Shown here: positions 1 through 64,000 of the stretch, piece by piece
Numbering within the stretch: position 1 is the first letter of the stretch
How the letters are laid out: each line of letters opens with the position of its first letter
NCBI RefSeq assembly: GCF_017592475.1
Contig: NZ_JAGFNP010000008.1
Coordinates: 1-64,000, forward strand
DNA length: 64,000 nucleotides
Source: Glycomyces niveus
GTDB lineage: Bacteria > Actinomycetota > Actinomycetes > Mycobacteriales > Micromonosporaceae
Direction: 5' to 3'
The notes under the pieces: model-generated
Database searches by the model: none
What the model was told of the DNA's origin: nothing
The model's input: only the letters and a program-made list of their open reading frames with translations
Translations under genes and position numbers: made by a program

Positions 1-1
1 C

Positions 2-1015
2 CAGAACGCGGCGACCAACGACGGCGCGGCCGTTGTGCAGTTCAGCGATTGGGGCGGGGCCAACCAGCAGTGGCAGCTCGTCCGCGTCGACGGCGGCGGC
101 GCCGCCTGCGGCCTTCCGTCGACGTACGAATGGACATCGACGGGTCCGCTCGCGGAACCGAGGAACGGCTCTGTCGCGCTCAAGGACTTCACCGCGGTCC
201 GCCACAACGGCCAGTACCTCGTCTACGGGTCGACGCACGACACGGGAGACAGCTGGGGCTCGATGGCCTTCAGCCCGTTCACGAACTGGTCCGACATGGC
301 CACCACGGGCCAGAACCAGATGCCGTTCAACGCCGTCGCGCCGACGCTCTTCTTCCACGCCCCGAAGAACACCTGGGTGCTCGCCTACCAGTGGGGCTGG
401 CCGTACTCCTTCTCCTACCGCACGTCGAGCGACCCCGCCAACGTCAACGCCTGGGGCCCGCATCAGGAGCTCTTCACGGGAACCCTGCCCGCCGGGGCCC
501 CCATCGACCAGACGCTCATCGCGGATGACAGGAACATGTACATGTTCTTCGCCGACGACCTCGGCAACATCTACCGGGCCAGCATGCCGCTCGGGAACTT
601 CCCGGGCTCCTTCGGCTCGAACTACACGAAGATCATGAGCGACACGGCGAAGAACCTGTTCGAGGCGGTCGAGGTCTACAAGGTCCAGGGCCAGAACCTG
701 TACCTCATGATCGTCGAGGCAAGGGGTGCCAACGAGGACCGCTTCTTCCGCTCGTTCACGGCCACCAGCCTGGACGGCACGTGGACACCGCAGGCCGACA
801 CCGAGGGCAACCCGTTCGCGGGCAAGGTCAATAGCGGGGCCACGTGGACCGACGACATCAGCCACGGCGACCTGGTGCGCACCAACCCCGACCAGACCAA
901 GACCATCGACCCCTGCAACCTGCAGTTCCTCTACCAGGGACGCGACCCGAACTCTGACGGCATGGACTACGGCCTCCTGCCCTACCGGCCGGGTGTGCTG
1001 ACACTGCAGCGCTAG
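2..1015 (+). CDS. GH62 alpha-L-arabinofuranosidase with ricin-type lectin domain, 5' partial
   Basis: The frame is open to the left edge, so the gene begins outside the window. The first ~25 residues (…[10 protein letters not shown]…) are the last QxW repeat of a ricin-type beta-trefoil (CBM13), which binds xylan-like sugars. The rest is a glycoside hydrolase family 62 domain that starts at the [15 protein letters not shown]-type linker and contains [32 protein letters not shown] and [13 protein letters not shown]. The family removes arabinose side chains from arabinoxylan and is secreted. The C-terminus is complete and is followed by a strong terminator. The signal peptide would be upstream of the window. 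The family call is firm; substrate preference is inferred from the family. Confidence 0.93.
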
Positions 1016-1056
1016 CGGCACGACGCAGGTCCGTCTCGGGTGCTCCCGAGGCAGCG

Positions 1057-1085
1057 GGCGGGCTCGGTGCGAGACCGAGCCCGCC
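1057..1085 (+). terminator. Intrinsic terminator hairpin after the arabinofuranosidase gene
   Basis: A perfect 11-bp inverted repeat (1057-1067 with 1075-1085) encloses a 7-base loop. It lies 42 bases after the stop codon. A smaller hairpin (CTCGGG/CCCGAG, 1035-1050) precedes it. There is no long T-run, as is usual in actinobacteria. Confidence 0.7.
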
Positions 1086-1214
1086 AGGATCAGACTGCCG
1101 TCGGGCCTCGGCGACCACGAGGGGCGTTCAGGGACCGGGAACGGCGAAACGGCACCTGCCCGGAGGCTGATGCCGTTCTTCCTATGGGTCAGGGTTCAAG
1201 TAAGAACCCAGTGG

Positions 1215-1287
1215 TGGAGCTTAGGGGATTCGAACCCCTGACCTTTTCCATGCCATGGAAACGCGCTACCAACTGCGCCAAAGCCCC
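1215..1287 (-). tRNA. tRNA-Ala (anticodon GGC)
   Basis: Read on the minus strand, a full cloverleaf forms. The acceptor stem is GGGGCTT with AAGCTCC (one G-U pair), the D stem is GCGC/GCGC around AGTTGGTA, the anticodon stem is TTTCC/GGAAA with loop ATGGCAT (anticodon GGC), and the T-arm is AGGGG-TTCGAAT-CCCCT. The discriminator is A and CCA is not encoded. Length is 73 nt. A TAAACT -10-like hexamer lies at 1330-1335, about 43 bases before the 5' end. Confidence 0.95.
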
Positions 1288-1416
1288 TTGATTGGCGTTC
1301 CAGAGGTCTTGGACCTTGGAACCGGCACTAGTTTACACAGTGTTCGGGGGCCGCCCCAGGGAGGGGCTGGAGACGGCGGTCACGTTGGTGAGCTGGGGGT
1401 TTGCTTCGGGGAAAGA

Positions 1417-1451
1417 GGGAGGCCCCCGCGCATCATGCGCGGGGGCCTCCC
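1417..1451. terminator. Bidirectional terminator downstream of the amidase-like gene
   Basis: A 17-bp perfect inverted repeat (1417-1433 with 1435-1451) lies just 3' of the amidase-like stop codon on the minus strand. The nominal one-base loop means that the inner pairs must open in RNA. Confidence 0.75.
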
Positions 1452-1458
1452 CGGTTGC

Positions 1459-2826
1459 TCAGTCCCAGCTGAGGCCGGGGGCATAGCGGCGGGGGCGGAG
1501 TTTGGCGATGAGTTGGGCCGCGACGTCGAAGAGGCGGCCGGTGGAGCCGGGCGGGCCGACGAGTTGGACGGTGGCGGGGGCGCCGTCGCTGCGCATGCCG
1601 ACCGGAACGATCAGGGCCGGGAGGCCGGCGAGGCCGAACGGGGCCGTGAAGGCGGCGGTGCTGGCGAGGTGTGTGACGTTGGCGCGCAGGGTCTCCGCGG
1701 ACCACTCCTTGGCGGCGGGAGGCGCCGCGGGGAGGCCGGGGGTGATGAGGAGGTCGTAGTCCTCGAGGTCGAACCAGTCCTCGAGGTGGCGGCGGACGCG
1801 GTTGCCGTCGCCGAGGACACCGCCGAAGAGGCCGCGCAGGTAGGTCTTCTCACCCACGGAGACGAGCCGCTTGGTGCGCCGCTGGAGCCCGTCGGGGCCG
1901 CATTTGAGGCTGCGGAGGTACGCCGCGCAGGTCCAGGCCCCGGAGGAGGCCGGGGTGAGGCGGGCGCCGAAGCGGGGCTTGGCGCGGAAGGTCTCGTGGC
2001 CGAGGTCGGTGAGGGAGCGCACGGCTTTGAGGAGCCACTTCGTGGCGTCGTCGTCGACGCGGGCGGGCAGCGGCGCGACGTTGGTCGCGGCGATGCGGAG
2101 CCGTCCGGGGTCGCCGGTGGAGCGCGGGTGGCGGTGCGTGAGGGCCGCGTACGCGAGGGCGGCGTCCTCGACGGTGGTGGCCATGACGCCGGTGTGGGCG
2201 CCGAGCCAGTGCTCGGGGTCGGTGTTGATGTCGGCGGGGACGTGCTCGGGGCTGTAGGCGACGATGCCGCACGCGGCGGCCGCGGTGCGCACGCCGCCGG
2301 CCGAGCCCGGCCCGTCGAGGCCGATGCCGATCGGCGCGGCGCCGGTGGCGACGGCGAGCGCGGTGCCGCCGCTGGGGCCGCCGACGCCGCGGTCGGGCCG
2401 CCACGGGTTGGCCGGGATGTTCCCGTCGTCGTCGGTGGCGGGCCAGAGCCCGAGCTCGGAGGAGCGGCCGAAGGCCACGATCACGGCACCGGCCCCGCGG
2501 ATGCGCTGCACCGCTTGATGGTCGGTGTCGGCGATCGGGAGGACGGCGGCGTTGGAGCCGAGCCGGGGCGCGTGCCCGGTGACGGCGAGCTGCTCGCAGA
2601 CCGCCACGGGGACGCCCGCGGCGGGCAGGGAGTCGCGGTTGTCGATCTCGTCGACGGCCGCGGCCTCGGCGAGGGACTCGATCTTGCGGACGCTGGTGAG
2701 GGCGCCTTCGGCCTCGCGGTGGTCCTCGATGCGGCGGAGGTGGTGGTCGACGACGATCGCGGCGTCGGCGTCGCCGCGCCGGACCGCCTTGGCTATCTGC
2801 TGCGCGGTGGTTCCCGACCAGCTCAC
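1459..2826 (-). CDS. Amidase-signature family protein lacking the catalytic lysine
   Basis: This 455-residue protein has the amidase-signature fold. The glycine/serine loop GGPSGGTALAVATG (Ser152, cis-serine position) and GLDGPGSAGGVR (Ser175, nucleophile position) are present. Family members hydrolyse amides with a Ser-cisSer-Lys triad. The lysine normally in the GVPVAVKD segment is here Cys77 (GVPVAVCEQLAVTG). The nucleophile loop is also about three residues longer than usual. The protein may therefore be inactive, or may use altered chemistry. The start is GTG with an AAGAGGAA ribosome-binding site upstream. It lies 52 bases downstream of metB on the same strand, probably in one transcript. 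Family assignment is good; activity is uncertain. Confidence 0.8.
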   Translation of the reverse strand: MSWSGTTAQQIAKAVRRGDADAAIVVDHHLRRIEDHREAEGALTSVRKIESLAEAAAVDEIDNRDSLPAAGVPVAVCEQLAVTGHAPRLGSNAAVLPIADTDHQAVQRIRGAGAVIVAFGRSSELGLWPATDDDGNIPANPWRPDRGVGGPSGGTALAVATGAAPIGIGLDGPGSAGGVRTAAAACGIVAYSPEHVPADINTDPEHWLGAHTGVMATTVEDAALAYAALTHRHPRSTGDPGRLRIAATNVAPLPARVDDDATKWLLKAVRSLTDLGHETFRAKPRFGARLTPASSGAWTCAAYLRSLKCGPDGLQRRTKRLVSVGEKTYLRGLFGGVLGDGNRVRRHLEDWFDLEDYDLLITPGLPAAPPAAKEWSAETLRANVTHLASTAAFTAPFGLAGLPALIVPVGMRSDGAPATVQLVGPPGSTGRLFDVAAQLIAKLRPRRYAPGLSWD

Positions 2827-2878
2827 TGCACGTTCCTCTTTCTCGCGGGGGATTTTCAGGGGTGCGGGTGCGGTCCTG

Positions 2879-4024
2879 CTATCCCAGGGCCTGGCGCAGG
2901 TCGGCCAGGAGGTCGTCGGCGTCCTCGATGCCGACGGACAGGCGCACGAGGTCCGCGGGGACCTCGAGGGCGCTGCCGGCGGCGGAGGCGTGGGTCATGC
3001 GTCCGGGGTGCTCGATGAGGGATTCGACGCCGCCGAGCGATTCGCCCAGCGTGAACACCTCGGTGCGGGAGCACAGGTCGACCGCGGCCTGCTCGCCGTC
3101 CTTGTGGCGGAAGGAGATCATGCCGCCGTAGCGCTTCATCTGCTTGCCCGCCACGTCGTGTCCGGGGTGGGTCGAGAGGCCCGGGTAGCGGACCTCGGCG
3201 ACCTTCGCGTGCCCGGCGAGGAATTCGGCGAGCGTCTCGGCGTTGTCGCAGTGGCGGTCCATGCGCACCCCGAGGGTCTTGATGCCGCGCAGGGTGAGGA
3301 AGGCGTCGAAGGGTCCGGCGACGCCGCCCATCGAGTTGTGGTGGAAGGCGATCGCGTCCGCGATCTCGGCGTCCTGCACGACGATCGCGCCGCCGACGAC
3401 GTCGGAGTGGCCGCCGATGTACTTGGTCGTGGAGTGCACGACGAGGTCGGCGCCGAGCGCGAGCGGCTGCTGCAGGTACGGGCTGGCGAAGGTGTTGTCG
3501 ACGACGACGAGCGCGCCCGCGCGGTGCGCGAGGTCGGCCAGCCGCTCGATGTCGGCGATGTTGAGCAGCGGGTTGGTGGGCGTCTCGATCCACACCATCT
3601 TGGTGCGCTCGTTCATGGCCGCGGCGACCGCGTCGACGTCGGTGATGGGGGCGGCGGTGTACGCGACGCCCCAGCGCTTGGCGACCTTGTCGAAGAGGCG
3701 GTACGTGCCGCCGTAGGCGTCGTTCGGGATGACGACGTGGTCTCCGGGGGCCAGGAGGGCGCGGAGGATGGTGTCCTCGGCGGCGAGGCCGGACGCGAAC
3801 GCGAAGCCGCGGCTGCCGCCTTCGATCGAGGCGAGGCAGGTCTCGAGGGCGGTGCGGGTCGGGTTGCCCGACCGGGAGTACTCGTAGCCGCCGCGCAGGC
3901 CGCCGACGCCGTCCTGCTTGTACGTGGAGGTCGCGTAGATGGGCGGGACGACCGCGCCGGTGAGCGGGTCGGGCTCCTGCCCGGCGTGGATGGCGCGTGT
4001 GGAGAACCCCATAGCCTCATGCAT
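2879..4024 (-). CDS. metB: Cystathionine gamma-synthase / gamma-lyase family PLP enzyme
   Basis: This 381-residue Cys/Met-metabolism PLP enzyme joins O-acyl-homoserine and cysteine to cystathionine, or cleaves cystathionine if it acts as a gamma-lyase. Visible signatures are STRAIHAGQEPDP, YEYSRSGNPTR (substrate and PLP phosphate contacts), VVVDNTFASPY (PLP-binding Asp) and HSTTKYIGGHSDVVGG, with Lys201 as the Schiff-base lysine. I chose ATG 4024 because TAGCGT lies exactly 7 bases upstream, a leaderless arrangement; ATG 4012 is the alternative. A palindrome lies in the divergent intergenic region. A cystathionine beta-synthase gene is 20 kb away, so a role in reverse transsulfuration is possible. 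Synthase versus lyase cannot be decided from sequence. Confidence 0.9.
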   Translation of the reverse strand: MHEAMGFSTRAIHAGQEPDPLTGAVVPPIYATSTYKQDGVGGLRGGYEYSRSGNPTRTALETCLASIEGGSRGFAFASGLAAEDTILRALLAPGDHVVIPNDAYGGTYRLFDKVAKRWGVAYTAAPITDVDAVAAAMNERTKMVWIETPTNPLLNIADIERLADLAHRAGALVVVDNTFASPYLQQPLALGADLVVHSTTKYIGGHSDVVGGAIVVQDAEIADAIAFHHNSMGGVAGPFDAFLTLRGIKTLGVRMDRHCDNAETLAEFLAGHAKVAEVRYPGLSTHPGHDVAGKQMKRYGGMISFRHKDGEQAAVDLCSRTEVFTLGESLGGVESLIEHPGRMTHASAAGSALEVPADLVRLSVGIEDADDLLADLRQALG

Positions 4025-4054
4025 GGTCCCTACGCTAACCGACGCGAGTACCAC

Positions 4055-4081
4055 TGCCTATGGATAGGCACGCTATCGTGC
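4055..4081. promoter_or_regulatory. Overlapping inverted repeats between metB and the DxDxDG gene
   Basis: TGCCTAT-GG-ATAGGCA (4055-4070) is a perfect 7+7 palindrome. It overlaps a second repeat GCACG-CTAT-CGTGC (4068-4081). Both lie 31-57 bases upstream of the metB start and 37-63 bases upstream of the divergent start. The layout suits an operator controlling one or both promoters; the regulator is unknown. Confidence 0.5.
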
Positions 4082-4117
4082 AGACAACACTTTCCCACTT
4101 CAGTTAAGGGGCGCCTC

Positions 4118-4381
4118 ATGGGCTTCGACGAAGTACACAAGATGGACATCACCGGTGACGGCGTCGACGAGACGGTCGGCGTGCGCCGCAACGAAGACGG
4201 CTCGGTCGAGTACCACGTGGACATCGACGGCGACGGCACCGCGGACATGAAGGCCGTGGACGTCGACGGCGACGGCGTCATCGACCACGTGCTGCTCGAC
4301 CACGACGGCGACGGCAAGTACGACGCGGCCGTGGTGGACGCGGACGGCGACGGCGAGCTCGACGCCGTGGCCGAGAAGTAG
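4118..4381 (+). CDS. Small acidic protein of five DxDxDG calcium-binding-like repeats
   Basis: This 87-residue protein consists almost entirely of EF-hand-loop-like repeats: DITGDGVDE, DIDGDGTAD, DVDGDGVID, DHDGDGKYD and DADGDGELD, spaced about 10-20 residues apart. Such loops coordinate Ca2+ in dockerin and thrombospondin type 3 repeats. There is no signal peptide, so a cytosolic calcium-binding role is inferred only from composition. The start ATG is preceded by AAGGGGCG at good spacing. It is divergent from metB and followed by a strong bidirectional terminator, so it is a single-gene unit. I do not recognise a named family. Confidence 0.8.
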   Translation: MGFDEVHKMDITGDGVDETVGVRRNEDGSVEYHVDIDGDGTADMKAVDVDGDGVIDHVLLDHDGDGKYDAAVVDADGDGELDAVAEK

Positions 4382-4422
4382 GAAACCCCGCTCTCCTCGG
4401 CAGGACTGCCCGTCAGACTTCG

Positions 4423-4459
4423 CGCCGCGGACGCCCTTTCGGCAAGGGCGTCCGCGGCG
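4423..4459. terminator. Bidirectional terminator between convergent genes
   Basis: A perfect 16-bp stem (4423-4438 with 4444-4459) with a 5-base TCGGC loop lies between the convergent DxDxDG gene and VOC gene. Confidence 0.85.
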
Positions 4460-4463
4460 TCGC

Positions 4464-4850
4464 TCATTCCTCGCCGCGCTCGGCTTTGGAGCGCTCGACG
4501 CAGAACTCGTTGCCTTCGGGGTCGAGCATGGTGACCCAGCCGGTGCCGTCGGGCCGGCGGTGGTCCTCGTAGACGGTGGCGCCGAGGGCGAGCAGGCGCT
4601 CGACCTCCTCGTCGCGGGTGGTGTCGGGGGTGATGTCCAGGTGGAGGCGGTTCTTCACCGTCTTGCCCTCGGGGACGTTGATGAAGAGGAGCCCGGGGTG
4701 GCCGCCGCCGGGGCCGATGAAGTTCTCCTCGTCCTCGGGCGCGTTGGGGTATTTCGGATGCTCGGTGTAGCCGGTCACCTGCGCCCAGAACTGCGAGAGG
4801 GCGTACCCGTCGCGGGCGTCGAACGTGACCTGGTTGATTGATGAGACCAT
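4464..4850 (-). CDS. VOC-superfamily (glyoxalase-like) protein
   Basis: This 128-residue protein has a glyoxalase/bleomycin-resistance/dioxygenase fold (glyoxalase-6-like subgroup). It shows ALSQFWAQVTGY near the N-terminus, RLHLDITPDT in the middle and WVTMLDPEGNEFCVE at the end; His and Glu residues there typically bind the metal. The substrate is unknown. The start at ATG 4850 is preferred over ATG 4856, because TAGCGT (4857-4862, minus strand) ends exactly 6 bases before it, giving a leaderless transcript. It is a single gene with its own promoter. Confidence 0.85.
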   Translation of the reverse strand: MVSSINQVTFDARDGYALSQFWAQVTGYTEHPKYPNAPEDEENFIGPGGGHPGLLFINVPEGKTVKNRLHLDITPDTTRDEEVERLLALGATVYEDHRRPDGTGWVTMLDPEGNEFCVERSKAERGEE

Positions 4851-4915
4851 GCGCATACGCTAACGTCCCGCTGCGACGGCTGGCGATCGTTATTTCCCCG
4901 TGACAGACTTGCCGG

Positions 4916-5515
4916 ATGAGCACGCACCCGATCCTGCGGCACCCCATCGAAGGATCGCCCGGCCCGGACGCCGAGACGGCCTATTTCGGCATGGGCTGCT
5001 TCTGGGGTGCCGAACGCCTGTTCTGGCGCGTCCCCGGGGTGTGGACGACCTCCGTCGGCTACATGGGCGGCAACACCCAGAAGCCCTCCTACGAGGAGGT
5101 CTGCACGGGCCTGACCGGCCACGCCGAGGTCGTCAAGGTCGTGTGGGAACCCGGCGCGGTCGCCTACGAGCAGCTCCTCAAGGTGTTCTGGGAGAACCAC
5201 GACCCGACGCAGGGCATGCGGCAGGGCAACGACGTGGGCACCCAGTACCGGTCGGTCCTGTTCACCACCACGCCCGAGCAGCGCGACGCCGCCGAGGCCA
5301 GCAAAGAGGTGTTCGAGCCGATCGTGCGCGCGGCCGGGCTCGGCCCGATCACGACCGCGATCGTCCCGGCCGGGCAGTACTGGCTTGCCGAGGAGTACCA
5401 CCAGCAGTACCTGCACCACGTTCCGAACGGCTACTGCAACCACGGCCCCACCGGCCTTTCGTGCCCCGTGGGCGTCGTCAAGGCCCAGGTCGAGGTCGAA
5501 CCGCCGCGCGGGTAA
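4916..5515 (+). CDS. msrA: Peptide-methionine (S)-S-oxide reductase MsrA
   Basis: This 199-residue protein repairs the S epimer of methionine sulfoxide in proteins. The catalytic motif [10 protein letters not shown] contains the nucleophilic Cys28. The segments [23 protein letters not shown] and the QYRS loop are also typical. CNHGPTG carries a second Cys that could act as the resolving residue. No strong ribosome-binding site is visible; a CAGACT hexamer lies 6 bases before the ATG, so the mRNA may be leaderless. A hairpin terminator follows. Confidence 0.96.
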
Positions 5516-5549
5516 GGCGCCCAGGGTATTCGCGGCGGGCCGGGTAAGG

Positions 5550-5579
5550 CCCCTCAGTCGAAAGTAAGGGACTGAGGGG
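5550..5579 (+). terminator. Terminator of msrA
   Basis: CCCCTCAGTC (5550-5559) pairs perfectly with GACTGAGGGG (5570-5579) around a 10-base loop, 35 bases after the msrA stop. Confidence 0.7.
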
Positions 5580-5660
5580 GTGCCGGGCCGGAAACTAAGG
5601 CGGGTAAGGGGCCGCACGACGCGGACGCCTGATGCCCCCTGACCGCCCTCAGCCGGAGGA

Positions 5661-5697
5661 TTGGTGTCAGGCCGGAAAAGCCGGCCGCCGACACCAA
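5661..5697 (+). promoter_or_regulatory. Leader hairpin just before the ribosome-binding site of a small gene
   Basis: TTGGTGTC (5661-5668) pairs with GACACCAA (5690-5697), and inside it GGCCGG (5670-5675) pairs with CCGGCC (5681-5686). The structure ends immediately before the AGGAAG ribosome-binding site at 5699-5703. This suggests a translational control element or an mRNA-stabilising hairpin. Confidence 0.5.
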
Positions 5698-5708
5698 AGG
5701 AAGTTCAG

Positions 5709-5945
5709 ATGAACGACTTCGACCTCCACTACCTCCACTACGCCCGCTCGGAAGAGCTGATCCAGCAGGCGGAGCACGAGCGCCAGGCGCGCGAGCTCGT
5801 CAAGGCCGCGAAGGCGACCCGCCGCGGCGGGACCCGCGTCCGGCACGACGGCCTCGCCGCCCGCGTCGCCAAGGCCCTCGGCCGCGGCGACCAGCGCGGC
5901 AGCACCGCTGAACGGGGCTCCGCGCACTTCCCCGCCGCGAAATGA
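5709..5945 (+). CDS. Small charged protein of unknown function
   Basis: This 78-residue protein starts MNDFDLHYLHYARSEELIQQ and continues as a probable amphipathic helix rich in Glu, Arg and Lys (residues ~13-40). It ends in a basic, glycine-rich tail. There is no membrane segment or signal peptide. The AGGAAG ribosome-binding site 5 bases before the ATG and the structured leader support real expression. It lies 28 bases before the large LuxR-type regulator gene. I do not recognise a family. Confidence 0.65.
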   Translation: MNDFDLHYLHYARSEELIQQAEHERQARELVKAAKATRRGGTRVRHDGLAARVAKALGRGDQRGSTAERGSAHFPAAK

Positions 5946-5973
5946 CAGGCGCGGAACGTCATAGGAGCGTGTC

Positions 5974-8900
5974 ATGATTGCTGACATGCCGCGCCTGGGT
6001 TCCGACCTCCCCCTGTTCGCCCGCGACGCCGAACTCGCCTCGCTCCGCGAATCGCTCCACGCCGCCCGCGCCGGCCGCCCCGCCACCGTCCTCGTCTCCG
6101 GGGACGCGGGGGTCGGTAAGACCCGGCTCCTCCACGAATTCAACGACAACGCCGGTGACGGTGTCCGCACCGTCACCGGCCACTGCCTCGACACCGCCGA
6201 CTCCGCCCTCCCCTACCTCCCCTTCGCCGAAATCGTCGGCACCCTCGCCCGCGACAACCCCGAACTCGTCGCGAACCACCCCGGCCTCGGCCCGCTCCTC
6301 CCCGGCCACCCCGTCCCCGCCGAAGGGGACCTCGGCCGCCTCGGCCTCTTCGAAGCCCTTCACGCCGCCCTCGCCGACCTCTCCGCGACCAAGCCGCTCG
6401 TCCTCACCCTCGAAGACCTCCACTGGGCCGACCGCTCCAGCCGCGACCTCCTCGCCTTCCTCACCTCCCGCCTCACCGGCCAGCGCGTCCTCATCGTCGG
6501 CACCTACCGGGCCGACGCCGTCCACCGCGGCCACCCCCTCCGCCCCCTCCTGGCCGAACTCGTGCGACTCCCCGCCGTGCAGCGCCTCCACCTCGACCCG
6601 TTCGACGCCCAGCACGCCGCCGACTTCGTGCGCGAGCTCAACACCGGGCTCGACGAGGAGACCGTCTCCAAGATCGCCGCCGCCTCCGAGGGCAACGCGT
6701 TCCTCGCCGAAGAGCTCGCGGCCGCCGAGACCCACACGGTCACCTTCGAACTCGCCGAAGTCCTCCTCGCCCGCCTCGAACGCCTCCCCGAGGCCGCCAA
6801 GCAGGTCGTCCAGCTCGCCTCCGTCATGGGCCGCCGCTTCACCTACCGCCGCCTCAACGCCGCCGCCTGGTCGATGCTCGACGAGCACGGCCTCGGCCAC
6901 GAGCGCGAACTCGACCAGGCCCTGCGCGCCGCGATCTCGCACGGCATCATCGTGCAGAAGAGCGCGGACACGTACGCGTTCCGCCACGCCCTCCTCGGCG
7001 AGGCCGTCTACTCCGACCTCCTTCCGGGCGAACGCATCCGCTACCACCAGAAGATCGCCGAATCGCTCGCCGACGACCACGGGAAGGGCGCCGAGGCCGA
7101 ACTCGCCCACCACGCCTTCGAATCCGGCGACCTCGCCTGCGCCCTCTCGGCGTCCGTGCGCGCCGCCGACGAGGCCGTCGAACTCGCCGCCCCCGCCGAA
7201 GCCCTCCTCCACCTCGAACGGGCCCTGGCGCTGTTCGGGAAGGTCCCCGCCGAGCGGCGGCCCGAGGGCATCACCGAGCTGCGCCTCACCATCCGCGCCG
7301 CCGGGAACGCCGAAGCCTCCGGCGAGATCAAACGCGCCCAGTCGTATTCGGCCGCCGCCGTGCGCATCGCCGACGCCTCCGGCGACCGCATCATGGGCGC
7401 CTCCACCCGCCGCAAGTACGCCCGCCACCTCCTCACGATCGAAGGCGACGAGCAGGAGGCGCACCGCATCGCCTGGGAGGCATGGCAACTGGTGAAGGAC
7501 GACGAGCCGCGCGCCGTCAAGGCCTTCACCCAGGCCACCCTCGCCCGCACCCTCTCGAGCATGCGCCGCCACGACGACGCCCTCGACTGGGCGGCAAAGG
7601 CCATCGCCACGGCCGAGGCGGTCGAGCACGACCCCGACGACGCCCACTTCGCCGCCAAGGCCGACGCGATGCTCACCGAGAGCCTCGTCCTCTACCGCAA
7701 CGGCGAACGCTCCCTGGAGGGCACGATCGCCCGCCAGAACGAGGCCCTCGCGCTGGTGCGCGGCAGGGGCTGGCACGAGATCGAGCTCCGCGGCCACTTC
7801 AACCAGGGCCTCGTGCTCGTGGAGGTCGCCCGGATCGCCGAGGCCGCCGCCCACTTCGACGAAGGCATGGCGCTCGCCCGCCGCACCGGCCACAAATGGA
7901 GCGGCTTCGGGCTCGAGACCGCTGTCCGCCAGGTCATCTGCAACTACATGCTCGGCCGCTGGGACGATGTGGACGCGAACGGCGAGATGGCCTCCAGCGT
8001 CCTGCCCGGCGTCGTCCTCACCCGCCTCGCCGCCGCGGTGCTCCTCGTCGACGTCGCGCGCGGCCGGTTCGAGACCGCCGACCGGCGGCTCGACTACCTC
8101 GCCAACCGCTGGCAGCTCGACGGCCAGGTCCTCGCCCTCGCCTCCATGTGCGGCGCCGAGCTCGACCGCTGGCGCGGCCGCCCCGAAGAGGCCCTGCGCC
8201 GCGTCGAGCGCGCGACCGAGCGGATGACCCGCATGCGCGGCTACTACCTCGCCGGCGTCTCCGTCTGCGCCGTCGGCGTCGGCGCGGCCGCCGACCTCGC
8301 CCAGCGCCTGCGCCGCGACGGCGACGCGACCGGCGCGAAAGTCGCCGTCACGGCCGGCGAGCGCCTCGCCGAGCGGGCCCGGTTCTTCCTCGAGCACGGC
8401 CGCCCGCTCTCAGGGACCCTCGGTCCCGAGGGCCGCGCCTGGGCCGCCCAGCTCGACGCCGAGGAGTCCCGCCTCTACGGCGACGGCGACCCGGCCCTAT
8501 GGCGCGCCGCCGCCGAAGCGTTCGACTACCGCGACCCCGAGTCCGACGAAGCCAAAGCGGCGCAGGCGAAACGCCAGCACATCGCACCCGTCGCGGTCCT
8601 CGGGGAGCAGGAGCGGCTCGAACTCGCACTGCAGGACCCGATCGCGTCCGAGACGCTGGCGCTCATCGACGCCGCCCGCAGCGGCGACCTCGACCCGGCC
8701 GCCTGCGAACCCAACTGGGCCGAGCCCTACCGGCAGGCGTATGCCCGCTGGCGGCTGGCCGAGGCGCTCCTCGCCTCCCCGGGCGCCGAGGCCCGCGCCG
8801 AAGCGGCCGCGGTGCTCACCGAAGCCAAGAAGACCGCGATCCGGCTCGACGCCGGCCCGCTCTGCGACGAGCTGTGCGCGCTGGCCGAGCGGGCGCGGCT

Positions 8901-9123
8901 GACTTCGGCGGTGCCGACCTCGACGCCGCTGACCCCGCGGGAGCTGGCGGTGGTGCGGCAGGTGGCGCGCGGGCTGACGAACAAGCAGATCGGCGCGGAG
9001 CTGTACATCTCGGAGAAGACCGTGAGCGTGCACCTCTCGCGGGCGATGGCGAAGCTCGAGGTCGCAGGCCGCGCCGCGGCGGTGAACGCCGCCCACCTGC
9101 GCGGCTACCTCACCGAGGACTGA
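5974..9123 (+). CDS. LAL-type LuxR-family transcriptional regulator with AAA ATPase domain
   Basis: This 1049-residue regulator has an N-terminal AAA/NB-ARC-like ATPase. The Walker A motif is GDAGVGKTRLLHEF (~residues 44-57) and the Walker-B-like segment is LTLEDLHWADRSS (~145). A long alpha-helical, TPR-like middle (~380-900) follows, and a LuxR/GerE helix-turn-helix closes the protein (LTPRELAVVRQVARGLTNKQIG…VSVHLSRAM, last ~65 residues). Such regulators bind ATP and a sugar-like or other effector and activate catabolic or secondary-metabolism genes. An AGGAG site precedes the ATG at 6-base spacing. It may be the activator of a neighbouring gene, but no target can be named from sequence. 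Confidence 0.92.
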   Translation: MIADMPRLGSDLPLFARDAELASLRESLHAARAGRPATVLVSGDAGVGKTRLLHEFNDNAGDGVRTVTGHCLDTADSALPYLPFAEIVGTLARDNPELVANHPGLGPLLPGHPVPAEGDLGRLGLFEALHAALADLSATKPLVLTLEDLHWADRSSRDLLAFLTSRLTGQRVLIVGTYRADAVHRGHPLRPLLAELVRLPAVQRLHLDPFDAQHAADFVRELNTGLDEETVSKIAAASEGNAFLAEELAAAETHTVTFELAEVLLARLERLPEAAKQVVQLASVMGRRFTYRRLNAAAWSMLDEHGLGHERELDQALRAAISHGIIVQKSADTYAFRHALLGEAVYSDLLPGERIRYHQKIAESLADDHGKGAEAELAHHAFESGDLACALSASVRAADEAVELAAPAEALLHLERALALFGKVPAERRPEGITELRLTIRAAGNAEASGEIKRAQSYSAAAVRIADASGDRIMGASTRRKYARHLLTIEGDEQEAHRIAWEAWQLVKDDEPRAVKAFTQATLARTLSSMRRHDDALDWAAKAIATAEAVEHDPDDAHFAAKADAMLTESLVLYRNGERSLEGTIARQNEALALVRGRGWHEIELRGHFNQGLVLVEVARIAEAAAHFDEGMALARRTGHKWSGFGLETAVRQVICNYMLGRWDDVDANGEMASSVLPGVVLTRLAAAVLLVDVARGRFETADRRLDYLANRWQLDGQVLALASMCGAELDRWRGRPEEALRRVERATERMTRMRGYYLAGVSVCAVGVGAAADLAQRLRRDGDATGAKVAVTAGERLAERARFFLEHGRPLSGTLGPEGRAWAAQLDAEESRLYGDGDPALWRAAAEAFDYRDPESDEAKAAQAKRQHIAPVAVLGEQERLELALQDPIASETLALIDAARSGDLDPAACEPNWAEPYRQAYARWRLAEALLASPGAEARAEAAAVLTEAKKTAIRLDAGPLCDELCALAERARLTSAVPTSTPLTPRELAVVRQVARGLTNKQIGAELYISEKTVSVHLSRAMAKLEVAGRAAAVNAAHLRGYLTED

Positions 9124-9245
9124 CAGCCGGGTCAGGCACCGCTACTGGAGGTTGACGCCGCCTCCCGTTGTAGTCCCCGGGTGGTACGCGGATTGTCTTC
9201 TCCGGCCCGATGTAACCGGCGGGCCGCCGCACGAATATTGCAACC

Positions 9246-10787
9246 ATGAAGCGGCGTAAAGCACTCAAGTGGACCCTCGTCGGCGTCGGCGGCGGCGTCG
9301 GGGCGATCGCCCTCGGCGGGGCCGGGACGGTCGGCTACCTCTGGAGCCGGTCCAAGCTCGAGACCGCCGGCGAGGTCGACTTCGACACCCCGCTGGCCAT
9401 CCCCCCGCTCGCCGAGTCGACCGAGGACGCCTCCGGCGCCCGGGTCTTCAACCTCGACATCCAGTCCGGCACGGTCGCCTTCAAGGACGGCCGCGAGACC
9501 GAGACCTGGGGCATCAACGGCGCCTTCCTCGGCCCGACCATCCGCGCCAAGCGCGGCGAGGAGGTCGCCTTCGCGGTGCACAACGGCCTCGACGAGGGCA
9601 CCTCGATCCACTGGCACGGCATGCACCTGCCCTCGGTCATGGACGGCGGCCCCCACCAGGAGGTCGAACCGGGCGGCATCTGGGCTCCCCAGTGGACGAT
9701 GAACCAGCCGGCCGCGACCCTCTGGTACCACCCGCACCCGCACGGCCGCACCGGGAACCACGTCTACCGGGGCCTGGCCGGGATGTTCATCGTCGACGAC
9801 GACGAGTCCGAGGGGCTCAACCTGCCCGCCGAGTACGGCGTGGACGACGTCCCGATGATCGTGCAGGACCGCAAGTTCAACGGCGACAACCAGTTCGACG
9901 ACAAAGCCCCGTTCATGAGCATGCAGGGCGTGCTCGGCGACGAGATCATGGTCAACGGCACCCTCGGCCCCTACTTCGACGTCACGACCCGCCTGGTGCG
10001 CCTGCGCCTGCTCAACGGCTCCGTCTCGCGCCTCTACAACTTCGGTTTCAGCGACGACCGGCCGTTCCAGCTCATCGCCACCGACGGCGGGCTGCTGCCC
10101 GAGGCCTGGGAGACCGACCGGCTCCAGCTCTCACCGGGCGAGCGCGCCGAGATCGTGGTCGCCTTCGAGCCCGGCGAGTCCGTCGTGCTCCGCTCCCACC
10201 CGGCCGACGAGGGCTACGAAGGCCCGCTCGGGCGCCTCAACGGGGGCGAAGACCTGCTCGACATCTGCGAGTTCCGCGCCGCGGGCTCCCTCGCCGACAC
10301 CACCGAGGTCCCGTCGGTCATGGGCACCGCTCCGGACCTCGCCGACGCCGAGATCGCCGCCGAGCGCTCGTTCTCGCTCTCGGGCTTCAACCAGATCAAC
10401 GGGGAGTCCATGGACCCCATGCGCATCGACTTCGGCGTCCGCGAGGGCACCGTCGAGGTGTGGGAGGTCCAGAACGCGGACGGCTTCATGCACAACTTCC
10501 ACGTCCACGACGTCCAGTACCAGGTCCTCTCGGTCGACGGCGAGGAGCCGCCGCCGCGCCTGCGCGGCTGGAAGGACACCGTCCAGCTGGTCCCGCAGGT
10601 CGAGTACCGGCTGGCGATGCGCTTCGCCGACTACACCGACCCGAACCTGCCGTACATGTACCACTGCCACATCCTCGCCCACGAGGACTCGGGGATGATG
10701 GGCCAGTTCGTGGTCCTCGGCGAGGGCGAGGAGATCGGCACCGTCCCGGTCAGCGCCTCCGCCACGGGCCACGGCGGGCACGGCTAG
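9246..10787 (+). CDS. Secreted multicopper oxidase (CueO/SufI-like)
   Basis: This 513-residue three-domain copper oxidase has all four copper-ligand motifs: HWHGMH (~residue 121), HPHPHG (~161), HNFHVHD (~415) and HCHILAHEDSGMM (~472, type 1 copper Cys with Met as axial ligand). It probably oxidises Cu(I) or phenolic and metal substrates outside the membrane. The N-terminus MKRRKALKW followed by a Gly/Ala-rich hydrophobic stretch is a possible Tat or membrane-anchor signal. A GAATAT -10-like hexamer lies 7 bases before the ATG. It stands alone between the LAL regulator and a convergent gene. Confidence 0.92.
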   Translation: MKRRKALKWTLVGVGGGVGAIALGGAGTVGYLWSRSKLETAGEVDFDTPLAIPPLAESTEDASGARVFNLDIQSGTVAFKDGRETETWGINGAFLGPTIRAKRGEEVAFAVHNGLDEGTSIHWHGMHLPSVMDGGPHQEVEPGGIWAPQWTMNQPAATLWYHPHPHGRTGNHVYRGLAGMFIVDDDESEGLNLPAEYGVDDVPMIVQDRKFNGDNQFDDKAPFMSMQGVLGDEIMVNGTLGPYFDVTTRLVRLRLLNGSVSRLYNFGFSDDRPFQLIATDGGLLPEAWETDRLQLSPGERAEIVVAFEPGESVVLRSHPADEGYEGPLGRLNGGEDLLDICEFRAAGSLADTTEVPSVMGTAPDLADAEIAAERSFSLSGFNQINGESMDPMRIDFGVREGTVEVWEVQNADGFMHNFHVHDVQYQVLSVDGEEPPPRLRGWKDTVQLVPQVEYRLAMRFADYTDPNLPYMYHCHILAHEDSGMMGQFVVLGEGEEIGTVPVSASATGHGGHG

Positions 10788-10820
10788 GCCGCTCCGGACC
10801 GCGAGGGTCCGGGGACCGAC

Positions 10821-10875
10821 GCGGCGCAGAGCCGTCCCGCCCGTAGGCACCACGAACGGGACGGCCCTGCGCCGC
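10821..10875. terminator. Bidirectional terminator between convergent genes
   Basis: A long stem GCGGCGCAG-A-GCCGTCCCG pairs with CGGGACGGC-C-CTGCGCCGC, with one A/C mismatch, between the multicopper oxidase gene and the convergent PH-domain gene. Confidence 0.75.
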
Positions 10876-10886
10876 AACGCTTTCCG

Positions 10887-11261
10887 CTAGAGAACGTAGG
10901 TGCCGATGAGGTTCGCGAGCGTGCGGATGTCCACCCTGCCCTTGAATTCGAAGCGCACCTTGCCGAGACCGCTGAACCACAGGTCGAGTTCGGCGTCGAG
11001 GTCGAAGTTGCCGGCCGTCTCGACCGAGAACGCCTGGATCTTGCTGTACGGCAGGGAGGTGTAGTCGCGCTTCTTGCCGGTGATGCCCTGCGCGTTGACG
11101 GCGATGGCGCGCTTGTTCGTGAAGACCACGAAGTCCCGCACCGACTTGAACGCCGAGACCAGTTGCTCGCCCTGCACCAGCAGCGGCTGCAGGTCCGCGG
11201 CAATGGTGCCGGGATCGATCTGCTGGAGTTTGAAGAGGGAGCCGTTCGAGAAGTCGATCAT
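10887..11261 (-). CDS. Bacterial PH-domain protein (bPH_1 type), copy 1
   Basis: This 124-residue protein is a single bacterial pleckstrin-homology-like beta barrel. Diagnostic parts are VRDFVVFTNKRAIAVNAQGITGKKRDYTSLPY and the closing LWFSGLGKVRFEFKGRVDI. The function of such stand-alone PH proteins is unknown; they may form oligomeric rings. The start ATG is preceded by TACGAT exactly 6 bases upstream (11268-11273), consistent with a leaderless mRNA. It is a close paralogue of the next gene, sharing the order of all conserved blocks. Confidence 0.85.
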   Translation of the reverse strand: MIDFSNGSLFKLQQIDPGTIAADLQPLLVQGEQLVSAFKSVRDFVVFTNKRAIAVNAQGITGKKRDYTSLPYSKIQAFSVETAGNFDLDAELDLWFSGLGKVRFEFKGRVDIRTLANLIGTYVL

Positions 11262-11383
11262 CGGCTCATCGTACTGACCCCAGTGGACCGGCGGGGCCCG
11301 TGGAAGCGGACGGCGCGGGCCGGGAGCCCTGGTCAGGGTCCCGTCCCGCTACGCGATGAGATTGCGGGGGAAGCAGTTACGGA

Positions 11384-11758
11384 TCAGAGGGTGCAGTTCG
11401 CGATGTGCTTGGCGATCGCGGGGAGGTCGACGTTCTCCGTGAACTCGAAGCGGACCTTGCCGAGCCCGGAGAACCACATGTCGAGCTCGCCGTCGTTGTC
11501 CATGAGGCCGTCGGTCTCGACCGAGTAGGCCTGGATCTTGTTGTAGGGCAGGGAGGCGTAGTCCTTCTTGCGACCGGTGATGCCCTGGACGTTGACGGCG
11601 ATGACCCGCTTGTTCGTGAAGACCACGTAGTCGCGCACGCCTTCGAAGGCCAGCGCGACCGCTTCGCCGTCGGCCAGCAGCGGCTGGACCTCATCGGTGA
11701 AGGCGGGGTCGTCGGTGAGCTTGAGCTTGAAGATGGAGCCGTTCTCGAAATCGATCAT
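11384..11758 (-). CDS. Bacterial PH-domain protein (bPH_1 type), copy 2
   Basis: This 124-residue paralogue of the neighbouring gene has the same length and start (MIDFENGSIFKLK against MIDFSNGSLFKLQ). It contains VRDYVVFTNKRVIAVNVQG and DMWFSGLGKVRFEF. The pair must come from a tandem duplication that has diverged noticeably. The start ATG 11758 is chosen by homology to copy 1 and by TATCCT 6 bases upstream (11765-11770). Each copy therefore seems to have its own leaderless promoter. It lies 40 bases downstream of larC. Confidence 0.85.
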   Translation of the reverse strand: MIDFENGSIFKLKLTDDPAFTDEVQPLLADGEAVALAFEGVRDYVVFTNKRVIAVNVQGITGRKKDYASLPYNKIQAYSVETDGLMDNDGELDMWFSGLGKVRFEFTENVDLPAIAKHIANCTL

Positions 11759-11798
11759 GCGGGCAGGATATCGGTAGCGCACTGCGGCCGTGTCGCGC

Positions 11799-13187
11799 CT
11801 AATACTCCTCGGCCGCAAGCGCAGTGGCTTGTGCGATCACCACTTTGAGCGGACGGCCGAGCGCGGCCGCGGCGGTGGCGGCGTCCTCGTACTCGACCGA
11901 GGCGTTGACGACCTCGCCGTGCTCGAGCGCGATCTTCACCCCGATCTCATGACCGTCCACATTGACATGCTTGTACTGCCGCTCGAGCGCGTACTTCTCG
12001 ATCTCATAGGAGCGCATGCCGATCGTGGTCGTGTGACGGACCAGCGCCGACCGTACCGCTGCGATCATTTCGGGGCGGCACAGCACATGGACCGTGTGCG
12101 CTGGGCGGCCCTTCTTCATGAAGATCGGCGTCAACCAGGCGTCCGACGCCCCGGCCGCGAGCAGCGCCGCCAGCGCGGCGGGCCACACCCGCGGATCGAG
12201 ATCATCCACATTGGTCTCGATGACGACGGGCTTCGCGCTTGGAGCCGGTGACCCCTGGTGCGCCTGCGCCGCAGGCGGAGCGTGCTCGGACGCTGGAGCG
12301 ACGTGCTCGTGCGCGCTGTGGTCGTGTCCATGACCGTGGTCGTGGCCGTGCGCACCATGCGAGTGCCCGTGAGGGCCGTGTCCCGAAGCGTCGCCGTGGT
12401 CATGTCCGCCGCGATGCACATGGGCCGAACCGGTCCTTCGCGCGGGCGTCACCTCGTGTCCGACGATGAGCCGCAGCAGGTTCGCCCGCTCCTGCGGGTC
12501 GCGTCCGCCCGCGCCGACGCCGATCCGGTCGACCACCAGCTCCGGCAAAGACCCGTACCCCGCAGCCGCCGCGGCCACGATGGCCGCGCCCGTAGGCGTG
12601 CACGCCTCGTACGGCACCGCCCCGACCACGGGCGCACCCGCGTCGGCCAGGACCCGCAGCACCGCCGGGGCCGGGAGCGGGATCGACCCGTGCGAGCCGC
12701 GCGTCGTGCCGCCGCCCACGGTCACCGTCGAAGCGGTGAGCCGCTCGATCCCCAAGGCCGCCAAGCCCGCCGCCGCGCCCACGATGTCCGCGATCGAGTC
12801 GAGCGCGCCCACCTCGTGGAAGTGCACGTCCTCCTCGGCGATCCCGTGCGCGGCCGCCTCCGCCGCCGCCAGGCGCGCGAACGCGCCCAGCGCCAGATCC
12901 CGCACGGCCGCATCGAGATCCGCACCTTCGAGCATCGCCCGGATCGACCGCCAGCGCCGGTCCGTCGCCACCTCGGGGGCCTCGACATCGACCTTCACGG
13001 CGACCAGGCCGTGCCGCGTCACCTTTTTGGCGCGCAAGCGGATCGGCTCGGTCCCGAGCGCATCGACGGCCGCCTGCATCATCGCGAGGTCCACCCCGGC
13101 GTCGACCAGCGCGCCCAGGAACATGTCCCCGCTCGCGCCCGCCGAGCAGTCCAGCCACGCGATCGAACGCGCCGCACCGCCCTTCAC
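11799..13187 (-). CDS. larC: Nickel pincer cofactor biosynthesis protein LarC, single fused ORF
   Basis: This 462-residue LarC (old DUF111) inserts nickel into the pyridinium bisthiocarboxylate cofactor of lactate racemase and related enzymes, using CTP. Conserved parts are WLDCSAGASGDMFLGALVDAG at the N-terminus, VHFHEVGALDSIADIVGAAAG in the middle and VVIETNVDDLDP. A very histidine-rich insert lies in the middle (HGHSHGAHGHDHGHGHDH and flanks, ~residues 250-300). The GTG start overlaps the larB stop as GTGA, so translation is coupled. In many bacteria LarC needs a programmed frameshift; here one ORF covers both halves. The His-rich loop probably stores or delivers nickel (inference). Confidence 0.92.
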   Translation of the reverse strand: MKGGAARSIAWLDCSAGASGDMFLGALVDAGVDLAMMQAAVDALGTEPIRLRAKKVTRHGLVAVKVDVEAPEVATDRRWRSIRAMLEGADLDAAVRDLALGAFARLAAAEAAAHGIAEEDVHFHEVGALDSIADIVGAAAGLAALGIERLTASTVTVGGGTTRGSHGSIPLPAPAVLRVLADAGAPVVGAVPYEACTPTGAAIVAAAAAGYGSLPELVVDRIGVGAGGRDPQERANLLRLIVGHEVTPARRTGSAHVHRGGHDHGDASGHGPHGHSHGAHGHDHGHGHDHSAHEHVAPASEHAPPAAQAHQGSPAPSAKPVVIETNVDDLDPRVWPAALAALLAAGASDAWLTPIFMKKGRPAHTVHVLCRPEMIAAVRSALVRHTTTIGMRSYEIEKYALERQYKHVNVDGHEIGVKIALEHGEVVNASVEYEDAATAAAALGRPLKVVIAQATALAAEEY

Positions 13188-13873
13188 GACCGGTCCGCCT
13201 TCACGCCCAGGATCCGAGACGCGGCCACGGCCGCCCCGAACCCGTTGTCGATGTTCACCACGGTCACCCCCGGCGAGCAGGAGTTCAGCATCGTCAGCAG
13301 CGGCGCGAGCCCCCCGAACGCCGCCCCGTACCCGACCGAGGTCGGCACCGCGACCACCGGCGCGGCCACCAGGCCCGCCACCACCGAAGGCAGCGCCCCG
13401 TCCATGCCCGCCACCACGATCACGCAGGCCGCCTCGCGCAGCTCCCCGATCTTGTCGAGCAGCCGGTGCAGCCCCGCCACGCCCACGTCGGCGATCAGAC
13501 GCGTGTCGATCCCGTTGGCCCGGGCCACGATCTCGGCCTCTCGCGCCACCGGCAGGTCCGAGGTCCCCGCGCAGACGACCGCGAGCAGCCCGGACTCGGC
13601 CTCGGGGAACGCGCCGACCGCGCACACCCCGGCCTCGACCAGCACTTCGTCGCCGAACGCCCCCCGCACGGCAGCCACGCACGCGTCGTCGCAGCGGGTC
13701 GCCACCGCCACCCGGCCCGGGTGCGCCTCGCGCAGCGCCGCGAGCGCCCCCACGACCTGCTCGGGCGTCTTCCCTGCCGCGTACACGGCCTCGGCCGTCC
13801 CGGTCCGCGCCGGGCGGCCGGTGTCGATCTTGGCCCAGCCCAGGTCGCGGTAGCCGCCTTCCTCAATTTCCAC
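13184..13873 (-). CDS. larB: Pyridinium-3,5-biscarboxylic acid mononucleotide synthase LarB
   Basis: This 229-residue PurE-like carboxylase/hydrolase makes the first committed precursor of the nickel-pincer cofactor from nicotinate adenine dinucleotide. The C-terminal half shows CAGTSDLPVAREAE, IVVAGMDGALPSVVAGLV and VPTSVGYGAAFGGLAPLLTMLNSC-like segments, typical of the AIR-carboxylase-like fold. GTG 13873 is chosen because homologous sequence begins there and a GGGAG site lies about 9 bases before; in-frame GTG codons further upstream have no homology support. It is followed directly by larC. The third gene, larE, is not in the window. Confidence 0.9.
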   Translation of the reverse strand: MEIEEGGYRDLGWAKIDTGRPARTGTAEAVYAAGKTPEQVVGALAALREAHPGRVAVATRCDDACVAAVRGAFGDEVLVEAGVCAVGAFPEAESGLLAVVCAGTSDLPVAREAEIVARANGIDTRLIADVGVAGLHRLLDKIGELREAACVIVVAGMDGALPSVVAGLVAAPVVAVPTSVGYGAAFGGLAPLLTMLNSCSPGVTVVNIDNGFGAAVAASRILGVKADRS

Positions 13874-14019
13874 GCCTCGATACTCCCATCCGGGCCGCCG
13901 CACCGGCCACCCGAATCGATCCCGTCCCACCGCCGGCGGACCGGGACGTTCACCGCCGCCACCCCGAACCGACACCGCGAAGGAGGCCCCGCGTCGGCCC
14001 CACCGACTATCGTCAAGAG

Positions 14020-14751
14020 GTGTCCCAGCCGCTGATCGCCGCCCACCGAGGCGCGAACGAATTCCTCCCGGAGCACTCGATCGCCGCGTTCCGGCAGGCG
14101 ATCGTCGAAGGCGCCGACGGCTTCGAGTTCGACCTCCGCCTGACCGCCGACGGGCACCTCGTCCTCCACCACGACCGCACCGTCAAACGCACCGCCGGCG
14201 CCAAAGGCGCAGTGGCCGATCTCACCCTCGCCCAGTTGCGGGACCTCAACTTCGCGCACCAGTTCCCCGACTGCTCCGGCAACCCCGAGGCCGAGCGCAT
14301 CCCCACCCTCGAAGACCTCTTCGCGCTCGTCGTCGACTCCGGCAAAGACCTCAAACTCTTCATCGAGGCCAAACACCCCTCGAAGTTCGGTCCCCGGCTA
14401 GAACTGCGCCTCTGGGAGACCCTGCGGCGCTGGCCGGGGCTCGACGCCACGGTCATGTCCTTCTCGCGCGCCGCCCTCAAGACCTGGCGCGGCCTCGACC
14501 AGGACACCCCGCTCGTGTGGATCTTCGAATACCCGTTCCGGCGCCCGCCCGAGGGCGTCCAGGTCCTCAGCTCCCGGGTCGACTACCTCGACTCCGCTCC
14601 CGAGTTCGTCGAGCGCAGCCACGCCGCCGGCTACCAGGTGTACACCTGGACCGTGAACGACGCCGACACCGCCCACCGCATGGCCGGACTCGAGGTCGAC
14701 GTCATGTTCACCGACCGCCCCGCCGCGATCCGGCAGACCCTGGCCGGCTGA
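14020..14751 (+). CDS. Glycerophosphodiester phosphodiesterase
   Basis: This 243-residue GDPD-family TIM barrel hydrolyses glycerophosphodiesters to glycerol 3-phosphate and an alcohol. It carries IAAHRGANEFLPEHSIAAF (metal and catalytic His), GFEFDLRLTADGHLVLHHD (acidic metal ligands and second His) and a C-terminal YTWTVNDADTAHRM. No signal peptide is present, so it is cytosolic. GTG 14020 is chosen because TATCGT ends 6 bases before it, a leaderless arrangement. It is divergent from larB and followed by a nested hairpin. Confidence 0.9.
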   Translation: MSQPLIAAHRGANEFLPEHSIAAFRQAIVEGADGFEFDLRLTADGHLVLHHDRTVKRTAGAKGAVADLTLAQLRDLNFAHQFPDCSGNPEAERIPTLEDLFALVVDSGKDLKLFIEAKHPSKFGPRLELRLWETLRRWPGLDATVMSFSRAALKTWRGLDQDTPLVWIFEYPFRRPPEGVQVLSSRVDYLDSAPEFVERSHAAGYQVYTWTVNDADTAHRMAGLEVDVMFTDRPAAIRQTLAG

Positions 14752-14755
14752 GCCC

Positions 14756-14794
14756 GTATTACCTCAAGACGGACTCAGGGTCCGCCGGTAATAC
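14756..14794 (+). terminator. Nested hairpin after the GDPD gene
   Basis: GTATTACC (14756-14763) pairs with GGTAATAC (14787-14794), and inside it CGGAC (14770-14774) pairs with GTCCG (14780-14784). It starts 4 bases after the stop codon. It could be a terminator, or a regulatory structure for the next gene 74 bases on. Confidence 0.5.
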
Positions 14795-14867
14795 TGGTGT
14801 CATCCCTTTGTAAAAGGTAGGTTGCTGTATAGCCTCCCCACGGCACGGAGGAAGGAAGGGGACCGCG

Positions 14868-15269
14868 ATGCCCGCTGCGATACCGGCACCAGAGCGGCTG
14901 CGCGTCCCCCACCAGTCCGGGGCCGCCAGCCAGGTCCGCCGGTGGCTGCGCGAGTCCCTCCCGGACCTCCCCGACGAGGTCCGGGAGGACCTCCTCGTCT
15001 GCGCGACCGAACTCGTCTCGAACGCCGTGCGGCACGCCCGGCCCCTCACCGGCGGCGACGTGGTCGTCAGCTACGAGCTCGGTCCGGCCGACGTCGAGGT
15101 CCGCGTGATCGACGGCGGCTCCCGCACCCACCCGCACGTGTGCGCGGTCAACCTCGACTCGGCGCACGGGCGCGGCATGTTCATCGTGTCCAAACTGTCC
15201 ACCGACTGGGGCGCCCGCTCCCTCGGCGACGGCACCCAGGAAGTCTGGGCCCGCATCCGGGTCCGCTGA
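14868..15269 (+). CDS. RsbW-like anti-sigma-factor serine kinase (HATPase_c)
   Basis: This 133-residue GHKL ATPase is of the single-domain type that phosphorylates anti-anti-sigma factors or sequesters sigma factors. The N box is ELVSNAVRHA (~residues 46-55) and the G-box segment GRGMFIVSKLSTDWG lies near residue 103. DPGVG-like metal/ATP residues are replaced by IDGGSRT. No partner sigma or antagonist gene is adjacent, as is common for the many orphan copies in actinobacteria. GGAGGAAGGAAGG gives a strong ribosome-binding site. TATAGC at ~14829 could be its -10. Confidence 0.85.
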   Translation: MPAAIPAPERLRVPHQSGAASQVRRWLRESLPDLPDEVREDLLVCATELVSNAVRHARPLTGGDVVVSYELGPADVEVRVIDGGSRTHPHVCAVNLDSAHGRGMFIVSKLSTDWGARSLGDGTQEVWARIRVR

Positions 15270-15534
15270 GGGCGAACGGGCCGCCCGGCGGCCCTGAACG
15301 GGGACCCCTAGCGGCCCTTGACCGCAATGCACATTGACGGCTCGAGGCTTCGCCGAAGCAGCATCCGGGTCCTGGCGCGCCGGGCCTGCCCCCGGTCTCC
15401 GATACCGTGCCCCGCAGGTCGTGTCACACCCGCAAGGCACCCTTGCTATCGGGGGCGTCGCGGCGCGACACTCCCGGCCGCAGGGGCGCGGCGGCCGTCC
15501 TGGCCCGCTCGCTTTGTCCCCGTACGCTGTGCGG

Positions 15535-16884
15535 GTGTCCAACCGTCCGCTCATCATCGACCTCGCCTTCTACGGCGTGGCCGCGCTCTTCGCGGGCGCC
15601 ACCGCGCTGTGGACCACCCTCGACTCGCACGCCCAGTGGGGCGCCGTCGCCTTCGGCGGCTACCTCCCGGCCGCGATCTGCGCCGCGATCCTCCTCGCCC
15701 AGCCCGGCCCCGTCTGGCGCCGCCGCGCCTTCATCGCCGCCGGCGCCGCCCTCGCTGTGACCGCGGTCCCCATGGTGCTCATGGCGATCGAACGCGCCGC
15801 CGGCAGCAGCGGCCGCGCCCAGGAAGAGGTCCTCGTCGTCGAGGCCTCCGGCGCGCGCCTCCTCGACACCGGCAGCCCCTACCTGCACGCCGACGCGATC
15901 GCCGCGCTCCCCGAACCGCTCCTCGGCTACAACCCGTACCAGCCCGGCATGGCCGTCTTCGGCGTCCCCGCCGCGGTCTTCGGCGAGCACTGGTGGACCG
16001 ACGCCCGCATCTACTTCCTCCTCGCCGCCGCAGCCTGCGCGGTCGCCGCCGTCCGGCTCCTGCGCGGCGGCCCCGGCAGCGCCCTCAACCCGACCGGCGC
16101 CGGCAAGGGCCCGCTGCTGCGCGCCGTCCAGGCCATGTTCGTGTTCCCGGTGTGCGCCTTGACGTTCGCGACCGGCGGCGACGACATGCCCGTGGTCGCC
16201 CTCATGGCTCTCGCGCTCGCCTTCGCCCACCGCGAACGCTCCTTCGCCGCGGGCCTCGCGATCGGCGCGGCCGCCGCCCTCAAGCTCTTCGCATGGCCCG
16301 CCGCCGTCGTGATCGCGTTCCTGCTGTGGCGCAACGGCGATCTTCAGCCTCAGCGAAGCCTGCGAGCCGTCGATGTGCGCAGCTACCTCGCCGGCTTCGC
16401 CCTTCCCGTCGCCGCGACGATGCTCCCGGTCCTGGCCGTGGACGCCCGCGGGTTCTTCGACAATGTGATCGCGTTCGGCCTCGGCCACGGCGTGGTCACC
16501 TCGCCCGCGCAGTCCCCGCTGCCCGGATTCCTTATCGCCCAGCATGTTCCGGGCGGCGACCTCATCGCCCCGGCGCTGCTCGGCCTCGCCGCGCTCGTGA
16601 TCGCCGGGCTGCTGTGGACGCGCCCGCCCGCGACGGCCGCTTCGGCGGCCCTGTGGTGCGCGGCCGGGCTCTCGGCGGCGTTCCTGCTCATGCCGTCCAC
16701 GCGATTCGGTTACCTCCTGTACCCCGTGGTCCTGCTCGGCTGGTGGCTGCCGCTGCGCGACGCGGTGGCGGGCACCGTCACCGGCACGCTCTTCCAAGGC
16801 CTCGCCCAGGACGACGAGGCGGTGGACGACCTTGAGAAGGAGACCGGCCTCGGCCCGTCCCTGGCCGTCGAATGGTGGCGCTGA
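15535..16884 (+). CDS. Polytopic membrane protein, GT87 (DUF2029)-like mannosyltransferase candidate
   Basis: This 449-residue protein has about ten hydrophobic segments spread from residue 5 to 425. An external loop near residues 100-135 contains GARLLDTGSPYLHADA and LGYNPYQPGMAVFG. The latter NPYQPG-like motif and the loop position resemble GT-C polyprenyl-phosphate-mannose glycosyltransferases of the GT87 type. This is inference, and the catalytic Asp cannot be fixed. GTG 15535 is chosen because TACGCT ends 6 bases before it. The C-terminal tail (DDEAVDDLEKETGLG) is cytosolic and acidic. Confidence 0.7.
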   Translation: MSNRPLIIDLAFYGVAALFAGATALWTTLDSHAQWGAVAFGGYLPAAICAAILLAQPGPVWRRRAFIAAGAALAVTAVPMVLMAIERAAGSSGRAQEEVLVVEASGARLLDTGSPYLHADAIAALPEPLLGYNPYQPGMAVFGVPAAVFGEHWWTDARIYFLLAAAACAVAAVRLLRGGPGSALNPTGAGKGPLLRAVQAMFVFPVCALTFATGGDDMPVVALMALALAFAHRERSFAAGLAIGAAAALKLFAWPAAVVIAFLLWRNGDLQPQRSLRAVDVRSYLAGFALPVAATMLPVLAVDARGFFDNVIAFGLGHGVVTSPAQSPLPGFLIAQHVPGGDLIAPALLGLAALVIAGLLWTRPPATAASAALWCAAGLSAAFLLMPSTRFGYLLYPVVLLGWWLPLRDAVAGTVTGTLFQGLAQDDEAVDDLEKETGLGPSLAVEWWR

Positions 16885-16921
16885 AGCCGCGTGCGAGCGG
16901 TACTCCTCCGGCGACTGCCGC

Positions 16922-18379
16922 TTAGACGGCCATGTCGACGAAGCGCGAGAGGTGCAGCTGGGCCGCGACGGTGATGGTGTCCGTCGCGCCGTTGCGGTGC
17001 TTGGCGACGATGAAGTCGGCCTCGCCCGCGCGCGGCGACTCCTTGTCGTAGTAGTCCTCGCGGTGCAGCAGGATGACCACGTCGGCGTCCTGCTCGAGCG
17101 AACCGGACTCGCGGAGGTCGGAGAGCTGCGGGCGCTTGTCGGTGCGCTGCTCGGGACCGCGGTTGAGCTGCGCGACCGCGATCACCGGGCACTGCACCTC
17201 CTTGGCCAGGAGCTTCAGACCACGGGAGATCTCCGAGACCTCCTGCTGCCGCGACTCGGTCTTCTTCGGCGAGGTCATGAGCTGCAGGTAGTCGACCACG
17301 ATGAGCTTGAGGTCGTGGCGCTGCTTGAGCCGCCGGGCCTTGGCCCGGATCTCCATCATGGTCATCGACGCGGTGTCGTCGACGAACAGCGGCGCCTCGG
17401 AGATGTCGCCCATGCGCTTGGCCAGGCGCGTCCAGTCGTCGTCCGAGAGGTCGCCCGAGCGCAGGACGTGCATCGGCACCCGCGTCTCGGCGCTCAAGAG
17501 CCGCATCACGATCTCGAGCTTGCTCATTTCGAGGCTGAACAGGGCCGCGGCGTGCCGGTGGTGGAGCGAGGCGTGCCGCATGAAGTCCATGGCCGCCGTG
17601 GACTTGCCCGCGCCGGGACGCCCGGCGACGATGATGAGCTGCCCGGCCTGCAGGCCCGAGAGGAGCCGGTCGAGGTCGGCGAAGCCCGTGGGGATGCCGG
17701 TCATGAGGCCCTGGCTCGCGCCGATCGCCTCGATCTCGTCCATCGCGGGCTGGAGGAGGTCGGAGAGGACCGCGAAGTCCTCGCTCTGGCGGTTGTCGGT
17801 GACCTCGTAGACGGCCTGCTGGGCGAGGTCGACGAGGTCGTCGATGTCGCGCCCGCCCTGGCCGCCGCCGTAGCCGTACTGGACGACCTTCGTGCCGGCC
17901 TCGATGAGGCGCCGCAGGATCGCCTTCTCCTTGACGATCTTCGCGTAGTACCCGGCGTTCGCGGCCGTGGGCACGGCGTTGAGGAGGTCGTGGAGGTACG
18001 GGCCGCCGCCGATCTTGGCGAGGTCGCCGGAGTCGGCGAGCGCCGCTGCGATGGTGACGGCGTCGGCGGGCTCGCCGTTGCCGAACTTCTCGATGATCGC
18101 GTCGAAGACCATGCCGTGCTTGGGCTGGTAGAAGTCGCCCGGGCCGAGCACTTCGATGACGTCGGCGATCGCGTCCTTGCTCATGAGCATGCCGCCGAGG
18201 ACGGACATCTCGGCCTGGTGGTCCTGGGGCGGGGTGCGCTCGTAGGTGCGGGCGCCGCCGCCCCCGCCTCCGCCGTCCGCGAAGGGGTCCTCAGGCGGGG
18301 TGTCGAAATAGGAGTTGCTGCGGGAACCGTTGGCGCCGTTCACCCTCGAGTAGACGCCTTCCGCCGACACGTCGGTCAT
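16922..18379 (-). CDS. dnaB: Replicative DNA helicase DnaB
   Basis: This 485-residue hexameric helicase unwinds DNA at the replication fork. The N-terminal domain has TPPQDHQAEMSVLGGML and FYQPKHGMVFDAI. The RecA-like domain has GRPGAGKSTAAMDF (Walker A), KLIVVDYLQLM (Walker B) and QLNRGPEQRTDKRP. No intein interrupts it, unlike some actinobacterial dnaB genes. ATG 18379 is preferred because GAGGGGG lies 8 bases upstream; GTG 18400 is the alternative. It is on the same strand as the rplI operon, but a divergent membrane gene and a cluster of DnaA-like boxes lie between. Confidence 0.96.
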   Translation of the reverse strand: MTDVSAEGVYSRVNGANGSRSNSYFDTPPEDPFADGGGGGGGARTYERTPPQDHQAEMSVLGGMLMSKDAIADVIEVLGPGDFYQPKHGMVFDAIIEKFGNGEPADAVTIAAALADSGDLAKIGGGPYLHDLLNAVPTAANAGYYAKIVKEKAILRRLIEAGTKVVQYGYGGGQGGRDIDDLVDLAQQAVYEVTDNRQSEDFAVLSDLLQPAMDEIEAIGASQGLMTGIPTGFADLDRLLSGLQAGQLIIVAGRPGAGKSTAAMDFMRHASLHHRHAAALFSLEMSKLEIVMRLLSAETRVPMHVLRSGDLSDDDWTRLAKRMGDISEAPLFVDDTASMTMMEIRAKARRLKQRHDLKLIVVDYLQLMTSPKKTESRQQEVSEISRGLKLLAKEVQCPVIAVAQLNRGPEQRTDKRPQLSDLRESGSLEQDADVVILLHREDYYDKESPRAGEADFIVAKHRNGATDTITVAAQLHLSRFVDMAV

Positions 18380-18490
18380 GCCGTCCACCCCCTCGGTCAC
18401 CGTGCGTTCATGGAGAATGTACCGCCTGGATACGACAGATCGGCGGCGTCAACGACGCTATGTCGCGCCGCGCACGGTTGCAAACGGGCC

Positions 18491-18631
18491 TGTGGACAAC
18501 CCTGTGGACAAGGCTGTGGATAACCTGTGGATAACCGGGTCCGGCCTGTGGACAACCTGTGGACAGTTACGTGAATGCGGCTCCAATTGCAGCGTTCACC
18601 TGTGGCGACGTTGTCCACGGCCTGTGGATGG
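18491..18631. promoter_or_regulatory. Cluster of eight DnaA-box-like motifs upstream of dnaB
   Basis: TGTGGACAA or TGTGGATAA (complements of TTGTCCACA and TTATCCACA) occurs at 18491, 18503, 18515, 18526 and 18547. A TGTGGACAG variant is at 18558, TTGTCCACG at 18611 and TGTGGATGG at 18623. Six lie in the same orientation with steps of 12, 12, 11, 21 and 11 bases, close to one helical turn each. Established knowledge: DnaA binds these nonamers. Whether this is a regulatory site for dnaB, a DnaA reservoir or something else is inference. Confidence 0.75.
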
Positions 18632-18701
18632 AGATTCGTTCGTGCCAACTTGCGGCTAAGGTGAGGGGCGACCCCGGCACGGACCAGAGGAGCGAGGCCC
18701 C

Positions 18702-19091
18702 ATGAACGCCCCCCGGCAACCCGAGCGCAGGCCCCGGCTCGACCCCGACGGCGACGACCGCCCGGGGGAGCGGGCGTTCACGCCGACGCTGCTCGTGACG
18801 CTCGCGTGGTACGCCGTGCCGATGTTCGTCTATCTGGCGTGGGTGGTCTCGCAGCCGGCGGTGGACGCGACGTGCGCGGAGCGCGGCTGCACGGTGGCCG
18901 GGCGGCTCTCGGCGGCGATCGCGGGCGGCTGGGCGTGGACGCTCTCGGCGCTCACGGCGAGCCTCCTCGTGGCGGTCCTGCTCCGGCTGCCGCGCGCCGG
19001 CTGGCGCGCCGGCGTCGCCGGCTCGGCGGCGGCGATCCTCGGCGCCGGACTCGTGACGGTGGTGCTGCGGACGGCCGGGTGGGTGATCTGA
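18702..19091 (+). CDS. Three-helix membrane protein of unknown function
   Basis: This 129-residue protein begins with a hydrophilic Pro/Arg-rich N-terminus (1-27). Three hydrophobic helices follow, at about residues 29-50, 70-93 and 100-125. The loop VDATCAERGCTVAG between the first two carries two cysteines that could form a disulfide outside the cell. AGAGGAGCGAGG precedes the ATG. It is divergent from dnaB and shares the DnaA-box region with it. No family recognised. Confidence 0.7.
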   Translation: MNAPRQPERRPRLDPDGDDRPGERAFTPTLLVTLAWYAVPMFVYLAWVVSQPAVDATCAERGCTVAGRLSAAIAGGWAWTLSALTASLLVAVLLRLPRAGWRAGVAGSAAAILGAGLVTVVLRTAGWVI

Positions 19092-19228
19092 CGGCTTATA
19101 GGTGGTGACCTGCGAATTCGGTCCGCCGCCGCGCGTCGGCCGGCGGGCGTGCGGGTGGCCCGGGGTACCCGCCCAGTCCCACCTTCACCACCACCAGCGA
19201 AAAAGGACACGTCCCATAGGGGTACGAC

Positions 19229-19261
19229 AAAGGCCCGCGTTCGAACCGAACGCGGGCCTTT
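19229..19261. terminator. Terminator of the rpsF-ssb-rpsR-rplI operon
   Basis: A 15-bp perfect stem (19229-19243 with 19247-19261), starting AAAGGCCCGCG and ending CGCGGGCCTTT, gives T-runs on both strands. It lies just 3' of rplI on the minus strand. Confidence 0.9.
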
Positions 19262-19282
19262 CTCGGGTTCGCTGGTGCGACC

Positions 19283-19744
19283 CTACTTCTTGCGGCGCTT
19301 GGCCGGGGTCACCTGAAGCTTGAACTTCGCGGTCACCTCCGGGTGCAGCTTGACCGCGACGTCGTAGGTGCCGACCGACTTGATCGCGGCGGGCAGCTCG
19401 ACGCGGCGGCGGTCGATCTTCGGACCCCCGGCCTCGTCGACGGCCTTGACCACGTCGACCGCGGTGATGGAGCCGAAGAGGCGGTCCCCGTCACCCGTGC
19501 GGGCGACGATGTGGGCGTCCGTCTTCTTCAGCTGCTCGGCCACGGTGCGGGCCTGGTCGAGGTCGTGGATCTGGCGGGCCGCACGGGCGCGCTGGATCGC
19601 GTCGACTTCCTTCTGACCGCCCTTGGTCCAGGCGATCGCCAGGCCCTGCGGCAGGAGGTAGTTGCGGCCGTAGCCGTTCTTCACCTCGACCACATCGCCG
19701 GCCGAGCCGAGGTTGGGCACCTCATGAGTCAGGATGATCTTCAT
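19283..19744 (-). CDS. rplI: 50S ribosomal protein L9
   Basis: This 153-residue L9 starts MKIILTHEVPNLGSAGDVVEVKNGYGRNYLLPQG, the conserved N-terminal 23S rRNA-binding domain. A long connecting helix and a C-terminal domain containing TGDGDRLFGSIT follow. It is last in the rpsF-ssb-rpsR-rplI operon, 14 bases after rpsR. AAGGAAGGAGCG gives a strong ribosome-binding site. Confidence 0.98.
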   Translation of the reverse strand: MKIILTHEVPNLGSAGDVVEVKNGYGRNYLLPQGLAIAWTKGGQKEVDAIQRARAARQIHDLDQARTVAEQLKKTDAHIVARTGDGDRLFGSITAVDVVKAVDEAGGPKIDRRRVELPAAIKSVGTYDVAVKLHPEVTAKFKLQVTPAKRRKK

Positions 19745-19758
19745 GTTGCGCTCCTTCC

Positions 19759-20004
19759 TTAGCGGGTCTGGCTGGTGTACGGGAGCAGGGCCATTTCGCG
19801 GGCGTTCTTGACGGCCGCGGCGATCTGGCGCTGCTGCTGGGTGGTCACGCCGGTCACTCGGCGGGCACGGATCTTGCCGCGGTCGGAGATGAACTTCCGC
19901 AGCAGCGCCGTGTCCTTGTAGTCGACGTACTCGATACCCTCTTTTTCAAGCGGGTTCGGCTTCTTCTTCGGCTTCCGCAGGGGAGCCGATTTCGGGTTGG
20001 CCAT
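19759..20004 (-). CDS. rpsR: 30S ribosomal protein S18, zinc-independent (C-) form
   Basis: This 81-residue S18 contains [27 protein letters not shown] and ends [11 protein letters not shown]. The N-terminal CxxC/Cys pairs that bind zinc in many actinobacterial S18 copies are absent; the segment reads [15 protein letters not shown]. Zinc-free S18 paralogues are usually in separate Zur-controlled loci, whereas here the C- form is in the main operon. It lies between ssb and rplI. Confidence 0.97.
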
Positions 20005-20063
20005 GTGTTGTCTTGCCTCTTACTCGAGATCGTTCCGGGCCGCCGCGGAGCGGCGGGCGCCGG

Positions 20064-20564
20064 TTAGAACGGCGGGTCCTCGTCGAAGCCTCCACCGCCG
20101 GCGGAAGCGCCAGCGGGGGCGGCCGAGGCCCAAGGGTCGTCAGGTGCAGAACCGGAGTTGCCGCCGCCCCCGAAGGAGCGACCGCCGCCGCCGGAACCGC
20201 CGCCGGACTTGTTCAGCTTCGCGGTGGAAAAACGCAGCGCGGGACCGACTTCCTCGACGTCCAGCTCGTACACAGTGCGCTTCTCGCCCTCGCGGGTCTC
20301 GTAGCTGCGCTGCTTGAGCCTGCCCTGCACGATCACGCGGGTACCGCGCGACAGGGACTCGGCGACGTTCTCGGCGTACTGGCGCCACACACTGCAGGTG
20401 AGGAACAGGGCCTCACCGTCTTTCCACGCGTTCGACTCGCGGTCGAACGTGCGCGGGGTCGATGCGATACGGAACTTCGCGACGGCGGCACCGGACGGCG
20501 TGTAACGCAGTTCGGGGTCGTCGACGAGGTTGCCGATAACCGTGATGACTGTCTCTCCTGCCAT
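20064..20564 (-). CDS. ssb: Single-stranded DNA-binding protein
   Basis: This 166-residue SSB has an OB fold ([61 protein letters not shown]). A glycine-rich flexible linker and the acidic tip DEDPPF follow; the tip binds partner repair and replication proteins. Length is normal for actinobacteria. It lies between rpsF and rpsR, the usual order. Confidence 0.98.
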
Positions 20565-20603
20565 GACCTCTTCTCCCTAAGGTCTCGCAGTTGCAAGGTC
20601 GGG

Positions 20604-20894
20604 TTACCGAAGCTCCGGTCGCAGCACCTTGGTCCGCAGCACCGACTCGTTGAGCCGCAGCTGACGGTCCATCTCAGCGACGGGACCGGGCTCGGACTGC
20701 AGGTCGATGACGGCGTAGACGCCCTCGTTGCTCTTGTTGATCTCGTAGGCGAGACGGCGCCGGCCCCAGACGTCGATCTTGTCGACGGTCCCTCCGGCGT
20801 CCTTGACGCCCTTCAGGAACTTGTCCAGCGTCGGGCTGACCTGGGCCTCCTCGATGTTCGGTTCGAGGATCACCATGAGTTCATAGTGCCGCAA
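20604..20894 (-). CDS. rpsF: 30S ribosomal protein S6
   Basis: This 96-residue S6 has [15 protein letters not shown] at the N-terminus and [16 protein letters not shown] in the middle. It starts with TTG at 20894; GGGGGTGGAG lies 5 bases upstream. This start gives the family's normal length and beginning. First gene of the rpsF-ssb-rpsR-rplI operon, divergent from the fumarase gene. Confidence 0.96.
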
Positions 20895-21175
20895 GATCGC
20901 TCCACCCCCTTTGGTCTCAACGGCTGCGGTCTCTCCGCAGCAGGAGGATTCACTTGCGCGTGCCGCGCCGCCCCGAGGTCGGGCCGGTGCGGACAACCGG
21001 GCAATCGTACCTGCTTGCAGGCGGTGCGCCAGCGTCGCGCCGCCTGGGTGTGACGCTACCGGCCGGGTACGACATTCGGAGCGCGACATCCGAGTCCGCG
21101 GTGTTCGAACGACAGGCGCGGACTGAGCTTCGCCTCACACACGGACCGCGCACCGTGCGCGCTAAGTTGGAACGC

Positions 21176-22822
<1,647 letters not shown>

Positions 22823-22940
22823 ATGACGCTCGCTTAGGAACCGGCCGTGCCGCCCAGCGGTGGCACGGACCGTCTAGACTCACAGGTACAGCGCGGCGGC
22901 TCCCCTGTCGCCGTCAGTCCCTTGAGGAGCAGTGAGGCCG

Positions 22941-23924
22941 ATGGGCCCTCTACCCCCTGTGGACCCGCTGATCCTCAGAACGCACGCCGGCAACCTGGAG
23001 CTGCTCGGCTACCGCATCGAATCGGTGGGGTACTTGAGCGCCGAGGCGGGCTTGCGGACCGGCGTATTCGGCGACCTGTGCGCCTCGATGGCCTCGCTCA
23101 TCGAAGACCGGCACCGGGACCAGGATCAGTTGACCAGGCGATTCCCCCGGAAAATCGATGTCGCGACGCGCAAGCTCCACCGTATGGCGGACGGCAAGCG
23201 GAACGGCAACCGGGATCGCCGCGCCGACTACTGGGCGCCCGCCGGCCGCGGCGAGCGCCGCAAGGCCACTGAGGACCGCGCCCGGTCGCGACCCGGCCAG
23301 GCCGTCGACGGCGAGGCACTGGTCGCGAAGTTCCGGGAGCGGACTTGGATCGACGACCGGCTCGCACGCCGCGGCACCGCCCCGAGTCCGGCCGCCCCCA
23401 TGCCGCACCGAAGCGACGCGAACCCGGCGGCGCCGCTGGCCGGCCCGCTCCGGTCCCTCATCGACCGGATGGAGGTCGACCGCGAGGCCGCTGCCGCCGC
23501 AGCACGGCGCTGGGCGCTGATCGCGGCCGAACTGCGGGAGATCGCCGCCGACCTCGAATGGAGCCTCGAAGCCGACCTCAAGGGGTGGAGCGGACCCGAC
23601 CATCTCGCCTACCAGGAGCTGATGGCGCACAACGTCACCGGGATCGCGGCGGTCGCCGCGACCGCCGCGATGCTGGGCCACGCGGTCGAGGGCGTCGCGG
23701 GCGCGGTGCGAGCGACGCGCGAAGCGGTCTCCGGTCTCGCCGACCGGTTGGCGGCAGTCGGCCTCGAAGCCGTCCCATGGTCCGTGCAGCGGGTCCTCGG
23801 CCTGTATCGGGCAGCATTCGGGATCTGGGCGCTCGTCCTCGGGTATCTCCAGGCGTTGGCGCGGAGCATGGCGAGTCTGCGGGCCATGCTGGGCGTTCGG
23901 CAACCGGGGGCGCGTGTCGCCTAG
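22941..23924 (+). CDS. WXG-like, type VII-associated protein of unknown function
   Basis: This 327-residue protein has a variable, charged N-terminal half (residues 1-165). A helical C-terminal half follows, with the motif GWSGPDHLAYQELMAHN (~217-235). The helix-WSG-helix layout resembles the WXG100/EsxA-like fold used by type VII secretion substrates. It ends in a hydrophobic stretch (VQRVLGLYRAAFGIWALVLG, ~285-305). No other type VII genes are adjacent. ATG 22941 is preferred, with GTG 22932 possible; a GAGGAG lies just upstream. The call is by motif and helix pattern only. Confidence 0.55.
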   Translation: MGPLPPVDPLILRTHAGNLELLGYRIESVGYLSAEAGLRTGVFGDLCASMASLIEDRHRDQDQLTRRFPRKIDVATRKLHRMADGKRNGNRDRRADYWAPAGRGERRKATEDRARSRPGQAVDGEALVAKFRERTWIDDRLARRGTAPSPAAPMPHRSDANPAAPLAGPLRSLIDRMEVDREAAAAAARRWALIAAELREIAADLEWSLEADLKGWSGPDHLAYQELMAHNVTGIAAVAATAAMLGHAVEGVAGAVRATREAVSGLADRLAAVGLEAVPWSVQRVLGLYRAAFGIWALVLGYLQALARSMASLRAMLGVRQPGARVA

Positions 23925-24200
23925 GGGCCGAGAGGTCCACGGCACGCCGCGCCTCCTGCCGGGCGTCTCCGATGACCGATCCGCGGCTGCGAGCCCTCGC
24001 CGAGCGCGCCGAGACGCCTCAGCGAGAAATCCGACTCGACCGGTTTGCGAGAGTCCTCGGCAAGGCCGGCCATCGAGCAAGCCGGATATGTTCCTATTTG
24101 GAGGTGCGCGGCCACGCGGCCCCTCGGCGGCGCTCGCGGGCGGGCCGGCCGGCGAGGCGGCGTTCGCGTCGGCCGCGGGCCAGTTCGGAAACCCGCGAAA
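23925..24200. other. Gap without a supported gene
   Basis: This stretch lies between convergent genes. It contains GC-rich partial inverted repeats (for example GCGCGGCC/GCGGCC near 24108-24121) that may help to terminate transcription, but no clear ORF or RNA. Confidence 0.5.
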
Positions 24201-25565
<1,365 letters not shown>

Positions 25566-25728
25566 GCTCACAGCCTAGGCCCGTGCCCCGTGCGACCTGG
25601 ACAGTCCGCACCAGTGTCCGTGTGCGCGTCCCGCCTCGTGGATACGATCGGCGGTGGGACCGCCCCCGCCGCACAGCTCGGCGACAATCGGGGCGCACAC
25701 CTCTTACGCAACGTAGGGAGACACAGGC

Positions 25729-27159
25729 ATGAGCACCGCTGACATCGGCGTGGTCGGGCTGGCCGTCATGGGCTCCAACCTCGCCCGGAACTTCGCCCGG
25801 CACGGCTTCACCGTCGCCGTCTACAACCGCACGCACGCCAAGACCACCGAGCTGATCGAGGCCCACGGCGATGAAGGCGACTTCGTCCCCTCCGAAGCGC
25901 TCGAAGACTTCGTGGCCTCCCTCAAGCGCCCCCGCAAGGCCATGATCATGGTCCAGGCCGGGAACGCCACCGACGCCGTCATCGACCAGCTCGCCGCGCT
26001 CATGGAGCCCGGCGACATGATCATCGACGGCGGCAACGCCCACTTCGAGAACACCCGCCGCCGCGAGGCCGCCCTCCGCGACAAGGGCCTCCACTTCGTC
26101 GGCACCGGCGTCTCCGGCGGCGAAGAGGGCGCGCTCCTCGGCCCGGCGATCATGCCGGGCGGCTCCGCCGAGTCTTACGAGTCCCTCGGCCCGATCCTCG
26201 AGGCCATCAGCGCCAAGGCCCCCGACGGCACCCCGTGTTGCACGCGCCTCGGCCCCGACGGCGCCGGGCACTTCGTCAAGATGGTGCACAACGGCATCGA
26301 GTACTCCGACATGCAGCTCATCGGCGAGGCCTACGACCTGCTCCGCCGCGGCGTCGGCATCGAGCCGGCCGACCTCGCCAAGATCTTCTCCGAGTGGAAC
26401 GCCGGCGAACTCGACTCCTACCTGATCGAGGTCACCGCCGAGGTCCTCGGCCACACCGACGCCGCCACCGGCAAGCCCCTGGTCGACGTCATCGTCGACC
26501 AGGCCGGCCAGAAGGGCACCGGCCGCTGGACCGTGCAGAACGCCCTCGACCTGGGCGTCCCGGTCACCGGCATCGCCGAGGCCACCTTCGCGCGCGCCCT
26601 CTCCAGCGGCACGAAGCAGCGAGAAGGCGCGGTCGACCTGCTCACCGGCCCGACGGGCAAAGTGGACTTCCCGGCCGACTTCGTCGAGGACGTCCGCCAG
26701 GCCCTCTACGCCTCCAAGATCGTCGCGTACGCGCAGGGCTTCGACCAGATCGCGGCCGCGAGCGCCGAATACGACTGGGGCATCGACCTCGGCTCGTGCT
26801 CGGCCCTGTGGCGCGCGGGCTGCATCATCCGGGCCCGCTTCCTCGACCGCATCACCGAGGCGTGGCGCTCGAACCCCGAGCTGCCGACCCTGCTGGCCGC
26901 GCCGGAGTTCACGAAGATCGTGACGGACGCGCAGGAGGCGTGGCGCCGTGTCGTCTCGACCGCCGCGCTCGCGGGCATCCCGACCCCGGGCTTCTCCTCG
27001 GCGCTGGCGTACTACGACGGGCTGCGTTCGCGCCGCCTGCCGGCCGCCCTGATCCAGGGGCAGCGCGACTTCTTCGGCGCGCACACCTACAAGCGGGTCG
27101 ACCGCGAGGGCACGTTCCACACCGACTGGTCGGGCGACCGCTCGGAGATCGAGCTCTAA
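25729..27159 (+). CDS. gnd: 6-phosphogluconate dehydrogenase (decarboxylating)
   Basis: This 476-residue enzyme makes ribulose 5-phosphate, CO2 and NADPH in the oxidative pentose phosphate pathway. The Rossmann motif is GVVGLAVMGSNLARN, the NADP-specific loop YNRTHAKT follows, and FVKMVHNGIEYSDMQLI holds the catalytic Lys. The C-terminal helix includes FFGAHTYKRVDREGTFHTDW. Length is normal. A GTAGGGAGAC ribosome-binding site is present. A strong terminator follows. Confidence 0.97.
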   Translation: MSTADIGVVGLAVMGSNLARNFARHGFTVAVYNRTHAKTTELIEAHGDEGDFVPSEALEDFVASLKRPRKAMIMVQAGNATDAVIDQLAALMEPGDMIIDGGNAHFENTRRREAALRDKGLHFVGTGVSGGEEGALLGPAIMPGGSAESYESLGPILEAISAKAPDGTPCCTRLGPDGAGHFVKMVHNGIEYSDMQLIGEAYDLLRRGVGIEPADLAKIFSEWNAGELDSYLIEVTAEVLGHTDAATGKPLVDVIVDQAGQKGTGRWTVQNALDLGVPVTGIAEATFARALSSGTKQREGAVDLLTGPTGKVDFPADFVEDVRQALYASKIVAYAQGFDQIAAASAEYDWGIDLGSCSALWRAGCIIRARFLDRITEAWRSNPELPTLLAAPEFTKIVTDAQEAWRRVVSTAALAGIPTPGFSSALAYYDGLRSRRLPAALIQGQRDFFGAHTYKRVDREGTFHTDWSGDRSEIEL

Positions 27160-27170
27160 GCACGCTGTGA

Positions 27171-27211
27171 CGGCGCCGCCCCCGCTCGACCGAGCGGGGG
27201 CGGCGCCGTTT
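27171..27211. terminator. Terminator of gnd and of the convergent NUDIX operon
   Basis: An 18-bp GC-rich perfect stem (27171-27188 with 27191-27208) is followed by TTT on the plus strand, between two convergent transcripts. Confidence 0.85.
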
Positions 27212-27218
27212 CGCTTCG

Positions 27219-27725
27219 CTACTGGTCCCAGACGGGCCCGTAGGAGCCGCCGAGCTCGACCGGTGCGGCGGGGACGTCGCCGTCGCGCAGGCGCTTGACG
27301 AGCGCGACCAGGAGGTGGGGGTCGATCATGCCGTCGGTGGAGCCGCACGCGTCGATCGGCAGCCAGTCGAAGCCGAGGCCGAGCTCGTAGCCGGCGCCGG
27401 CGGTCATGCGGGGCGCGAACCGCTCGACGCGGTGGAAGAAGTACCAGTTCTGCTGGACGTGCAGCCGTCCGCCGGGGAAGCACACGTAGACGCCGCGGGC
27501 GACCGGGCCGATCAGGGCCGCGGGGTCGATGCGCAGGCCGGTCTCCTCGTGGACTTCGCGGATCGCGGCCGCGGCGGGGTCTTCGCCGGCCTCGACGCCG
27601 CCACCGGGCGTGTACCAGCGGACGACGCCGTCGCGGCAGCGGTCGCCGCCCATGTGGAGCACGGTGTCGTCGGGGGCGAGGAGGATGACGCGGGCGGAGG
27701 TGCGGTAGTCGCCTTCGGGGATCAC
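27219..27725 (-). CDS. NUDIX hydrolase, third gene of a three-NUDIX operon
   Basis: This 168-residue NUDIX fold protein hydrolyses a nucleoside diphosphate linked to another moiety. The Nudix box is GGGVEAGEDPAAAAIREVHEETGLRI (GX5EX7REUXEEXGU). It has the same layout as its two upstream neighbours, which points to tandem duplication. It starts at GTG four bases after the stop of the previous gene. Substrate unknown. Confidence 0.88.
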   Translation of the reverse strand: MIPEGDYRTSARVILLAPDDTVLHMGGDRCRDGVVRWYTPGGGVEAGEDPAAAAIREVHEETGLRIDPAALIGPVARGVYVCFPGGRLHVQQNWYFFHRVERFAPRMTAGAGYELGLGFDWLPIDACGSTDGMIDPHLLVALVKRLRDGDVPAAPVELGGSYGPVWDQ

Positions 27726-27729
27726 CGGG

Positions 27730-28260
27730 TCAGCTTACGGAGGTGTCCACCGCGGGGTTCCCGGCCGGTTCGAGGCGGAGCACCTCAGCGGGGACGTCGC
27801 CGCCGATGAGCCGTTTCAGCAGGCCCACGAGGGGGTCGCCGGGGGTGTCGAAGCCGCCGTCGTCGCTGAGCTCGTCGACCTGGAACCACCGGAACTCGAG
27901 GTCCTGCTCGTAGGCGTCGCCGCCGGAGACGTGGGGCGTGAACCGCTGGACGCGCGTGAAGAACAGGTAGTTGTCCTGGGTGAAGACCACACCGGCCTTG
28001 GGGCGGCTGAAGGCGCGGCGCGCGACCGGGCCGACCAGGTCGCCGTCGGCGATGCGCAGGCCGGTCTCCTCGAACAGCTCGCGCACGGCCGCGTCGGCGG
28101 GGGTCTCGCCGGGGTCGATGCCGCCGCCGGGGAGGAACCAGCGGGCGGGCCGCTCAGGGGTCGCGGACCGGCCGATGAACAGGACCGCGTCCTGTTCGTC
28201 GATCACGATGCACCGCGCGCCGTAGCGGTCGATCTGGGTGGGTTCGTTCGTCGCGCTCAC
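27730..28260 (-). CDS. NUDIX hydrolase, second gene of the three-NUDIX operon
   Basis: This 176-residue NUDIX protein has its box at GGGIDPGETPADAAVRELFEETGLRI. Like its neighbours it begins with a short hydrophilic strand (RYGARCIVIDEQDAVLFIG) and has a C-terminal LLKRLIGGDVPAEV helix. Its GTG start overlaps the stop of the first NUDIX gene (GTGA), so translation is coupled. Substrate unknown. Confidence 0.88.
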   Translation of the reverse strand: MSATNEPTQIDRYGARCIVIDEQDAVLFIGRSATPERPARWFLPGGGIDPGETPADAAVRELFEETGLRIADGDLVGPVARRAFSRPKAGVVFTQDNYLFFTRVQRFTPHVSGGDAYEQDLEFRWFQVDELSDDGGFDTPGDPLVGLLKRLIGGDVPAEVLRLEPAGNPAVDTSVS

Positions 28261-28829
28261 CGGTCAAGTATGGGGGCACGCTCTGTAGCCGTCCACCCGC
28301 TATCGGCGTCCCATGTCCACGCGCCCCACGGGACCTGAACGGGCGCAACCGGAACCGCGCCGTCCAAGAGTCCCTTAAGCAGGGCCGCGACGCGGGCGGG
28401 GAAGATCAGGCCGTCCGCTTCGGCGACCTCGGCGGGCGTGAGCCACCGGGCGGCGGTGAACTCCTCCAGCTCGACCGCCTCGAGCCGGTCCCGCACCGGG
28501 TCGAAGTGCGCCACCCGCAGGAAGAAGAACGAGTCGCGGGAGTGCACCACCAGGCCGGGGCTGTCGGACCAGTCGCCCTCGGTCTCGGCCACGACCGGCC
28601 CGAGCGCGCCCGGGTCGATCCTGAGGCCCGTCTCCTCGAACACCTCGCGCGCCGCGCCCTCGGCGAGGGTCTCGCCCGCGTCGAGCCCGCCGCCGGGCGT
28701 CACGAAGTACTCCACGCCCGGGCCCATGTAGTCGCGGCTGTAGAACAGCAGCAGCCGGTCCTCCTCGTCCACGAGGAGCACCCGCGCGCACCGCCGCCTG
28801 ATCGTCACGGGGTCGGCGGCGTCGGTCAT
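28257..28829 (-). CDS. NUDIX hydrolase, first gene of the three-NUDIX operon
   Basis: This 190-residue NUDIX protein has its box at GGGLDAGETLAEGAAREVFEETGLRI. FTAARWLTPAEVAEADGLIFPARV follows, in the same position as in the two downstream copies. ATG 28829 has CATACT 6 bases upstream (leaderless-like). The 5' part reads MTDAADPVTIRRRCARVLLV. Three adjacent paralogues with overlapping ends suggest a local amplification. Substrate unknown. Confidence 0.88.
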   Translation of the reverse strand: MTDAADPVTIRRRCARVLLVDEEDRLLLFYSRDYMGPGVEYFVTPGGGLDAGETLAEGAAREVFEETGLRIDPGALGPVVAETEGDWSDSPGLVVHSRDSFFFLRVAHFDPVRDRLEAVELEEFTAARWLTPAEVAEADGLIFPARVAALLKGLLDGAVPVAPVQVPWGAWTWDADSGWTATERAPILDR

Positions 28830-28876
28830 CCGCCAAGTATGCCGCCCGCCGCTCGCGGCGGCGGGCGGCATCGGCG

Positions 28877-29431
28877 CTAGGCGACGGCGCGGTCGAGCTC
28901 CCGCTGCTCGTCTTCCGAGAGCTGGCGCTGGAGCCGCTTGGCGAGCAGGGTCGAATCGGTGATCTCGCAGATCCGGGCGATCTCCACGTCGGCGGGCGAC
29001 AGCGCGGCCAGGCCGTTCGCCACCAGCCACTTGGACACCTCGGCCCCCGAGTAGAGACTCACCCGCGGCCGCGGCACGCGCGGCTCGGGGAACTCGCCCG
29101 GACCGCGCCGACCCGTGACCCAGTGGTCCACCGCGGCGGGGGTCCGACCGGTGCGCTCGGCGATCTCCTTGAGCGAGACATAGTCCTCGGTGACACCGAG
29201 CGGCTCGACTCCGGCCTTGCGGCCTTCCCGGATCGCCGACACGACCGCCTGCAGCGCCGATGGTGCTTCCCGGTGGAAGGTCGCCCAGCCCTCGCCACCG
29301 GTCTCCGGATCGAGGTCGATCGTGGAGTCGGACCATCCGGCCTCGTACAGCGCGTCGATGACGTGCTCGCCCGCAGGTGCGGTGAAGTACAGCTCGAATG
29401 AAAAAACGGTCCCAGTCTTATGCTCGCCCAT
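28877..29431 (-). CDS. HTH protein of a HicA-linked gene pair
   Basis: The N-terminal part (residues 1-80: GTVFSFELYFTAPAGEHVIDALYEAGWSD) is the partner type seen beside HicA-like toxin genes in actinobacteria. From about residue 84 a helix-turn-helix (YVSLKEIAERTGRTPAAVDHWVTGRRG) can bind DNA. Length is 184 residues. It may act as antitoxin or autorepressor (inference from family). It starts inside the reading frame of the broken HicA-like gene upstream. Confidence 0.65.
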   Translation of the reverse strand: MGEHKTGTVFSFELYFTAPAGEHVIDALYEAGWSDSTIDLDPETGGEGWATFHREAPSALQAVVSAIREGRKAGVEPLGVTEDYVSLKEIAERTGRTPAAVDHWVTGRRGPGEFPEPRVPRPRVSLYSGAEVSKWLVANGLAALSPADVEIARICEITDSTLLAKRLQRQLSEDEQRELDRAVA

Positions 29432-29601
29432 CCGTTCGCTTCGCCGGGGCAGTACGCCCGCCCCCAGCAGTGGCCACTTGAAACGACGATCTTCCAGCCG
29501 TTCGCCTCCATGTACTCGAGTGCCGCGCGGAGGTGCTCGTTGGGATGACTCGGCATGTATGACACGCCGAGTGTCGAGAAAACCTCAGCCGTTGGTGGCA
29601 T
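29432..29601 (-). pseudogene. HicA-like toxin gene, C-terminally truncated remnant
   Basis: From ATG 29556 the frame reads MPSHPNEHLRAALEYMEANGW, then KIVVSSGHCWGRAYCP, matching the N-terminal double-stranded RNA-binding-like part of the HicA-related family. The usual Cys/SIWSTP-NHARQ tail is missing; the frame instead runs into the HTH gene in a different register. Start codons at 29556 and 29601 are possible. The partner gene begins immediately after. The pair looks like a decayed toxin-antitoxin module. Confidence 0.5.
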
Positions 29602-29684
29602 TGTCGGCCCCCTGCGCGGCCCCGGGGACGCGAAAAGGCCCGCGGCGGGGTGTCGCCGCGGGCCGGGTTCCCCGGTTTCAGGGT

Positions 29685-30101
29685 TCAGGCGGCCGCGGTC
29701 GCGGCCGGTTCCACAGGCTTGCGGTCGGCGAGGAGCTGCTTAGCGAGCCGCCCCGAAGTCTCCGCCAAGCCCATGATCATGAGCGCGTTGATCGCGTGGA
29801 AGCCGAAGATGATCTGCCCCGGCGTCGTCCCCGCGACGCTCACCAGCGCGATCAGCGACTGCAGCACGACCAGCCCGAGCACGCCCGCGGCCATGCCCAC
29901 GAGCTTCCCGCCCGCCCGCGACAGTGCCGCGAACAGGATGCCCAGCAGCGCGACCACCGCGATAAGCCGACCGTTCATGATGTGCAGCTCGAACGACTCG
30001 TCGGGCGAGCCGGAGCCGATCGCGCCGTACCCCGCCAGGAAGAACTGGAGGCCGATCAGGACGTGCAGCAGCCCGATCCACACCCGGTAGAACTTAAGCA
30101 T
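29685..30101 (-). CDS. DUF6220-like four-helix membrane protein
   Basis: This 138-residue protein has four hydrophobic segments (about 4-25, 46-66, 74-97 and 100-120) and a hydrophilic C-terminal tail. ATG 30101 is preferred over GTG 30107 because GAGGAG lies 5 bases upstream. The gene overlaps the 3' end of the upstream AhpD-like gene by 8 bases, so translation is coupled. The pairing suggests a shared role in redox or stress response, but the function is unknown. Confidence 0.7.
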   Translation of the reverse strand: MLKFYRVWIGLLHVLIGLQFFLAGYGAIGSGSPDESFELHIMNGRLIAVVALLGILFAALSRAGGKLVGMAAGVLGLVVLQSLIALVSVAGTTPGQIIFGFHAINALMIMGLAETSGRLAKQLLADRKPVEPAATAAA

Positions 30102-31095
30102 TGACACTCCTCGTCTCGATCTCGTCCTGGAGGGCGTCGACGCCCGTCATCGTTCCGTAGGCGAGCAGATGGACCACGCAGTGGTCCGAGTGCTTCTCAC
30201 CCCGCCACGCGTCCACATGCGCCTCGTTCACGGCGGCCGGCGCGAGCGCCGCCGCCACCGCGAGACGCGCCCCGAGCGCCGGCCCGGGCTCGAGCCCGTC
30301 GCCGTCCACGAGCTCCGGCAGGCCGTCCCCGACCGCGCCCTCGCTCACGCCGACCGTGCGCGCGACCGCTTCGGCCGCGTCGCCGCCGAGCAGGCCCGGA
30401 CCGGAAGAGGCGTACCCCCGCAGATGCGCGTACGCGACCCCGACCGGCGAGCCGGCCGCCCAAGCGGGCTCCCTCATCCGCAGGCCCCGCGCCCACCCGG
30501 GCCGCTCCTCGAGCAGCGCCAGACTCGTCCCCGGCTCCAGATCGGCCAAGACGGCCGCGCGCAGCGCCCGCGACGCCACCGACCGGCCCAGGCGCGTCGC
30601 CGTCACCGGATGCGGCGACTCGTTGTGCGCCAGCACCTGCACCAGCCGCGTGATGAACTCGAACACCAGCGCCGTCCCGATGAACCGCGGCGCGGCCTCG
30701 GCCGCGAACGGCCCCTCCGGGCCCGGCTCCAGCGCCCACGCCGCGAGCGGCGCCCACTCCCGCGGCGGATTCGACGCACGCAGCCCCTCGGCCAGCGCCG
30801 ACTCGCCCAGCGCGTGCAGCAGCACCGTGTGCGCGTCCGTGCAGAACCGGCAGCCGTTGCGCACCGCGATCGACGTCGCCACCACCTCCTTCGCCAGCCG
30901 CTCCTCAGGGCCGCCGACCATCAGCGACTCCCGCAGCAGCGCCCACATGGACGCCAGCAGCTCCGGTGCGGGCGAGAGCATCTGGAACGGCGCGCCCACC
31001 GCCCCCAACTCCCGCTTCGCCTGCGCGTACACCTCGGCCACCAGGCCGTCCGCCTGTCTGGCCTCGACCGGCGCCACATATCTGATCTCGGGCAT
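30094..31095 (-). CDS. Carboxymuconolactone decarboxylase / AhpD-like protein
   Basis: This 333-residue protein has the AhpD-type motif GCRFCTDAHTVLLH (Cys82, Cys85, His89), the redox-active pair of alkylhydroperoxidase D-like proteins. The family includes thiol-dependent peroxidases and decarboxylases. The length is about twice the simple family, so it has a C-terminal extension. GAGGAG precedes ATG 31095. The next gene overlaps its end. Confidence 0.82.
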   Translation of the reverse strand: MPEIRYVAPVEARQADGLVAEVYAQAKRELGAVGAPFQMLSPAPELLASMWALLRESLMVGGPEERLAKEVVATSIAVRNGCRFCTDAHTVLLHALGESALAEGLRASNPPREWAPLAAWALEPGPEGPFAAEAAPRFIGTALVFEFITRLVQVLAHNESPHPVTATRLGRSVASRALRAAVLADLEPGTSLALLEERPGWARGLRMREPAWAAGSPVGVAYAHLRGYASSGPGLLGGDAAEAVARTVGVSEGAVGDGLPELVDGDGLEPGPALGARLAVAAALAPAAVNEAHVDAWRGEKHSDHCVVHLLAYGTMTGVDALQDEIETRSVNA

Positions 31096-31312
31096 GGGGG
31101 TCCTCCTCGGTTCGCCTCGCGCCCACCGGGTTCCGGCGGCGCGCCATGCCTCCAGACTCCCCGCCGCGGCCCCGCCGCGCGTCGTCCCCGCGCCGACATT
31201 CAGGGCCGCGACGAGCGGCGCATCCGCGCCCCCGGCGTACACCCTGCGCCGTACGAACCGGCTGCACTGCGGGCCGACGCCGAGGTGACGGCCCCGCCCT
31301 AGGATTGGGGCC

Positions 31313-32482
31313 ATGCCAGTCCCCGCCGGAAACCGCCTCTCGGGAACGCGCCTCGACCTGGTCGTGGCCGCGGTCCTCCTCGCCGACACGCTCACCTCGG
31401 GCGTCGCGAAAGCCGTCGGCGACGGCCTGGCCTGGTACGGCTGGCCCCTCCTCGCCGTCGGCCCCCTCGTGTTCCCGCTGTGGCGGCGCTACCCCCGCGC
31501 GGTCATGCTCGTCACCGTCGCCGCGCTCGTCGCCTCCGGCCACCTCGGCGTCGGTCCCCTCGCCGCCGTCCCGGCGCTGGTCGCGATCGCCGTCGCCATG
31601 TACCGCGGCCACCGGCGGCTCACCGTCAGCCTCGTCCTGCTCGTCTCCGCGGTCACCATGCTCGGGAACTGGAGCTCCGCCGGGTTCCACTTCACCGGGG
31701 ACGTCCTAGAGCAATCCATGCTCGTCATCGGCTGGCTCCACGTCGCCCTCATCTCCGGCGAGTCCCGCCGCCAGCGCGACGCGTACATGGCCGAAGCCGA
31801 GCACACCCGCGAGGAGGCGGTCAAGCGCAAGGCCGCCGACGAACGCGTCCGCATCGCCCGCGAACTGCACGACTCCCTCACCCACTCCATCTCCGTCATC
31901 CGCGTCCAGGCCGGCGTCGCCCTCCACCTCGCCCGCAAACGCGGCGAGGAGCCCCCGCCCGCACTCGTCGCCGTCGAAGAGGCCGCGAAGGACGCCACCC
32001 GCGAACTGCGCGAGACCCTCACGATGCTCCGCGACGACGAAGGCCACCGCCTCTCCCGCGTCAAGCCCCTCGCCGACCGCTACCGGGGCCTCGGCTTCAC
32101 CATCGACGTCGAATGCGAAGTGGACGAGACCGCCGTCCTCGACGAGGAGATCGACCACGCCGCCTACCGGATCGTCCAGGAGGCCCTGACGAACGCCGTC
32201 CGCCACTCCGCGGGCGACCGCGTCAGGGTGCGCGTGCACCGCGGCGAAGACGCCCTCGTCGTCGAAGTCGCCGACAACGGCCGCACCCGCACCGTCGCGC
32301 CCGGCCGCGGCCTCACCGGCATGCGCGAACGCGTCGACGCCCTCGGCGGCACCCTCGACATCGGCCCCGGCGACTACGGCTTCACCGTCACCGCGACGCT
32401 CCCGTTCCCCGAACCCGCCGTACCGAGCGGCGCCGTCCCCGCCCAGGCCGCCCCCGCCCCCGACACCAGGAGCACGCGATGA
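31313..32482 (+). CDS. NarL-type sensor histidine kinase
   Basis: This 389-residue membrane kinase has about four N-terminal transmembrane segments (residues 15-145). The dimerisation and phosphoacceptor motif is RIARELHDSLTHSISVIRVQ with His186. The ATPase N box is AAYRIVQEALTNAVRHS and the G box includes VADNGRTRTVAPGRGLTGMRERV. ATG 31313 has TAGGAT ending 7 bases upstream, so a leaderless mRNA is likely. It overlaps the response regulator gene as ATGA. Confidence 0.93.
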   Translation: MPVPAGNRLSGTRLDLVVAAVLLADTLTSGVAKAVGDGLAWYGWPLLAVGPLVFPLWRRYPRAVMLVTVAALVASGHLGVGPLAAVPALVAIAVAMYRGHRRLTVSLVLLVSAVTMLGNWSSAGFHFTGDVLEQSMLVIGWLHVALISGESRRQRDAYMAEAEHTREEAVKRKAADERVRIARELHDSLTHSISVIRVQAGVALHLARKRGEEPPPALVAVEEAAKDATRELRETLTMLRDDEGHRLSRVKPLADRYRGLGFTIDVECEVDETAVLDEEIDHAAYRIVQEALTNAVRHSAGDRVRVRVHRGEDALVVEVADNGRTRTVAPGRGLTGMRERVDALGGTLDIGPGDYGFTVTATLPFPEPAVPSGAVPAQAAPAPDTRSTR

Positions 32483-33141
32483 TCCGGGTCCTCCTCGCCG
32501 ACGACCAGCCCCTCATGCGCGGCGGCTTCCGCGCCCTCATCGACGCCGAAGACGACATGACCGTCGTCGCCGAAGCCGCCGACGGCCCCACCGCCGCCCG
32601 CCTCGCCGGCGAATACCGGCCCGACGTCGCCCTCCTCGACGTCGAGATGCCCGGCGGCGACGGCATCAGCGCCGTCCGCGCCATCGCCGCCGACGAAAGA
32701 CTCGCCGACCTCCGCGTCGTCATGCTCACCAACTACTCCTTCGACGCCTACGTCTTCGACGCCCTCCGCGCCGGCGCCGCCGGCTACCTCGTGAAAGACA
32801 CCGAACCCGAAGAACTCCTCCGCTGCGTCCGCGCCGCCGCCGCCGGCGAGACCCTCCTCTCCCCGCAGATCGCCGCGAAACTCGTCGCCGAATACGTCGC
32901 CCACCCGCCCTCGCGCCTCGCCGGCCAGGTCGACGGCCTCACCACCCGCGAGACCGAGATCGTCGCCCTCGTCGCCCGCGGCCTCACCAACAGCGAGATC
33001 GCTGAACGCCTCTTCATCAGCCCCGCCACCGCCAAGACCCACGTCCACCGCGCCATGATGAAACTCGCCGTACGCGACCGCGCCGGCCTCGTCGTCTTCG
33101 CCTACGAATCGGGCCTCGTCCAGCCCAAAGGGGCCGCCTAG
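32479..33141 (+). CDS. NarL/LuxR-family response regulator
   Basis: This 220-residue two-domain protein has a receiver with Asp54 (LLDVEMPGGDG) and Lys in LVKDTEPEELL. A LuxR helix-turn-helix (LTTRETEIVALVARGLTNSEIAERLFIS) follows. It is the cognate partner of the kinase that overlaps its start by 4 bases (ATGA). Targets are unknown. Its stop is adjacent to the stop of the convergent YihY-type gene. Confidence 0.94.
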   Translation: MIRVLLADDQPLMRGGFRALIDAEDDMTVVAEAADGPTAARLAGEYRPDVALLDVEMPGGDGISAVRAIAADERLADLRVVMLTNYSFDAYVFDALRAGAAGYLVKDTEPEELLRCVRAAAAGETLLSPQIAAKLVAEYVAHPPSRLAGQVDGLTTRETEIVALVARGLTNSEIAERLFISPATAKTHVHRAMMKLAVRDRAGLVVFAYESGLVQPKGAA

Positions 33142-34005
33142 CTACTCGGCGGCGCTCGGCTCCCCCGCCTCGCCCGCCGCCGTCCCCGCCGTGTCCGACT
33201 CCGGGTCCTCCACCGCGTTGAACTCCGCACCGAACAGCAAGGCCGCGTTCGTGATCCACAGCCACACCAGGAACACGATCACCCCGCCCAGCGCCCCGTA
33301 CGTCTTGTCGTAGCTCCCGAAGTTCGCCGCGTACAGCCCGAACAGCACGGACGCCGCGATCCACAGCACCACCGCGAGCGCCGCGCCCGGCGCGCGCTGG
33401 CGGAACCGGGAGCGCTTGGCGGGGGCGAGCCAGTACAGCAGGGTCACGATCACGATGACCAGGATGATCACGATCGGCCATTTCACCCAGCTCCACACGG
33501 CGACCGCGCCGCCGCCCGCGTTGACGGCCTCGCCGATCGCGCGCGCGACCGACCCACCGGTGGCGGCGACGAGCCCGCACACGGCGGTCAGCGCGCCGAC
33601 GACGAGGGTGAGCACGACCCGGACGATGAGGACGGTCCACCATTTGCGGGTCTCGCCGGTCCCGTTGACCGCGTTGAGGGCACGCGAGAACGCGGCGACG
33701 TAGTTCGAGGCGGCCCACAGGGCCGCGAGGAGGCCGAATATCGCGAGGACGCCCGCGGCGGCGGGGTTCATCTGGAGGCGCGCGACGGCGTCTTCGATGA
33801 TGTCGAGGCTCGCGCCGGGCGCGAGGGAGGCGATGCCGTCGAGGAGCGCGGCGGTCGCGTCCTCGTCGAGCAGGCCGATGACGCTGGCGCCCACGAGGAT
33901 CGCGGGGAACAGCGACATGACGGAGTAGTAGGTGAGGGCTGCGGCGGTGTCGCCGCGGCTGCCGCCTCCGTACCGTTTGGCGGCGTTCCAGAGTCGGGCG
34001 AACAT
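33142..34005 (-). CDS. YihY/BrkB-family membrane protein
   Basis: This 287-residue protein has six transmembrane segments and the conserved start GGSRGDTAAALTYYSVMSLFPAIL. Further segments are LWAASNYVAAFSRALNAV and GSYDKTYGALGGVIVFLVWLW, all typical. The former name ribonuclease BN is a misassignment. The C-terminal tail is Glu/Ala rich. Convergent with the response regulator; the stops are directly adjacent. Confidence 0.93.
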   Translation of the reverse strand: MFARLWNAAKRYGGGSRGDTAAALTYYSVMSLFPAILVGASVIGLLDEDATAALLDGIASLAPGASLDIIEDAVARLQMNPAAAGVLAIFGLLAALWAASNYVAAFSRALNAVNGTGETRKWWTVLIVRVVLTLVVGALTAVCGLVAATGGSVARAIGEAVNAGGGAVAVWSWVKWPIVIILVIVIVTLLYWLAPAKRSRFRQRAPGAALAVVLWIAASVLFGLYAANFGSYDKTYGALGGVIVFLVWLWITNAALLFGAEFNAVEDPESDTAGTAAGEAGEPSAAE

Positions 34006-34060
34006 GACTTCACCGTGCCAGGCTCCGCGCCGGGGCGGGCCGGTTCGGGAGAAACCGGCA

Positions 34061-34492
34061 CTAGGAGCCGAACCGGTCGGACTCGCGGGAGCGGGTGCGG
34101 GTGGCGAGCGCCCACACCGCGAACACGTCCATCGCGATCACCACGGAGGTCCACAGTGGGTACTGCGGTGCGAGGAGGACCTGGTTGACCGCGCAGGCCC
34201 CGGCGATCACGAGGGCGGGCACCGGGTGCGCGCCCCAGTGCGCGAGGCGGCGCGCCATGCCGAGCTGGCCGAGCCCGATCACGAAGGCCGCGAAGCCGAT
34301 CGCGAGGTTGACCCAGCCCCAGCCGGTGTTGTCGCCCCGGTACCAGTAGCCGCCGCCGGTGAAGACGAACGCGTCGCCGCCCGCGATCGCGAACCCGATG
34401 CCGATCTGCCACGCGCCCATGGCCAGGAGAAGGACGCCCGCGAGCGCGGAGCCGCCCGCGCTGCGGCGTGGCGGCCAGTCCTCTCGAGTCAT
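34061..34492 (-). CDS. Four-helix membrane protein of unknown function
   Basis: This 143-residue protein has four hydrophobic helices (about 15-38, 60-80, 90-108 and 112-130). Short charged ends flank them, and GGYWYRGDNTGWGWVNL forms the loop between the first and second helix. No family recognised with certainty. It lies upstream of the YihY-type gene on the same strand (gap ~55 bases), perhaps in the same transcript. Confidence 0.7.
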   Translation of the reverse strand: MTREDWPPRRSAGGSALAGVLLLAMGAWQIGIGFAIAGGDAFVFTGGGYWYRGDNTGWGWVNLAIGFAAFVIGLGQLGMARRLAHWGAHPVPALVIAGACAVNQVLLAPQYPLWTSVVIAMDVFAVWALATRTRSRESDRFGS

Positions 34493-34591
34493 GCGGTCCC
34501 CCGGGGCGCCGGTCGGCGCCGGAAGCGCCGCTTGCGCACACAGCTTAGGCGACGGGGCGCGCCGGGCGCGGCTTCCACGCTCACGGCGGCG

Positions 34592-35182
34592 CTAGTCGGC
34601 TGTGCGGTCGTCCAAGCGGCGCAGCCAGTTCCCGAGGAGGGCGCTGCCGTCCTCGGTGAGGATCGACTCGGGGTGGAACTGGACGCCCTCGACGTCGAGG
34701 GTGCGGTGCCGCAGGCCCATGACGGTGCCGTCGTCGCTGGTCGCGGTCACGACGAGGGGGTCGCGGACGGTCGCGGGCTCGACGGCGAGGGAGTGGTAGC
34801 GGGTGGCGGTGAACGGGTTCGCGAGCCCGGCGAAGACGCCTTCGCCGTCGTGGCGGATCGGCGAGGTCTCGCCGTGCCGCAGCTCGGCCGCGCGCGTCAC
34901 CTCTGCGCCCCAGTGCTCGGCGATCACCTGGTGCCCCAGGCACACGCCGAGGACGGGCACGTCGCCGGCGAACCGGTCGAGCAGGTCGTGGCCGAGCCGG
35001 GCCTCGTCGGGCCGCCCGGGCCCGGGGGAGAGGAGCACGCCGATCGGGCGCAGCTCGACGGCTTCGTCCACATCGGTCCGGTCGGAGCGGCGCACCTCCA
35101 CGCGGGCGCCGAGCGCCCGCAGGTAGGAGACGATGGTGTGGACGAACGAGTCGCGGAAGTCGACGACCAGCACGCTACCCAT
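34592..35182 (-). CDS. pabA: Glutamine amidotransferase, TrpG/PabA type
   Basis: This 196-residue class I glutamine amidotransferase provides NH3 for anthranilate or p-aminobenzoate synthesis. The catalytic triad is Cys81 (GVCLGHQV), His170 and Glu172 (GVQFHPESI). TrpG and PabA cannot be separated by sequence here. In many actinobacteria this gene lies between the class E sortase block and the pknB cluster; here pknB and its partners are absent downstream. Confidence 0.9.
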   Translation of the reverse strand: MGSVLVVDFRDSFVHTIVSYLRALGARVEVRRSDRTDVDEAVELRPIGVLLSPGPGRPDEARLGHDLLDRFAGDVPVLGVCLGHQVIAEHWGAEVTRAAELRHGETSPIRHDGEGVFAGLANPFTATRYHSLAVEPATVRDPLVVTATSDDGTVMGLRHRTLDVEGVQFHPESILTEDGSALLGNWLRRLDDRTAD

Positions 35183-35224
35183 CGGTATGTTCCATCATCG
35201 CCCCCACCAGTGCGTTCGTAGTGT

Positions 35225-35512
35225 CTACTCCCCGTCCGGGGACTCCGCGGTCTGCCAGTCCTCGGGGTCGAAGCCGGTGCCCTGGCAGTTCACGCCGGGC
35301 ACGCACGTCTCGTCCTCTTCGGGAGCGCCGCTCTCGCCGCCGCCCTCTTCGTTGACGACGCCCGAGTCCACGTTGCTCCACGGCATCATCGGCCGCACCG
35401 TCGGGAACACCACGTACCACAGCAGCGCGACGACGCCCAGCGTCAATGCGACCGAGCCGATCAGTTTACCCGCCAGGCCGCCGGGGAGCTTGCGCCAGAT
35501 CCACGAGTACAC
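35225..35512 (-). CDS. Small single-pass membrane protein of the sortase-pabA block
   Basis: This 95-residue protein has one transmembrane segment (about 13-33: GLAGKLIGSVALTLGVVALL). An acidic, Cys-containing C-terminal part (DETCVPGVNCQGTGFDPEDW) is probably extracellular. GTG 35512 starts two bases after the stop of the sortase gene. A small membrane gene at this position is common in the actinobacterial srtE-pabA block. Its function is unknown. Confidence 0.75.
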   Translation of the reverse strand: MYSWIWRKLPGGLAGKLIGSVALTLGVVALLWYVVFPTVRPMMPWSNVDSGVVNEEGGGESGAPEEDETCVPGVNCQGTGFDPEDWQTAESPDGE

Positions 35513-35514
35513 GT

Positions 35515-36570
35515 CTAGGCCTCCGCGTCGATCGCCGCGTCGGGCAGGTCGCCCGCGGGGTCGCGCTCGATCGTGTCCACCAGCTGGCTGTAGACGACGT
35601 AGCGCTCGTAATTGTCCCACCTGGGGTGGCAGGTGAACAGGGTCAGCCAGTAGTCCTCGTCGCCGGGCTCGACGCCGGGCTCGCCGGGGACGGGGGCGGT
35701 GATGTCGATCTGGGTCTCGTTGACGACCTCGTGCTCCTGCACCTCGTAGATGTAGAAGTTCTCCTTGGTCTCGATGACGACCTTGTCGCCGGGCTCGAGG
35801 GAGCGGATCTCGGAGAAGATCGCGGGCACGTTGTGGCCGGCGAGGGTGAAGTTGCCCTGCTCGCCGGGGTAGGCGCCGTCGAGGTAGCGGCCGGGCGCGT
35901 ATTCGATGTCGGCCGGCTCGGTGCCCTCGACGAGGGTCCACGACTCGGCCCGGATGTCGGGCGCCCACATGCGCGCGAACGCGTCGCCGAGTTCGGGGAC
36001 GGGCGCGCCGTCGACGCCCTCCTCTTCTACCGTGCCGTCCCAGATCGTGTCGAGGTCGCCCGAGAGGGTCTCCTGCTCGTTGTTGATCTGCTCGGAGACG
36101 CCGAAGACCTCGTACCCGGCGTAGAGGAGGACGATCGCGCCGAGGGTGATGAGGGTTTCGCCGAGGCCGCGCACGGTGGTGCGCAGGCCGCCGTCGCTGC
36201 GGTGGCGCTTGACCGACCGCTTCTTGCGGGCCTCCGAGTCGGCGCCGGGCGGCGCGGGCGTCTCTGCGGCGGGGATGACCGGGAGGATCGCGGTCCCGTC
36301 GGGTTCGGGCACGAGGGACTTCTTGGCGAGCCCGGGCGGGCGGAGCGCGGTGGTCCGGTCGGGGTCGGCGGCGGCCGGGGCGGGGGCGGCGTTCGGCACG
36401 GGGACGCTGGCGCGGCCCGGGGTGGGCGAGGGGGGTCGCCCCATCGGGCCCGGCGAGGGCCGCCGGGGCGGCAGAGGCTCGTTCGCGAAGGGGGACCAGT
36501 CCTGATCGCTCACCTGGAACTTCGCCTCCATAGTGCCGGTGTTCTCTTCGTAGGGGGATCTCGTAACCAT
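35515..36570 (-). CDS. srtE: Class E sortase
   Basis: This 351-residue sortase cleaves a sorting signal (LAxTG in this class) and joins surface proteins to the cell wall. A Pro-rich cytosolic N-terminal half precedes a transmembrane segment (~150-170). The catalytic domain has GNFTLAGHN with the catalytic His, and LTLFTCHPRWDNYER with Cys314 and the catalytic Arg. ATG 36570 has TAGGAT 13 bases upstream. It is divergent from crgA and coupled to the small membrane gene. Confidence 0.92.
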   Translation of the reverse strand: MVTRSPYEENTGTMEAKFQVSDQDWSPFANEPLPPRRPSPGPMGRPPSPTPGRASVPVPNAAPAPAAADPDRTTALRPPGLAKKSLVPEPDGTAILPVIPAAETPAPPGADSEARKKRSVKRHRSDGGLRTTVRGLGETLITLGAIVLLYAGYEVFGVSEQINNEQETLSGDLDTIWDGTVEEEGVDGAPVPELGDAFARMWAPDIRAESWTLVEGTEPADIEYAPGRYLDGAYPGEQGNFTLAGHNVPAIFSEIRSLEPGDKVVIETKENFYIYEVQEHEVVNETQIDITAPVPGEPGVEPGDEDYWLTLFTCHPRWDNYERYVVYSQLVDTIERDPAGDLPDAAIDAEA

Positions 36571-36799
36571 AACGCGCGAGGCAATCCTAGGGTTGTTCCG
36601 CGAACCCGAATATCAACCGAACGGGCAGGGGTGCGCGGGCCCGGCGCGATCGCGTCGGGACCGGGCGCGACCGCGTCCACCAGGGACGCTTCGGCAGCTC
36701 ACCCGCGCGGGTGTGAGCTACGCGATGCCGCGCGGACGGCGCGTCACCGGCGGACGGTACCCTGGACGCCGGACATGTCCCTCAGTTGGAGAGTCGTCG

Positions 36800-37063
36800 A
36801 TGCCGAAGTCACGTGTGCGCAAGAAGAAGGTCTACTCAAGCTCCGGCGCGAGTACGAGTTCGACCTCGGGCGAGAGCTACGAGCCGAGCCCGATGTGGGT
36901 GCCGATCACCGCCGTCGCCCTCATCGTGATCGGCATCGGCTGGCTGACCCTGTTCTACCTCTCGGGCATGGAGTTCCCCGTGGCCGCCTGGGGTTACTGG
37001 AACCTCGCGGTCGGCTTCTCCTGCATGGTCGCGGCCCTCCTCGTCCTCTCGAAGTGGCGCTGA
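36800..37063 (+). CDS. crgA: Cell division protein CrgA
   Basis: This 87-residue protein has a basic N-terminus MPKSRVRKKKVY and two transmembrane helices (about 33-53 and 65-82). The conserved end SPMWVPITAVALIVIGIGWLT… with the closing CMVAALLVLSKWR matches the family. CrgA coordinates FtsZ, FtsQ and FtsI at the septum in actinobacteria and is found beside the sortase block near the replication origin. TTGGAGAG lies 6 bases upstream of the ATG. Confidence 0.93.
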   Translation: MPKSRVRKKKVYSSSGASTSSTSGESYEPSPMWVPITAVALIVIGIGWLTLFYLSGMEFPVAAWGYWNLAVGFSCMVAALLVLSKWR

Positions 37064-37112
37064 CCCCGGCGCACGCGAAGACCCCTCGCGACTTGTTCTA
37101 AACCAAAGTGTC

Positions 37113-37144
37113 GGACCCCTGGCGTACTGTTGTGCCAGGGGTCC
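37113..37144 (+). terminator. Terminator hairpin after crgA
   Basis: GGACCCCTGGC (37113-37123) pairs with GCCAGGGGTCC (37134-37144), 11 bp. A second small hairpin TCAGGA-TATT-TCCTGA lies at 37161-37176, next to the end of the convergent thiolase gene. Confidence 0.75.
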
Positions 37145-37195
37145 CTTAAGGGTGGATATATCAGGATATTTCCTGATCCATCCGGATTCGAGGTC

Positions 37196-38353
37196 TCACA
37201 GGAGCTCGAAGACCGTCGCGTTGGCCATGCCGCCGCCCTCGCACATCACCTGCAGCCCGCGCCGGGAATCGGTGTCGCGCATGTAATGCAGCATCGTCGC
37301 GGCCAGCCGCGCCCCCGAGGCCCCGAGCGGGTGCCCGAGCGCGATCGCGCCGCCGCGCGGGTTCAGCCGCTCCTCGTCCGCGCCGGTCTCGGCCAGCCAC
37401 GCGAGCGGGATCGCCGCGAACGCCTCGTTCACCTCGAACACGTCGATCTCGTCCAGGTCCAGCCCCGCCCGCGCGAGGATCCGCGCCGTCGCCGGGATCG
37501 GGCCGTCCAGCATGAGCACCGGATCCGAGCCGACCGTGCACGCCGCCGCGATGCGTGCCAGCGGCCGCACACCGAGCCGCCGCGCGTGCTCGTCCGTCGT
37601 GATGACCAGCGCCGCCGCCCCGTCCGAGATCTGCGACGACGACCCCGCCGTCACCGAGCCCTCCGCCGTGAACGCCGGCTTCAGCCCGGCCAACTTCGCC
37701 ATGCTCGTGTCCCGCCGGATGCCCTCGTCCGCCGAAACGCCCGCGACGGCCGCAATCTCGGCGGCGAACGCGCCGCCGTCGCTCGCGGCCGCGGCCTTCT
37801 CGTGGCTGGCGAGGGCGAACCCGTCCATCGCCTCCCGCGAGATCCCGTACCGCTCGGCCACCAGCTCGGCGGCCAGGCCCTGGTTGAACAGCACCGGCGC
37901 CGTCGCGTCCACATGCGCCGCATAGCGTTCGCGCACGACCGGCCCGTACGGCTCCCCCGCCCCGGCGCCCACGCTCGAGCCCATCGGGACGCGGCTCATC
38001 GACTCGACGCCGCCCGCCACGACCACGTCGGCGTGCCCGGCCAGTACCGCGGCGGCCGCGAACGACACCGCCTGCTGGCTCGAACCGCATTGGCGGTCCA
38101 CGGTGGTCCCGGGGATGCGGTCGGGCCAGCCCGCCGCGAGCACCGCGTTGCGGGCGACGTTCCAGGACTGCTCGCCGACCTGCGAGACGCAGCCGAGCAC
38201 CACGTCGTCGACGGCGTCCGGTCCCAGACCGGAGCGTTCCAGCGCCGCGTTCATCGCGTGCGCGGCGAGGTCCACGGCGTGGACGCCCGCGAGCACGCCG
38301 CCGCGCCGGCCCAGCGGCGTGCGGGCGGCGGCGAGGATGACGGCCTCAGGCAT
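37196..38353 (-). CDS. Thiolase (acetyl-CoA C-acyltransferase)
   Basis: This 385-residue thiolase has the nucleophile Cys89 in VDRQCGSSQQ and GHPLGASGARL with the base His. The second catalytic Cys is in CEGGGMANATVFELL. It joins or cleaves acyl-CoA in fatty acid or sterol metabolism. The start overlaps the end of the PEBP-type gene (ATGCCTGA), so they are cotranscribed. No other beta-oxidation gene is adjacent. Confidence 0.93.
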   Translation of the reverse strand: MPEAVILAAARTPLGRRGGVLAGVHAVDLAAHAMNAALERSGLGPDAVDDVVLGCVSQVGEQSWNVARNAVLAAGWPDRIPGTTVDRQCGSSQQAVSFAAAAVLAGHADVVVAGGVESMSRVPMGSSVGAGAGEPYGPVVRERYAAHVDATAPVLFNQGLAAELVAERYGISREAMDGFALASHEKAAAASDGGAFAAEIAAVAGVSADEGIRRDTSMAKLAGLKPAFTAEGSVTAGSSSQISDGAAALVITTDEHARRLGVRPLARIAAACTVGSDPVLMLDGPIPATARILARAGLDLDEIDVFEVNEAFAAIPLAWLAETGADEERLNPRGGAIALGHPLGASGARLAATMLHYMRDTDSRRGLQVMCEGGGMANATVFELL

Positions 38354-38864
38354 TGCGGTACACCGGCGCGATCACGGCCCGCGCGATCGCGTTGAACGTG
38401 AGGTGGAAGGCCCCGACCGCCATCGAGACGCTCGGATCGACCACGACGGGCGCCCGCAGGGCGTGCACGGCGAACAGGTAGCGGTGCTCGGGGTCGCCGG
38501 GCGGCGGCGCGGCGCCCGCGTATCCGACGGTCCCGGAGTCGTTGCGCAGCTGCACCGTCCCGGCGGGTGGCGCGGCCGCGGCGCCGGTGGGCAGCTCGGT
38601 CACGGACGCGTCGAGGCCGAGGAGCATCCAGTGCCACCAGCCCGAACCGGTCGGCGCGTCGGGGTCGAAGCAGGTCACGGCGAACCCGGCTGTCGCTTCG
38701 GGGTAGCCCGACCAGGCCAGGTGCGGGGAGACGTCCTGGCCCGCGACCTGCGCGACGTCGAGCGTCGACTTGTCGGCGACGTCGTCCGAGACCACCGTGA
38801 ACGACGGGAGCTGGGGCAGGAAATCGTAGGGCCACGGGGCCCTGGTGCGGTCGAGCGACGTCAT
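38346..38864 (-). CDS. YbhB/YbcL-type PEBP-family protein
   Basis: This 172-residue protein has a PEBP-like fold with DVSPHLAWSGYPEATAGFAVTC, the DPDAPTGSGWWHWML ligand site, NDSGTVGYAGAAPPPGDPEHRYLFAVHAL and a short C-terminal helix. The family has a conserved anion-binding pocket; the ligand is unknown. ATG 38864 with GAGGAG 4 bases upstream. It overlaps the thiolase start by 8 bases. Confidence 0.93.
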   Translation of the reverse strand: MTSLDRTRAPWPYDFLPQLPSFTVVSDDVADKSTLDVAQVAGQDVSPHLAWSGYPEATAGFAVTCFDPDAPTGSGWWHWMLLGLDASVTELPTGAAAAPPAGTVQLRNDSGTVGYAGAAPPPGDPEHRYLFAVHALRAPVVVDPSVSMAVGAFHLTFNAIARAVIAPVYRNA

Positions 38865-39244
38865 CGTTCTCCTCAACTTCTCGGCCCGCGTCGCCGGCCG
38901 CCGCCCGGTTCGGACGAACGGCCGTCTTCGGCTGCGGGGCCGCGTATGCAACGGAACCGTCAAGTGCCTCGCGGGGCGCCGGAACCCCGCAACTGCACCG
39001 TATCGCGGTCCGGCCGCCCGCGCGACCGGGCTGCGCGACCCGCCGCCGGCTGACCCCGTTTCAACGATTCGCGCCGCCCGCTCCCCGGCCCGCGCGTCCG
39101 CATCGTGGACACGTCTGCGAAGGGCACTGCCGCCGCGTGCGCCGGTGTGCCCGAACCTGTCCCGCGATGCCGCCCGGTGAGGCGCGCCGAGGCCCGCGCA
39201 TATGCCGCTCGACGTCCGCCCTGCGGGCCATTTACGCTGGTGTC
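38865..39244. other. Gap without a supported gene
   Basis: This region lies between divergent genes. It contains a hairpin (GCGGGG…CCCCGC near 38972-38991) and, at its right end, TACGCT (39233-39238), the -10 of the aminotransferase gene. The open frames here do not resemble proteins. Confidence 0.5.
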
Positions 39245-40342
39245 ATGCCGAACACCGACGTCATCTCTTTCTCCCGGGGCGCCCCGTCGCTCGACATCGT
39301 CGACACCGAGGGGCTCAAGGCCGCCGCCGTGGCCGCGCTCGAAGCCGATCCGGCCGGGGTCACCGGCTACGGCACGTCAGTGGGGTACGGCCCGCTGCGC
39401 GAGCGGATCGCCGCCAAGCACGGCGTCAAGGCCGAGAACGTGCTGGTCACGAACGGTTCCATGCAGGCCGACGCGTTCCTGTTCGACGAGCTCGTCAAGC
39501 CCGACTCGCCGGTGATCGTCGAGCGCCCGACCTACGACCGCACCCTCCTGGGCCTGCGCAACCGCCGCGGCGAACTGCACCCGGTGCGCCTCCAGGCCGA
39601 CGGCCTCGACGTCGACGAGCTCGAGGGGATCCTCAAGGGCGGCGTCCGCCCGACCCTCGCGCACATCATCCCGAACTTCCAGAACCCGGCGGGCGTGACG
39701 CTCTCGGGCGAGAAGCGCACGCGGCTGCTGCAGCTCGCGAACGAGTACGAGTTCACGATCTTCGAGGACGACCCGTACTACGACATCCGCTTCCGCGGCG
39801 AGCAGTTCCCGACCATGCTCGAGCAGGACGAGACGGGCCGCGTCGTCTACGCGTGCTCGTTCTCCAAGACCGTCTGCCCGGGTCTGCGCACCGGCTACCT
39901 GGTCGGCCCGGCCGACATCATCGCGAAGATCGCGGCCGCCGCCACCAACACCTACATCGCGCCGAACATGTTCGCGCAGGCCACGATCCACCAGTTCGCG
40001 GCCTCGGGGGCGCTCGACCGCTCCATCGCGACGGTGAAGGCCGCCCTCGAGGAGCGCGTCGACCAGCTCTCCGCTTCACTGCGGGCGCACCTGCCGAACG
40101 CCGAGTTCATCGTCCCCGACGGCGGCTACTTCCTGTGGGTCGACCTCGGCGAGGGCGTCGACTGCGCGAAGGTCGCGGCCGCCGCGAACGACGAGGGCGT
40201 CCAGGTCGTCAAGGGCACCGACTTCGTGCTCGAAGGCGGCGAGAGCTGCCTGCGCCTGGCCTACTCGGCGGTCAAGGCCGACCGCATCGACGAAGGCGTG
40301 CGCCGCCTCGCGAAGGCCGTCGAGGCCTCGAAGGGCCGCTAG
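39245..40342 (+). CDS. PLP-dependent aminotransferase, LysN/2-aminoadipate type
   Basis: This 365-residue fold-type I aminotransferase has FSRGAPSLDIVD at the N-terminus, NGSMQADAFLF, PNFQNPAGVTLSGEKR, EDDPYYDIRF and SFSKTVCPGLRTGYL, where Lys208 binds PLP. The closest recognised types are 2-aminoadipate and other broad-specificity transaminases, without the GntR domain of MocR proteins. The start ATG has TACGCT 6 bases upstream (leaderless). Substrate not decided. Confidence 0.9.
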   Translation: MPNTDVISFSRGAPSLDIVDTEGLKAAAVAALEADPAGVTGYGTSVGYGPLRERIAAKHGVKAENVLVTNGSMQADAFLFDELVKPDSPVIVERPTYDRTLLGLRNRRGELHPVRLQADGLDVDELEGILKGGVRPTLAHIIPNFQNPAGVTLSGEKRTRLLQLANEYEFTIFEDDPYYDIRFRGEQFPTMLEQDETGRVVYACSFSKTVCPGLRTGYLVGPADIIAKIAAAATNTYIAPNMFAQATIHQFAASGALDRSIATVKAALEERVDQLSASLRAHLPNAEFIVPDGGYFLWVDLGEGVDCAKVAAAANDEGVQVVKGTDFVLEGGESCLRLAYSAVKADRIDEGVRRLAKAVEASKGR

Positions 40343-40387
40343 CCGCACCCTCCGTGGTCGACTCAGAGCATTACGTCGACAATGGAT

Positions 40388-40417
40388 GGCGGTTATGCGC
40401 CATGGCGTATAACCGCC
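40388..40417. repeat. 30-bp near-perfect palindrome
   Basis: GGCGGTTAT-GCGCCATGGCGT-ATAACCGCC equals its reverse complement except for one mismatched base pair. It is 46 bases after the aminotransferase stop. No T-run follows, so a terminator is less likely than a protein-binding site or a transcript-processing hairpin. Confidence 0.6.
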
Positions 40418-40730
40418 ACCGCGGTGCCCTTCCCAGAACGGAAACGGGGAGCGAAGATCGGTGCGTGACCGCGGTTCGCCGCGGTGCGGACGTTATCCCG
40501 CCCCCATTGACGCCGGATCGGTGGACTCGCCCACTCCCCCCGAGGCGAGACACCGGTCCGGCGTTGTCTTCACACGCCTGCGGGGACCCGCGTCGCCGCG
40601 GATCCCCGGTGCTCGTGCCACCGCGGGTCCTGCCCCGCGATCGCACTTAGGCCCCGGCCGGCGCTGTCGCCGGCCGGTCGCCCCCGATATCCATTTCTCC
40701 GCGGCTCAGCCGTTGCGGCCTCGCCCCGAT

Positions 40731-40751
40731 GCCGCGCTCTTCGAGCGCGGC
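40731..40751 (-). terminator. Terminator of the DUF5324-like gene
   Basis: GCCGCGCT (40731-40738) pairs with AGCGCGGC (40744-40751) around a CTTCG loop, just 3' of the stop on the minus strand. A second GC-rich hairpin follows at 40654-40677. Confidence 0.65.
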
Positions 40752-40753
40752 CT

Positions 40754-41125
40754 TCAGCGGGTGACGCTGTCGACGAGCTCTTCGGTGAGCGCCCGGTCGT
40801 TGTTGTTGCGGAGCTCCGTGTCGTCCAGGAGCTCGTCCGCGAGCAGCGCCTCCCCGATCGTCTCGGTCCGCTGCCGGTACCACAGGTACGCGGCGGCGCC
40901 CCCGAGCGCGAGTCCCGCGCCGATCGCCCCCAAGACCCACGGCCACTTCCGGGCCGGCGGCTTGCGGAGCCCGACCTTCGTCAGGACGACGTTGACCTTC
41001 GGAGCGGCCGCCTCCTTCGTCCCCCTGGCCGCAGCGACGCCCGCGTGCTTGAGCGAGGTCACACCCTGCGTGAAATGGTCCACGGCCTCCTTGCGCGGAG
41101 TCGTGGCGTGTCGGCTGAAGCCCAT
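40754..41125 (-). CDS. Small membrane-anchored protein (DUF5324-like)
   Basis: This 123-residue protein has a polar N-terminal part rich in Ala and Lys (1-55) and one transmembrane segment (about 60-85: KWPWVLGAIGAGLALGGAAAYLW). An acidic C-terminal tail follows. The layout resembles DUF5324 and related stress-associated proteins of actinobacteria, but the match is only by architecture. Divergent from ppiA. Confidence 0.65.
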   Translation of the reverse strand: MGFSRHATTPRKEAVDHFTQGVTSLKHAGVAAARGTKEAAAPKVNVVLTKVGLRKPPARKWPWVLGAIGAGLALGGAAAYLWYRQRTETIGEALLADELLDDTELRNNNDRALTEELVDSVTR

Positions 41126-41241
41126 AGTGAATGCCTCCTCTAGGTGCCTGTTGGTCTCATCGTGCCCCGACCTGTGACACCCGTCGAGGGAAACGGGGGA
41201 GAAAGTTGGACGAACCTCGGCGGTCTGGCACCATAGACGCC

Positions 41242-41754
41242 ATGACGAAGGCGACGCTGAAGACCAACAACGGCGACATCACGATCGAACTGCTCGACAA
41301 CCACGCGCCCAAGACCGTGGCGAACTTCGTGGGTCTGGCCGAGGGCACCAAGGAGTACAAGGACCCGAGCACCGGGCAGCCCGGCTCCGGCCCGTATTAC
41401 GACGGTGTCATCTTCCACCGCATCATCGACGGCTTCATGATCCAGGGCGGCGACCCGACCGGCACCGGCCGCGGCGGACCCGGCTACCAGTTCGCCGACG
41501 AGTTCCACCCCGACCTGCACTTCGGCGAGCCCTACCTGCTCGCCATGGCGAACGCGGGACCGGGCACCAACGGCTCGCAGTTCTTCATCACGCTGGGCCC
41601 GACCCCGCACCTGAACTTCCGCCACACCATCTTCGGCAAGGTCGTCGACGAGGCCTCCAAGGCCGTCGTGGACCGCATCGGCAAGGTCGCGACCGGCCCG
41701 ATGGACCGCCCGGTCGAGGACGTGGTCATCAACTCCGTCGTCATCGAGAAGTAA
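41242..41754 (+). CDS. ppiA: Peptidyl-prolyl cis-trans isomerase, cyclophilin type
   Basis: This 170-residue cyclophilin speeds proline isomerisation in protein folding. The conserved [22 protein letters not shown] and [31 protein letters not shown] segments are present. The Arg of FHR, the Phe and Gln of the active site, and the His of LNFRHT are visible. No signal peptide, so cytosolic. A CACCAT hexamer lies 7 bases before the ATG. Rhomboid gene follows at 10 bases, the usual ori-proximal order in actinobacteria. Confidence 0.96.
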
Positions 41755-41764
41755 CGACTGCTCG

Positions 41765-42733
41765 ATGAGCGACGAGCAGTCGGCCCCCACCTGCTATCGC
41801 CACCGGAACCGCCAGACGTACCTGCGGTGCGTCCGCTGCGACAAGCCGATCTGCGCCGACTGCCGCATCGACGCTCCCGTCGGGTTCCAATGCCCTGACT
41901 GCGTGGCCGCCGGCCGCCGGACGATGCGCAAGACGCGCTCCTCGTTCGGCGGCGGCGCCCGCGCAGGCGCCGCAGGCACCGTGACCAAGGTCCTCATCGG
42001 CCTCAACGTCGCCGTGTTCCTGCTCGCGGTCATCTCGGCCGGCAGCCTCGCGGCAGCTACGACCTCCGGCTCGACCCCGCTGCACTGGCTCGGCGCCCAG
42101 ATCGGCTACCTGCCCGGCTACCAGAGCGGGGCGCTGCTGCCGGGGAACATCGGGTTCGTCACCGACACCGCCGCCACGGTCGACATCTTCGGCCGCGCCG
42201 TGTCGATGCCGTTCGTCGCCGACGGCGGCTACTACCGCATGGTCACCGCCATGTTCATGCACTTCGGCGTCTTCCACCTGCTGTTCAACATGGTGGTGCT
42301 GTGGATGCTCGGTCGGGTCCTCGAACGCGACCTCGGACCCGCGCGGTTCCTCGCGGCCTACATGCTCTCGGGCCTGGCCGGCTCGGTCGCGGTCTACCTG
42401 TTCGCGTTCGACACCTCGACCGCCGGCGCCTCCGGCGCCGTGTACGGCCTCTTCGGCCTGCTGATCATGGTCAACCGCAAGCTCCGCCGCGACAACCAGG
42501 GCATCTACGTGCTCCTGGGCCTCAACCTGGTCCTGACGCTCGTTATGGGCTTCAGCTTCGCGGGCCACGTCGGCGGGCTGGTCGGGGGCTTCGTCTGCGG
42601 CGCGATCCTGACCTTCACGCCGCGCGAGCGGCGTTACCTGCACTGGGTCGGTTTCGCGGTACTCCTGGCGGCACTGGCCGCGGCCACGTTCTTCCAGACC
42701 GGCGTGCTCGACAACCAGTACGACATCGTCTGA
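41765..42733 (+). CDS. Rhomboid intramembrane serine protease with N-terminal zinc ribbon
   Basis: This 322-residue protein cleaves transmembrane substrates inside the membrane. The N-terminus has a B-box-like zinc motif (CYRHRNRQTYLRCVRC, then CADC and CPDC). The rhomboid core has catalytic Ser223 in AGASGAVYGLFG and His268 in FAGHVGGLVGG. Six to seven transmembrane segments. It lies 10 bases after ppiA, so probably one operon. Confidence 0.94.
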   Translation: MSDEQSAPTCYRHRNRQTYLRCVRCDKPICADCRIDAPVGFQCPDCVAAGRRTMRKTRSSFGGGARAGAAGTVTKVLIGLNVAVFLLAVISAGSLAAATTSGSTPLHWLGAQIGYLPGYQSGALLPGNIGFVTDTAATVDIFGRAVSMPFVADGGYYRMVTAMFMHFGVFHLLFNMVVLWMLGRVLERDLGPARFLAAYMLSGLAGSVAVYLFAFDTSTAGASGAVYGLFGLLIMVNRKLRRDNQGIYVLLGLNLVLTLVMGFSFAGHVGGLVGGFVCGAILTFTPRERRYLHWVGFAVLLAALAAATFFQTGVLDNQYDIV

Positions 42734-42746
42734 GCCCCTGAGCCAC

Positions 42747-42769
42747 GGGCCGCCGCTTCGCGGCGGTCC
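42747..42769 (+). terminator. Terminator of the rhomboid gene
   Basis: GGGCCGCCGC (42747-42756) pairs with GCGGCGGTCC (42760-42769) with one G-T wobble, 13 bases after the stop. Confidence 0.7.
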
Positions 42770-43192
42770 GGCACGGCTTAACTCATGTTCCACCCTGTTG
42801 CATTGCGCCGGGCGGGGGCGCTCGGCCTCCATTGCCTGCCAGCCATCGTGCTGGGCACGGCTTAGTTCAGCCCTTGCGTTTTTCGGCCGCAGCGTGTCCG
42901 AGCTTGAACGTGGTGCGTCCGTGCGTTCCCGATCGGTCGCTTCGGCTGCCTGCACCTGCTTTCCGTTCCCTGGGTCTCTCCCCCCGCCCCCACCCCTCCC
43001 GCCCTGTTGTTGGTTGCGTGCTCGGTGGTTTGGGCCGTCGCTGGTGGGCGACTGGCCGGCGGTCGTCGTTGACCGCCCGGGTGGCTCCCTGGCCGACCGA
43101 CTGCGCCAAGGGCGCGTTCGGGTCGGGCGGGTGCCGCCGGTGATGGTGATGATGGGTGGTGTGTCGGGTGCTCGGTCAGTGCACTGTCGGCG
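42770..43192. other. Gap without a supported gene, containing a C-tract
   Basis: No ORF here looks like protein. The stretch CCCCCC-G-CCCCC-A-CCCC-T-CCC-G-CCC (42980-43004) is the reverse complement of five G-runs of 3-6 bases with one-base loops. It could form a G-quadruplex on the minus strand. Confidence 0.6.
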
Positions 43193-43807
43193 CTATTTGA
43201 GGTCGGCGGCCCAGGTTCGGGCTTGGTCGAGGTCTTCCGGTGTGTCGCAGTCGAACCATGGGGGCGGACTCGCGTGCTCCCAGGTGACGGTATTGACTTC
43301 GATGCCGTCGAACAAGAGCCTCGCCGGGGAACCCGGCTCGACCTCGGCCGCGTTGGCGCGGACCAGGTCGGTGGGCCACAGGCCGCAGAGCCACTGCCGC
43401 CGCCCCGCGTTGTCGCAGAACAGCGCCCCGCTCTGAGGGCCGGCTCCGCTCGCGTGCTGGAGCAGCATCTCCAGCGCCTCAGCGCTCAGGAACGGCAGGT
43501 CGCCGCCGAGGATCGCCACCCGGTCGCAGTCGTCCGGCACTACTGCCAGACCGGCCTGCACCGCCCGGGCCGGGCCCGTGCCCGGTGGATCCTCCAGGAC
43601 CTGGAGCACCCCCTGCGGGAGGGGAGCGGCGTCGGAGGGCCGCGTGCCCACCACGACGCGGGAGACCGCGCCTTCGGCGGCCGCGAGCATCCGTTCCAGG
43701 ATCGTCGAGCCGCCGACGACCAGTTCGCTCTTCGCGCACCCGGCGAACCGCCGGGCCTTGCCGCCGATGAGGATGATCGCGGCGAAGCCGCCCTGGTGCT
43801 CAACCAT
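43193..43807 (-). CDS. MobA-like nucleotidyltransferase
   Basis: This 204-residue protein has the NTP-transferase fold of molybdenum cofactor guanylyltransferases: IILIGGKARRFAGCAKSELVV, ILGGDLPFLSAEALEML, GLWPTDL and WFDCDTPEDLDQAR. The nucleotide-binding loop is GGKARRFAGCAK, less like the usual GGxSxRMGxDK, so specificity may differ (for example CofC-like). ATG 43807 has TACGCT exactly 6 bases upstream. No other molybdenum genes nearby. Confidence 0.75.
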   Translation of the reverse strand: MVEHQGGFAAIILIGGKARRFAGCAKSELVVGGSTILERMLAAAEGAVSRVVVGTRPSDAAPLPQGVLQVLEDPPGTGPARAVQAGLAVVPDDCDRVAILGGDLPFLSAEALEMLLQHASGAGPQSGALFCDNAGRRQWLCGLWPTDLVRANAAEVEPGSPARLLFDGIEVNTVTWEHASPPPWFDCDTPEDLDQARTWAADLK

Positions 43808-43948
43808 GCCCTCAGCGTAGCGATCACTCCGCGTCCGCGTGGTGCCGCGGCGCGGTCGCCCGGGTCGGGTTTCCTCCGGATGCCGTTGGACATCGCGTTC
43901 TCCTTTCTCGCTGCTGGTTTCGTTCTCCCTCTTGGGGTTTTCGGTTTA

Positions 43949-44929
43949 TCAGTCGCTGACCTCGGCTTCCTCTCGGCCGCCGCAGCCGACGCGCGACAGT
44001 GCGCCCGGTGGAATGCCGGCTTGCAGCGCGGCCATGAGCATCTGCGCGAGCCGGTAGTGCGGACTCGCCTTCAACGCGAGTTCGAAGGCCTCCAAGGCGA
44101 GCACGCCGTTCCCGAAGCGGTAGGCGGCGAAGCCCGCCACCGTCGCGGCCGGGGCGAGGAGGTCGTCCTCCAGGTGCCTGGCGACCCAGATCCACAGGTC
44201 GATCCGGTTGGCCTCGTACCGGCCCGAGTTGATGCGCCGCAGCGCGTAGTCGCGGATGTCCAGGTCGCCGAGGGCCAGCCCCACGTCGGCGATGGCTTCC
44301 AGATCGGGGAGGGTCTTCTGGTCCATCCAGTGGTCGATCGCCTGGAGGTCGAGGTCGCGCTGTGCGCCCCAGTCGATTTCGGCGTCCGAAGTGAGCGCCG
44401 CCAAGACCGCCCGGGACACCGCCGCGCGCCGGCCCGGTGGGGCCGGGGCGAGTTGGGCCGCGATCGCGCTCCGGTCGGCTTCGGCGTAGCCGCCCGCGAC
44501 CGCCACCTCGCAAGAGGCCGGGGAGGTCTCGGGGATCGGCAGGCCTTCCGCCGGACAGCAGGGCTTGCTGCAGGTGAGGCTGAACCACCGGCCCTCCGCG
44601 ACGCGCAGCAGGTCGAGCGGTTCGATCCCGGCGGCGTGGTACCTGACCGACACCCGCTCGGAGACCGCCTGCGCGAGTTCCGCCTCGCCGTAGACGACGA
44701 CCACGCAGCCGTCGCATTCGTTGAGGCTCAACTGCTGCGTGAGGTCCACCAGGTGCTCGAGGTGGTCGGCCGAGCCGGGCAGGTCGACCCGGAAGGTGCA
44801 CTGCAGTTCGCCGTTGATCAGGCCCACCACGACGAGGCTGTGGTCGGGGTGGAACCCCAGGAGCAGCGGGATCGTCGTCAGTAGATCCGTGGGGCCGTTG
44901 AGCCGGATTCTCGCTTGTGTCGTGTGCAT
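43949..44929 (-). CDS. DUF4192 family protein
   Basis: This 326-residue actinobacterial protein contains the family's N-terminal LTTIPLLLGFHPDHSLVVVGL and GCVVVVYG segments, and C-terminal helical parts (GALALEAFELALKASPHYRLAQMLMAAL-like). The function is unknown. GACAGT lies 6 bases before the ATG on the minus strand. The region upstream contains two DnaA-box-like nonamers and a short AT-rich stretch. Confidence 0.88.
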   Translation of the reverse strand: MHTTQARIRLNGPTDLLTTIPLLLGFHPDHSLVVVGLINGELQCTFRVDLPGSADHLEHLVDLTQQLSLNECDGCVVVVYGEAELAQAVSERVSVRYHAAGIEPLDLLRVAEGRWFSLTCSKPCCPAEGLPIPETSPASCEVAVAGGYAEADRSAIAAQLAPAPPGRRAAVSRAVLAALTSDAEIDWGAQRDLDLQAIDHWMDQKTLPDLEAIADVGLALGDLDIRDYALRRINSGRYEANRIDLWIWVARHLEDDLLAPAATVAGFAAYRFGNGVLALEAFELALKASPHYRLAQMLMAALQAGIPPGALSRVGCGGREEAEVSD

Positions 44930-44980
44930 GTATCAACTGTCCGTGACGTGCCTACTCCTGGCAAGAATTAATTTTTGACC

Positions 44981-45020
44981 TGTGGATAACCGAATCAGAG
45001 GAAAGTCACGCTGTGGATTA
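44981..45020. promoter_or_regulatory. Two DnaA-box-like nonamers upstream of the DUF4192 gene
   Basis: TGTGGATAA (44981-44989) and TGTGGATTA (45012-45020) flank a sequence next to the AT-rich stretch AATTAATTTTTG (~44967-44978). Their role is unknown. Confidence 0.5.
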
Positions 45021-45103
45021 TTTGTCGTGGCTTATCTGGTGTGGTACATGCTGAGAGCCCGGGTCAGTGGCAACGCTGACCCAGGCTTTCGGCTCGGAAT
45101 GCC

Positions 45104-45508
45104 TCAGGCTTCCAGGCGTTTCAGCCCCGCCTCCTCCGCGATGGCGAACACGGCCACCAGCGCCGCCCCGCCGAGCATCAGGGCGTACCCCGCCAAGGTC
45201 AGCTCGACCAGGCCGGTGAACGGCAGCGCCGCCATGGCCGCCGCGGCAAGGACGTTGTTCGCCACGACGCCGATCACCTGGCCGCGCACCAGGTCGGGGT
45301 ACCCGGCGACCAGGCCCAGCGCCACCGCGCAGCCCAGCAGGTAGACGCCGAAGGGCACGGCCCAGGCCGGATCCAGTCCGAGGAAGCGGTCGGCGAGCGG
45401 CGCGCCCGCCGCGAGGAGGAGGCCGAAGCCGGCGCAGGCGAAGGCGTCGAGGCGGAGGATGCCGCGGAGCCGGGTCTGGGCGCTGGCGGTGGCGGTCGTG
45501 GCGGTCAT
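45104..45508 (-). CDS. Small four-helix membrane protein
   Basis: This 134-residue protein has about four hydrophobic segments (20-40, 48-70, 76-98 and 100-122) with few charges between. GAGGAAC precedes the ATG. It is divergent from the XRE regulator gene; the shared region holds a palindrome, so it may be that regulator's target. Function unknown. Confidence 0.75.
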   Translation of the reverse strand: MTATTATASAQTRLRGILRLDAFACAGFGLLLAAGAPLADRFLGLDPAWAVPFGVYLLGCAVALGLVAGYPDLVRGQVIGVVANNVLAAAAMAALPFTGLVELTLAGYALMLGGAALVAVFAIAEEAGLKRLEA

Positions 45509-45589
45509 GGGGGGTTCCTCCCGATCGTTCGTGCGGGGCTCGGCCGCCCCGCTTGCCGCCAATCCTGGACCGGGCGGGTCGTGTCGGCA

Positions 45590-45606
45590 ATGACCTCCGA
45601 GGTCAT
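45590..45606. promoter_or_regulatory. Palindromic operator candidate between the membrane gene and the XRE gene
   Basis: ATGACCTC-C-GAGGTCAT is a perfect 17-base palindrome, 36 bases before the XRE start and 82 bases before the membrane gene start. XRE regulators often bind such sites in shared promoters. Confidence 0.55.
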
Positions 45607-45641
45607 GGTTTCCGGCCGCGCCCGTGGCTATCGTTGCGCCC

Positions 45642-46454
45642 GTGACCACCTCTTCCACTGCGGAACTCACCGCGTTCGGCGCGCTGCTGCGGCAGTGGCG
45701 CGGCCGCCGCCGCGTCAGCCAGTTCGACCTGTCCGTCCATACGGGAGTGTCGGCGCGGCACCTCTCGCGCATCGAGACCGGCCGGGCCGAGCCCAGCCGC
45801 CAGATGGTGCTGCGCCTGGCCGAGGCGCTCGACGTGCCGATGCGGGACCACAACGCGCTGCTGGTCGCCGCCGGGTACGCCCCGGCCTGGGCCGAGACCG
45901 ACTACTGGGACGAGCGGCTGGCCGCGGCCCGGCAGGCGGTCGAGATGATCCTCGAGCACCACGATCCGCTCCCGGCGGTCGTCGTCGACCGGTACGGGAA
46001 CCTCCTCGACTTCAACGGCGGCGCGGGCGTCCTGATGGAGGAGGTCGACCCCGACCTGCTGAGCGGCCGCGTGAACCTCGCAAGGGTGGCGCTCCATCCG
46101 CGCGGGCTCGCGCCGCGGCTGCGGAACTTCGCCGAGGTCAGGCAGTACTTCCTCGACCGCTTGCGCGCGCAGGAGACGATCGACGGCGATCCTGCGGTCG
46201 CCGATCTCATCGAGGAGGTCCGCCACCGCGAGCCGGTGGCCGAGGACGACGACGGCTGGGACGGGGCGGCCCCGAGCCCGTTCGCGCTGCCGCTGCGGGT
46301 GCGGTCGGCGAGGGGCGAGCTGTCGATGTTCACGACGATCGCGACCTTCGGCGCGCCCCGCGACATCACCGTCTCCGAGCTCGCCGTGGAGCTGTTCTTC
46401 CCCCTCGACGAGGCCACCGCGGAGGCCTTCCAGAGGGCTGCCCTCGAGGGGTGA
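45642..46454 (+). CDS. XRE-family transcriptional regulator with C-terminal MmyB-like domain
   Basis: This 270-residue regulator has an N-terminal helix-turn-helix (RVSQFDLSVHTGVSARHLSRIETGRAEPS, ~residues 22-52). A C-terminal ligand-binding-like domain follows, as in MmyB-type regulators (…DHNALLVAAGYAPAW, residues ~70-85, and FTTIATFGAPRDITVSELAVELFFPLD). GTG 45642 is chosen because TATCGT ends 7 bases before it (leaderless). A palindrome lies in the divergent promoter region. Confidence 0.88.
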   Translation: MTTSSTAELTAFGALLRQWRGRRRVSQFDLSVHTGVSARHLSRIETGRAEPSRQMVLRLAEALDVPMRDHNALLVAAGYAPAWAETDYWDERLAAARQAVEMILEHHDPLPAVVVDRYGNLLDFNGGAGVLMEEVDPDLLSGRVNLARVALHPRGLAPRLRNFAEVRQYFLDRLRAQETIDGDPAVADLIEEVRHREPVAEDDDGWDGAAPSPFALPLRVRSARGELSMFTTIATFGAPRDITVSELAVELFFPLDEATAEAFQRAALEG

Positions 46455-46595
46455 GGCGGGGGGCATGGCGGGTGCGGAGTCGGCGCGGCCGCGCGGCGCG
46501 GGGCGATAGGGTGGAGGGTCTGAACCGGGTCGCCCGCGGGGGCGCGAGCCGAAGTTCGTCAAGGCTGAAACCACAGGTCAGAGCGGGAGCGAAGC

Positions 46596-49500
46596 GTGTC
46601 GAACCAGTACGTCCACCTGCATGTGCACACCGAGTACTCGATGCTCGACGGGGCTGCGAAACTCAAACCCCTGTTCGCAGAGGCGGAGCGGCTGGGCCAG
46701 CCGGCGATCGCGATGACCGACCACGGAAACATGTACGGCGGGTACGCCTTCTATCAGCAGGCGAAGAAGACCGGCGTGAAGCCGATCCTCGGCATCGAGG
46801 CGTACCTCGCCCCGCACGACCGCTTCCACAAGAAGCCCGTCTGGTGGGGCGAGCCCTCCCAGCGCGGCGACGACCTCTCGGGTGCCGGCTCGTACACGCA
46901 CATGACGATGGTCGCCAAGAACTCCGCGGGCGTGCGCAACCTCTTCCGCATGTCGAGCCTCGCGTCCTTCGAGGGCTACTACTACAAGCCGCGCATGGAC
47001 CGCGAGATGATCGCGCAGCACAGCGAAGGCATCGTCGCCACGACCGGCTGCCCCTCCGGCGAGGTGCAGACCCGCATGCGCCTTGGCCAGATGGACGAGG
47101 CCTACCAGGCCGCCTCCGACTACCGCGACATCTTCGGGGCCGAGAACTACTTCCTCGAGATCATGGACCACGGCAACGAGATCGAGCAGCGCGTCAAGAA
47201 CGAGCTGTACGAGCTGGGCAAGAAGATGGGCATCCCGCCCCTGGTCACCAATGACTCCCACTTCGTGACCGAGGCCCAGAAGGACACGCACGCCGCGCTC
47301 CTGTGCGTCCAGTCGGGCACCACACTGGACGACCCGAAGCGGTTCAAGTTCGACGGCCAGGGCTACTTCCTGCGTTCGGCCGAGCAGATGTACGGGGTCC
47401 GCCCGGACGAGATGTGGCAGGAGGGCTGCGCGAACACGCTGCTCGTCGCCGAGATGGTGGAGTCGTACGACGAGATCTTCGCCGTTCAGGACCGCATGCC
47501 CGTCATCGATGTCCCCGAGGGCCACGACCAGGGCTCCTGGCTGCGCCACCTCGTACTCGACGGTCTCAAGGACCGCTTCCCGGGCCAGGAGGTCCCCGCC
47601 GACTACCTCGCGCGGGCCGACCTCGAGCTCAACGTCATCATCAACGCCGGGTACCCCTCGTACTTCCTCGTCGTCGCCGACCTCATCTCCCACGCCCGCT
47701 CGATCGGCATCTACGTCGGCCCCGGCCGCGGCTCGGCCGCCGGTTCGCTCGTCGCGTACGCCATGAAGATCACGAACATCGACCCGATCGAGCACGGCCT
47801 CCTGTTCGAGCGGTTCCTCAACCCCGAGCGCGTCTCGATGCCCGACATCGACATCGACTTCGACGACCGCCGCCGCGGCGAGATGATCACCTACGCCACC
47901 GAGAAGTACGGCAAGGAGTTCGTCGCCCAGGTCATCACCTTCGGCACGATCAAGACCAAGGCCGCGATCAAGGACGCCGCCCGCGTCCACCACGGCCAGC
48001 CCGGCTTCTCGATCGCCGAGCGCATCACCAAGGCGCTCCCGCCGCCGGTCGCCGCGACCGACATCCCGCTCTCGGGCATCCTCGACCCCGACCACCCGCG
48101 GTACAAGGAGGCCGGCGAGGTCCGGGCCCTCATCGAGAACGACAACGAAGTCCGCCAGATCTTCGACACCGCGCTCGGCCTCGAGGGCCTGATCCGCAAC
48201 GCCGGCGTGCACGCCTGCGCGGTCATCCTCTCCTCGCAGCCGCTCATCGACTGCATCCCCATGTGGGCGCGGCCCGACGGATCGATCATCACCGGCTGGG
48301 ACTACCCGTCCTGCGAGGACATCGGCCTGCTGAAGATGGACTTCCTGGGCCTGCGGAACCTCACCGTCATCGGCGACGCCATCGAGGCGATCAAGCTCAA
48401 CCGGGGCGTCGAGATCGACCTCGACACGCTCCCCACCGACGACCCGAAGGCGTACGAGCTGCTCGCGCGCGGCGACAGCCTCGGCGTGTTCCAGCTCGAC
48501 GGCGGCGCCATGCGCGAGCTTCTCAAGCGCATGCAGCCCACCGAGTTCAACGACATCATCGCCGTCAACGCCCTCTACCGGCCCGGCCCGATGGCCGCGA
48601 ACTCGCACAACAACTACGCCGACCGCAAGAACAAGCGCCAAGAGGTCATCCCGCTCCACCCCGAGCTCGGCGAGGCCCTCGAAGACATCCTCTCGGAGAC
48701 GTACGGCCTCATCGTCTACCAGGAGCAGATCATGCGCATCGCCCAGAAGCTCGCGGGCTTCACCATGGGCCAGGCCGACATGCTCCGCAAAGCCATGGGC
48801 AAGAAGAAGATCGACGTCCTGGAGAAGATGTACGCCGACTACGAAGCCGGCATGCTCGGCAACGGCTACTCCAAGGACTCGATCAAGACCCTGTGGGACA
48901 TCATGCTGCCCTTCGCCGGGTACGCGTTCAACAAGTCGCACGCCGCCGGGTACGCCCTCGTCGGGTACTGGACCGCCTACCTCAAGGCCAACTACCCCGC
49001 CGAGTACATGTCCGCGCTGCTCACCTCCGTGGGCGACTCCAAGGACAAGGCCGCGATCTACCTCTCCGAGTGCCGCCGCATGGGCATCACCGTCATGCCC
49101 CCGGACGTCAACGAGTCGCGCCACATGTTCCACCCGGTCGGCAAGGACATCCGCTACGGCATGGGCGCGGTCCGCAACGTCGGCGCGAACGTCGTCACCG
49201 GCATCATCGAAGCCCGCGAAGAGAAGGGCGCCTACGCCGACTTCAAGGACTTCCTGCAGAAGGTCCCCGCCCCGGTCTGCAACAAGCGCACCGTCGAATC
49301 GCTCATCAAAGCCGGCGCGTTCGACTCGCTCGGGCACGCCCGCCGCGGCCTCGCCGAGGTCCACGAGAAGGCCATCGACGCGATGGTCTCCATCAAGAAG
49401 GAGGAGGCCCGCGGCCAGTTCGACCTGTTCGGCGGCATGATGGAGGACACGACCGAGACCCTCGGCGTCGACCTCACCATCTCCGACGACGAATGGGACC

Positions 49501-50138
49501 GCCGCGACAAGCTCGCCTTCGAACGCGAGATGCTCGGCCTCTACGTCTCCGACCACCCGCTCAACGGCTTCGAGCGGCTCCTCTCCTCCAACGCCGACCG
49601 CCCCATCGCGGCCCTGCACGGCGAGGAGATCGCCGACGGCGCGAACGTCCGCGTCGCCGGCATCCTCCAGAACGTCGCCAAGCGCGTCACCAAGCAGGGC
49701 AAGCTGTGGGCGTCGGCGACCCTGGAGGACCTGGCCGGCTCGATCGAGGTCCGGTTCTTCCCCAACACCTATGAGCTGGTGTCGGACTCGCTCGCGGACG
49801 ACCTCGTGTGCTGCGTCAAGGGCAAGCTCGACCGCCGCGACGGCACCGCCCAGCTCATCGCCCAGGACCTCGCCGTCCTCGACACCTCGACCGGGCCGGA
49901 GGCGAACTCCGCGCCGATCACGCTGGCGCTCAGGGCGGCCGCGGTCAACCAGGACCTCATCGAGAAGCTCTCCGACACGTTCAAGACCCACCGCGGCGAA
50001 GCCCAAGTGCGCGTCCAGCTCGCCAACGGCCCCAAGACGACCCTGCTCGCCCTCGGCGACCAGTGGCGGGTCCGGCCCTCGGTCGAACTCTCCGCCGACC
50101 TCAAAGCGATCCTCGGCGTCGGCGCCCTCGTCGGCTAG
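46596..50138 (+). CDS. dnaE: DNA polymerase III alpha subunit
   Basis: This 1180-residue replicative polymerase starts with the PHP domain ([34 protein letters not shown]). The catalytic acidic motif is [12 protein letters not shown] (~residue 415) and the family segment [22 protein letters not shown] follows. The tau- and clamp-binding region lies toward the C-terminus, and [14 protein letters not shown] is near the end. GGGAG lies 6 bases before the GTG. Length is normal for DnaE1. It stands alone, followed by a terminator with a TTCG tetraloop. Confidence 0.97.
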
Positions 50139-50154
50139 CTGCAGCGACATCGGG

Positions 50155-50176
50155 CCCGGTCGCTTCGGCGGCCGGG
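50155..50176 (+). terminator. Terminator of dnaE
   Basis: CCCGGTCGC pairs with GCGGCCGGG (one wobble) around a TTCG tetraloop, 16 bases after the stop codon. Confidence 0.65.
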
Positions 50177-50216
50177 TCCTTCGCGTCCCCGCACCCGCAC
50201 GGTCCAAGATGACGGC

Positions 50217-50597
50217 ATGACACCCGTTCACGAACTGGGCGCGGCCTCGCCCACCCGGCGGCGCGCCGCCCTCCTGCGCTTCGCCACCGAAGTCGGCGCC
50301 TGGGCCGCCGTCGGCATGGCCTTCGCCCAGATCTCCCTGCCCCTCGCCATAGCGGTCGTCCTCGCCTCCGTCGCCGTCCCCGCGGTGTACGCGACCCCCG
50401 GCGACAAGCACCAGGCACTCATCCCCGTGCCCGGCTGGGTGACCCTCGCGATCCTCGCCGCCACCATGGCCGGCGGCGTCGCCGCCGCGTGGATCACCTG
50501 GCCCTGGTGGGGCGCGATCGCCTTGAGCGCCTTGACGATCGCGAGCCTCATCGTGGAGCTCCCTCGTTGGCGCTGGCTCCTCACGGTTCGCGGCTGA
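50217..50597 (+). CDS. DUF2568 (YrdB-like) membrane protein
   Basis: This 126-residue protein has four hydrophobic segments (20-37, 40-58, 73-94 and 98-116) and the YrdB-like pattern FATEVGAWAAVGMAF, VPAVYATPGDKHQALIPVPGW, IVELPRWRWLL. The function is unknown. CAAGAT lies 6 bases before the ATG. Confidence 0.85.
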   Translation: MTPVHELGAASPTRRRAALLRFATEVGAWAAVGMAFAQISLPLAIAVVLASVAVPAVYATPGDKHQALIPVPGWVTLAILAATMAGGVAAAWITWPWWGAIALSALTIASLIVELPRWRWLLTVRG

Positions 50598-50704
50598 ATC
50601 CCGTGTGACGCGCGACTCATCTCTTTCGAGGTCTCCCGCGGTCACACTTTCGGCTCCTCTCTCGTCAATGCGGTGTAACGGACCCACCCGAAAGGAACAC
50701 CGCA

Positions 50705-51175
50705 ATGAGCACCTACCCCCGCATCGAGAACCCCGTCCAGCACCTCCCCGTCGTCGGCGAGATCGCCGCGGCCGTCAACCGGGTGAACGAGGAAGGCGTG
50801 CTGCCGAAGGAACTCGTCAACATCGTCCTGCTGCGCGTCGGCCAGATCCTCGGCAGCTCGTACTTCACGGCCCGCCAACTCATGGACGCCGCGGACACGC
50901 CCGAGCGGATCGGCGCGGTCGCCACCTGGCGCACCTCGCCTTACTTCACCGGCGCCGAGCGCGCCGCCCTCGCCCTGGCCGAGGCCGTCCACACGCCGAA
51001 CCCGACCGGGGAGCGCGTCACCGACGAACTCGTGGAGCAGGCCCGGGAGCACCTGAGCGACAAGGAGATCGTCGTCCTCATCGGCGTCCTCGGCCAGATC
51101 GGCTTCTTCACGCCGCTCGCGCTCATCGGCAACCCGAAGGTCGGCGTCTCCTTCGCCGAGCAGTGGCAGAAGTAG
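50705..51175 (+). CDS. CMD-family protein lacking the CxxC redox pair
   Basis: This 156-residue protein has the fold and spacing of AhpD/CMD-family proteins (LVNIVLLRVGQILG, then LALAEAVHTPNPTGERVTDELVEQARE and VVLIGVLGQIGFFTPLALIGNP). The redox site normally CxxCxxxH is SSYFTARQL (residues 51-59), so both cysteines and the His are gone. The preserved helices suggest that the fold is kept but peroxidase chemistry is lost or replaced. GAAAGGAAC precedes the ATG. Confidence 0.8.
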   Translation: MSTYPRIENPVQHLPVVGEIAAAVNRVNEEGVLPKELVNIVLLRVGQILGSSYFTARQLMDAADTPERIGAVATWRTSPYFTGAERAALALAEAVHTPNPTGERVTDELVEQAREHLSDKEIVVLIGVLGQIGFFTPLALIGNPKVGVSFAEQWQK

Positions 51176-51328
51176 CGAGACAGGCGCCGGGGGCCGGCCC
51201 TCACGGGCCAGCCCCCGGCCGGACAACTGCAGAGAGGAGGTGAGCGGAGGCGGCGAAGAGGAACTGCTGCGAGCCCTGAGTGAGGCCGCAGCGGTGCTGA
51301 GCTCCCAGTGCGCCAAGGCATCCGCGCC

Positions 51329-51676
51329 CTACGCCAATGCCCCGAGGATGAGGGCCGCGGCGGTCGGGACCAGGTACAGGACCGGGTAGGCCACCGTGGC
51401 GTACGAGCGGGCTTTCAGGACGGTGACGACCGCGCCGCTGAAGTAGAGGATGATGCCGATCGCGGCCGCGACCCCGATCCACGGGATCACCAGGCCGACG
51501 AGGAGTCCGAGGGCTCCGGCGGCCTTGAGCAGCCCGAGCGGGACCCACCACGACTGCGGCACCCCGTAGTGCTGCAGGGGTTCGACCACGAAGGCGGCCT
51601 TGGTGAGCAGCGAGTAGGCCGAGAAGCCCACCCAGAGCGCGGCGGCGATGGTGACGATGATGTGGGCGAGGTTCAT
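51329..51676 (-). CDS. DoxX-family membrane protein
   Basis: This 115-residue protein has four transmembrane helices (about 1-22, 45-63, 65-83 and 95-114). The conserved HYGVPQSWWVPLGLLKAAGALGLLVGL segment, with a charged pair, is typical of DoxX. The family is linked to quinone or thiol redox. It lies downstream of the truncated esterase remnant on the same strand. Confidence 0.85.
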   Translation of the reverse strand: MNLAHIIVTIAAALWVGFSAYSLLTKAAFVVEPLQHYGVPQSWWVPLGLLKAAGALGLLVGLVIPWIGVAAAIGIILYFSGAVVTVLKARSYATVAYPVLYLVPTAAALILGALA

Positions 51677-51770
51677 GGCGGTGCTCCGGTTCGATTCGCG
51701 GTGACGCTGACACCCGGTTGAACCCGGGGAGCGCGCGAACGTGACAGCGAAGGTCGCTCAGTGGCACGGA

Positions 51771-52433
51771 TCACGCGTTCGGACGGTCTCGAGTGAGCAG
51801 TGCGCCGGTCGTCGCCTCGGCATTCGCGCCGATCCAGCGCAGCGCGGCCTGCTGGTCCTCGAGGCCGTAGTTGCCCGAGGTGATCTCGCCGCTCTCGTCG
51901 AGCGCAGGGTGGGCCATGCTGCCGAACAGGCCCTGCCGGTAGTTGACGGTGACGACCACCGTGTCGCCCTCGGTCACCAGGCGAGACGGGTCGTACTGCT
52001 CGCCCGAACCGTACGAGTTGCCGCCGCCGTGGAACCACACCATCACCGGCAGGTCCTCGCGGGCCTTCTCGGGTGCGTAGACGTTGAGGTAGAGGCAGTC
52101 CTCGTCGGTGCTCGGGATCCCGGGCATCTGGGCCTCGGGCTGCGCGCACACGTTCCCGAACTCGGTCGCCTCCCGCACCCCCTCCCACGAGTCGGCCGGT
52201 TCCGCTGAGGCCCAACGCAACTCGTCAACCGGCGGGGCCGCGTACGGGACGCCGAGCCAGGAGCGGACGCCGTTCTCGGCGGCGCCTTGGAGCGAACCGA
52301 GGTCGGTGTCGACCAGGATCGGGGCGGCCGGGACGGCGTTGGCGGCGGTGGTGCCGTACGCGATGGAGGCGGCGGTGACGCCGACGGCGGCGAGGCTCCC
52401 AGCGATGGTCTTGGCGGTCTTGGAGAAAGCCAT
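51771..52433 (-). pseudogene. Type B carboxylesterase, truncated before the nucleophile
   Basis: The N-terminal 220 residues match secreted type B carboxylesterases. A signal peptide (about 1-33) is followed by TDLGSLQGAAENGVRSWLGVPYAAPP, STDEDCLYLNVYAPEKA, VMVWFHGGGNSYGSGEQYD and VTVNYRQGLFG. The frame then ends at AEATTGALLTRDRPNA* before the GxSxG nucleophile elbow. A normal enzyme is about 500 residues, so the Ser, Glu and His of the triad are missing. A deletion or frameshift has removed the C-terminal part. Confidence 0.8.
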
Positions 52434-52525
52434 GGGGGGCTCGCTTTCGGGTGGGGCGGAACCCTCGACTGACGTACGACGAAGGGGCGGGCCGCGACGC
52501 GGCCCGCCCCTCAACGCTCGTGCGG

Positions 52526-53191
52526 CTAGCGGTTCGAGCGGAGCACCTGCAGCGAGACCGCGGCCGCCCACAGCCAGGTCAGCGCTCCTCCGGCGAGCAT
52601 CCACCGGTAGTCGGCCGCCGGGAAGGCGGTAACGGTGAGCGCCACATACAGCACGGCCACGACATGGCAGGCCGCGCGCCACGGGCCGTTCCCTTCACGC
52701 CCGAACCGGCGCGCGAATACGAACGTGGCCACCAGCAGCGCGATCCCCGCGGCAGGGGCCGCGAACGCGTGCAGGATGCTGTGCCAGCTCTGCTCGGCCG
52801 GCGCGCCCTCCGGCGTCCCCGCCGGGTAGCCGAAGGCCGGGTCGGCGACGAAGACGCCGCCCCACACCAGCGCGATGCCATACAGCCCGAACAGCCTCGG
52901 ACCCCACTTGGAGGCCGGGCCGGCGCCGAGCGCGCGGCGCAGCCCGACCGCGCCGACCAGGGCCAGGAGACCGGACACGATGAAGTTCGAGATCTGGATC
53001 CAGCCGAGCTCGCTCAGGCTCAGCATGCTCAGCGGGTGCACGACCGGGTCGAACCCGTCGCGGGTCGCGGCCTGCGCGATCGTGGTGGCGACGAACAGCG
53101 GCCCGGCGAGCACGCCGCACGCGAGCAGGCGGCGGGTGGCGGCGGACTGCGTTGCAGCAGAGACGGAAGGGGCCGTAGTGGCGGTGTTCAT
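52526..53191 (-). CDS. DUF998 family membrane protein
   Basis: This 221-residue protein has about six hydrophobic segments. It contains DGFDPVVHPLSMLSLSELGWIQISNF, the conserved DUF998 segment with the Pro-Leu-Ser motif, and later SWHSILHAFAAPAAG. The function is unknown. AAGGAG lies about 8 bases upstream of ATG 53191. Confidence 0.85.
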   Translation of the reverse strand: MNTATTAPSVSAATQSAATRRLLACGVLAGPLFVATTIAQAATRDGFDPVVHPLSMLSLSELGWIQISNFIVSGLLALVGAVGLRRALGAGPASKWGPRLFGLYGIALVWGGVFVADPAFGYPAGTPEGAPAEQSWHSILHAFAAPAAGIALLVATFVFARRFGREGNGPWRAACHVVAVLYVALTVTAFPAADYRWMLAGGALTWLWAAAVSLQVLRSNR

Positions 53192-53378
53192 AACGAGGGC
53201 TCCTTGAGGTGTGGATGGGTTATGCCCGTATAGACGACGCCGCGGCGGAGGATTCATCGACAGCGACGAGCGTGACATCCTCGGACTCGAACCGGCCGCA
53301 GCAGCACCTGCGGGACCAGCCGCTACGCTCGGTGCGCGGCCCGGCGACCGGGCTGCGACGCGTGACGAGGGAGCGACC

Positions 53379-53939
53379 ATGACCGACATGGACGGCATCG
53401 CCAAGTACCTGCTGGAGGCCGGGAACCTGAAGCGCATCAAGCGCACCGGATGGTGGTTCGCCCAGATCAAGGACCCCGAGAGCGTCGCCGAGCACTCCCA
53501 CCGGACCGCGCTCGTCGGCATGATCCTGGCCGCGCTCGAAGGCGCCGACCCCAACCGGACCGCGCTTCTGGCCGTTCTCCACGACACCCCGGAGACCCGC
53601 ATCGGCGACATCCCGCACATCGGCCGCCGCTACCTCTCCGCCGCCCCGCCCGAGGCCATCGTGGCCGACCAGGTCGCCGATACCCCCGCGCCCGTCGCCA
53701 ACTTCATCACGATCGCCGTCGCCGAATTCGAGTCCAACGACAGCCCGGAAGCCCGCTGCGCCAAGGACGCCGACAAGCTCGAATGCCTGATCCAAGCCGT
53801 CGAATACCGCCACACCGGCGCCGAAGTCGAAGAGTGGATCAGCAGCAGCACGGCCGCCCTCAAGACCGAATCGGCCCGCGCGATTGCCGAAGCCATCCTG
53901 AACGCCGACCCCCTCGCCTGGCAGAAGCCGCAGCACTAG
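53379..53939 (+). CDS. HD-domain phosphohydrolase (YfbR-like 5'-deoxynucleotidase candidate)
   Basis: This 186-residue HD protein has ESVAEHSHRTALVG (His41 in the motif), LLAVLHDTPETRIGDIPH (His68, Asp69) and the later Asp of CAKDADKLECLIQA. The full set of four metal ligands is visible. It resembles YfbR and YfbR-like dephosphorylating enzymes. GAGGGAG lies 5 bases before the ATG. A terminator follows. Confidence 0.85.
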   Translation: MTDMDGIAKYLLEAGNLKRIKRTGWWFAQIKDPESVAEHSHRTALVGMILAALEGADPNRTALLAVLHDTPETRIGDIPHIGRRYLSAAPPEAIVADQVADTPAPVANFITIAVAEFESNDSPEARCAKDADKLECLIQAVEYRHTGAEVEEWISSSTAALKTESARAIAEAILNADPLAWQKPQH

Positions 53940-54007
53940 TTTCTTTACGCAGGACGGCGTGCTCGAAGGCATCCCGGCGCATTGCCCGGATTGATCCGCC
54001 TGTGAGT

Positions 54008-54039
54008 GAAGGCGCGGACGGTTTGCCGTCCGCGCCTTC
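54008..54039. terminator. Bidirectional terminator between HD and GNAT genes
   Basis: A 14-bp perfect stem (54008-54021 with 54026-54039) with a TTTG loop lies between two convergent genes. Confidence 0.85.
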
Positions 54040-54072
54040 GCTCTGCATTTATCGGTTAGCGGTCCGTCTCGC

Positions 54073-54621
54073 TCAATCGGATGGCGTGAGCGGGGTCCAG
54101 ACGCCGAACCACTGTTCGGCGTCCCATTCCTCGAACCGCTTCACGGCGGTGAATCCCAGCTTCGTCGCCAGACGCAGCGAGGGCTCGTTGGCGGTCTGCG
54201 TCGTGAGCACTACCGGCTCGCCGGGCAGCGCTCGGGCGCACCACTCCAGTGCGGCCGCGCACGCCTCGGCGGCGTACCCGTGTCCCCACGCCTCCGGCAG
54301 AAACATGTAACCCAGCTCGACCTCCGAGGCCCCCGGGCGGATGTGGACCGGGTGTTCGGGATCGCGACGGTCGAGCGTGACGATCCCGATCATCGCCCCG
54401 TCGAGAGCGACCACGAACAGGCCAGGGCGCCGCTTTGGGACCTGGGGCATCGCATGCTCGAATTCCTCACGCGGTTGAGGGCCCCCGATGTAAGCGCCCA
54501 CCTCCGGGGAAGTGAACAGCTCGATGATCGCCGCCCTGTCTCCCACCTCGGGCTCGCGAAGCACGAGCCGCTCGGTCTTGATCGGGTCGGGCGGCCAGGC
54601 AACAGGTGCAAGCTCAGGCAT
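54073..54621 (-). CDS. GNAT-family N-acetyltransferase (RimJ/RimL-like)
   Basis: This 182-residue protein transfers an acetyl group from acetyl-CoA. It carries TERLVLREPEVGD at the N-terminus, VELGYMFLPEAWGHGYAAEA (acetyl-CoA-binding loop) and QTANEPSLRLATKLGFTAV (C-terminal strand and helix). ATG 54621 has TAGGTT exactly 7 bases upstream (54629-54634 on the minus strand). The substrate is unknown. Confidence 0.88.
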   Translation of the reverse strand: MPELAPVAWPPDPIKTERLVLREPEVGDRAAIIELFTSPEVGAYIGGPQPREEFEHAMPQVPKRRPGLFVVALDGAMIGIVTLDRRDPEHPVHIRPGASEVELGYMFLPEAWGHGYAAEACAAALEWCARALPGEPVVLTTQTANEPSLRLATKLGFTAVKRFEEWDAEQWFGVWTPLTPSD

Positions 54622-54681
54622 GGGAGACAACCTACCGCCGCCGTGAAAGCGAGCCGAACGGCCTAGAGATCGCGCGATGGT

Positions 54682-54713
54682 GGTGTGCCACCGGACTTCT
54701 CCGGTGGCACACC
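54682..54713 (-). terminator. Terminator of the accessory two-gene unit
   Basis: A 13-bp perfect stem (54682-54694 with 54701-54713) and a 6-base ACTTCT loop lie just 3' of the minus-strand gene ending at 54725. Confidence 0.8.
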
Positions 54714-54724
54714 TCGGTTTTCGG

Positions 54725-55108
54725 CTAGCGGTCGCAGGCTTTGGTATTGGCCGCCCAGGTGCGAACGGCGTGTTCGGTGAGTGCTGGCTCGTTGGCGACT
54801 GCCCATTCGGTGTGGGCGGGTTCGGCGATGACGAGTCTCGGGTCGGTGGTGTCGAGGTTGATGATGTGGCCGATGACGGCCGGGTGCATCTCCTTGAAGG
54901 TCAGGCGGAAGCGGGTTTGGCCGAGGACGAGTGAGTACTGGACTGGTCGGTCGCTGATGGTTGCGGTGGCGAGGATGGGAAGTCCGGCGAGGTCAATGGG
55001 AAGGATCTGATCGGGTGGGTCGGTGCGTCGGACGGGAAGCGGGATGGCGTTGAGCGCTTTGATGTAGCGGGCGCGGATGCGGCGGGTGGTGTAGCGGTCG
55101 GGGATCAT
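54725..55108 (-). CDS. Unknown protein, second gene of an accessory two-gene unit
   Basis: This 127-residue soluble protein has a basic N-terminus (RYTTRRIRARYIKALNAIPLPVRR). A beta-rich middle (LPILATATISDRPVQYSLVLGQTRFRLTFKE) and a short acidic/alpha end follow. Its start overlaps the stop of the upstream gene as ATGA. Codon use and base composition are less GC-rich than in neighbours. No family recognised. Confidence 0.7.
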   Translation of the reverse strand: MIPDRYTTRRIRARYIKALNAIPLPVRRTDPPDQILPIDLAGLPILATATISDRPVQYSLVLGQTRFRLTFKEMHPAVIGHIINLDTTDPRLVIAEPAHTEWAVANEPALTEHAVRTWAANTKACDR

Positions 55109-56529
55109 GCTGCACCTCTGAGGATGAAGGTGGCGTTCGTGTCGAAGGCGTGTTCCCAGGTGGCCATGTAGGGGCGCGGGGATGGGCGCCTGGTGGCGCT
55201 GTTGCGGACGGCTCGGGCGAGGTCGTGCTCGGTGCGGGTCTGGCGGGCGGCGATGACCTTGCGGGCGGCACGGGCACCGCCCACGGCGGCGGCGATCGCC
55301 GCACCGGGCCGGTGCGAGGCCTCCGCCTCGACCGGTTGCGGCCCCGCAGCCGGTGTTGCTCGGTCGCGGAAGCCGTTGGCGGGCTGGACCTCCTCCGCTC
55401 GTACAGCCTCGCGCTCGCTTTCGCGCGAGCCGGGACCGGATTGTGCCGGGATCGGATGCGCTGCATGCGGTTCGGGTTGGCGCTGGTGCTGGTTGAGTGG
55501 TGCGGGCATGGTGACGAGACCGCAGGTGAGGACCCATGCGAGCCAGTGGAGGACCCAGGCGGCGCGTTCGCGGAGGTAGGGCTTTTGGGGGGCGAAGTGG
55601 GCGGCTCGGAGTCCGGCGGAGTTGGCGATGAAGCGGTCGAAGGCGTCTTCGCGGAGCTTTGAGAAGCGGTGGGCTGGTGGGTCGTCGGGTTCGGTGTCGT
55701 GGTTGGTCGGGGTGTCGCAGGCGCCGCTGATCCAGCCGCGATCGCCAACAGCGCGGGAGCTGCCCGTGCCGCGCGGGTTTTCGCCTTCGGGCCAGAACCG
55801 AGGGCGGGGCGAATCGTCGTTGGGTTCCTCGGGTTCGGACGGGACCGGGCGGCCGCGCGAGCCCCACGGCGGCGGCCGGTCGGCGCCGCCGCGACGACCT
55901 TCGGAGTCGCCTCGGTGGTCGTCGCCGCCGCGGCCGCTGGGGCGGTCTCGGTGGTCGTGGTCGCTTTGCCGGTCGGAGCGGGCACGGGACGGTGCTGGTT
56001 CGGGCCAGTCGGCGGTGCCGGGGAACCAGGCGTCCTCTGGTGGCACCCAGCTCTCCGCAGGGAGGGGGTCGGGGGTTTCGTCGCGGCGGTGGCGGCCGGT
56101 GCGTTCGTCCTTGTACCAGCCCGGGGACCCGTACGGGCCGGGGTCGAACGGGTCGTAGGGGCGGTTGGCGTCGATGATCCAGGTGTCGCCCACCTTGTGG
56201 CGCAAGTGCATCGGCTCGTAGCGGGGGCTGCGCGGGTCGGAGTCGGGGGCTTCGAGGTCGCAGCAGTCGGGGTTGTGCTGGTACCGGTACGCGCCGGGGC
56301 ACATCGGGTCCGGTTCGCCGTCGGCCAGGAAGAGCCGTCGTCCGGCCCAGTCGTAGTAGCCGTCGCCTTCACCTTGCCCGGTGATCTCGCGCAGCGGCGC
56401 GCCGGGGCCGAGGTGATCGTGCCGGTAGAAGGCCTGCTGAACGAGCACGCGCATGCGTGCTTGGTTCACGGTCGTCGCGAGTTGATGAGTTGCGCTGCGC
56501 CTGTTTTGGCGTAGGGTGGACTCTGCCAT
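55105..56529 (-). CDS. Large unknown protein, first gene of an accessory two-gene unit
   Basis: This 474-residue protein has an N-terminal globular part (1-150: MAESTLRQNRRSATHQLA…, GDGYYDWAGRRLFLADGEPDPMCPG, NPDCCDLE), with WIIDANRPYDPFDPGPYGSPGWYKDERTG. A Pro/Arg/Asp-rich, probably disordered middle (150-260) and a C-terminal part ending ATWEHAFDTNATFILRGAA follow. Three or four cysteines in the first part may bind metal. No family recognised. ATG 56529 follows GGAAGG. Coupled to the next gene (ATGA). Base composition suggests transfer. Confidence 0.6.
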   Translation of the reverse strand: MAESTLRQNRRSATHQLATTVNQARMRVLVQQAFYRHDHLGPGAPLREITGQGEGDGYYDWAGRRLFLADGEPDPMCPGAYRYQHNPDCCDLEAPDSDPRSPRYEPMHLRHKVGDTWIIDANRPYDPFDPGPYGSPGWYKDERTGRHRRDETPDPLPAESWVPPEDAWFPGTADWPEPAPSRARSDRQSDHDHRDRPSGRGGDDHRGDSEGRRGGADRPPPWGSRGRPVPSEPEEPNDDSPRPRFWPEGENPRGTGSSRAVGDRGWISGACDTPTNHDTEPDDPPAHRFSKLREDAFDRFIANSAGLRAAHFAPQKPYLRERAAWVLHWLAWVLTCGLVTMPAPLNQHQRQPEPHAAHPIPAQSGPGSRESEREAVRAEEVQPANGFRDRATPAAGPQPVEAEASHRPGAAIAAAVGGARAARKVIAARQTRTEHDLARAVRNSATRRPSPRPYMATWEHAFDTNATFILRGAA

Positions 56530-56887
56530 GGGAGGCTCGCCTTCCTTGGTTGGAAGGTGGGCCGCCAACGTGTTTTGCGGCAAGGAGGCGGCCCACCGGT
56601 CATATTCAGTTGGGTTTCTCGATCCGCGCACTGCGCGGTTTTTCGAGATTGACACAGCACCCAGACCCGGTCAAGCGCGACACGCCGTCATGTACGAAAG
56701 CGTCTAGACGCGTTCGAATTCCCGTCCCGCTCCACTTTCGAATCCCTTGTGCTGCAACGCGAACCTCCAATCTGTGCCTTCTGTGGGGACCGTCACTGCG
56801 TGAACCTGTCAGGGATTGCGCCCCCGCTCGGTTCAGCTCGTGAATCCGCGCGAACCGAAGCGCGGCCACACGGTTAGGTGCACGATC
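56530..56887. other. Gap between divergent genes, with a tRNA-3'-end-like stretch
   Basis: No supported ORF. A stretch near 56710-56737 (TTCGAATTCCCGTCCCGCTCCA) resembles the 3' end of a tRNA-Gly but lacks a cloverleaf. The rest is less GC-rich than the surrounding DNA. Confidence 0.4.
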
Positions 56888-57739
56888 ATGCAGCACAAGG
56901 TCTGGTTCATCACCGGTTCGTCCCGCGGTCTCGGCCGGGAGTTCGCCACGGCCGCACTGGAGCGCGGTGACAAGGTCGCCGCCACCGCCCGCACCATCGA
57001 CAGCTTCGACGGCCTGGCCGAGAAGTACGGCGACGCGGTGCTGCCGCTCGCGATGGACGTCACCGACAAGGCCGCGGTCGCCGCGGCAGTCGAAGCGGCC
57101 GTCGCGCACTTCGGCCGGATCGACGTGGTGGTCAACAACGCCGGATACGCACAGGTCGGCGCGATCGAGGAACTGTCCGAACAGGAGCTCAGGGACCAGA
57201 TGGAGGCCAACGTCTTCGGGGCGGTCTGGGTCATCCAGGCAGTCCTGCCGCACCTCCGCGAGCAGGGGTCGGGCCACATCGTCCAGCTCTCCTCGGCGGC
57301 GGGTCTCATCGCGATGCCGCTCGGCGGTGCCTACCACGCGTCCAAGTGGGCGCTCGAAGGGTTGAACGAGGCGCTCGCGGCGGAGGTCGCCGCGTTCGGG
57401 ATCAAGGTGACCATCGTCGAGCCCGGCGGGTTCGCCACCAGGCAGGGCAAGAATCCCGACCCGCTCGACAACGGCCACATGGCGACCCCGCACCCGGCGT
57501 ATGTCCCCTTGCGCGCCAAGCTCGCCGAGGCCGTCAAAGGCCAGCCCGCCGGCGACCCGGCCGCCTCTGCGCAAGCCATGCTCAAGCTCGTCGACCTCGA
57601 GCGGCCGCCGCTGCGCGTCCTGTGGGGCCTGGGCTTCTACCCGATGCTTCAGAAGGCTTACGCCGACAGGCTCCAGAACTGGGCGGACTGGCAGGAGCTT
57701 TCGCTTGAAGCCCAAGGGCAACTGACCGTCTCGGAGTGA
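56888..57739 (+). CDS. Short-chain dehydrogenase/reductase
   Basis: This 283-residue classical SDR has the NAD(P) motif TGSSRGLGREF, NNAGYAQVG, and the catalytic Ser-Tyr-Lys in SSAAGLIAMPLGGAYHASKWAL. It has an extended C-terminus (~residues 200-283) common in oxidoreductases of this subgroup. Substrate unknown. ATG 56888 is chosen as the start of homology. A strong terminator follows. Confidence 0.93.
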   Translation: MQHKVWFITGSSRGLGREFATAALERGDKVAATARTIDSFDGLAEKYGDAVLPLAMDVTDKAAVAAAVEAAVAHFGRIDVVVNNAGYAQVGAIEELSEQELRDQMEANVFGAVWVIQAVLPHLREQGSGHIVQLSSAAGLIAMPLGGAYHASKWALEGLNEALAAEVAAFGIKVTIVEPGGFATRQGKNPDPLDNGHMATPHPAYVPLRAKLAEAVKGQPAGDPAASAQAMLKLVDLERPPLRVLWGLGFYPMLQKAYADRLQNWADWQELSLEAQGQLTVSE

Positions 57740-57744
57740 ACGGG

Positions 57745-57779
57745 GCTGCCCGCAGACGGCCGAGCCGTCTGCGGGCAGC
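57745..57779 (+). terminator. Terminator of the SDR gene
   Basis: A 16-bp perfect stem (57745-57760 with 57764-57779) with a 3-base CGA loop, 6 bases after the stop. Confidence 0.85.
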
Positions 57780-57833
57780 GCTGTCTCCGAACGTGTCGTT
57801 ACGCCGCAAATCGCCCAGTAGTCCATAGGGTTT

Positions 57834-57864
57834 CGAGTGAGCACGCCGCCGCCTCATTCACTCG
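57834..57864. promoter_or_regulatory. Inverted repeat before the WXG100-like gene
   Basis: CGAGTGA (57834-57840) and TCACTCG (57858-57864) form an inverted repeat with a 17-base spacer directly before the ATG. TAGGGT (57826-57831) may be the -10, giving a leader of about 27 bases. Confidence 0.4.
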
Positions 57865-59130
57865 ATGGGACTTGCCTTGAGCGACACCGACCTTCACGGT
57901 TCCGACATCACCCGGTATGAGGAGGTCGAGGCGGAGGAGTCGGGATCGCAGTGGACCGACGTGCCGTTCGTCAGCCGCTACACCGCCACCGCTGAGGCGG
58001 TGAGGAACGCCGGAAGCGAAAGCGCCCCGACCACCGGGATGACCATCGCGGGTGAGATCCAGGGCCTCGGTTCGGATGTGATGGGCGTGCTCACCGACCC
58101 GATCGGCACCCTGGTCAGCGCCGGGATCACGATCATCCTCGACCTCGTGCAGCCGCTCGACGAACTGCTCATGATGGTTTCCGGCGACGCCGCCGAGATG
58201 CAGCGGCAGATCGACGTCCTCGGCCAGGTCGAAGCCGCGCTCGGCGCACTCGACGGCGAGATCGCGAACGCCGCCGACGCCAACGTCACCACCTGGGACG
58301 GCGAAGCCGCCGCCGCGGCCGGGAATGCCATCGGCGGACTCGCGGCGACCGCCGGTGCGATGGGCGAGCGCGCCAAGGATATCGCCGCTCTTCTCGACTG
58401 GGCGCGGATGCTCGCCGAGACCATCTACGAGGTCATCAAGGCGGTCCTGACCGAACTCGTCTCCTGGGCGGTCACGCGCGGGGTCGTCGCTCTCGCGACG
58501 AGCGTGGCCACCGTCGGCGCGTCGGTGGTCGCGTTCGTCATGGACGCCGTGGTCACCGCGTCGCGGATGCTCCTCAAAGCCACCAGGAAGTTCCAGTTCG
58601 CGCAGCAGATCTTCATGAAGCTGCTCAAGTTCCTCCGCGCGAACCCGGTCGTCGACCGCGCCGCCGGGGAGTACCGGCTCTGGAAGGAGCTGCTGAGCGT
58701 CGCGGGGACTGCGGTCGTCGATTCGGCGAAGGGCGCGGCCACTGATATCTATGGCCACGTGTCGGATGCGCTCAGCGGGGAGGCTCCTTCGCTGACCACT
58801 ATGGTCGGTGACGTCGCTCGCTGGCAGGTCGATCCTGGCGAACTGGAGTCCGCCGCTGGAGCGCTCGACGACCTCGCGCCCAACGCCGAGGCGATCGCGT
58901 CGGTCGCCGCCGAAGCCGGCGCGGCCGAGATGACCTGGGGTCTGCCCGGCCTGTTCTTCGCCGAGGCCTACACCGAAGGCTGCGCGGAGCTGTCGAATCT
59001 CACCGGCCTCCTCGGCTCGGCCATCGGGCACCACGCCGAGGGCCTGCGCCAATGCGCCGCGTCCTACAGCCAGGCCGACGCCGACATCGCCGCCGAGTTC
59101 GAAAGGCTCGCGACCGACATCGACGCATGA
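57865..59130 (+). CDS. WXG100-like secreted-scaffold protein (type VII secretion-associated)
   Basis: This 421-residue protein has a WXG-type domain around TTWDGEAAAAAGNAIGGLA (~residues 145-160). A hydrophobic, helical middle (VSWAVTRGVVALATSVATVG, ~190-225) follows. A second WXG-like domain lies at the C-terminus (VARWQVDPGELESAAGALDD and MTWGLPGLFFAEAYTEG, ~310-421). Such two-domain helical scaffolds carry type VII-secreted toxins or substrates. It lacks an obvious toxin domain. The next gene starts by ATGA overlap, suggesting a substrate-partner pair; that partner is broken. No type VII machinery is in the window. Confidence 0.6.
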   Translation: MGLALSDTDLHGSDITRYEEVEAEESGSQWTDVPFVSRYTATAEAVRNAGSESAPTTGMTIAGEIQGLGSDVMGVLTDPIGTLVSAGITIILDLVQPLDELLMMVSGDAAEMQRQIDVLGQVEAALGALDGEIANAADANVTTWDGEAAAAAGNAIGGLAATAGAMGERAKDIAALLDWARMLAETIYEVIKAVLTELVSWAVTRGVVALATSVATVGASVVAFVMDAVVTASRMLLKATRKFQFAQQIFMKLLKFLRANPVVDRAAGEYRLWKELLSVAGTAVVDSAKGAATDIYGHVSDALSGEAPSLTTMVGDVARWQVDPGELESAAGALDDLAPNAEAIASVAAEAGAAEMTWGLPGLFFAEAYTEGCAELSNLTGLLGSAIGHHAEGLRQCAASYSQADADIAAEFERLATDIDA

Positions 59131-59660
59131 TCGGCGCGTTCCTCGAACCGGTTGCTGCGGAACGCATTCGAGCACGAGATCGCACCGATGGGTTACCTTG
59201 CTGAGCGGCCGCAACCGCGTCGGGAGACCGGCTCTTCACCTGGGCTATCGAGCCCGACGATCTCGATGCCCTCTCGGCAGCGCAGGGAGCGCGGCCCCTG
59301 AGCGGCGATGGTGACACCGGGCAGTGGCGTCTGCTCGGCGAGGTCGAACCGGAGCGGCCGTTCTTCATCGAATACGACATCGCTCGCGCGGACCGGCTCG
59401 CAGGATGGCGACGCTTCTACGACCAGGCGGCGCACGAGTGCGCGCCTGGCCAGGTGACGTATCTGGAGGTAGGCGGTGACGAGTCCGCCCTGCGCCAGTG
59501 GGTGGGCCCGATCGATGTACCCCTGCGCTTCATCGGCGGCGAACCGCGCCTCGCGGCAGTCGGGATCGCCACAGTCCGAGGTGAGGTCGTACTGCGCTTA
59601 CGTCCAAACCGGTTGGAAGCGATCCGGCAACGCCTCGGGACGGCTCAGTGCCAGTTCGCC
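59127..59660 (+). pseudogene. Stop-interrupted partner of the WXG100-like gene
   Basis: From ATG 59127 (ATGA overlap with the previous gene) the frame reads MIGAFLEPVAAERIRARDRT, then DGLPC and TGA at 59202-59204. It then stays open for over 220 codons with protein-like sequence (DRLFTWAIEPDDLDAL…VEPERPFFIEYDIARADRLAGWRRFYDQAAHECAPG). No ATG or GTG in the same frame occurs for about 80 codons after the TGA. The natural 3' end also seems missing, because the frame continues into the antisense of the ECF gene. This fits a decayed immunity or chaperone-like partner. Confidence 0.55.
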
Positions 59661-60448
59661 TTGCGCGCGGCCCTGCGCATCACGCGCAGCAGCAGCGGTC
59701 CGGTGAGCAGCACGAGTGCCACCGTGGTGATCGCGCGCCCGATGTCCCAGCCCAGCGAGGTCGCCAGTGAGTACGCGAGCAGCCGCGACAGGTTCTCGCT
59801 GAGGCCGCCGCCCGGCACGTACGCGAGGTTCCCGCCCGTGATCGCGAAGGGCCAGAACGACAAGTTGAGCAGCACCCCGTAGAGCAGCGACGAGAACGCG
59901 CCATAGACCGCGAGGACCGCCAGCTCGGTCACCCTGCCCGCCTTGGTGTCCGGGGTCCGCGGGAGCAGGCCCGCGCCCAGCGCCACGAATGCCGCCGCGA
60001 ACATCTGGTACGGCAGCCACGGCCCCACACCGCCCGTGAGCAGCGCCGACGCGAACAATCCCGTGCAGCCCAGGATGAACCCGAACCCGGGCCCGAACAC
60101 CCTGCCGCCCAAGATGAGCAGGAAGAACACCGTCTCGACCCCGGCCGCGCCCGCGCCGAACGGGCGCACCGCGGCGACCACCGCCGAGAGCACGCCGAGC
60201 ATCGCGACCGCGCGGGCGTCGAGGCCGCCGTCCGTCAACTGCATCAGGACCACCGCCGTGACCAGCGGGAGGAGCAGCGCGAACATCCAAGGGCCCGAGG
60301 TCGTCTCGGTGAGCGCGCCGCCCGGCACCGCCAGCAGCGGCCACGACATCGCGACCAGGCCGAACCCGGCCGCGAGCGCGAGCGACAGCACCGCCTTCCA
60401 CCGCACGGGCGGGCGCGGAGCGGCGCCGTGAACCTCAGTCGTCGGCAT
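59645..60448 (-). CDS. ECF transporter S component (substrate-specific membrane protein)
   Basis: This 267-residue membrane protein has about six to seven helices and the S-component pattern ILGGRVFGPGFGFILGCTGLFASALLTGGVGPWLPYQMFAAAFVALGAG, GAFSSLLYGVLLNLSFWPF, LGWDIGRA. S components bind a vitamin or metal; the substrate here may be cobalamin, cobalt or a related molecule (inference from the neighbours). It overlaps the ATPase gene by 14 bases. Confidence 0.85.
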   Translation of the reverse strand: MPTTEVHGAAPRPPVRWKAVLSLALAAGFGLVAMSWPLLAVPGGALTETTSGPWMFALLLPLVTAVVLMQLTDGGLDARAVAMLGVLSAVVAAVRPFGAGAAGVETVFFLLILGGRVFGPGFGFILGCTGLFASALLTGGVGPWLPYQMFAAAFVALGAGLLPRTPDTKAGRVTELAVLAVYGAFSSLLYGVLLNLSFWPFAITGGNLAYVPGGGLSENLSRLLAYSLATSLGWDIGRAITTVALVLLTGPLLLRVMRRAARKANWH

Positions 60449-62057
60449 CGCCGGTCCCCAGCGCCGCCGCGACCTCGGCGACCGTGAGCCATCCCGGCAG
60501 GACCTTCTCGACCTGCGGGGCGAACATCGGGGAGGCCGCGACGATCTGCCTGGCCGGGCCGTCCGCGACCACCTCGCCGTCGGAGAGGACCACGACGCGG
60601 CTGGCGAACTCGGCGCAGAACTCGACGTCATGGGTGGAGACGACCACGCAGTGCCCGGCCTCGGCGAGGCGGCCGAGGCGGGTCGCGAGGGCGGCCTTGC
60701 CCGGGTAGTCGAGGCCGCGCGTCGGCTCGTCCAGGAGCAGCAGTGGCGGTGCGGCCGTGAGGGTGACGGCCAGGGCGAGGGCGAGGCGCTGTCCTTCGGA
60801 GAGGTCGCGGGGGTGGGCGGTCTCGTCGACCCCGTCGACGAGGTCGTCGAGGATCTTCGCGCAGGTGCCGGCCGGGACGCGGCCGTCGCGGTCGGCACCC
60901 GCGCACTCGGCGGCGACGGTCTCGGCGTAGAGGAGGTCGGCGGGTTCGGCGGGGACGAGCCCGGCGAGGGTGCGGCGCTCGGCGGGCTTGCGGGCGGCGG
61001 GGTCGTCGCCGCCGATCGTGACGGTGCCGCCCGAGCGGGTCCCGGTGCCCTGCAGGGCCCACAGGAGGCTCGACTTGCCGGAGCCGTTGCGGCCCATGAG
61101 GGCGATGCGTTCGCAGCGGGCGGCGACGAGGTCGACGCCGTTGACCGCGCGCACGCCGCCGGGGTAGTCGACGGTGACCGCGCGGGCTTCGAGGAGCGGC
61201 GGCCCGACCGGGGCCTCGGCGGTCGCCGTGGGCGTGTGCAGGTCGGTGAGGGTGCTCCGGAGTGCGGTCGCGTGCCTGCGGGCTTCGCGGATGGTCACGG
61301 GCGGGCCGGGCCATCCGGCGAGGCGGCCGAGCTCCACGACCGGCGGGGCGATCGGAGAGGCGGCGAGGATGGCGCCGACCGGGCCGGCGGTCACCTTGCC
61401 GCCGTTGAGGAGGAGCGCGGAGTCGGCGTACTGGGCGACGCGTTCGAGGCGGTGCTCGGCGAGGAGCACCGTCACGCCGAGGTCGTGGACGAGGCGGTGG
61501 AGCGTGGAGAGGACCTCGTCGGCGGCGGTCGGGTCGAGGGCGGAGGTCGGCTCGTCGAGGACGAGCGCCGAAGGGCCGGCGACGAGGGCCGCGCCGATCG
61601 CGACCCGTTGGCGCTGACCGGAGGAGAGGGCGGCGAGGTCGCGGTCACGCACGTCGGCGAGGCCCAGGAGGTCCACGATCTCGGTCACGCGCTTGCGCAT
61701 CGCGGCGGGCGCGACGCCGAGCTGCTCGGCGGTGTAGGCGAGTTCGCGTTCGACCTCGTCGGTCACGAAGCCCGCCAACGGGTCCTGGCCGACATACCCG
61801 ACCAGGTCGGCCAGGTCGGCGGGGGTCGAGCCGCGCACGTCGCGCCCGGCCACGGTGATCCGGCCGCTCATGGTGCCGCCGGTGAAGTTCGGGACGAGGC
61901 CGTTGACCGCCTTGAGGAGCGTCGACTTGCCCGCGCCGGTGGGGCCGACCAGCAGGCAGAACTCGCCTTCAGGGAGGTCGAAGGAGACGTCGTCGAGGAC
62001 GGGCGTCCCCGCGTAGGCGAAGGTGACGCGGTCGAAGGCGATCCCGCCGGGGGTCAT
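60435..62057 (-). CDS. ECF transporter fused ATPase (two ABC domains)
   Basis: This 540-residue ATPase has two ABC domains in one chain. The first Walker A is VGPTGAGKSTLLKAVNG (~residue 37) with signature LSSGQRQRVAIG; the second is LMGRNGSGKSSLLWALQG (~315) with signature LSEGQRLALALA. Both have DEPTSALDP- or DEPTRGLDY-type Walker B segments. It powers the T and S components. It starts by ATGA overlap with the T gene. Confidence 0.95.
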   Translation of the reverse strand: MTPGGIAFDRVTFAYAGTPVLDDVSFDLPEGEFCLLVGPTGAGKSTLLKAVNGLVPNFTGGTMSGRITVAGRDVRGSTPADLADLVGYVGQDPLAGFVTDEVERELAYTAEQLGVAPAAMRKRVTEIVDLLGLADVRDRDLAALSSGQRQRVAIGAALVAGPSALVLDEPTSALDPTAADEVLSTLHRLVHDLGVTVLLAEHRLERVAQYADSALLLNGGKVTAGPVGAILAASPIAPPVVELGRLAGWPGPPVTIREARRHATALRSTLTDLHTPTATAEAPVGPPLLEARAVTVDYPGGVRAVNGVDLVAARCERIALMGRNGSGKSSLLWALQGTGTRSGGTVTIGGDDPAARKPAERRTLAGLVPAEPADLLYAETVAAECAGADRDGRVPAGTCAKILDDLVDGVDETAHPRDLSEGQRLALALAVTLTAAPPLLLLDEPTRGLDYPGKAALATRLGRLAEAGHCVVVSTHDVEFCAEFASRVVVLSDGEVVADGPARQIVAASPMFAPQVEKVLPGWLTVAEVAAALGTGDADD

Positions 62058-63172
62058 GGTGTTCCTCCTCTTGCGGACGGCACGAGCAGCGCGGGCGCGG
62101 TGGCGAGGAGGATGCCGCCCGCGGCCCACATCGGCAGGTCGGGCATCGCGAGCGGGTTCGTGGCGGGCCACAGAGCCGAAGGCTCGTAGATGCCGCTGAG
62201 GACGGTCCCTGCGACGGCGGCGGCGCCGGAGGCGACGACCGCCCAGTCGCGCGCGCCGAACCGGTCGGGCCGGTAGCGGGTGTGCGGGACCCGCTTGGAG
62301 GCGAACGCGATCCCGAAGACCGCGACCGCGGCGCTGACGGCTACGGCGGTCCAGGCGAGGGGTGCGGGTGTGGTCGTGCCCAGCAGCGCATAGGCACCCG
62401 CACACAACCCGAGAAGTCCGATGAGGAGTGATGCGGAGGTGGCGCGGCGGGCCGGCGCGGGGATGCCCGTGGCGCGGCCGTAGCCGCGCGAGGCCATGGC
62501 GGCGGCGAGCGCGAGCGACCGGTCGAGGGCGTCGTGCAGGACCGGCGAGACGATCGTGCGCATGAGGTTTGCGGGGCTCCGGCTCGTGTTGCCGCGCAAC
62601 GCCCTTGCGCGGCGGACCCTGCCGACGCTGGCGACGAGCTGGGGCGCGACGGACAGGGCGACGACGACCGCGACGCTCACTTCGTACAGGGCCGCGGGGA
62701 CCGAGCGGAGGAGGCGTCGGGGGCTCGCGAGGGCGTTGGCGGCGCCGACGCAGACGAGGAGGGTGGCGAGGCGCAGGCCGTCGTAGAGCGCGGCGAGGGC
62801 GCCTTCGGCGGTGACGTTCCCGCCGAGTCGGAAGCCCGCGGCCCATTCGGGGAGGGTCACGGAGGGGAGGGTGAAGAGGACGGTGGGGCCGTCGGAGCCG
62901 CCGAAGACGATGTAGAACGCCATCCGGACCGCGATGGCGCTGAGCCCGATGGCGAGGAAGACCCGGTAGGCGCCGGACCAGGGCTCGCTGCCGCGGCACC
63001 AGGTGACGACGAGGCCGGCGACGGCGACGATGAGCAGGAGCAGCCACGGGTTCGCGGTGCGCCCGGCGGCGGTGGCGAGGAGCAGCGCCCACGCCCACCA
63101 TGCGACTGGGTGCGCGGTGTGCCGGGCGGCGGTCTGCATCGTGGGGCGGGCCGTGGAGGTGCGGGTGCTCAT
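62054..63172 (-). CDS. ECF transporter T component (CbiQ-like)
   Basis: This 372-residue membrane protein has five or more helices and the coupling motifs VRRARALRG and AAMASRGYGRA, which match the Ala-Arg-Gly motifs of CbiQ/EcfT proteins. It is longer than EcfT alone because of an extra C-terminal membrane part (~270-365). It overlaps the ATPase start as ATGA. Together with the S and A genes it forms an ECF importer. Confidence 0.9.
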   Translation of the reverse strand: MSTRTSTARPTMQTAARHTAHPVAWWAWALLLATAAGRTANPWLLLLIVAVAGLVVTWCRGSEPWSGAYRVFLAIGLSAIAVRMAFYIVFGGSDGPTVLFTLPSVTLPEWAAGFRLGGNVTAEGALAALYDGLRLATLLVCVGAANALASPRRLLRSVPAALYEVSVAVVVALSVAPQLVASVGRVRRARALRGNTSRSPANLMRTIVSPVLHDALDRSLALAAAMASRGYGRATGIPAPARRATSASLLIGLLGLCAGAYALLGTTTPAPLAWTAVAVSAAVAVFGIAFASKRVPHTRYRPDRFGARDWAVVASGAAAVAGTVLSGIYEPSALWPATNPLAMPDLPMWAAGGILLATAPALLVPSARGGTP

Positions 63173-63257
63173 GCGCGCCGCCGGTTCGCGGCGCGGGCGG
63201 TGCATGGAGCCGCAGGGCGGGCGGTCCGGGCAGCGGTCGGGGACATGTCAGTCCTGA

Positions 63258-63902
63258 TCACGCGTGCCTGTTGCGGCGCGCGCGCCAGATCACGAGGGCG
63301 ACGATGACGGCGAGCGCGGCGACCGCGATGACCCAGGTGAACGAGGCCTTGTCGGCGGCGTCGGGGCCGAGCCCCTCGGTCGTCTCGGCGGCCTCGCCCG
63401 GGGCGATGGCGGGCGGTTCGGCGCCGTCGCCGAAGACCCAGCCCTCGACATCGCCCGCGCCCGGCTCGGCGTCCGCGCCGCCTACGGGCGAGTACGACCA
63501 CTCGGCGTCGCCGGCGTCGGCGCGCCAGTACGACCAGTACTCCTTCGCGGGAGGCGCTCCCCCGCAGTCGGATTCGGGGAGTTCGTCGATCCGGCACACC
63601 ATCCCGCGGATCGAGGCGACCTCGGTGACGGAGAAACCGGCCCTGACGAGTGCGTCGAGCCCGTTCGCCGGTTCCTCGGCGCACCCGGTCTCGGGTTCGG
63701 AAGCGAGCGCCCCGAAGTCGACCACGACGGTGACATCGAGGCAGCCGTCGTTAGCGGCGGCGGGCGCGGCGGGAAGCACGAAGAGGGCGGTGAGAAGGGC
63801 GGCCGCGAACGCGGCCAGGCGGCGGATCGTCGGTGAGGCGGGTCGCCGCCCCGCGAGGTCGGGTGTGTCGGACCCCGACGCCCCCGAAACCAAGGGTCCC
63901 AT
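63258..63902 (-). CDS. Secreted, membrane-anchored DUF4430-like protein of the ECF operon
   Basis: This 214-residue protein has an N-terminal signal (TIRRLAAFAAALLTALFVLPAAPAAAN, ~residues 25-52). A compact domain with four conserved-looking Cys residues (CLDVTVVVDFGAL, GCAEEPANGLDALV, VCRIDELPESDCGG) and EYWSYWRADAGDAEWSYSPVG follows. A C-terminal transmembrane helix (~190-208) and basic tail close it. DUF4430-type domains are found with cobalamin-related ECF transporters and may bind the substrate outside the cell. ATG 63902 is a best guess. Confidence 0.7.
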   Translation of the reverse strand: MGPLVSGASGSDTPDLAGRRPASPTIRRLAAFAAALLTALFVLPAAPAAANDGCLDVTVVVDFGALASEPETGCAEEPANGLDALVRAGFSVTEVASIRGMVCRIDELPESDCGGAPPAKEYWSYWRADAGDAEWSYSPVGGADAEPGAGDVEGWVFGDGAEPPAIAPGEAAETTEGLGPDAADKASFTWVIAVAALAVIVALVIWRARRNRHA

Positions 63903-63944
63903 CGGGGTACGACACCCGAGCGGGAGCGGGAGGGAAGCGCGCAG

Positions 63945-63976
63945 GCAGCGCCCGCCTTCGCGGCGGGCGCTGCCTG
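63945..63976 (-). terminator. Strong hairpin upstream of the ECF operon
   Basis: AGGCAGCGCCCGCC pairs with GGCGGGCGCTGCCT (~14 bp) around TTCGC. On the minus strand it precedes the ECF operon, so it ends the transcript from beyond the window or forms part of a leader. No vitamin B12 riboswitch can be recognised within the available sequence. Confidence 0.6.
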
Positions 63977-64000
63977 GGTCGCGTTCGCTTCGGGTCACGT

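What the first reader, a model, noticed from the sequence alone, without database searches (positions are those of the whole stretch)
18491..18631. Helically phased cluster of eight DnaA-box-like nonamers next to dnaB
Seen in sequence: eight TGTGGAYAA-type sites within 141 bases. Six are in the same orientation with steps of 12, 12, 11, 21 and 11 bases, close to helical periodicity. Established knowledge: DnaA binds TTWTNCACA boxes, and phased boxes form DnaA filaments. The cluster is between dnaB and a divergent membrane gene, not between dnaA and dnaN, so it is not the expected oriC. It could couple dnaB expression to DnaA, or act as a DnaA reservoir like datA.
Basis: partly seen in the sequence, partly recalled or inferred. 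Interest (0 to 1): 0.7.

Follow-up and report, generated by a model that had tools for sequence, protein, structure and literature searches.

The report
Phased DnaA-box array at dnaB promoter
Just upstream of the gene for the replicative DNA helicase, this soil bacterium carries a row of binding sites for the replication initiator DnaA, most facing the same way and one or two DNA turns apart, and the same kind of layout recurs at this gene in many related bacteria, which suggests that the initiator directly controls the supply of helicase.

Summary
Window 18491-18631 holds five perfect TTRTCCACA DnaA boxes and three weaker ones. Six same-facing boxes have steps of 12, 12, 11, 21 and 11 bp, just upstream of dnaB in a Glycomyces genome. 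It is not chance. The genome has 54 perfect boxes, and five lie here. Twenty of 22 Glycomyces genomes keep all six boxes while spacers vary. In 140 genomes (90 genera, 48 families), 85 of 90 genera have at least one same-facing box upstream of dnaB; a flanking control gives 2 of 87. Box distances fall on multiples of about 11 bp. The array tracks dnaB, not the divergent membrane gene. In Glycomyces it ends 7 bp before a conserved TTGCAA-17-TAGCGT promoter-like element. It lacks the AT-rich stretch found at oriC, which lies between dnaN and dnaA. DnaA is already reported to bind upstream of dnaB in mycobacteria, where a mutant that binds less under-expresses dnaB (PMC7738170). Best reading: a conserved, probably activating, DnaA-responsive control element of dnaB. 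A datA-like titration role is not excluded. What appears new is the class-wide, helically phased, promoter-adjacent architecture.

The parts
16922..18379 (-). dnaB, replicative DNA helicase (485 aa; ATG at 18379, possible upstream GTG at 18400)
   Evidence: TIGR00665 above cut-off; ATG and an AGGGGG-type ribosome-binding-like stretch seen in the alignment of 22 Glycomyces
18455..18460 (-). putative -10 element TAGCGT of dnaB
   Evidence: GACATAGCGTC is identical in the 22 aligned Glycomyces; 10 of 11 columns -84..-74 invariant; inferred, no transcript data
18478..18483 (-). putative -35 element TTGCAA of dnaB, 17 bp from the -10
   Evidence: TTTGC invariant in 22 Glycomyces, the following bases vary; not found by the strict E. 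coli-type scan
18491..18499 (-). DnaA box 6 (promoter-proximal), TTGTCCACA
18503..18511 (-). DnaA box 5, TTGTCCACA
18515..18523 (-). DnaA box 4, TTATCCACA
18526..18534 (-). DnaA box 3, TTATCCACA
18547..18555 (-). DnaA box 2, TTGTCCACA
18558..18566 (-). DnaA box 1, CTGTCCACA (1 mismatch; perfect TTGTCCACA in most of the 22 Glycomyces)
18611..18619 (+). distal DnaA-box-like site of an inverted pair, TTGTCCACG
18623..18631 (-). distal DnaA-box-like site, CCATCCACA, 65 bp from box 1 (some pair of same-facing boxes 64-67 bp apart occurs in 28 of 90 genera)
18702..19091 (+). divergent small membrane-like protein gene (129 aa, no Pfam or NCBIfam match), a neighbour rather than part of the array
   Evidence: found upstream of dnaB only in Glycomyces and 5 other genera of 90

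Best explanation
The cluster is a DnaA-binding control element of dnaB. DnaA molecules bind six same-facing boxes, spaced one or two helical turns apart, so they line up on one face of the DNA and can contact each other (inferred). The promoter-proximal box ends 7 bp upstream of the putative -35 of dnaB, so the DnaA assembly would sit against RNA polymerase and most likely activate it (inferred). Helicase supply would thereby follow the level or state of DnaA, which recruits that helicase to oriC. Shown here: box sequences, geometry, conservation, attachment to dnaB. Shown by others in mycobacteria: DnaA binding upstream of dnaB, and reduced dnaB expression in a DnaA mutant that binds less there. 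Inferred: binding and activation in Glycomyces.
For: Five of the genome's 54 perfect boxes lie here. Twenty of 22 Glycomyces keep all six boxes at 1 mismatch or less, and 14 of 22 have six perfect ones. Boxes have mean column identity 0.97 (TCCACA cores 0.98) against 0.80 in the spacers and 0.68 in the adjacent stretch. In 22 Glycomyces genomes, 75 of the 78 closely phased perfect box pairs are upstream of dnaB, and the reversed pattern occurs 0 times (with coordinates). Class-wide, 85 of 90 genera have at least one same-facing box against 2 of 87 in a flanking control; same-facing boxes 7.7 per kb against 1.3 opposite-facing (6.3 against 1.4 without Glycomyces). Box distances are periodic, R = 0.745 against at most 0.231 in 2000 randomisations; six off-phase bins hold 0 of 90 genera each. 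TTTGC and GACATAGCGTC next to the array are invariant in 22 Glycomyces; promoters found without reference to boxes in 10 genera have boxes 15, 27 and 38 bp upstream in 7 of 10 each. DnaA of this genome has the standard domains. Mycobacterial binding and expression data: PMC7738170. Caulobacter dnaB also listed in the DnaA regulon: PMC8203912.
Against: No binding or expression data were found for Glycomyces. The promoter is inferred; a strict TTGACA/TATAAT scan finds none, and the looser promoter pattern is detectable in only 19 of 90 genera, with boxes at the expected places in 8-9 of those 19. Four of 90 genera show no same-facing box in any sampled genome (one with only 258 bp available), and 16 of 48 families never have two. 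Opposite-facing boxes also occur in 33 of 90 genera. The activating sign rests on one mutant in another family. A titration role would also select for strong, conserved boxes.
Confidence: 0.7

Rival explanations
1. The cluster is mainly a DnaA sink near the origin (datA-like, as described for DnaA-box clusters of Bacillus subtilis and Streptomyces coelicolor): it binds many DnaA molecules, is duplicated early in replication, and so delays re-initiation. The position beside dnaB is then incidental.
For: Origin-proximal in relatives: dnaA-dnaB distance 36-116 kb in 19 of 24 genomes and 186-439 kb in the other five (from coordinates), and in three Glycomyces about 39, 107 and 125 kb. Outside coding DNA no other place in this genome has as many perfect boxes so close together. 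Clusters with such a role are cited in PMC4585315 and PMC5742627 (passages).
Against: A sink needs neither a helical register, nor a short fixed distance to a promoter, nor attachment to one gene across most of a class. It does not account for the reduced dnaB expression with a DnaA mutant that binds the site less (PMC7738170).
Confidence: 0.25
2. DnaA bound to the array represses dnaB, as DnaA acts on its own gene in several bacteria.
For: Autoregulation by DnaA at its own promoter is reported for several bacteria (PMC8203912, passages). Cooperative binding next to a -35 could also block polymerase.
Against: In Glycomyces no box of the array overlaps the putative -35, -10 or expected start site, and the mycobacterial mutant points to activation.
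Confidence: 0.15
3. The cluster is a second replication origin, or a relic of one.
For: It shares with the likely oriC of this genome a run of same-facing boxes at 11-12 bp steps (C2:59957-60022).
Against: No AT-rich stretch: minimum 50% GC over 40 bp, reached inside the boxes, against 30% at oriC. A region with 16 boxes lies between dnaN and dnaA.
Confidence: 0.02
4. Chance, a tandem duplication or a coding repeat that happens to look like DnaA boxes.
For: Such a coding repeat exists elsewhere in the same genome (C8:80171-80326, eight sites reading GYPQ).
Against: The stretch is intergenic, the spacers between boxes differ between species while boxes stay, and orthologous positions carry boxes in 85 of 90 genera.
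Confidence: 0.01

Closest known systems
DnaA-bound region upstream of dnaB (Rv0057 region) in Mycobacterium tuberculosis and M. smegmatis (Hicks et al. 2020, PMC7738170)
   Same: DnaA site directly upstream of the same gene. Genomes of family f8, probably Mycobacterium (DnaB of one is nearly identical to PDB 2r5u; that 2r5u is the M. tuberculosis protein is recalled), have phased same-facing boxes there (steps 65 and 11 in two genomes, 44 and 33 in one each).
   Different: In the passages read, that work reports binding and expression; I saw no description of a phased array, a fixed distance to the promoter, or conservation outside mycobacteria. The Glycomyces array has more and stronger boxes.
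datA of E. coli and the DnaA-box clusters outside oriC of B. subtilis and S. coelicolor (cited in PMC5742627, PMC4585315, PMC13220808; original papers not held)
   Same: Clusters of DnaA boxes away from oriC; those of B. subtilis and S. coelicolor are described as close to oriC.
   Different: Here the boxes are same-facing, in helical register, and tied to dnaB over much of a class; titration not shown.
dnaB of Caulobacter crescentus as a member of the DnaA regulon (Hottes et al. 2005, via a passage of PMC8203912)
   Different: A very distant lineage; in the passage read no array geometry is given.
likely oriC of the same genome (C2:59773-60130)
   Same: Same box type and a six-box run with steps 11, 12, 11, 11, 12.
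   Different: oriC has an AT-rich stretch and 16 boxes, 13 of them imperfect; the dnaB array has no such stretch and better boxes.

Membership tests
DnaA-binding promoter element of dnaB (as in mycobacteria) | several high-affinity-type DnaA boxes within about 300 bp upstream of dnaB | tested here: met
DnaA-binding promoter element of dnaB (as in mycobacteria) | conserved at the orthologous position in relatives | tested here: met
   20 of 22 Glycomyces with all six boxes; 85 of 90 genera with at least one, 63 of 90 with at least two
DnaA-binding promoter element of dnaB (as in mycobacteria) | placed next to a promoter of dnaB | tested here: inconclusive
   conserved TTTGC and GACATAGCGTC in Glycomyces, but the pattern is found in only 19 of 90 genera, the strict scan found none, and there are no transcript data
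DnaA-binding promoter element of dnaB (as in mycobacteria) | DnaA binds it and changes dnaB expression | not testable with these tools
   reported for mycobacteria in PMC7738170 (passages), not for this genus
oriC | AT-rich unwinding element beside the boxes | tested here: not met
   minimum GC over 40 bp is 50% here against 30% at the dnaA-dnaN region
oriC | position beside dnaA/dnaN in this lineage | tested here: not met
   dnaA, dnaN and the 16 boxes between them are on contig C2
datA-like DnaA sink | cluster of strong boxes near the origin | tested here: met
   boxes; distance measured in relatives, not in this draft genome:
datA-like DnaA sink | loss causes extra initiations; in E. coli, IHF-dependent hydrolysis of DnaA-bound ATP | not testable with these tools
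   needs a deletion strain and replication measurements

The most novel reading that the evidence does not exclude
Most of the class Actinomycetes inherited one ancestral control switch at dnaB. A one-sided, helically phased DnaA assembly, built like the DnaA run at oriC but docked against a promoter instead of an unwinding element, activates helicase transcription only once DnaA is abundant enough to fill the array, so readiness to initiate and helicase supply rise together.
Probability: 0.4. Interest if true: 0.75.

Novelty: new variant of a known kind. Interest (0 to 1): 0.62.

Why it matters
It gives a sequence-level rule (same-facing boxes at multiples of about 11 bp; in Glycomyces and some other genera the last one ends 6-7 bp before the promoter) for a regulatory link between the replication initiator and the helicase it recruits. 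It would generalise a binding peak reported in mycobacteria to most of the class Actinomycetes, which includes antibiotic producers and pathogens. It makes a standing question testable: does DnaA in these bacteria time replication only at oriC and by titration, or also by controlling helicase supply? The natural range of box numbers and spacings across genera is a ready-made series for promoter assays.

Tried and rejected
Second origin: rejected, no AT-rich stretch, and a separate box-rich dnaN-dnaA region exists. Chance, duplication or coding repeat: rejected by conservation of boxes but not of spacers; the coding look-alike at C8 shows that such artefacts exist. Control of the divergent membrane gene as main role: disfavoured, because that gene is upstream of dnaB only in Glycomyces plus five other genera (one of those hits is weak, E = 0.001). 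Universal feature of the phylum: not supported. Of 53 genomes of other classes with a DnaB match I looked at 25 loci; 3 were skipped for short length; 8 of the remaining 22 had at least one and 3 at least two same-facing boxes. Class-wide promoter motif: only partly found (10 genera strict; 19 relaxed).

Rows left out before the counts. From: G026 (no match), G060 (weak match only), G049 (partial, 46% identical match) and a second dnaB-like copy in G031. From: five genomes without a match (G064, G134, G137, G142, G154) and seven not used: G108 and G081 (contig ends), and G109, G119, G125, G130 and G143 (not fetched). For the far control, 3 of 90 genera lacked sequence. The distance bins were chosen after seeing the distance list; the randomisation did not use bins. 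The genera are related, so the 90 are not independent; a one-per-family check gave 28 of 31 promoter-proximal distances in register.

Literature: the papers on S. coelicolor clusters (Smulczyk-Krawczyszyn 2006) and B. subtilis clusters (Okumura 2012) are not held. I know them from citing passages and recall. From memory only: one S. coelicolor cluster, named H24, may lie near dnaB; I could not check this, and if so part of the class-wide pattern was seen in 2006. In the listings of eight searches the only paper in which I saw DnaA upstream of dnaB in actinobacteria was PMC7738170; most listed papers were seen as title and abstract start only. Eight papers were opened for passages; PMC9610160 and PMC13121528 were irrelevant.

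Full report
Observation. Window 18491-18631 contains five perfect TTRTCCACA boxes and three weaker ones; the six tandem boxes have steps of 12, 12, 11, 21 and 11 bp. The window matches TTRTCCACA with up to one mismatch 17 times against 5.3 expected, and none of 100 shuffles reached that number. In the whole genome (5.26 Mb, 28 contigs) there are 54 perfect boxes against 8 for the pattern read backwards, and five are here. The only other group of five perfect boxes, C8:80195-80326, lies inside a coding sequence and reads as a GYPQ repeat.

Setting. The minus-strand gene 18379-16922 is dnaB (TIGR00665 above cut-off). rplI lies on the far side of a small divergent gene (18702-19091), which has no Pfam or NCBIfam match. 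The named records with nearly identical DnaB are Glycomyces. The genome's dnaA is on contig C2, with 16 boxes (up to one mismatch) between dnaN and dnaA (dnaN by TIGR00663). I take this as oriC. It has a 40-bp stretch of 30% GC, while the dnaB upstream region never falls below 50%. It also has a same-facing run with steps 11, 12, 11, 11, 12, so the dnaB array resembles that part of oriC without an unwinding element.

Conservation in the genus. In 22 Glycomyces genomes (the window's and 21 others) 20 have all six boxes with at most one mismatch and 14 have six perfect ones. Of the two exceptions one has lost two boxes by a short deletion (G020) and one has two mismatches in box 2 (G002). In the alignment, boxes have mean column identity 0.97 (TCCACA cores 0.98), spacers inside the array 0.80, and the stretch between the array and the distal pair 0.68. 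A distal inverted pair of box-like sites (18611 and 18623 in the window) is also conserved (0.89). A search of the 22 genomes for two perfect boxes 2-3 bp apart gave 78 matches: 75 immediately upstream of dnaB and 3 elsewhere; the reversed pattern gave none (with coordinates). Two of the three lie directly at the 3' end of dnaA (G002, G018); the third (G015:C4:23032) was not resolved.

Conservation in the class. A DnaB match was found in 60 of 61 genomes (the window's and its relatives) and in 93 of 98 genomes drawn from the class, and upstream regions were fetched (besides loci returned). After dropping the rows listed under Tried and rejected, 140 genomes remained (90 genera, 48 families; 22 are Glycomyces and 14 more are of the same family). 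Between 500 and 100 bp upstream of the matched part of dnaB, same-facing boxes (up to one mismatch) occur at 7.7 per kb and opposite ones at 1.3 per kb. Without Glycomyces these are 6.3 and 1.4. 1500-800 bp upstream the same-facing rate is 0.07 per kb, and inside the gene 0.02 per kb. With one genome per genus, 85 of 90 genera have at least one same-facing box, 63 at least two and 41 at least three; opposite-facing 33, 7 and 3; an equally long flanking control gives 2, 0 and 0 of 87. Four genera have none in any sampled genome, one of them with only 258 bp of upstream sequence available. In other classes of the phylum the pattern is mostly missing: 8 of 22 analysable loci have at least one and 3 of 22 at least two same-facing boxes (25 of 53 matched genomes looked at).

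Helical register. Among 235 distances up to 140 bp between same-facing boxes (one genome per genus, Glycomyces excluded) values up to about 77 bp cluster at 11-12, 22-23, 32-34, 44-45, 53-56, 64-67 and 75-76 bp; beyond that the register blurs. The strength of periodicity over all 235 is 0.745 against at most 0.231 in 2000 randomisations. By genus, seven on-phase bins hold 9-28 of 90 genera and six off-phase bins hold 0 of 90 each (bins chosen after seeing the list). Taking one promoter-proximal distance per family, 28 of 31 lie within 1.7 bp of a multiple of 10.9 bp, where about 31% would be expected.

Promoter. In Glycomyces the array is followed by TTTGC and GACATAGCGTC, both invariant in the 22 genomes; in the window this reads TTGCAA, 17 bp, TAGCGT, and the last box ends 7 bp before the -35. 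Taking promoters by their own pattern (TTTG, 18-20 bases, TANNGT), 10 genera in 4 families have one, and boxes (at least 7 of 9 letters) sit 15, 27 and 38 bp upstream of TTTG in 7 of 10 genera each. That pattern occurs in 32 of 140 upstream regions, 22 of them Glycomyces, and in 0 of 137 flanking regions. A looser pattern is found in 19 of 90 genera and in no flanking region; boxes stand at the corresponding places in 8-9 of the 19. In the other 71 genera I did not identify the promoter by pattern. A strict E. coli-type scan found no promoter in the window stretch. In families f32, f33 and most of f41 a perfect or near-perfect box close to where the promoter is expected is reversed.

Which gene it belongs to. 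The divergent gene is detectable upstream of dnaB in 27 of 140 loci: all 22 Glycomyces and one each of five other genera, one of those weak. The array is far more widespread, so it belongs to dnaB.

Mechanism. DnaA of this genome matches TIGR00362 over its whole length and carries GGRDHTTVMHANKKI in the DNA-binding domain. In M. tuberculosis, purified DnaA enriched five regions, one of them upstream of dnaB, and ChIP-seq in M. smegmatis found homologues of the same five; [quoted passage not shown] Family f8 of the set is probably Mycobacterium (DnaB of one member nearly identical to PDB 2r5u; identity of that entry recalled), and its members show phased boxes upstream of dnaB. Together with a position just upstream of the -35 this favours activation. 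The sign is inferred; repression is less likely, and DnaA titration is a live alternative because the locus is origin-proximal in relatives: dnaA-dnaB distance is 36-116 kb in 19 of 24 genomes and 186-439 kb in five, assuming circular contigs for seven of them. In the window's own draft genome the two genes are on different contigs.

Novelty. DnaA-box clusters outside oriC and DnaA binding upstream of dnaB are known. In the searches named under Tried and rejected I found no description of a class-wide, same-facing, helically phased array tied to dnaB. The 2006 S. coelicolor paper could not be read, so this statement is limited.

Noticed in passing
G000:C8:80171-80326 (locus L003, 4172-4327): Eight TTATCCACA-type sites (steps 12, 12, 21, 24, 36, 21, 21) in frame inside an ORF (79896-83015, AAA_10 domain); read by eye they code GYPQ-like repeats. 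Coding coincidence or embedded DnaA sites; conservation not checked.
   Followed up: partly
G000:C5:75623 and 75769 (locus L010): Two perfect DnaA boxes between dnaX (ORF 73423-75606) and ybaB/ebfC (76081-76425), another replication-linked gene pair.
   Followed up: partly
window 18611-18631 and its equivalents in 22 Glycomyces: Distal inverted pair of box-like sites, 65 bp from box 1 in the window; some pair of same-facing boxes 64-67 bp apart recurs in 28 of 90 genera.
   Followed up: partly
window 18639-18652: Well-conserved element CAAGTTGGCACGAA (dnaB strand) in Glycomyces between the distal pair and the divergent gene, with TGGCAC unchanged in the 22 aligned genomes; perhaps a promoter or another binding site.
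   Followed up: no
window 44981-45020: One perfect and one near-perfect DnaA box, same strand, 31 bp apart.
   Followed up: no
G012, G022, G024, G032, G035 and others: dnaB reading frames of about 900-1340 codons whose DnaB matches are split, as expected for inteins.
   Followed up: no
   Followed up: no
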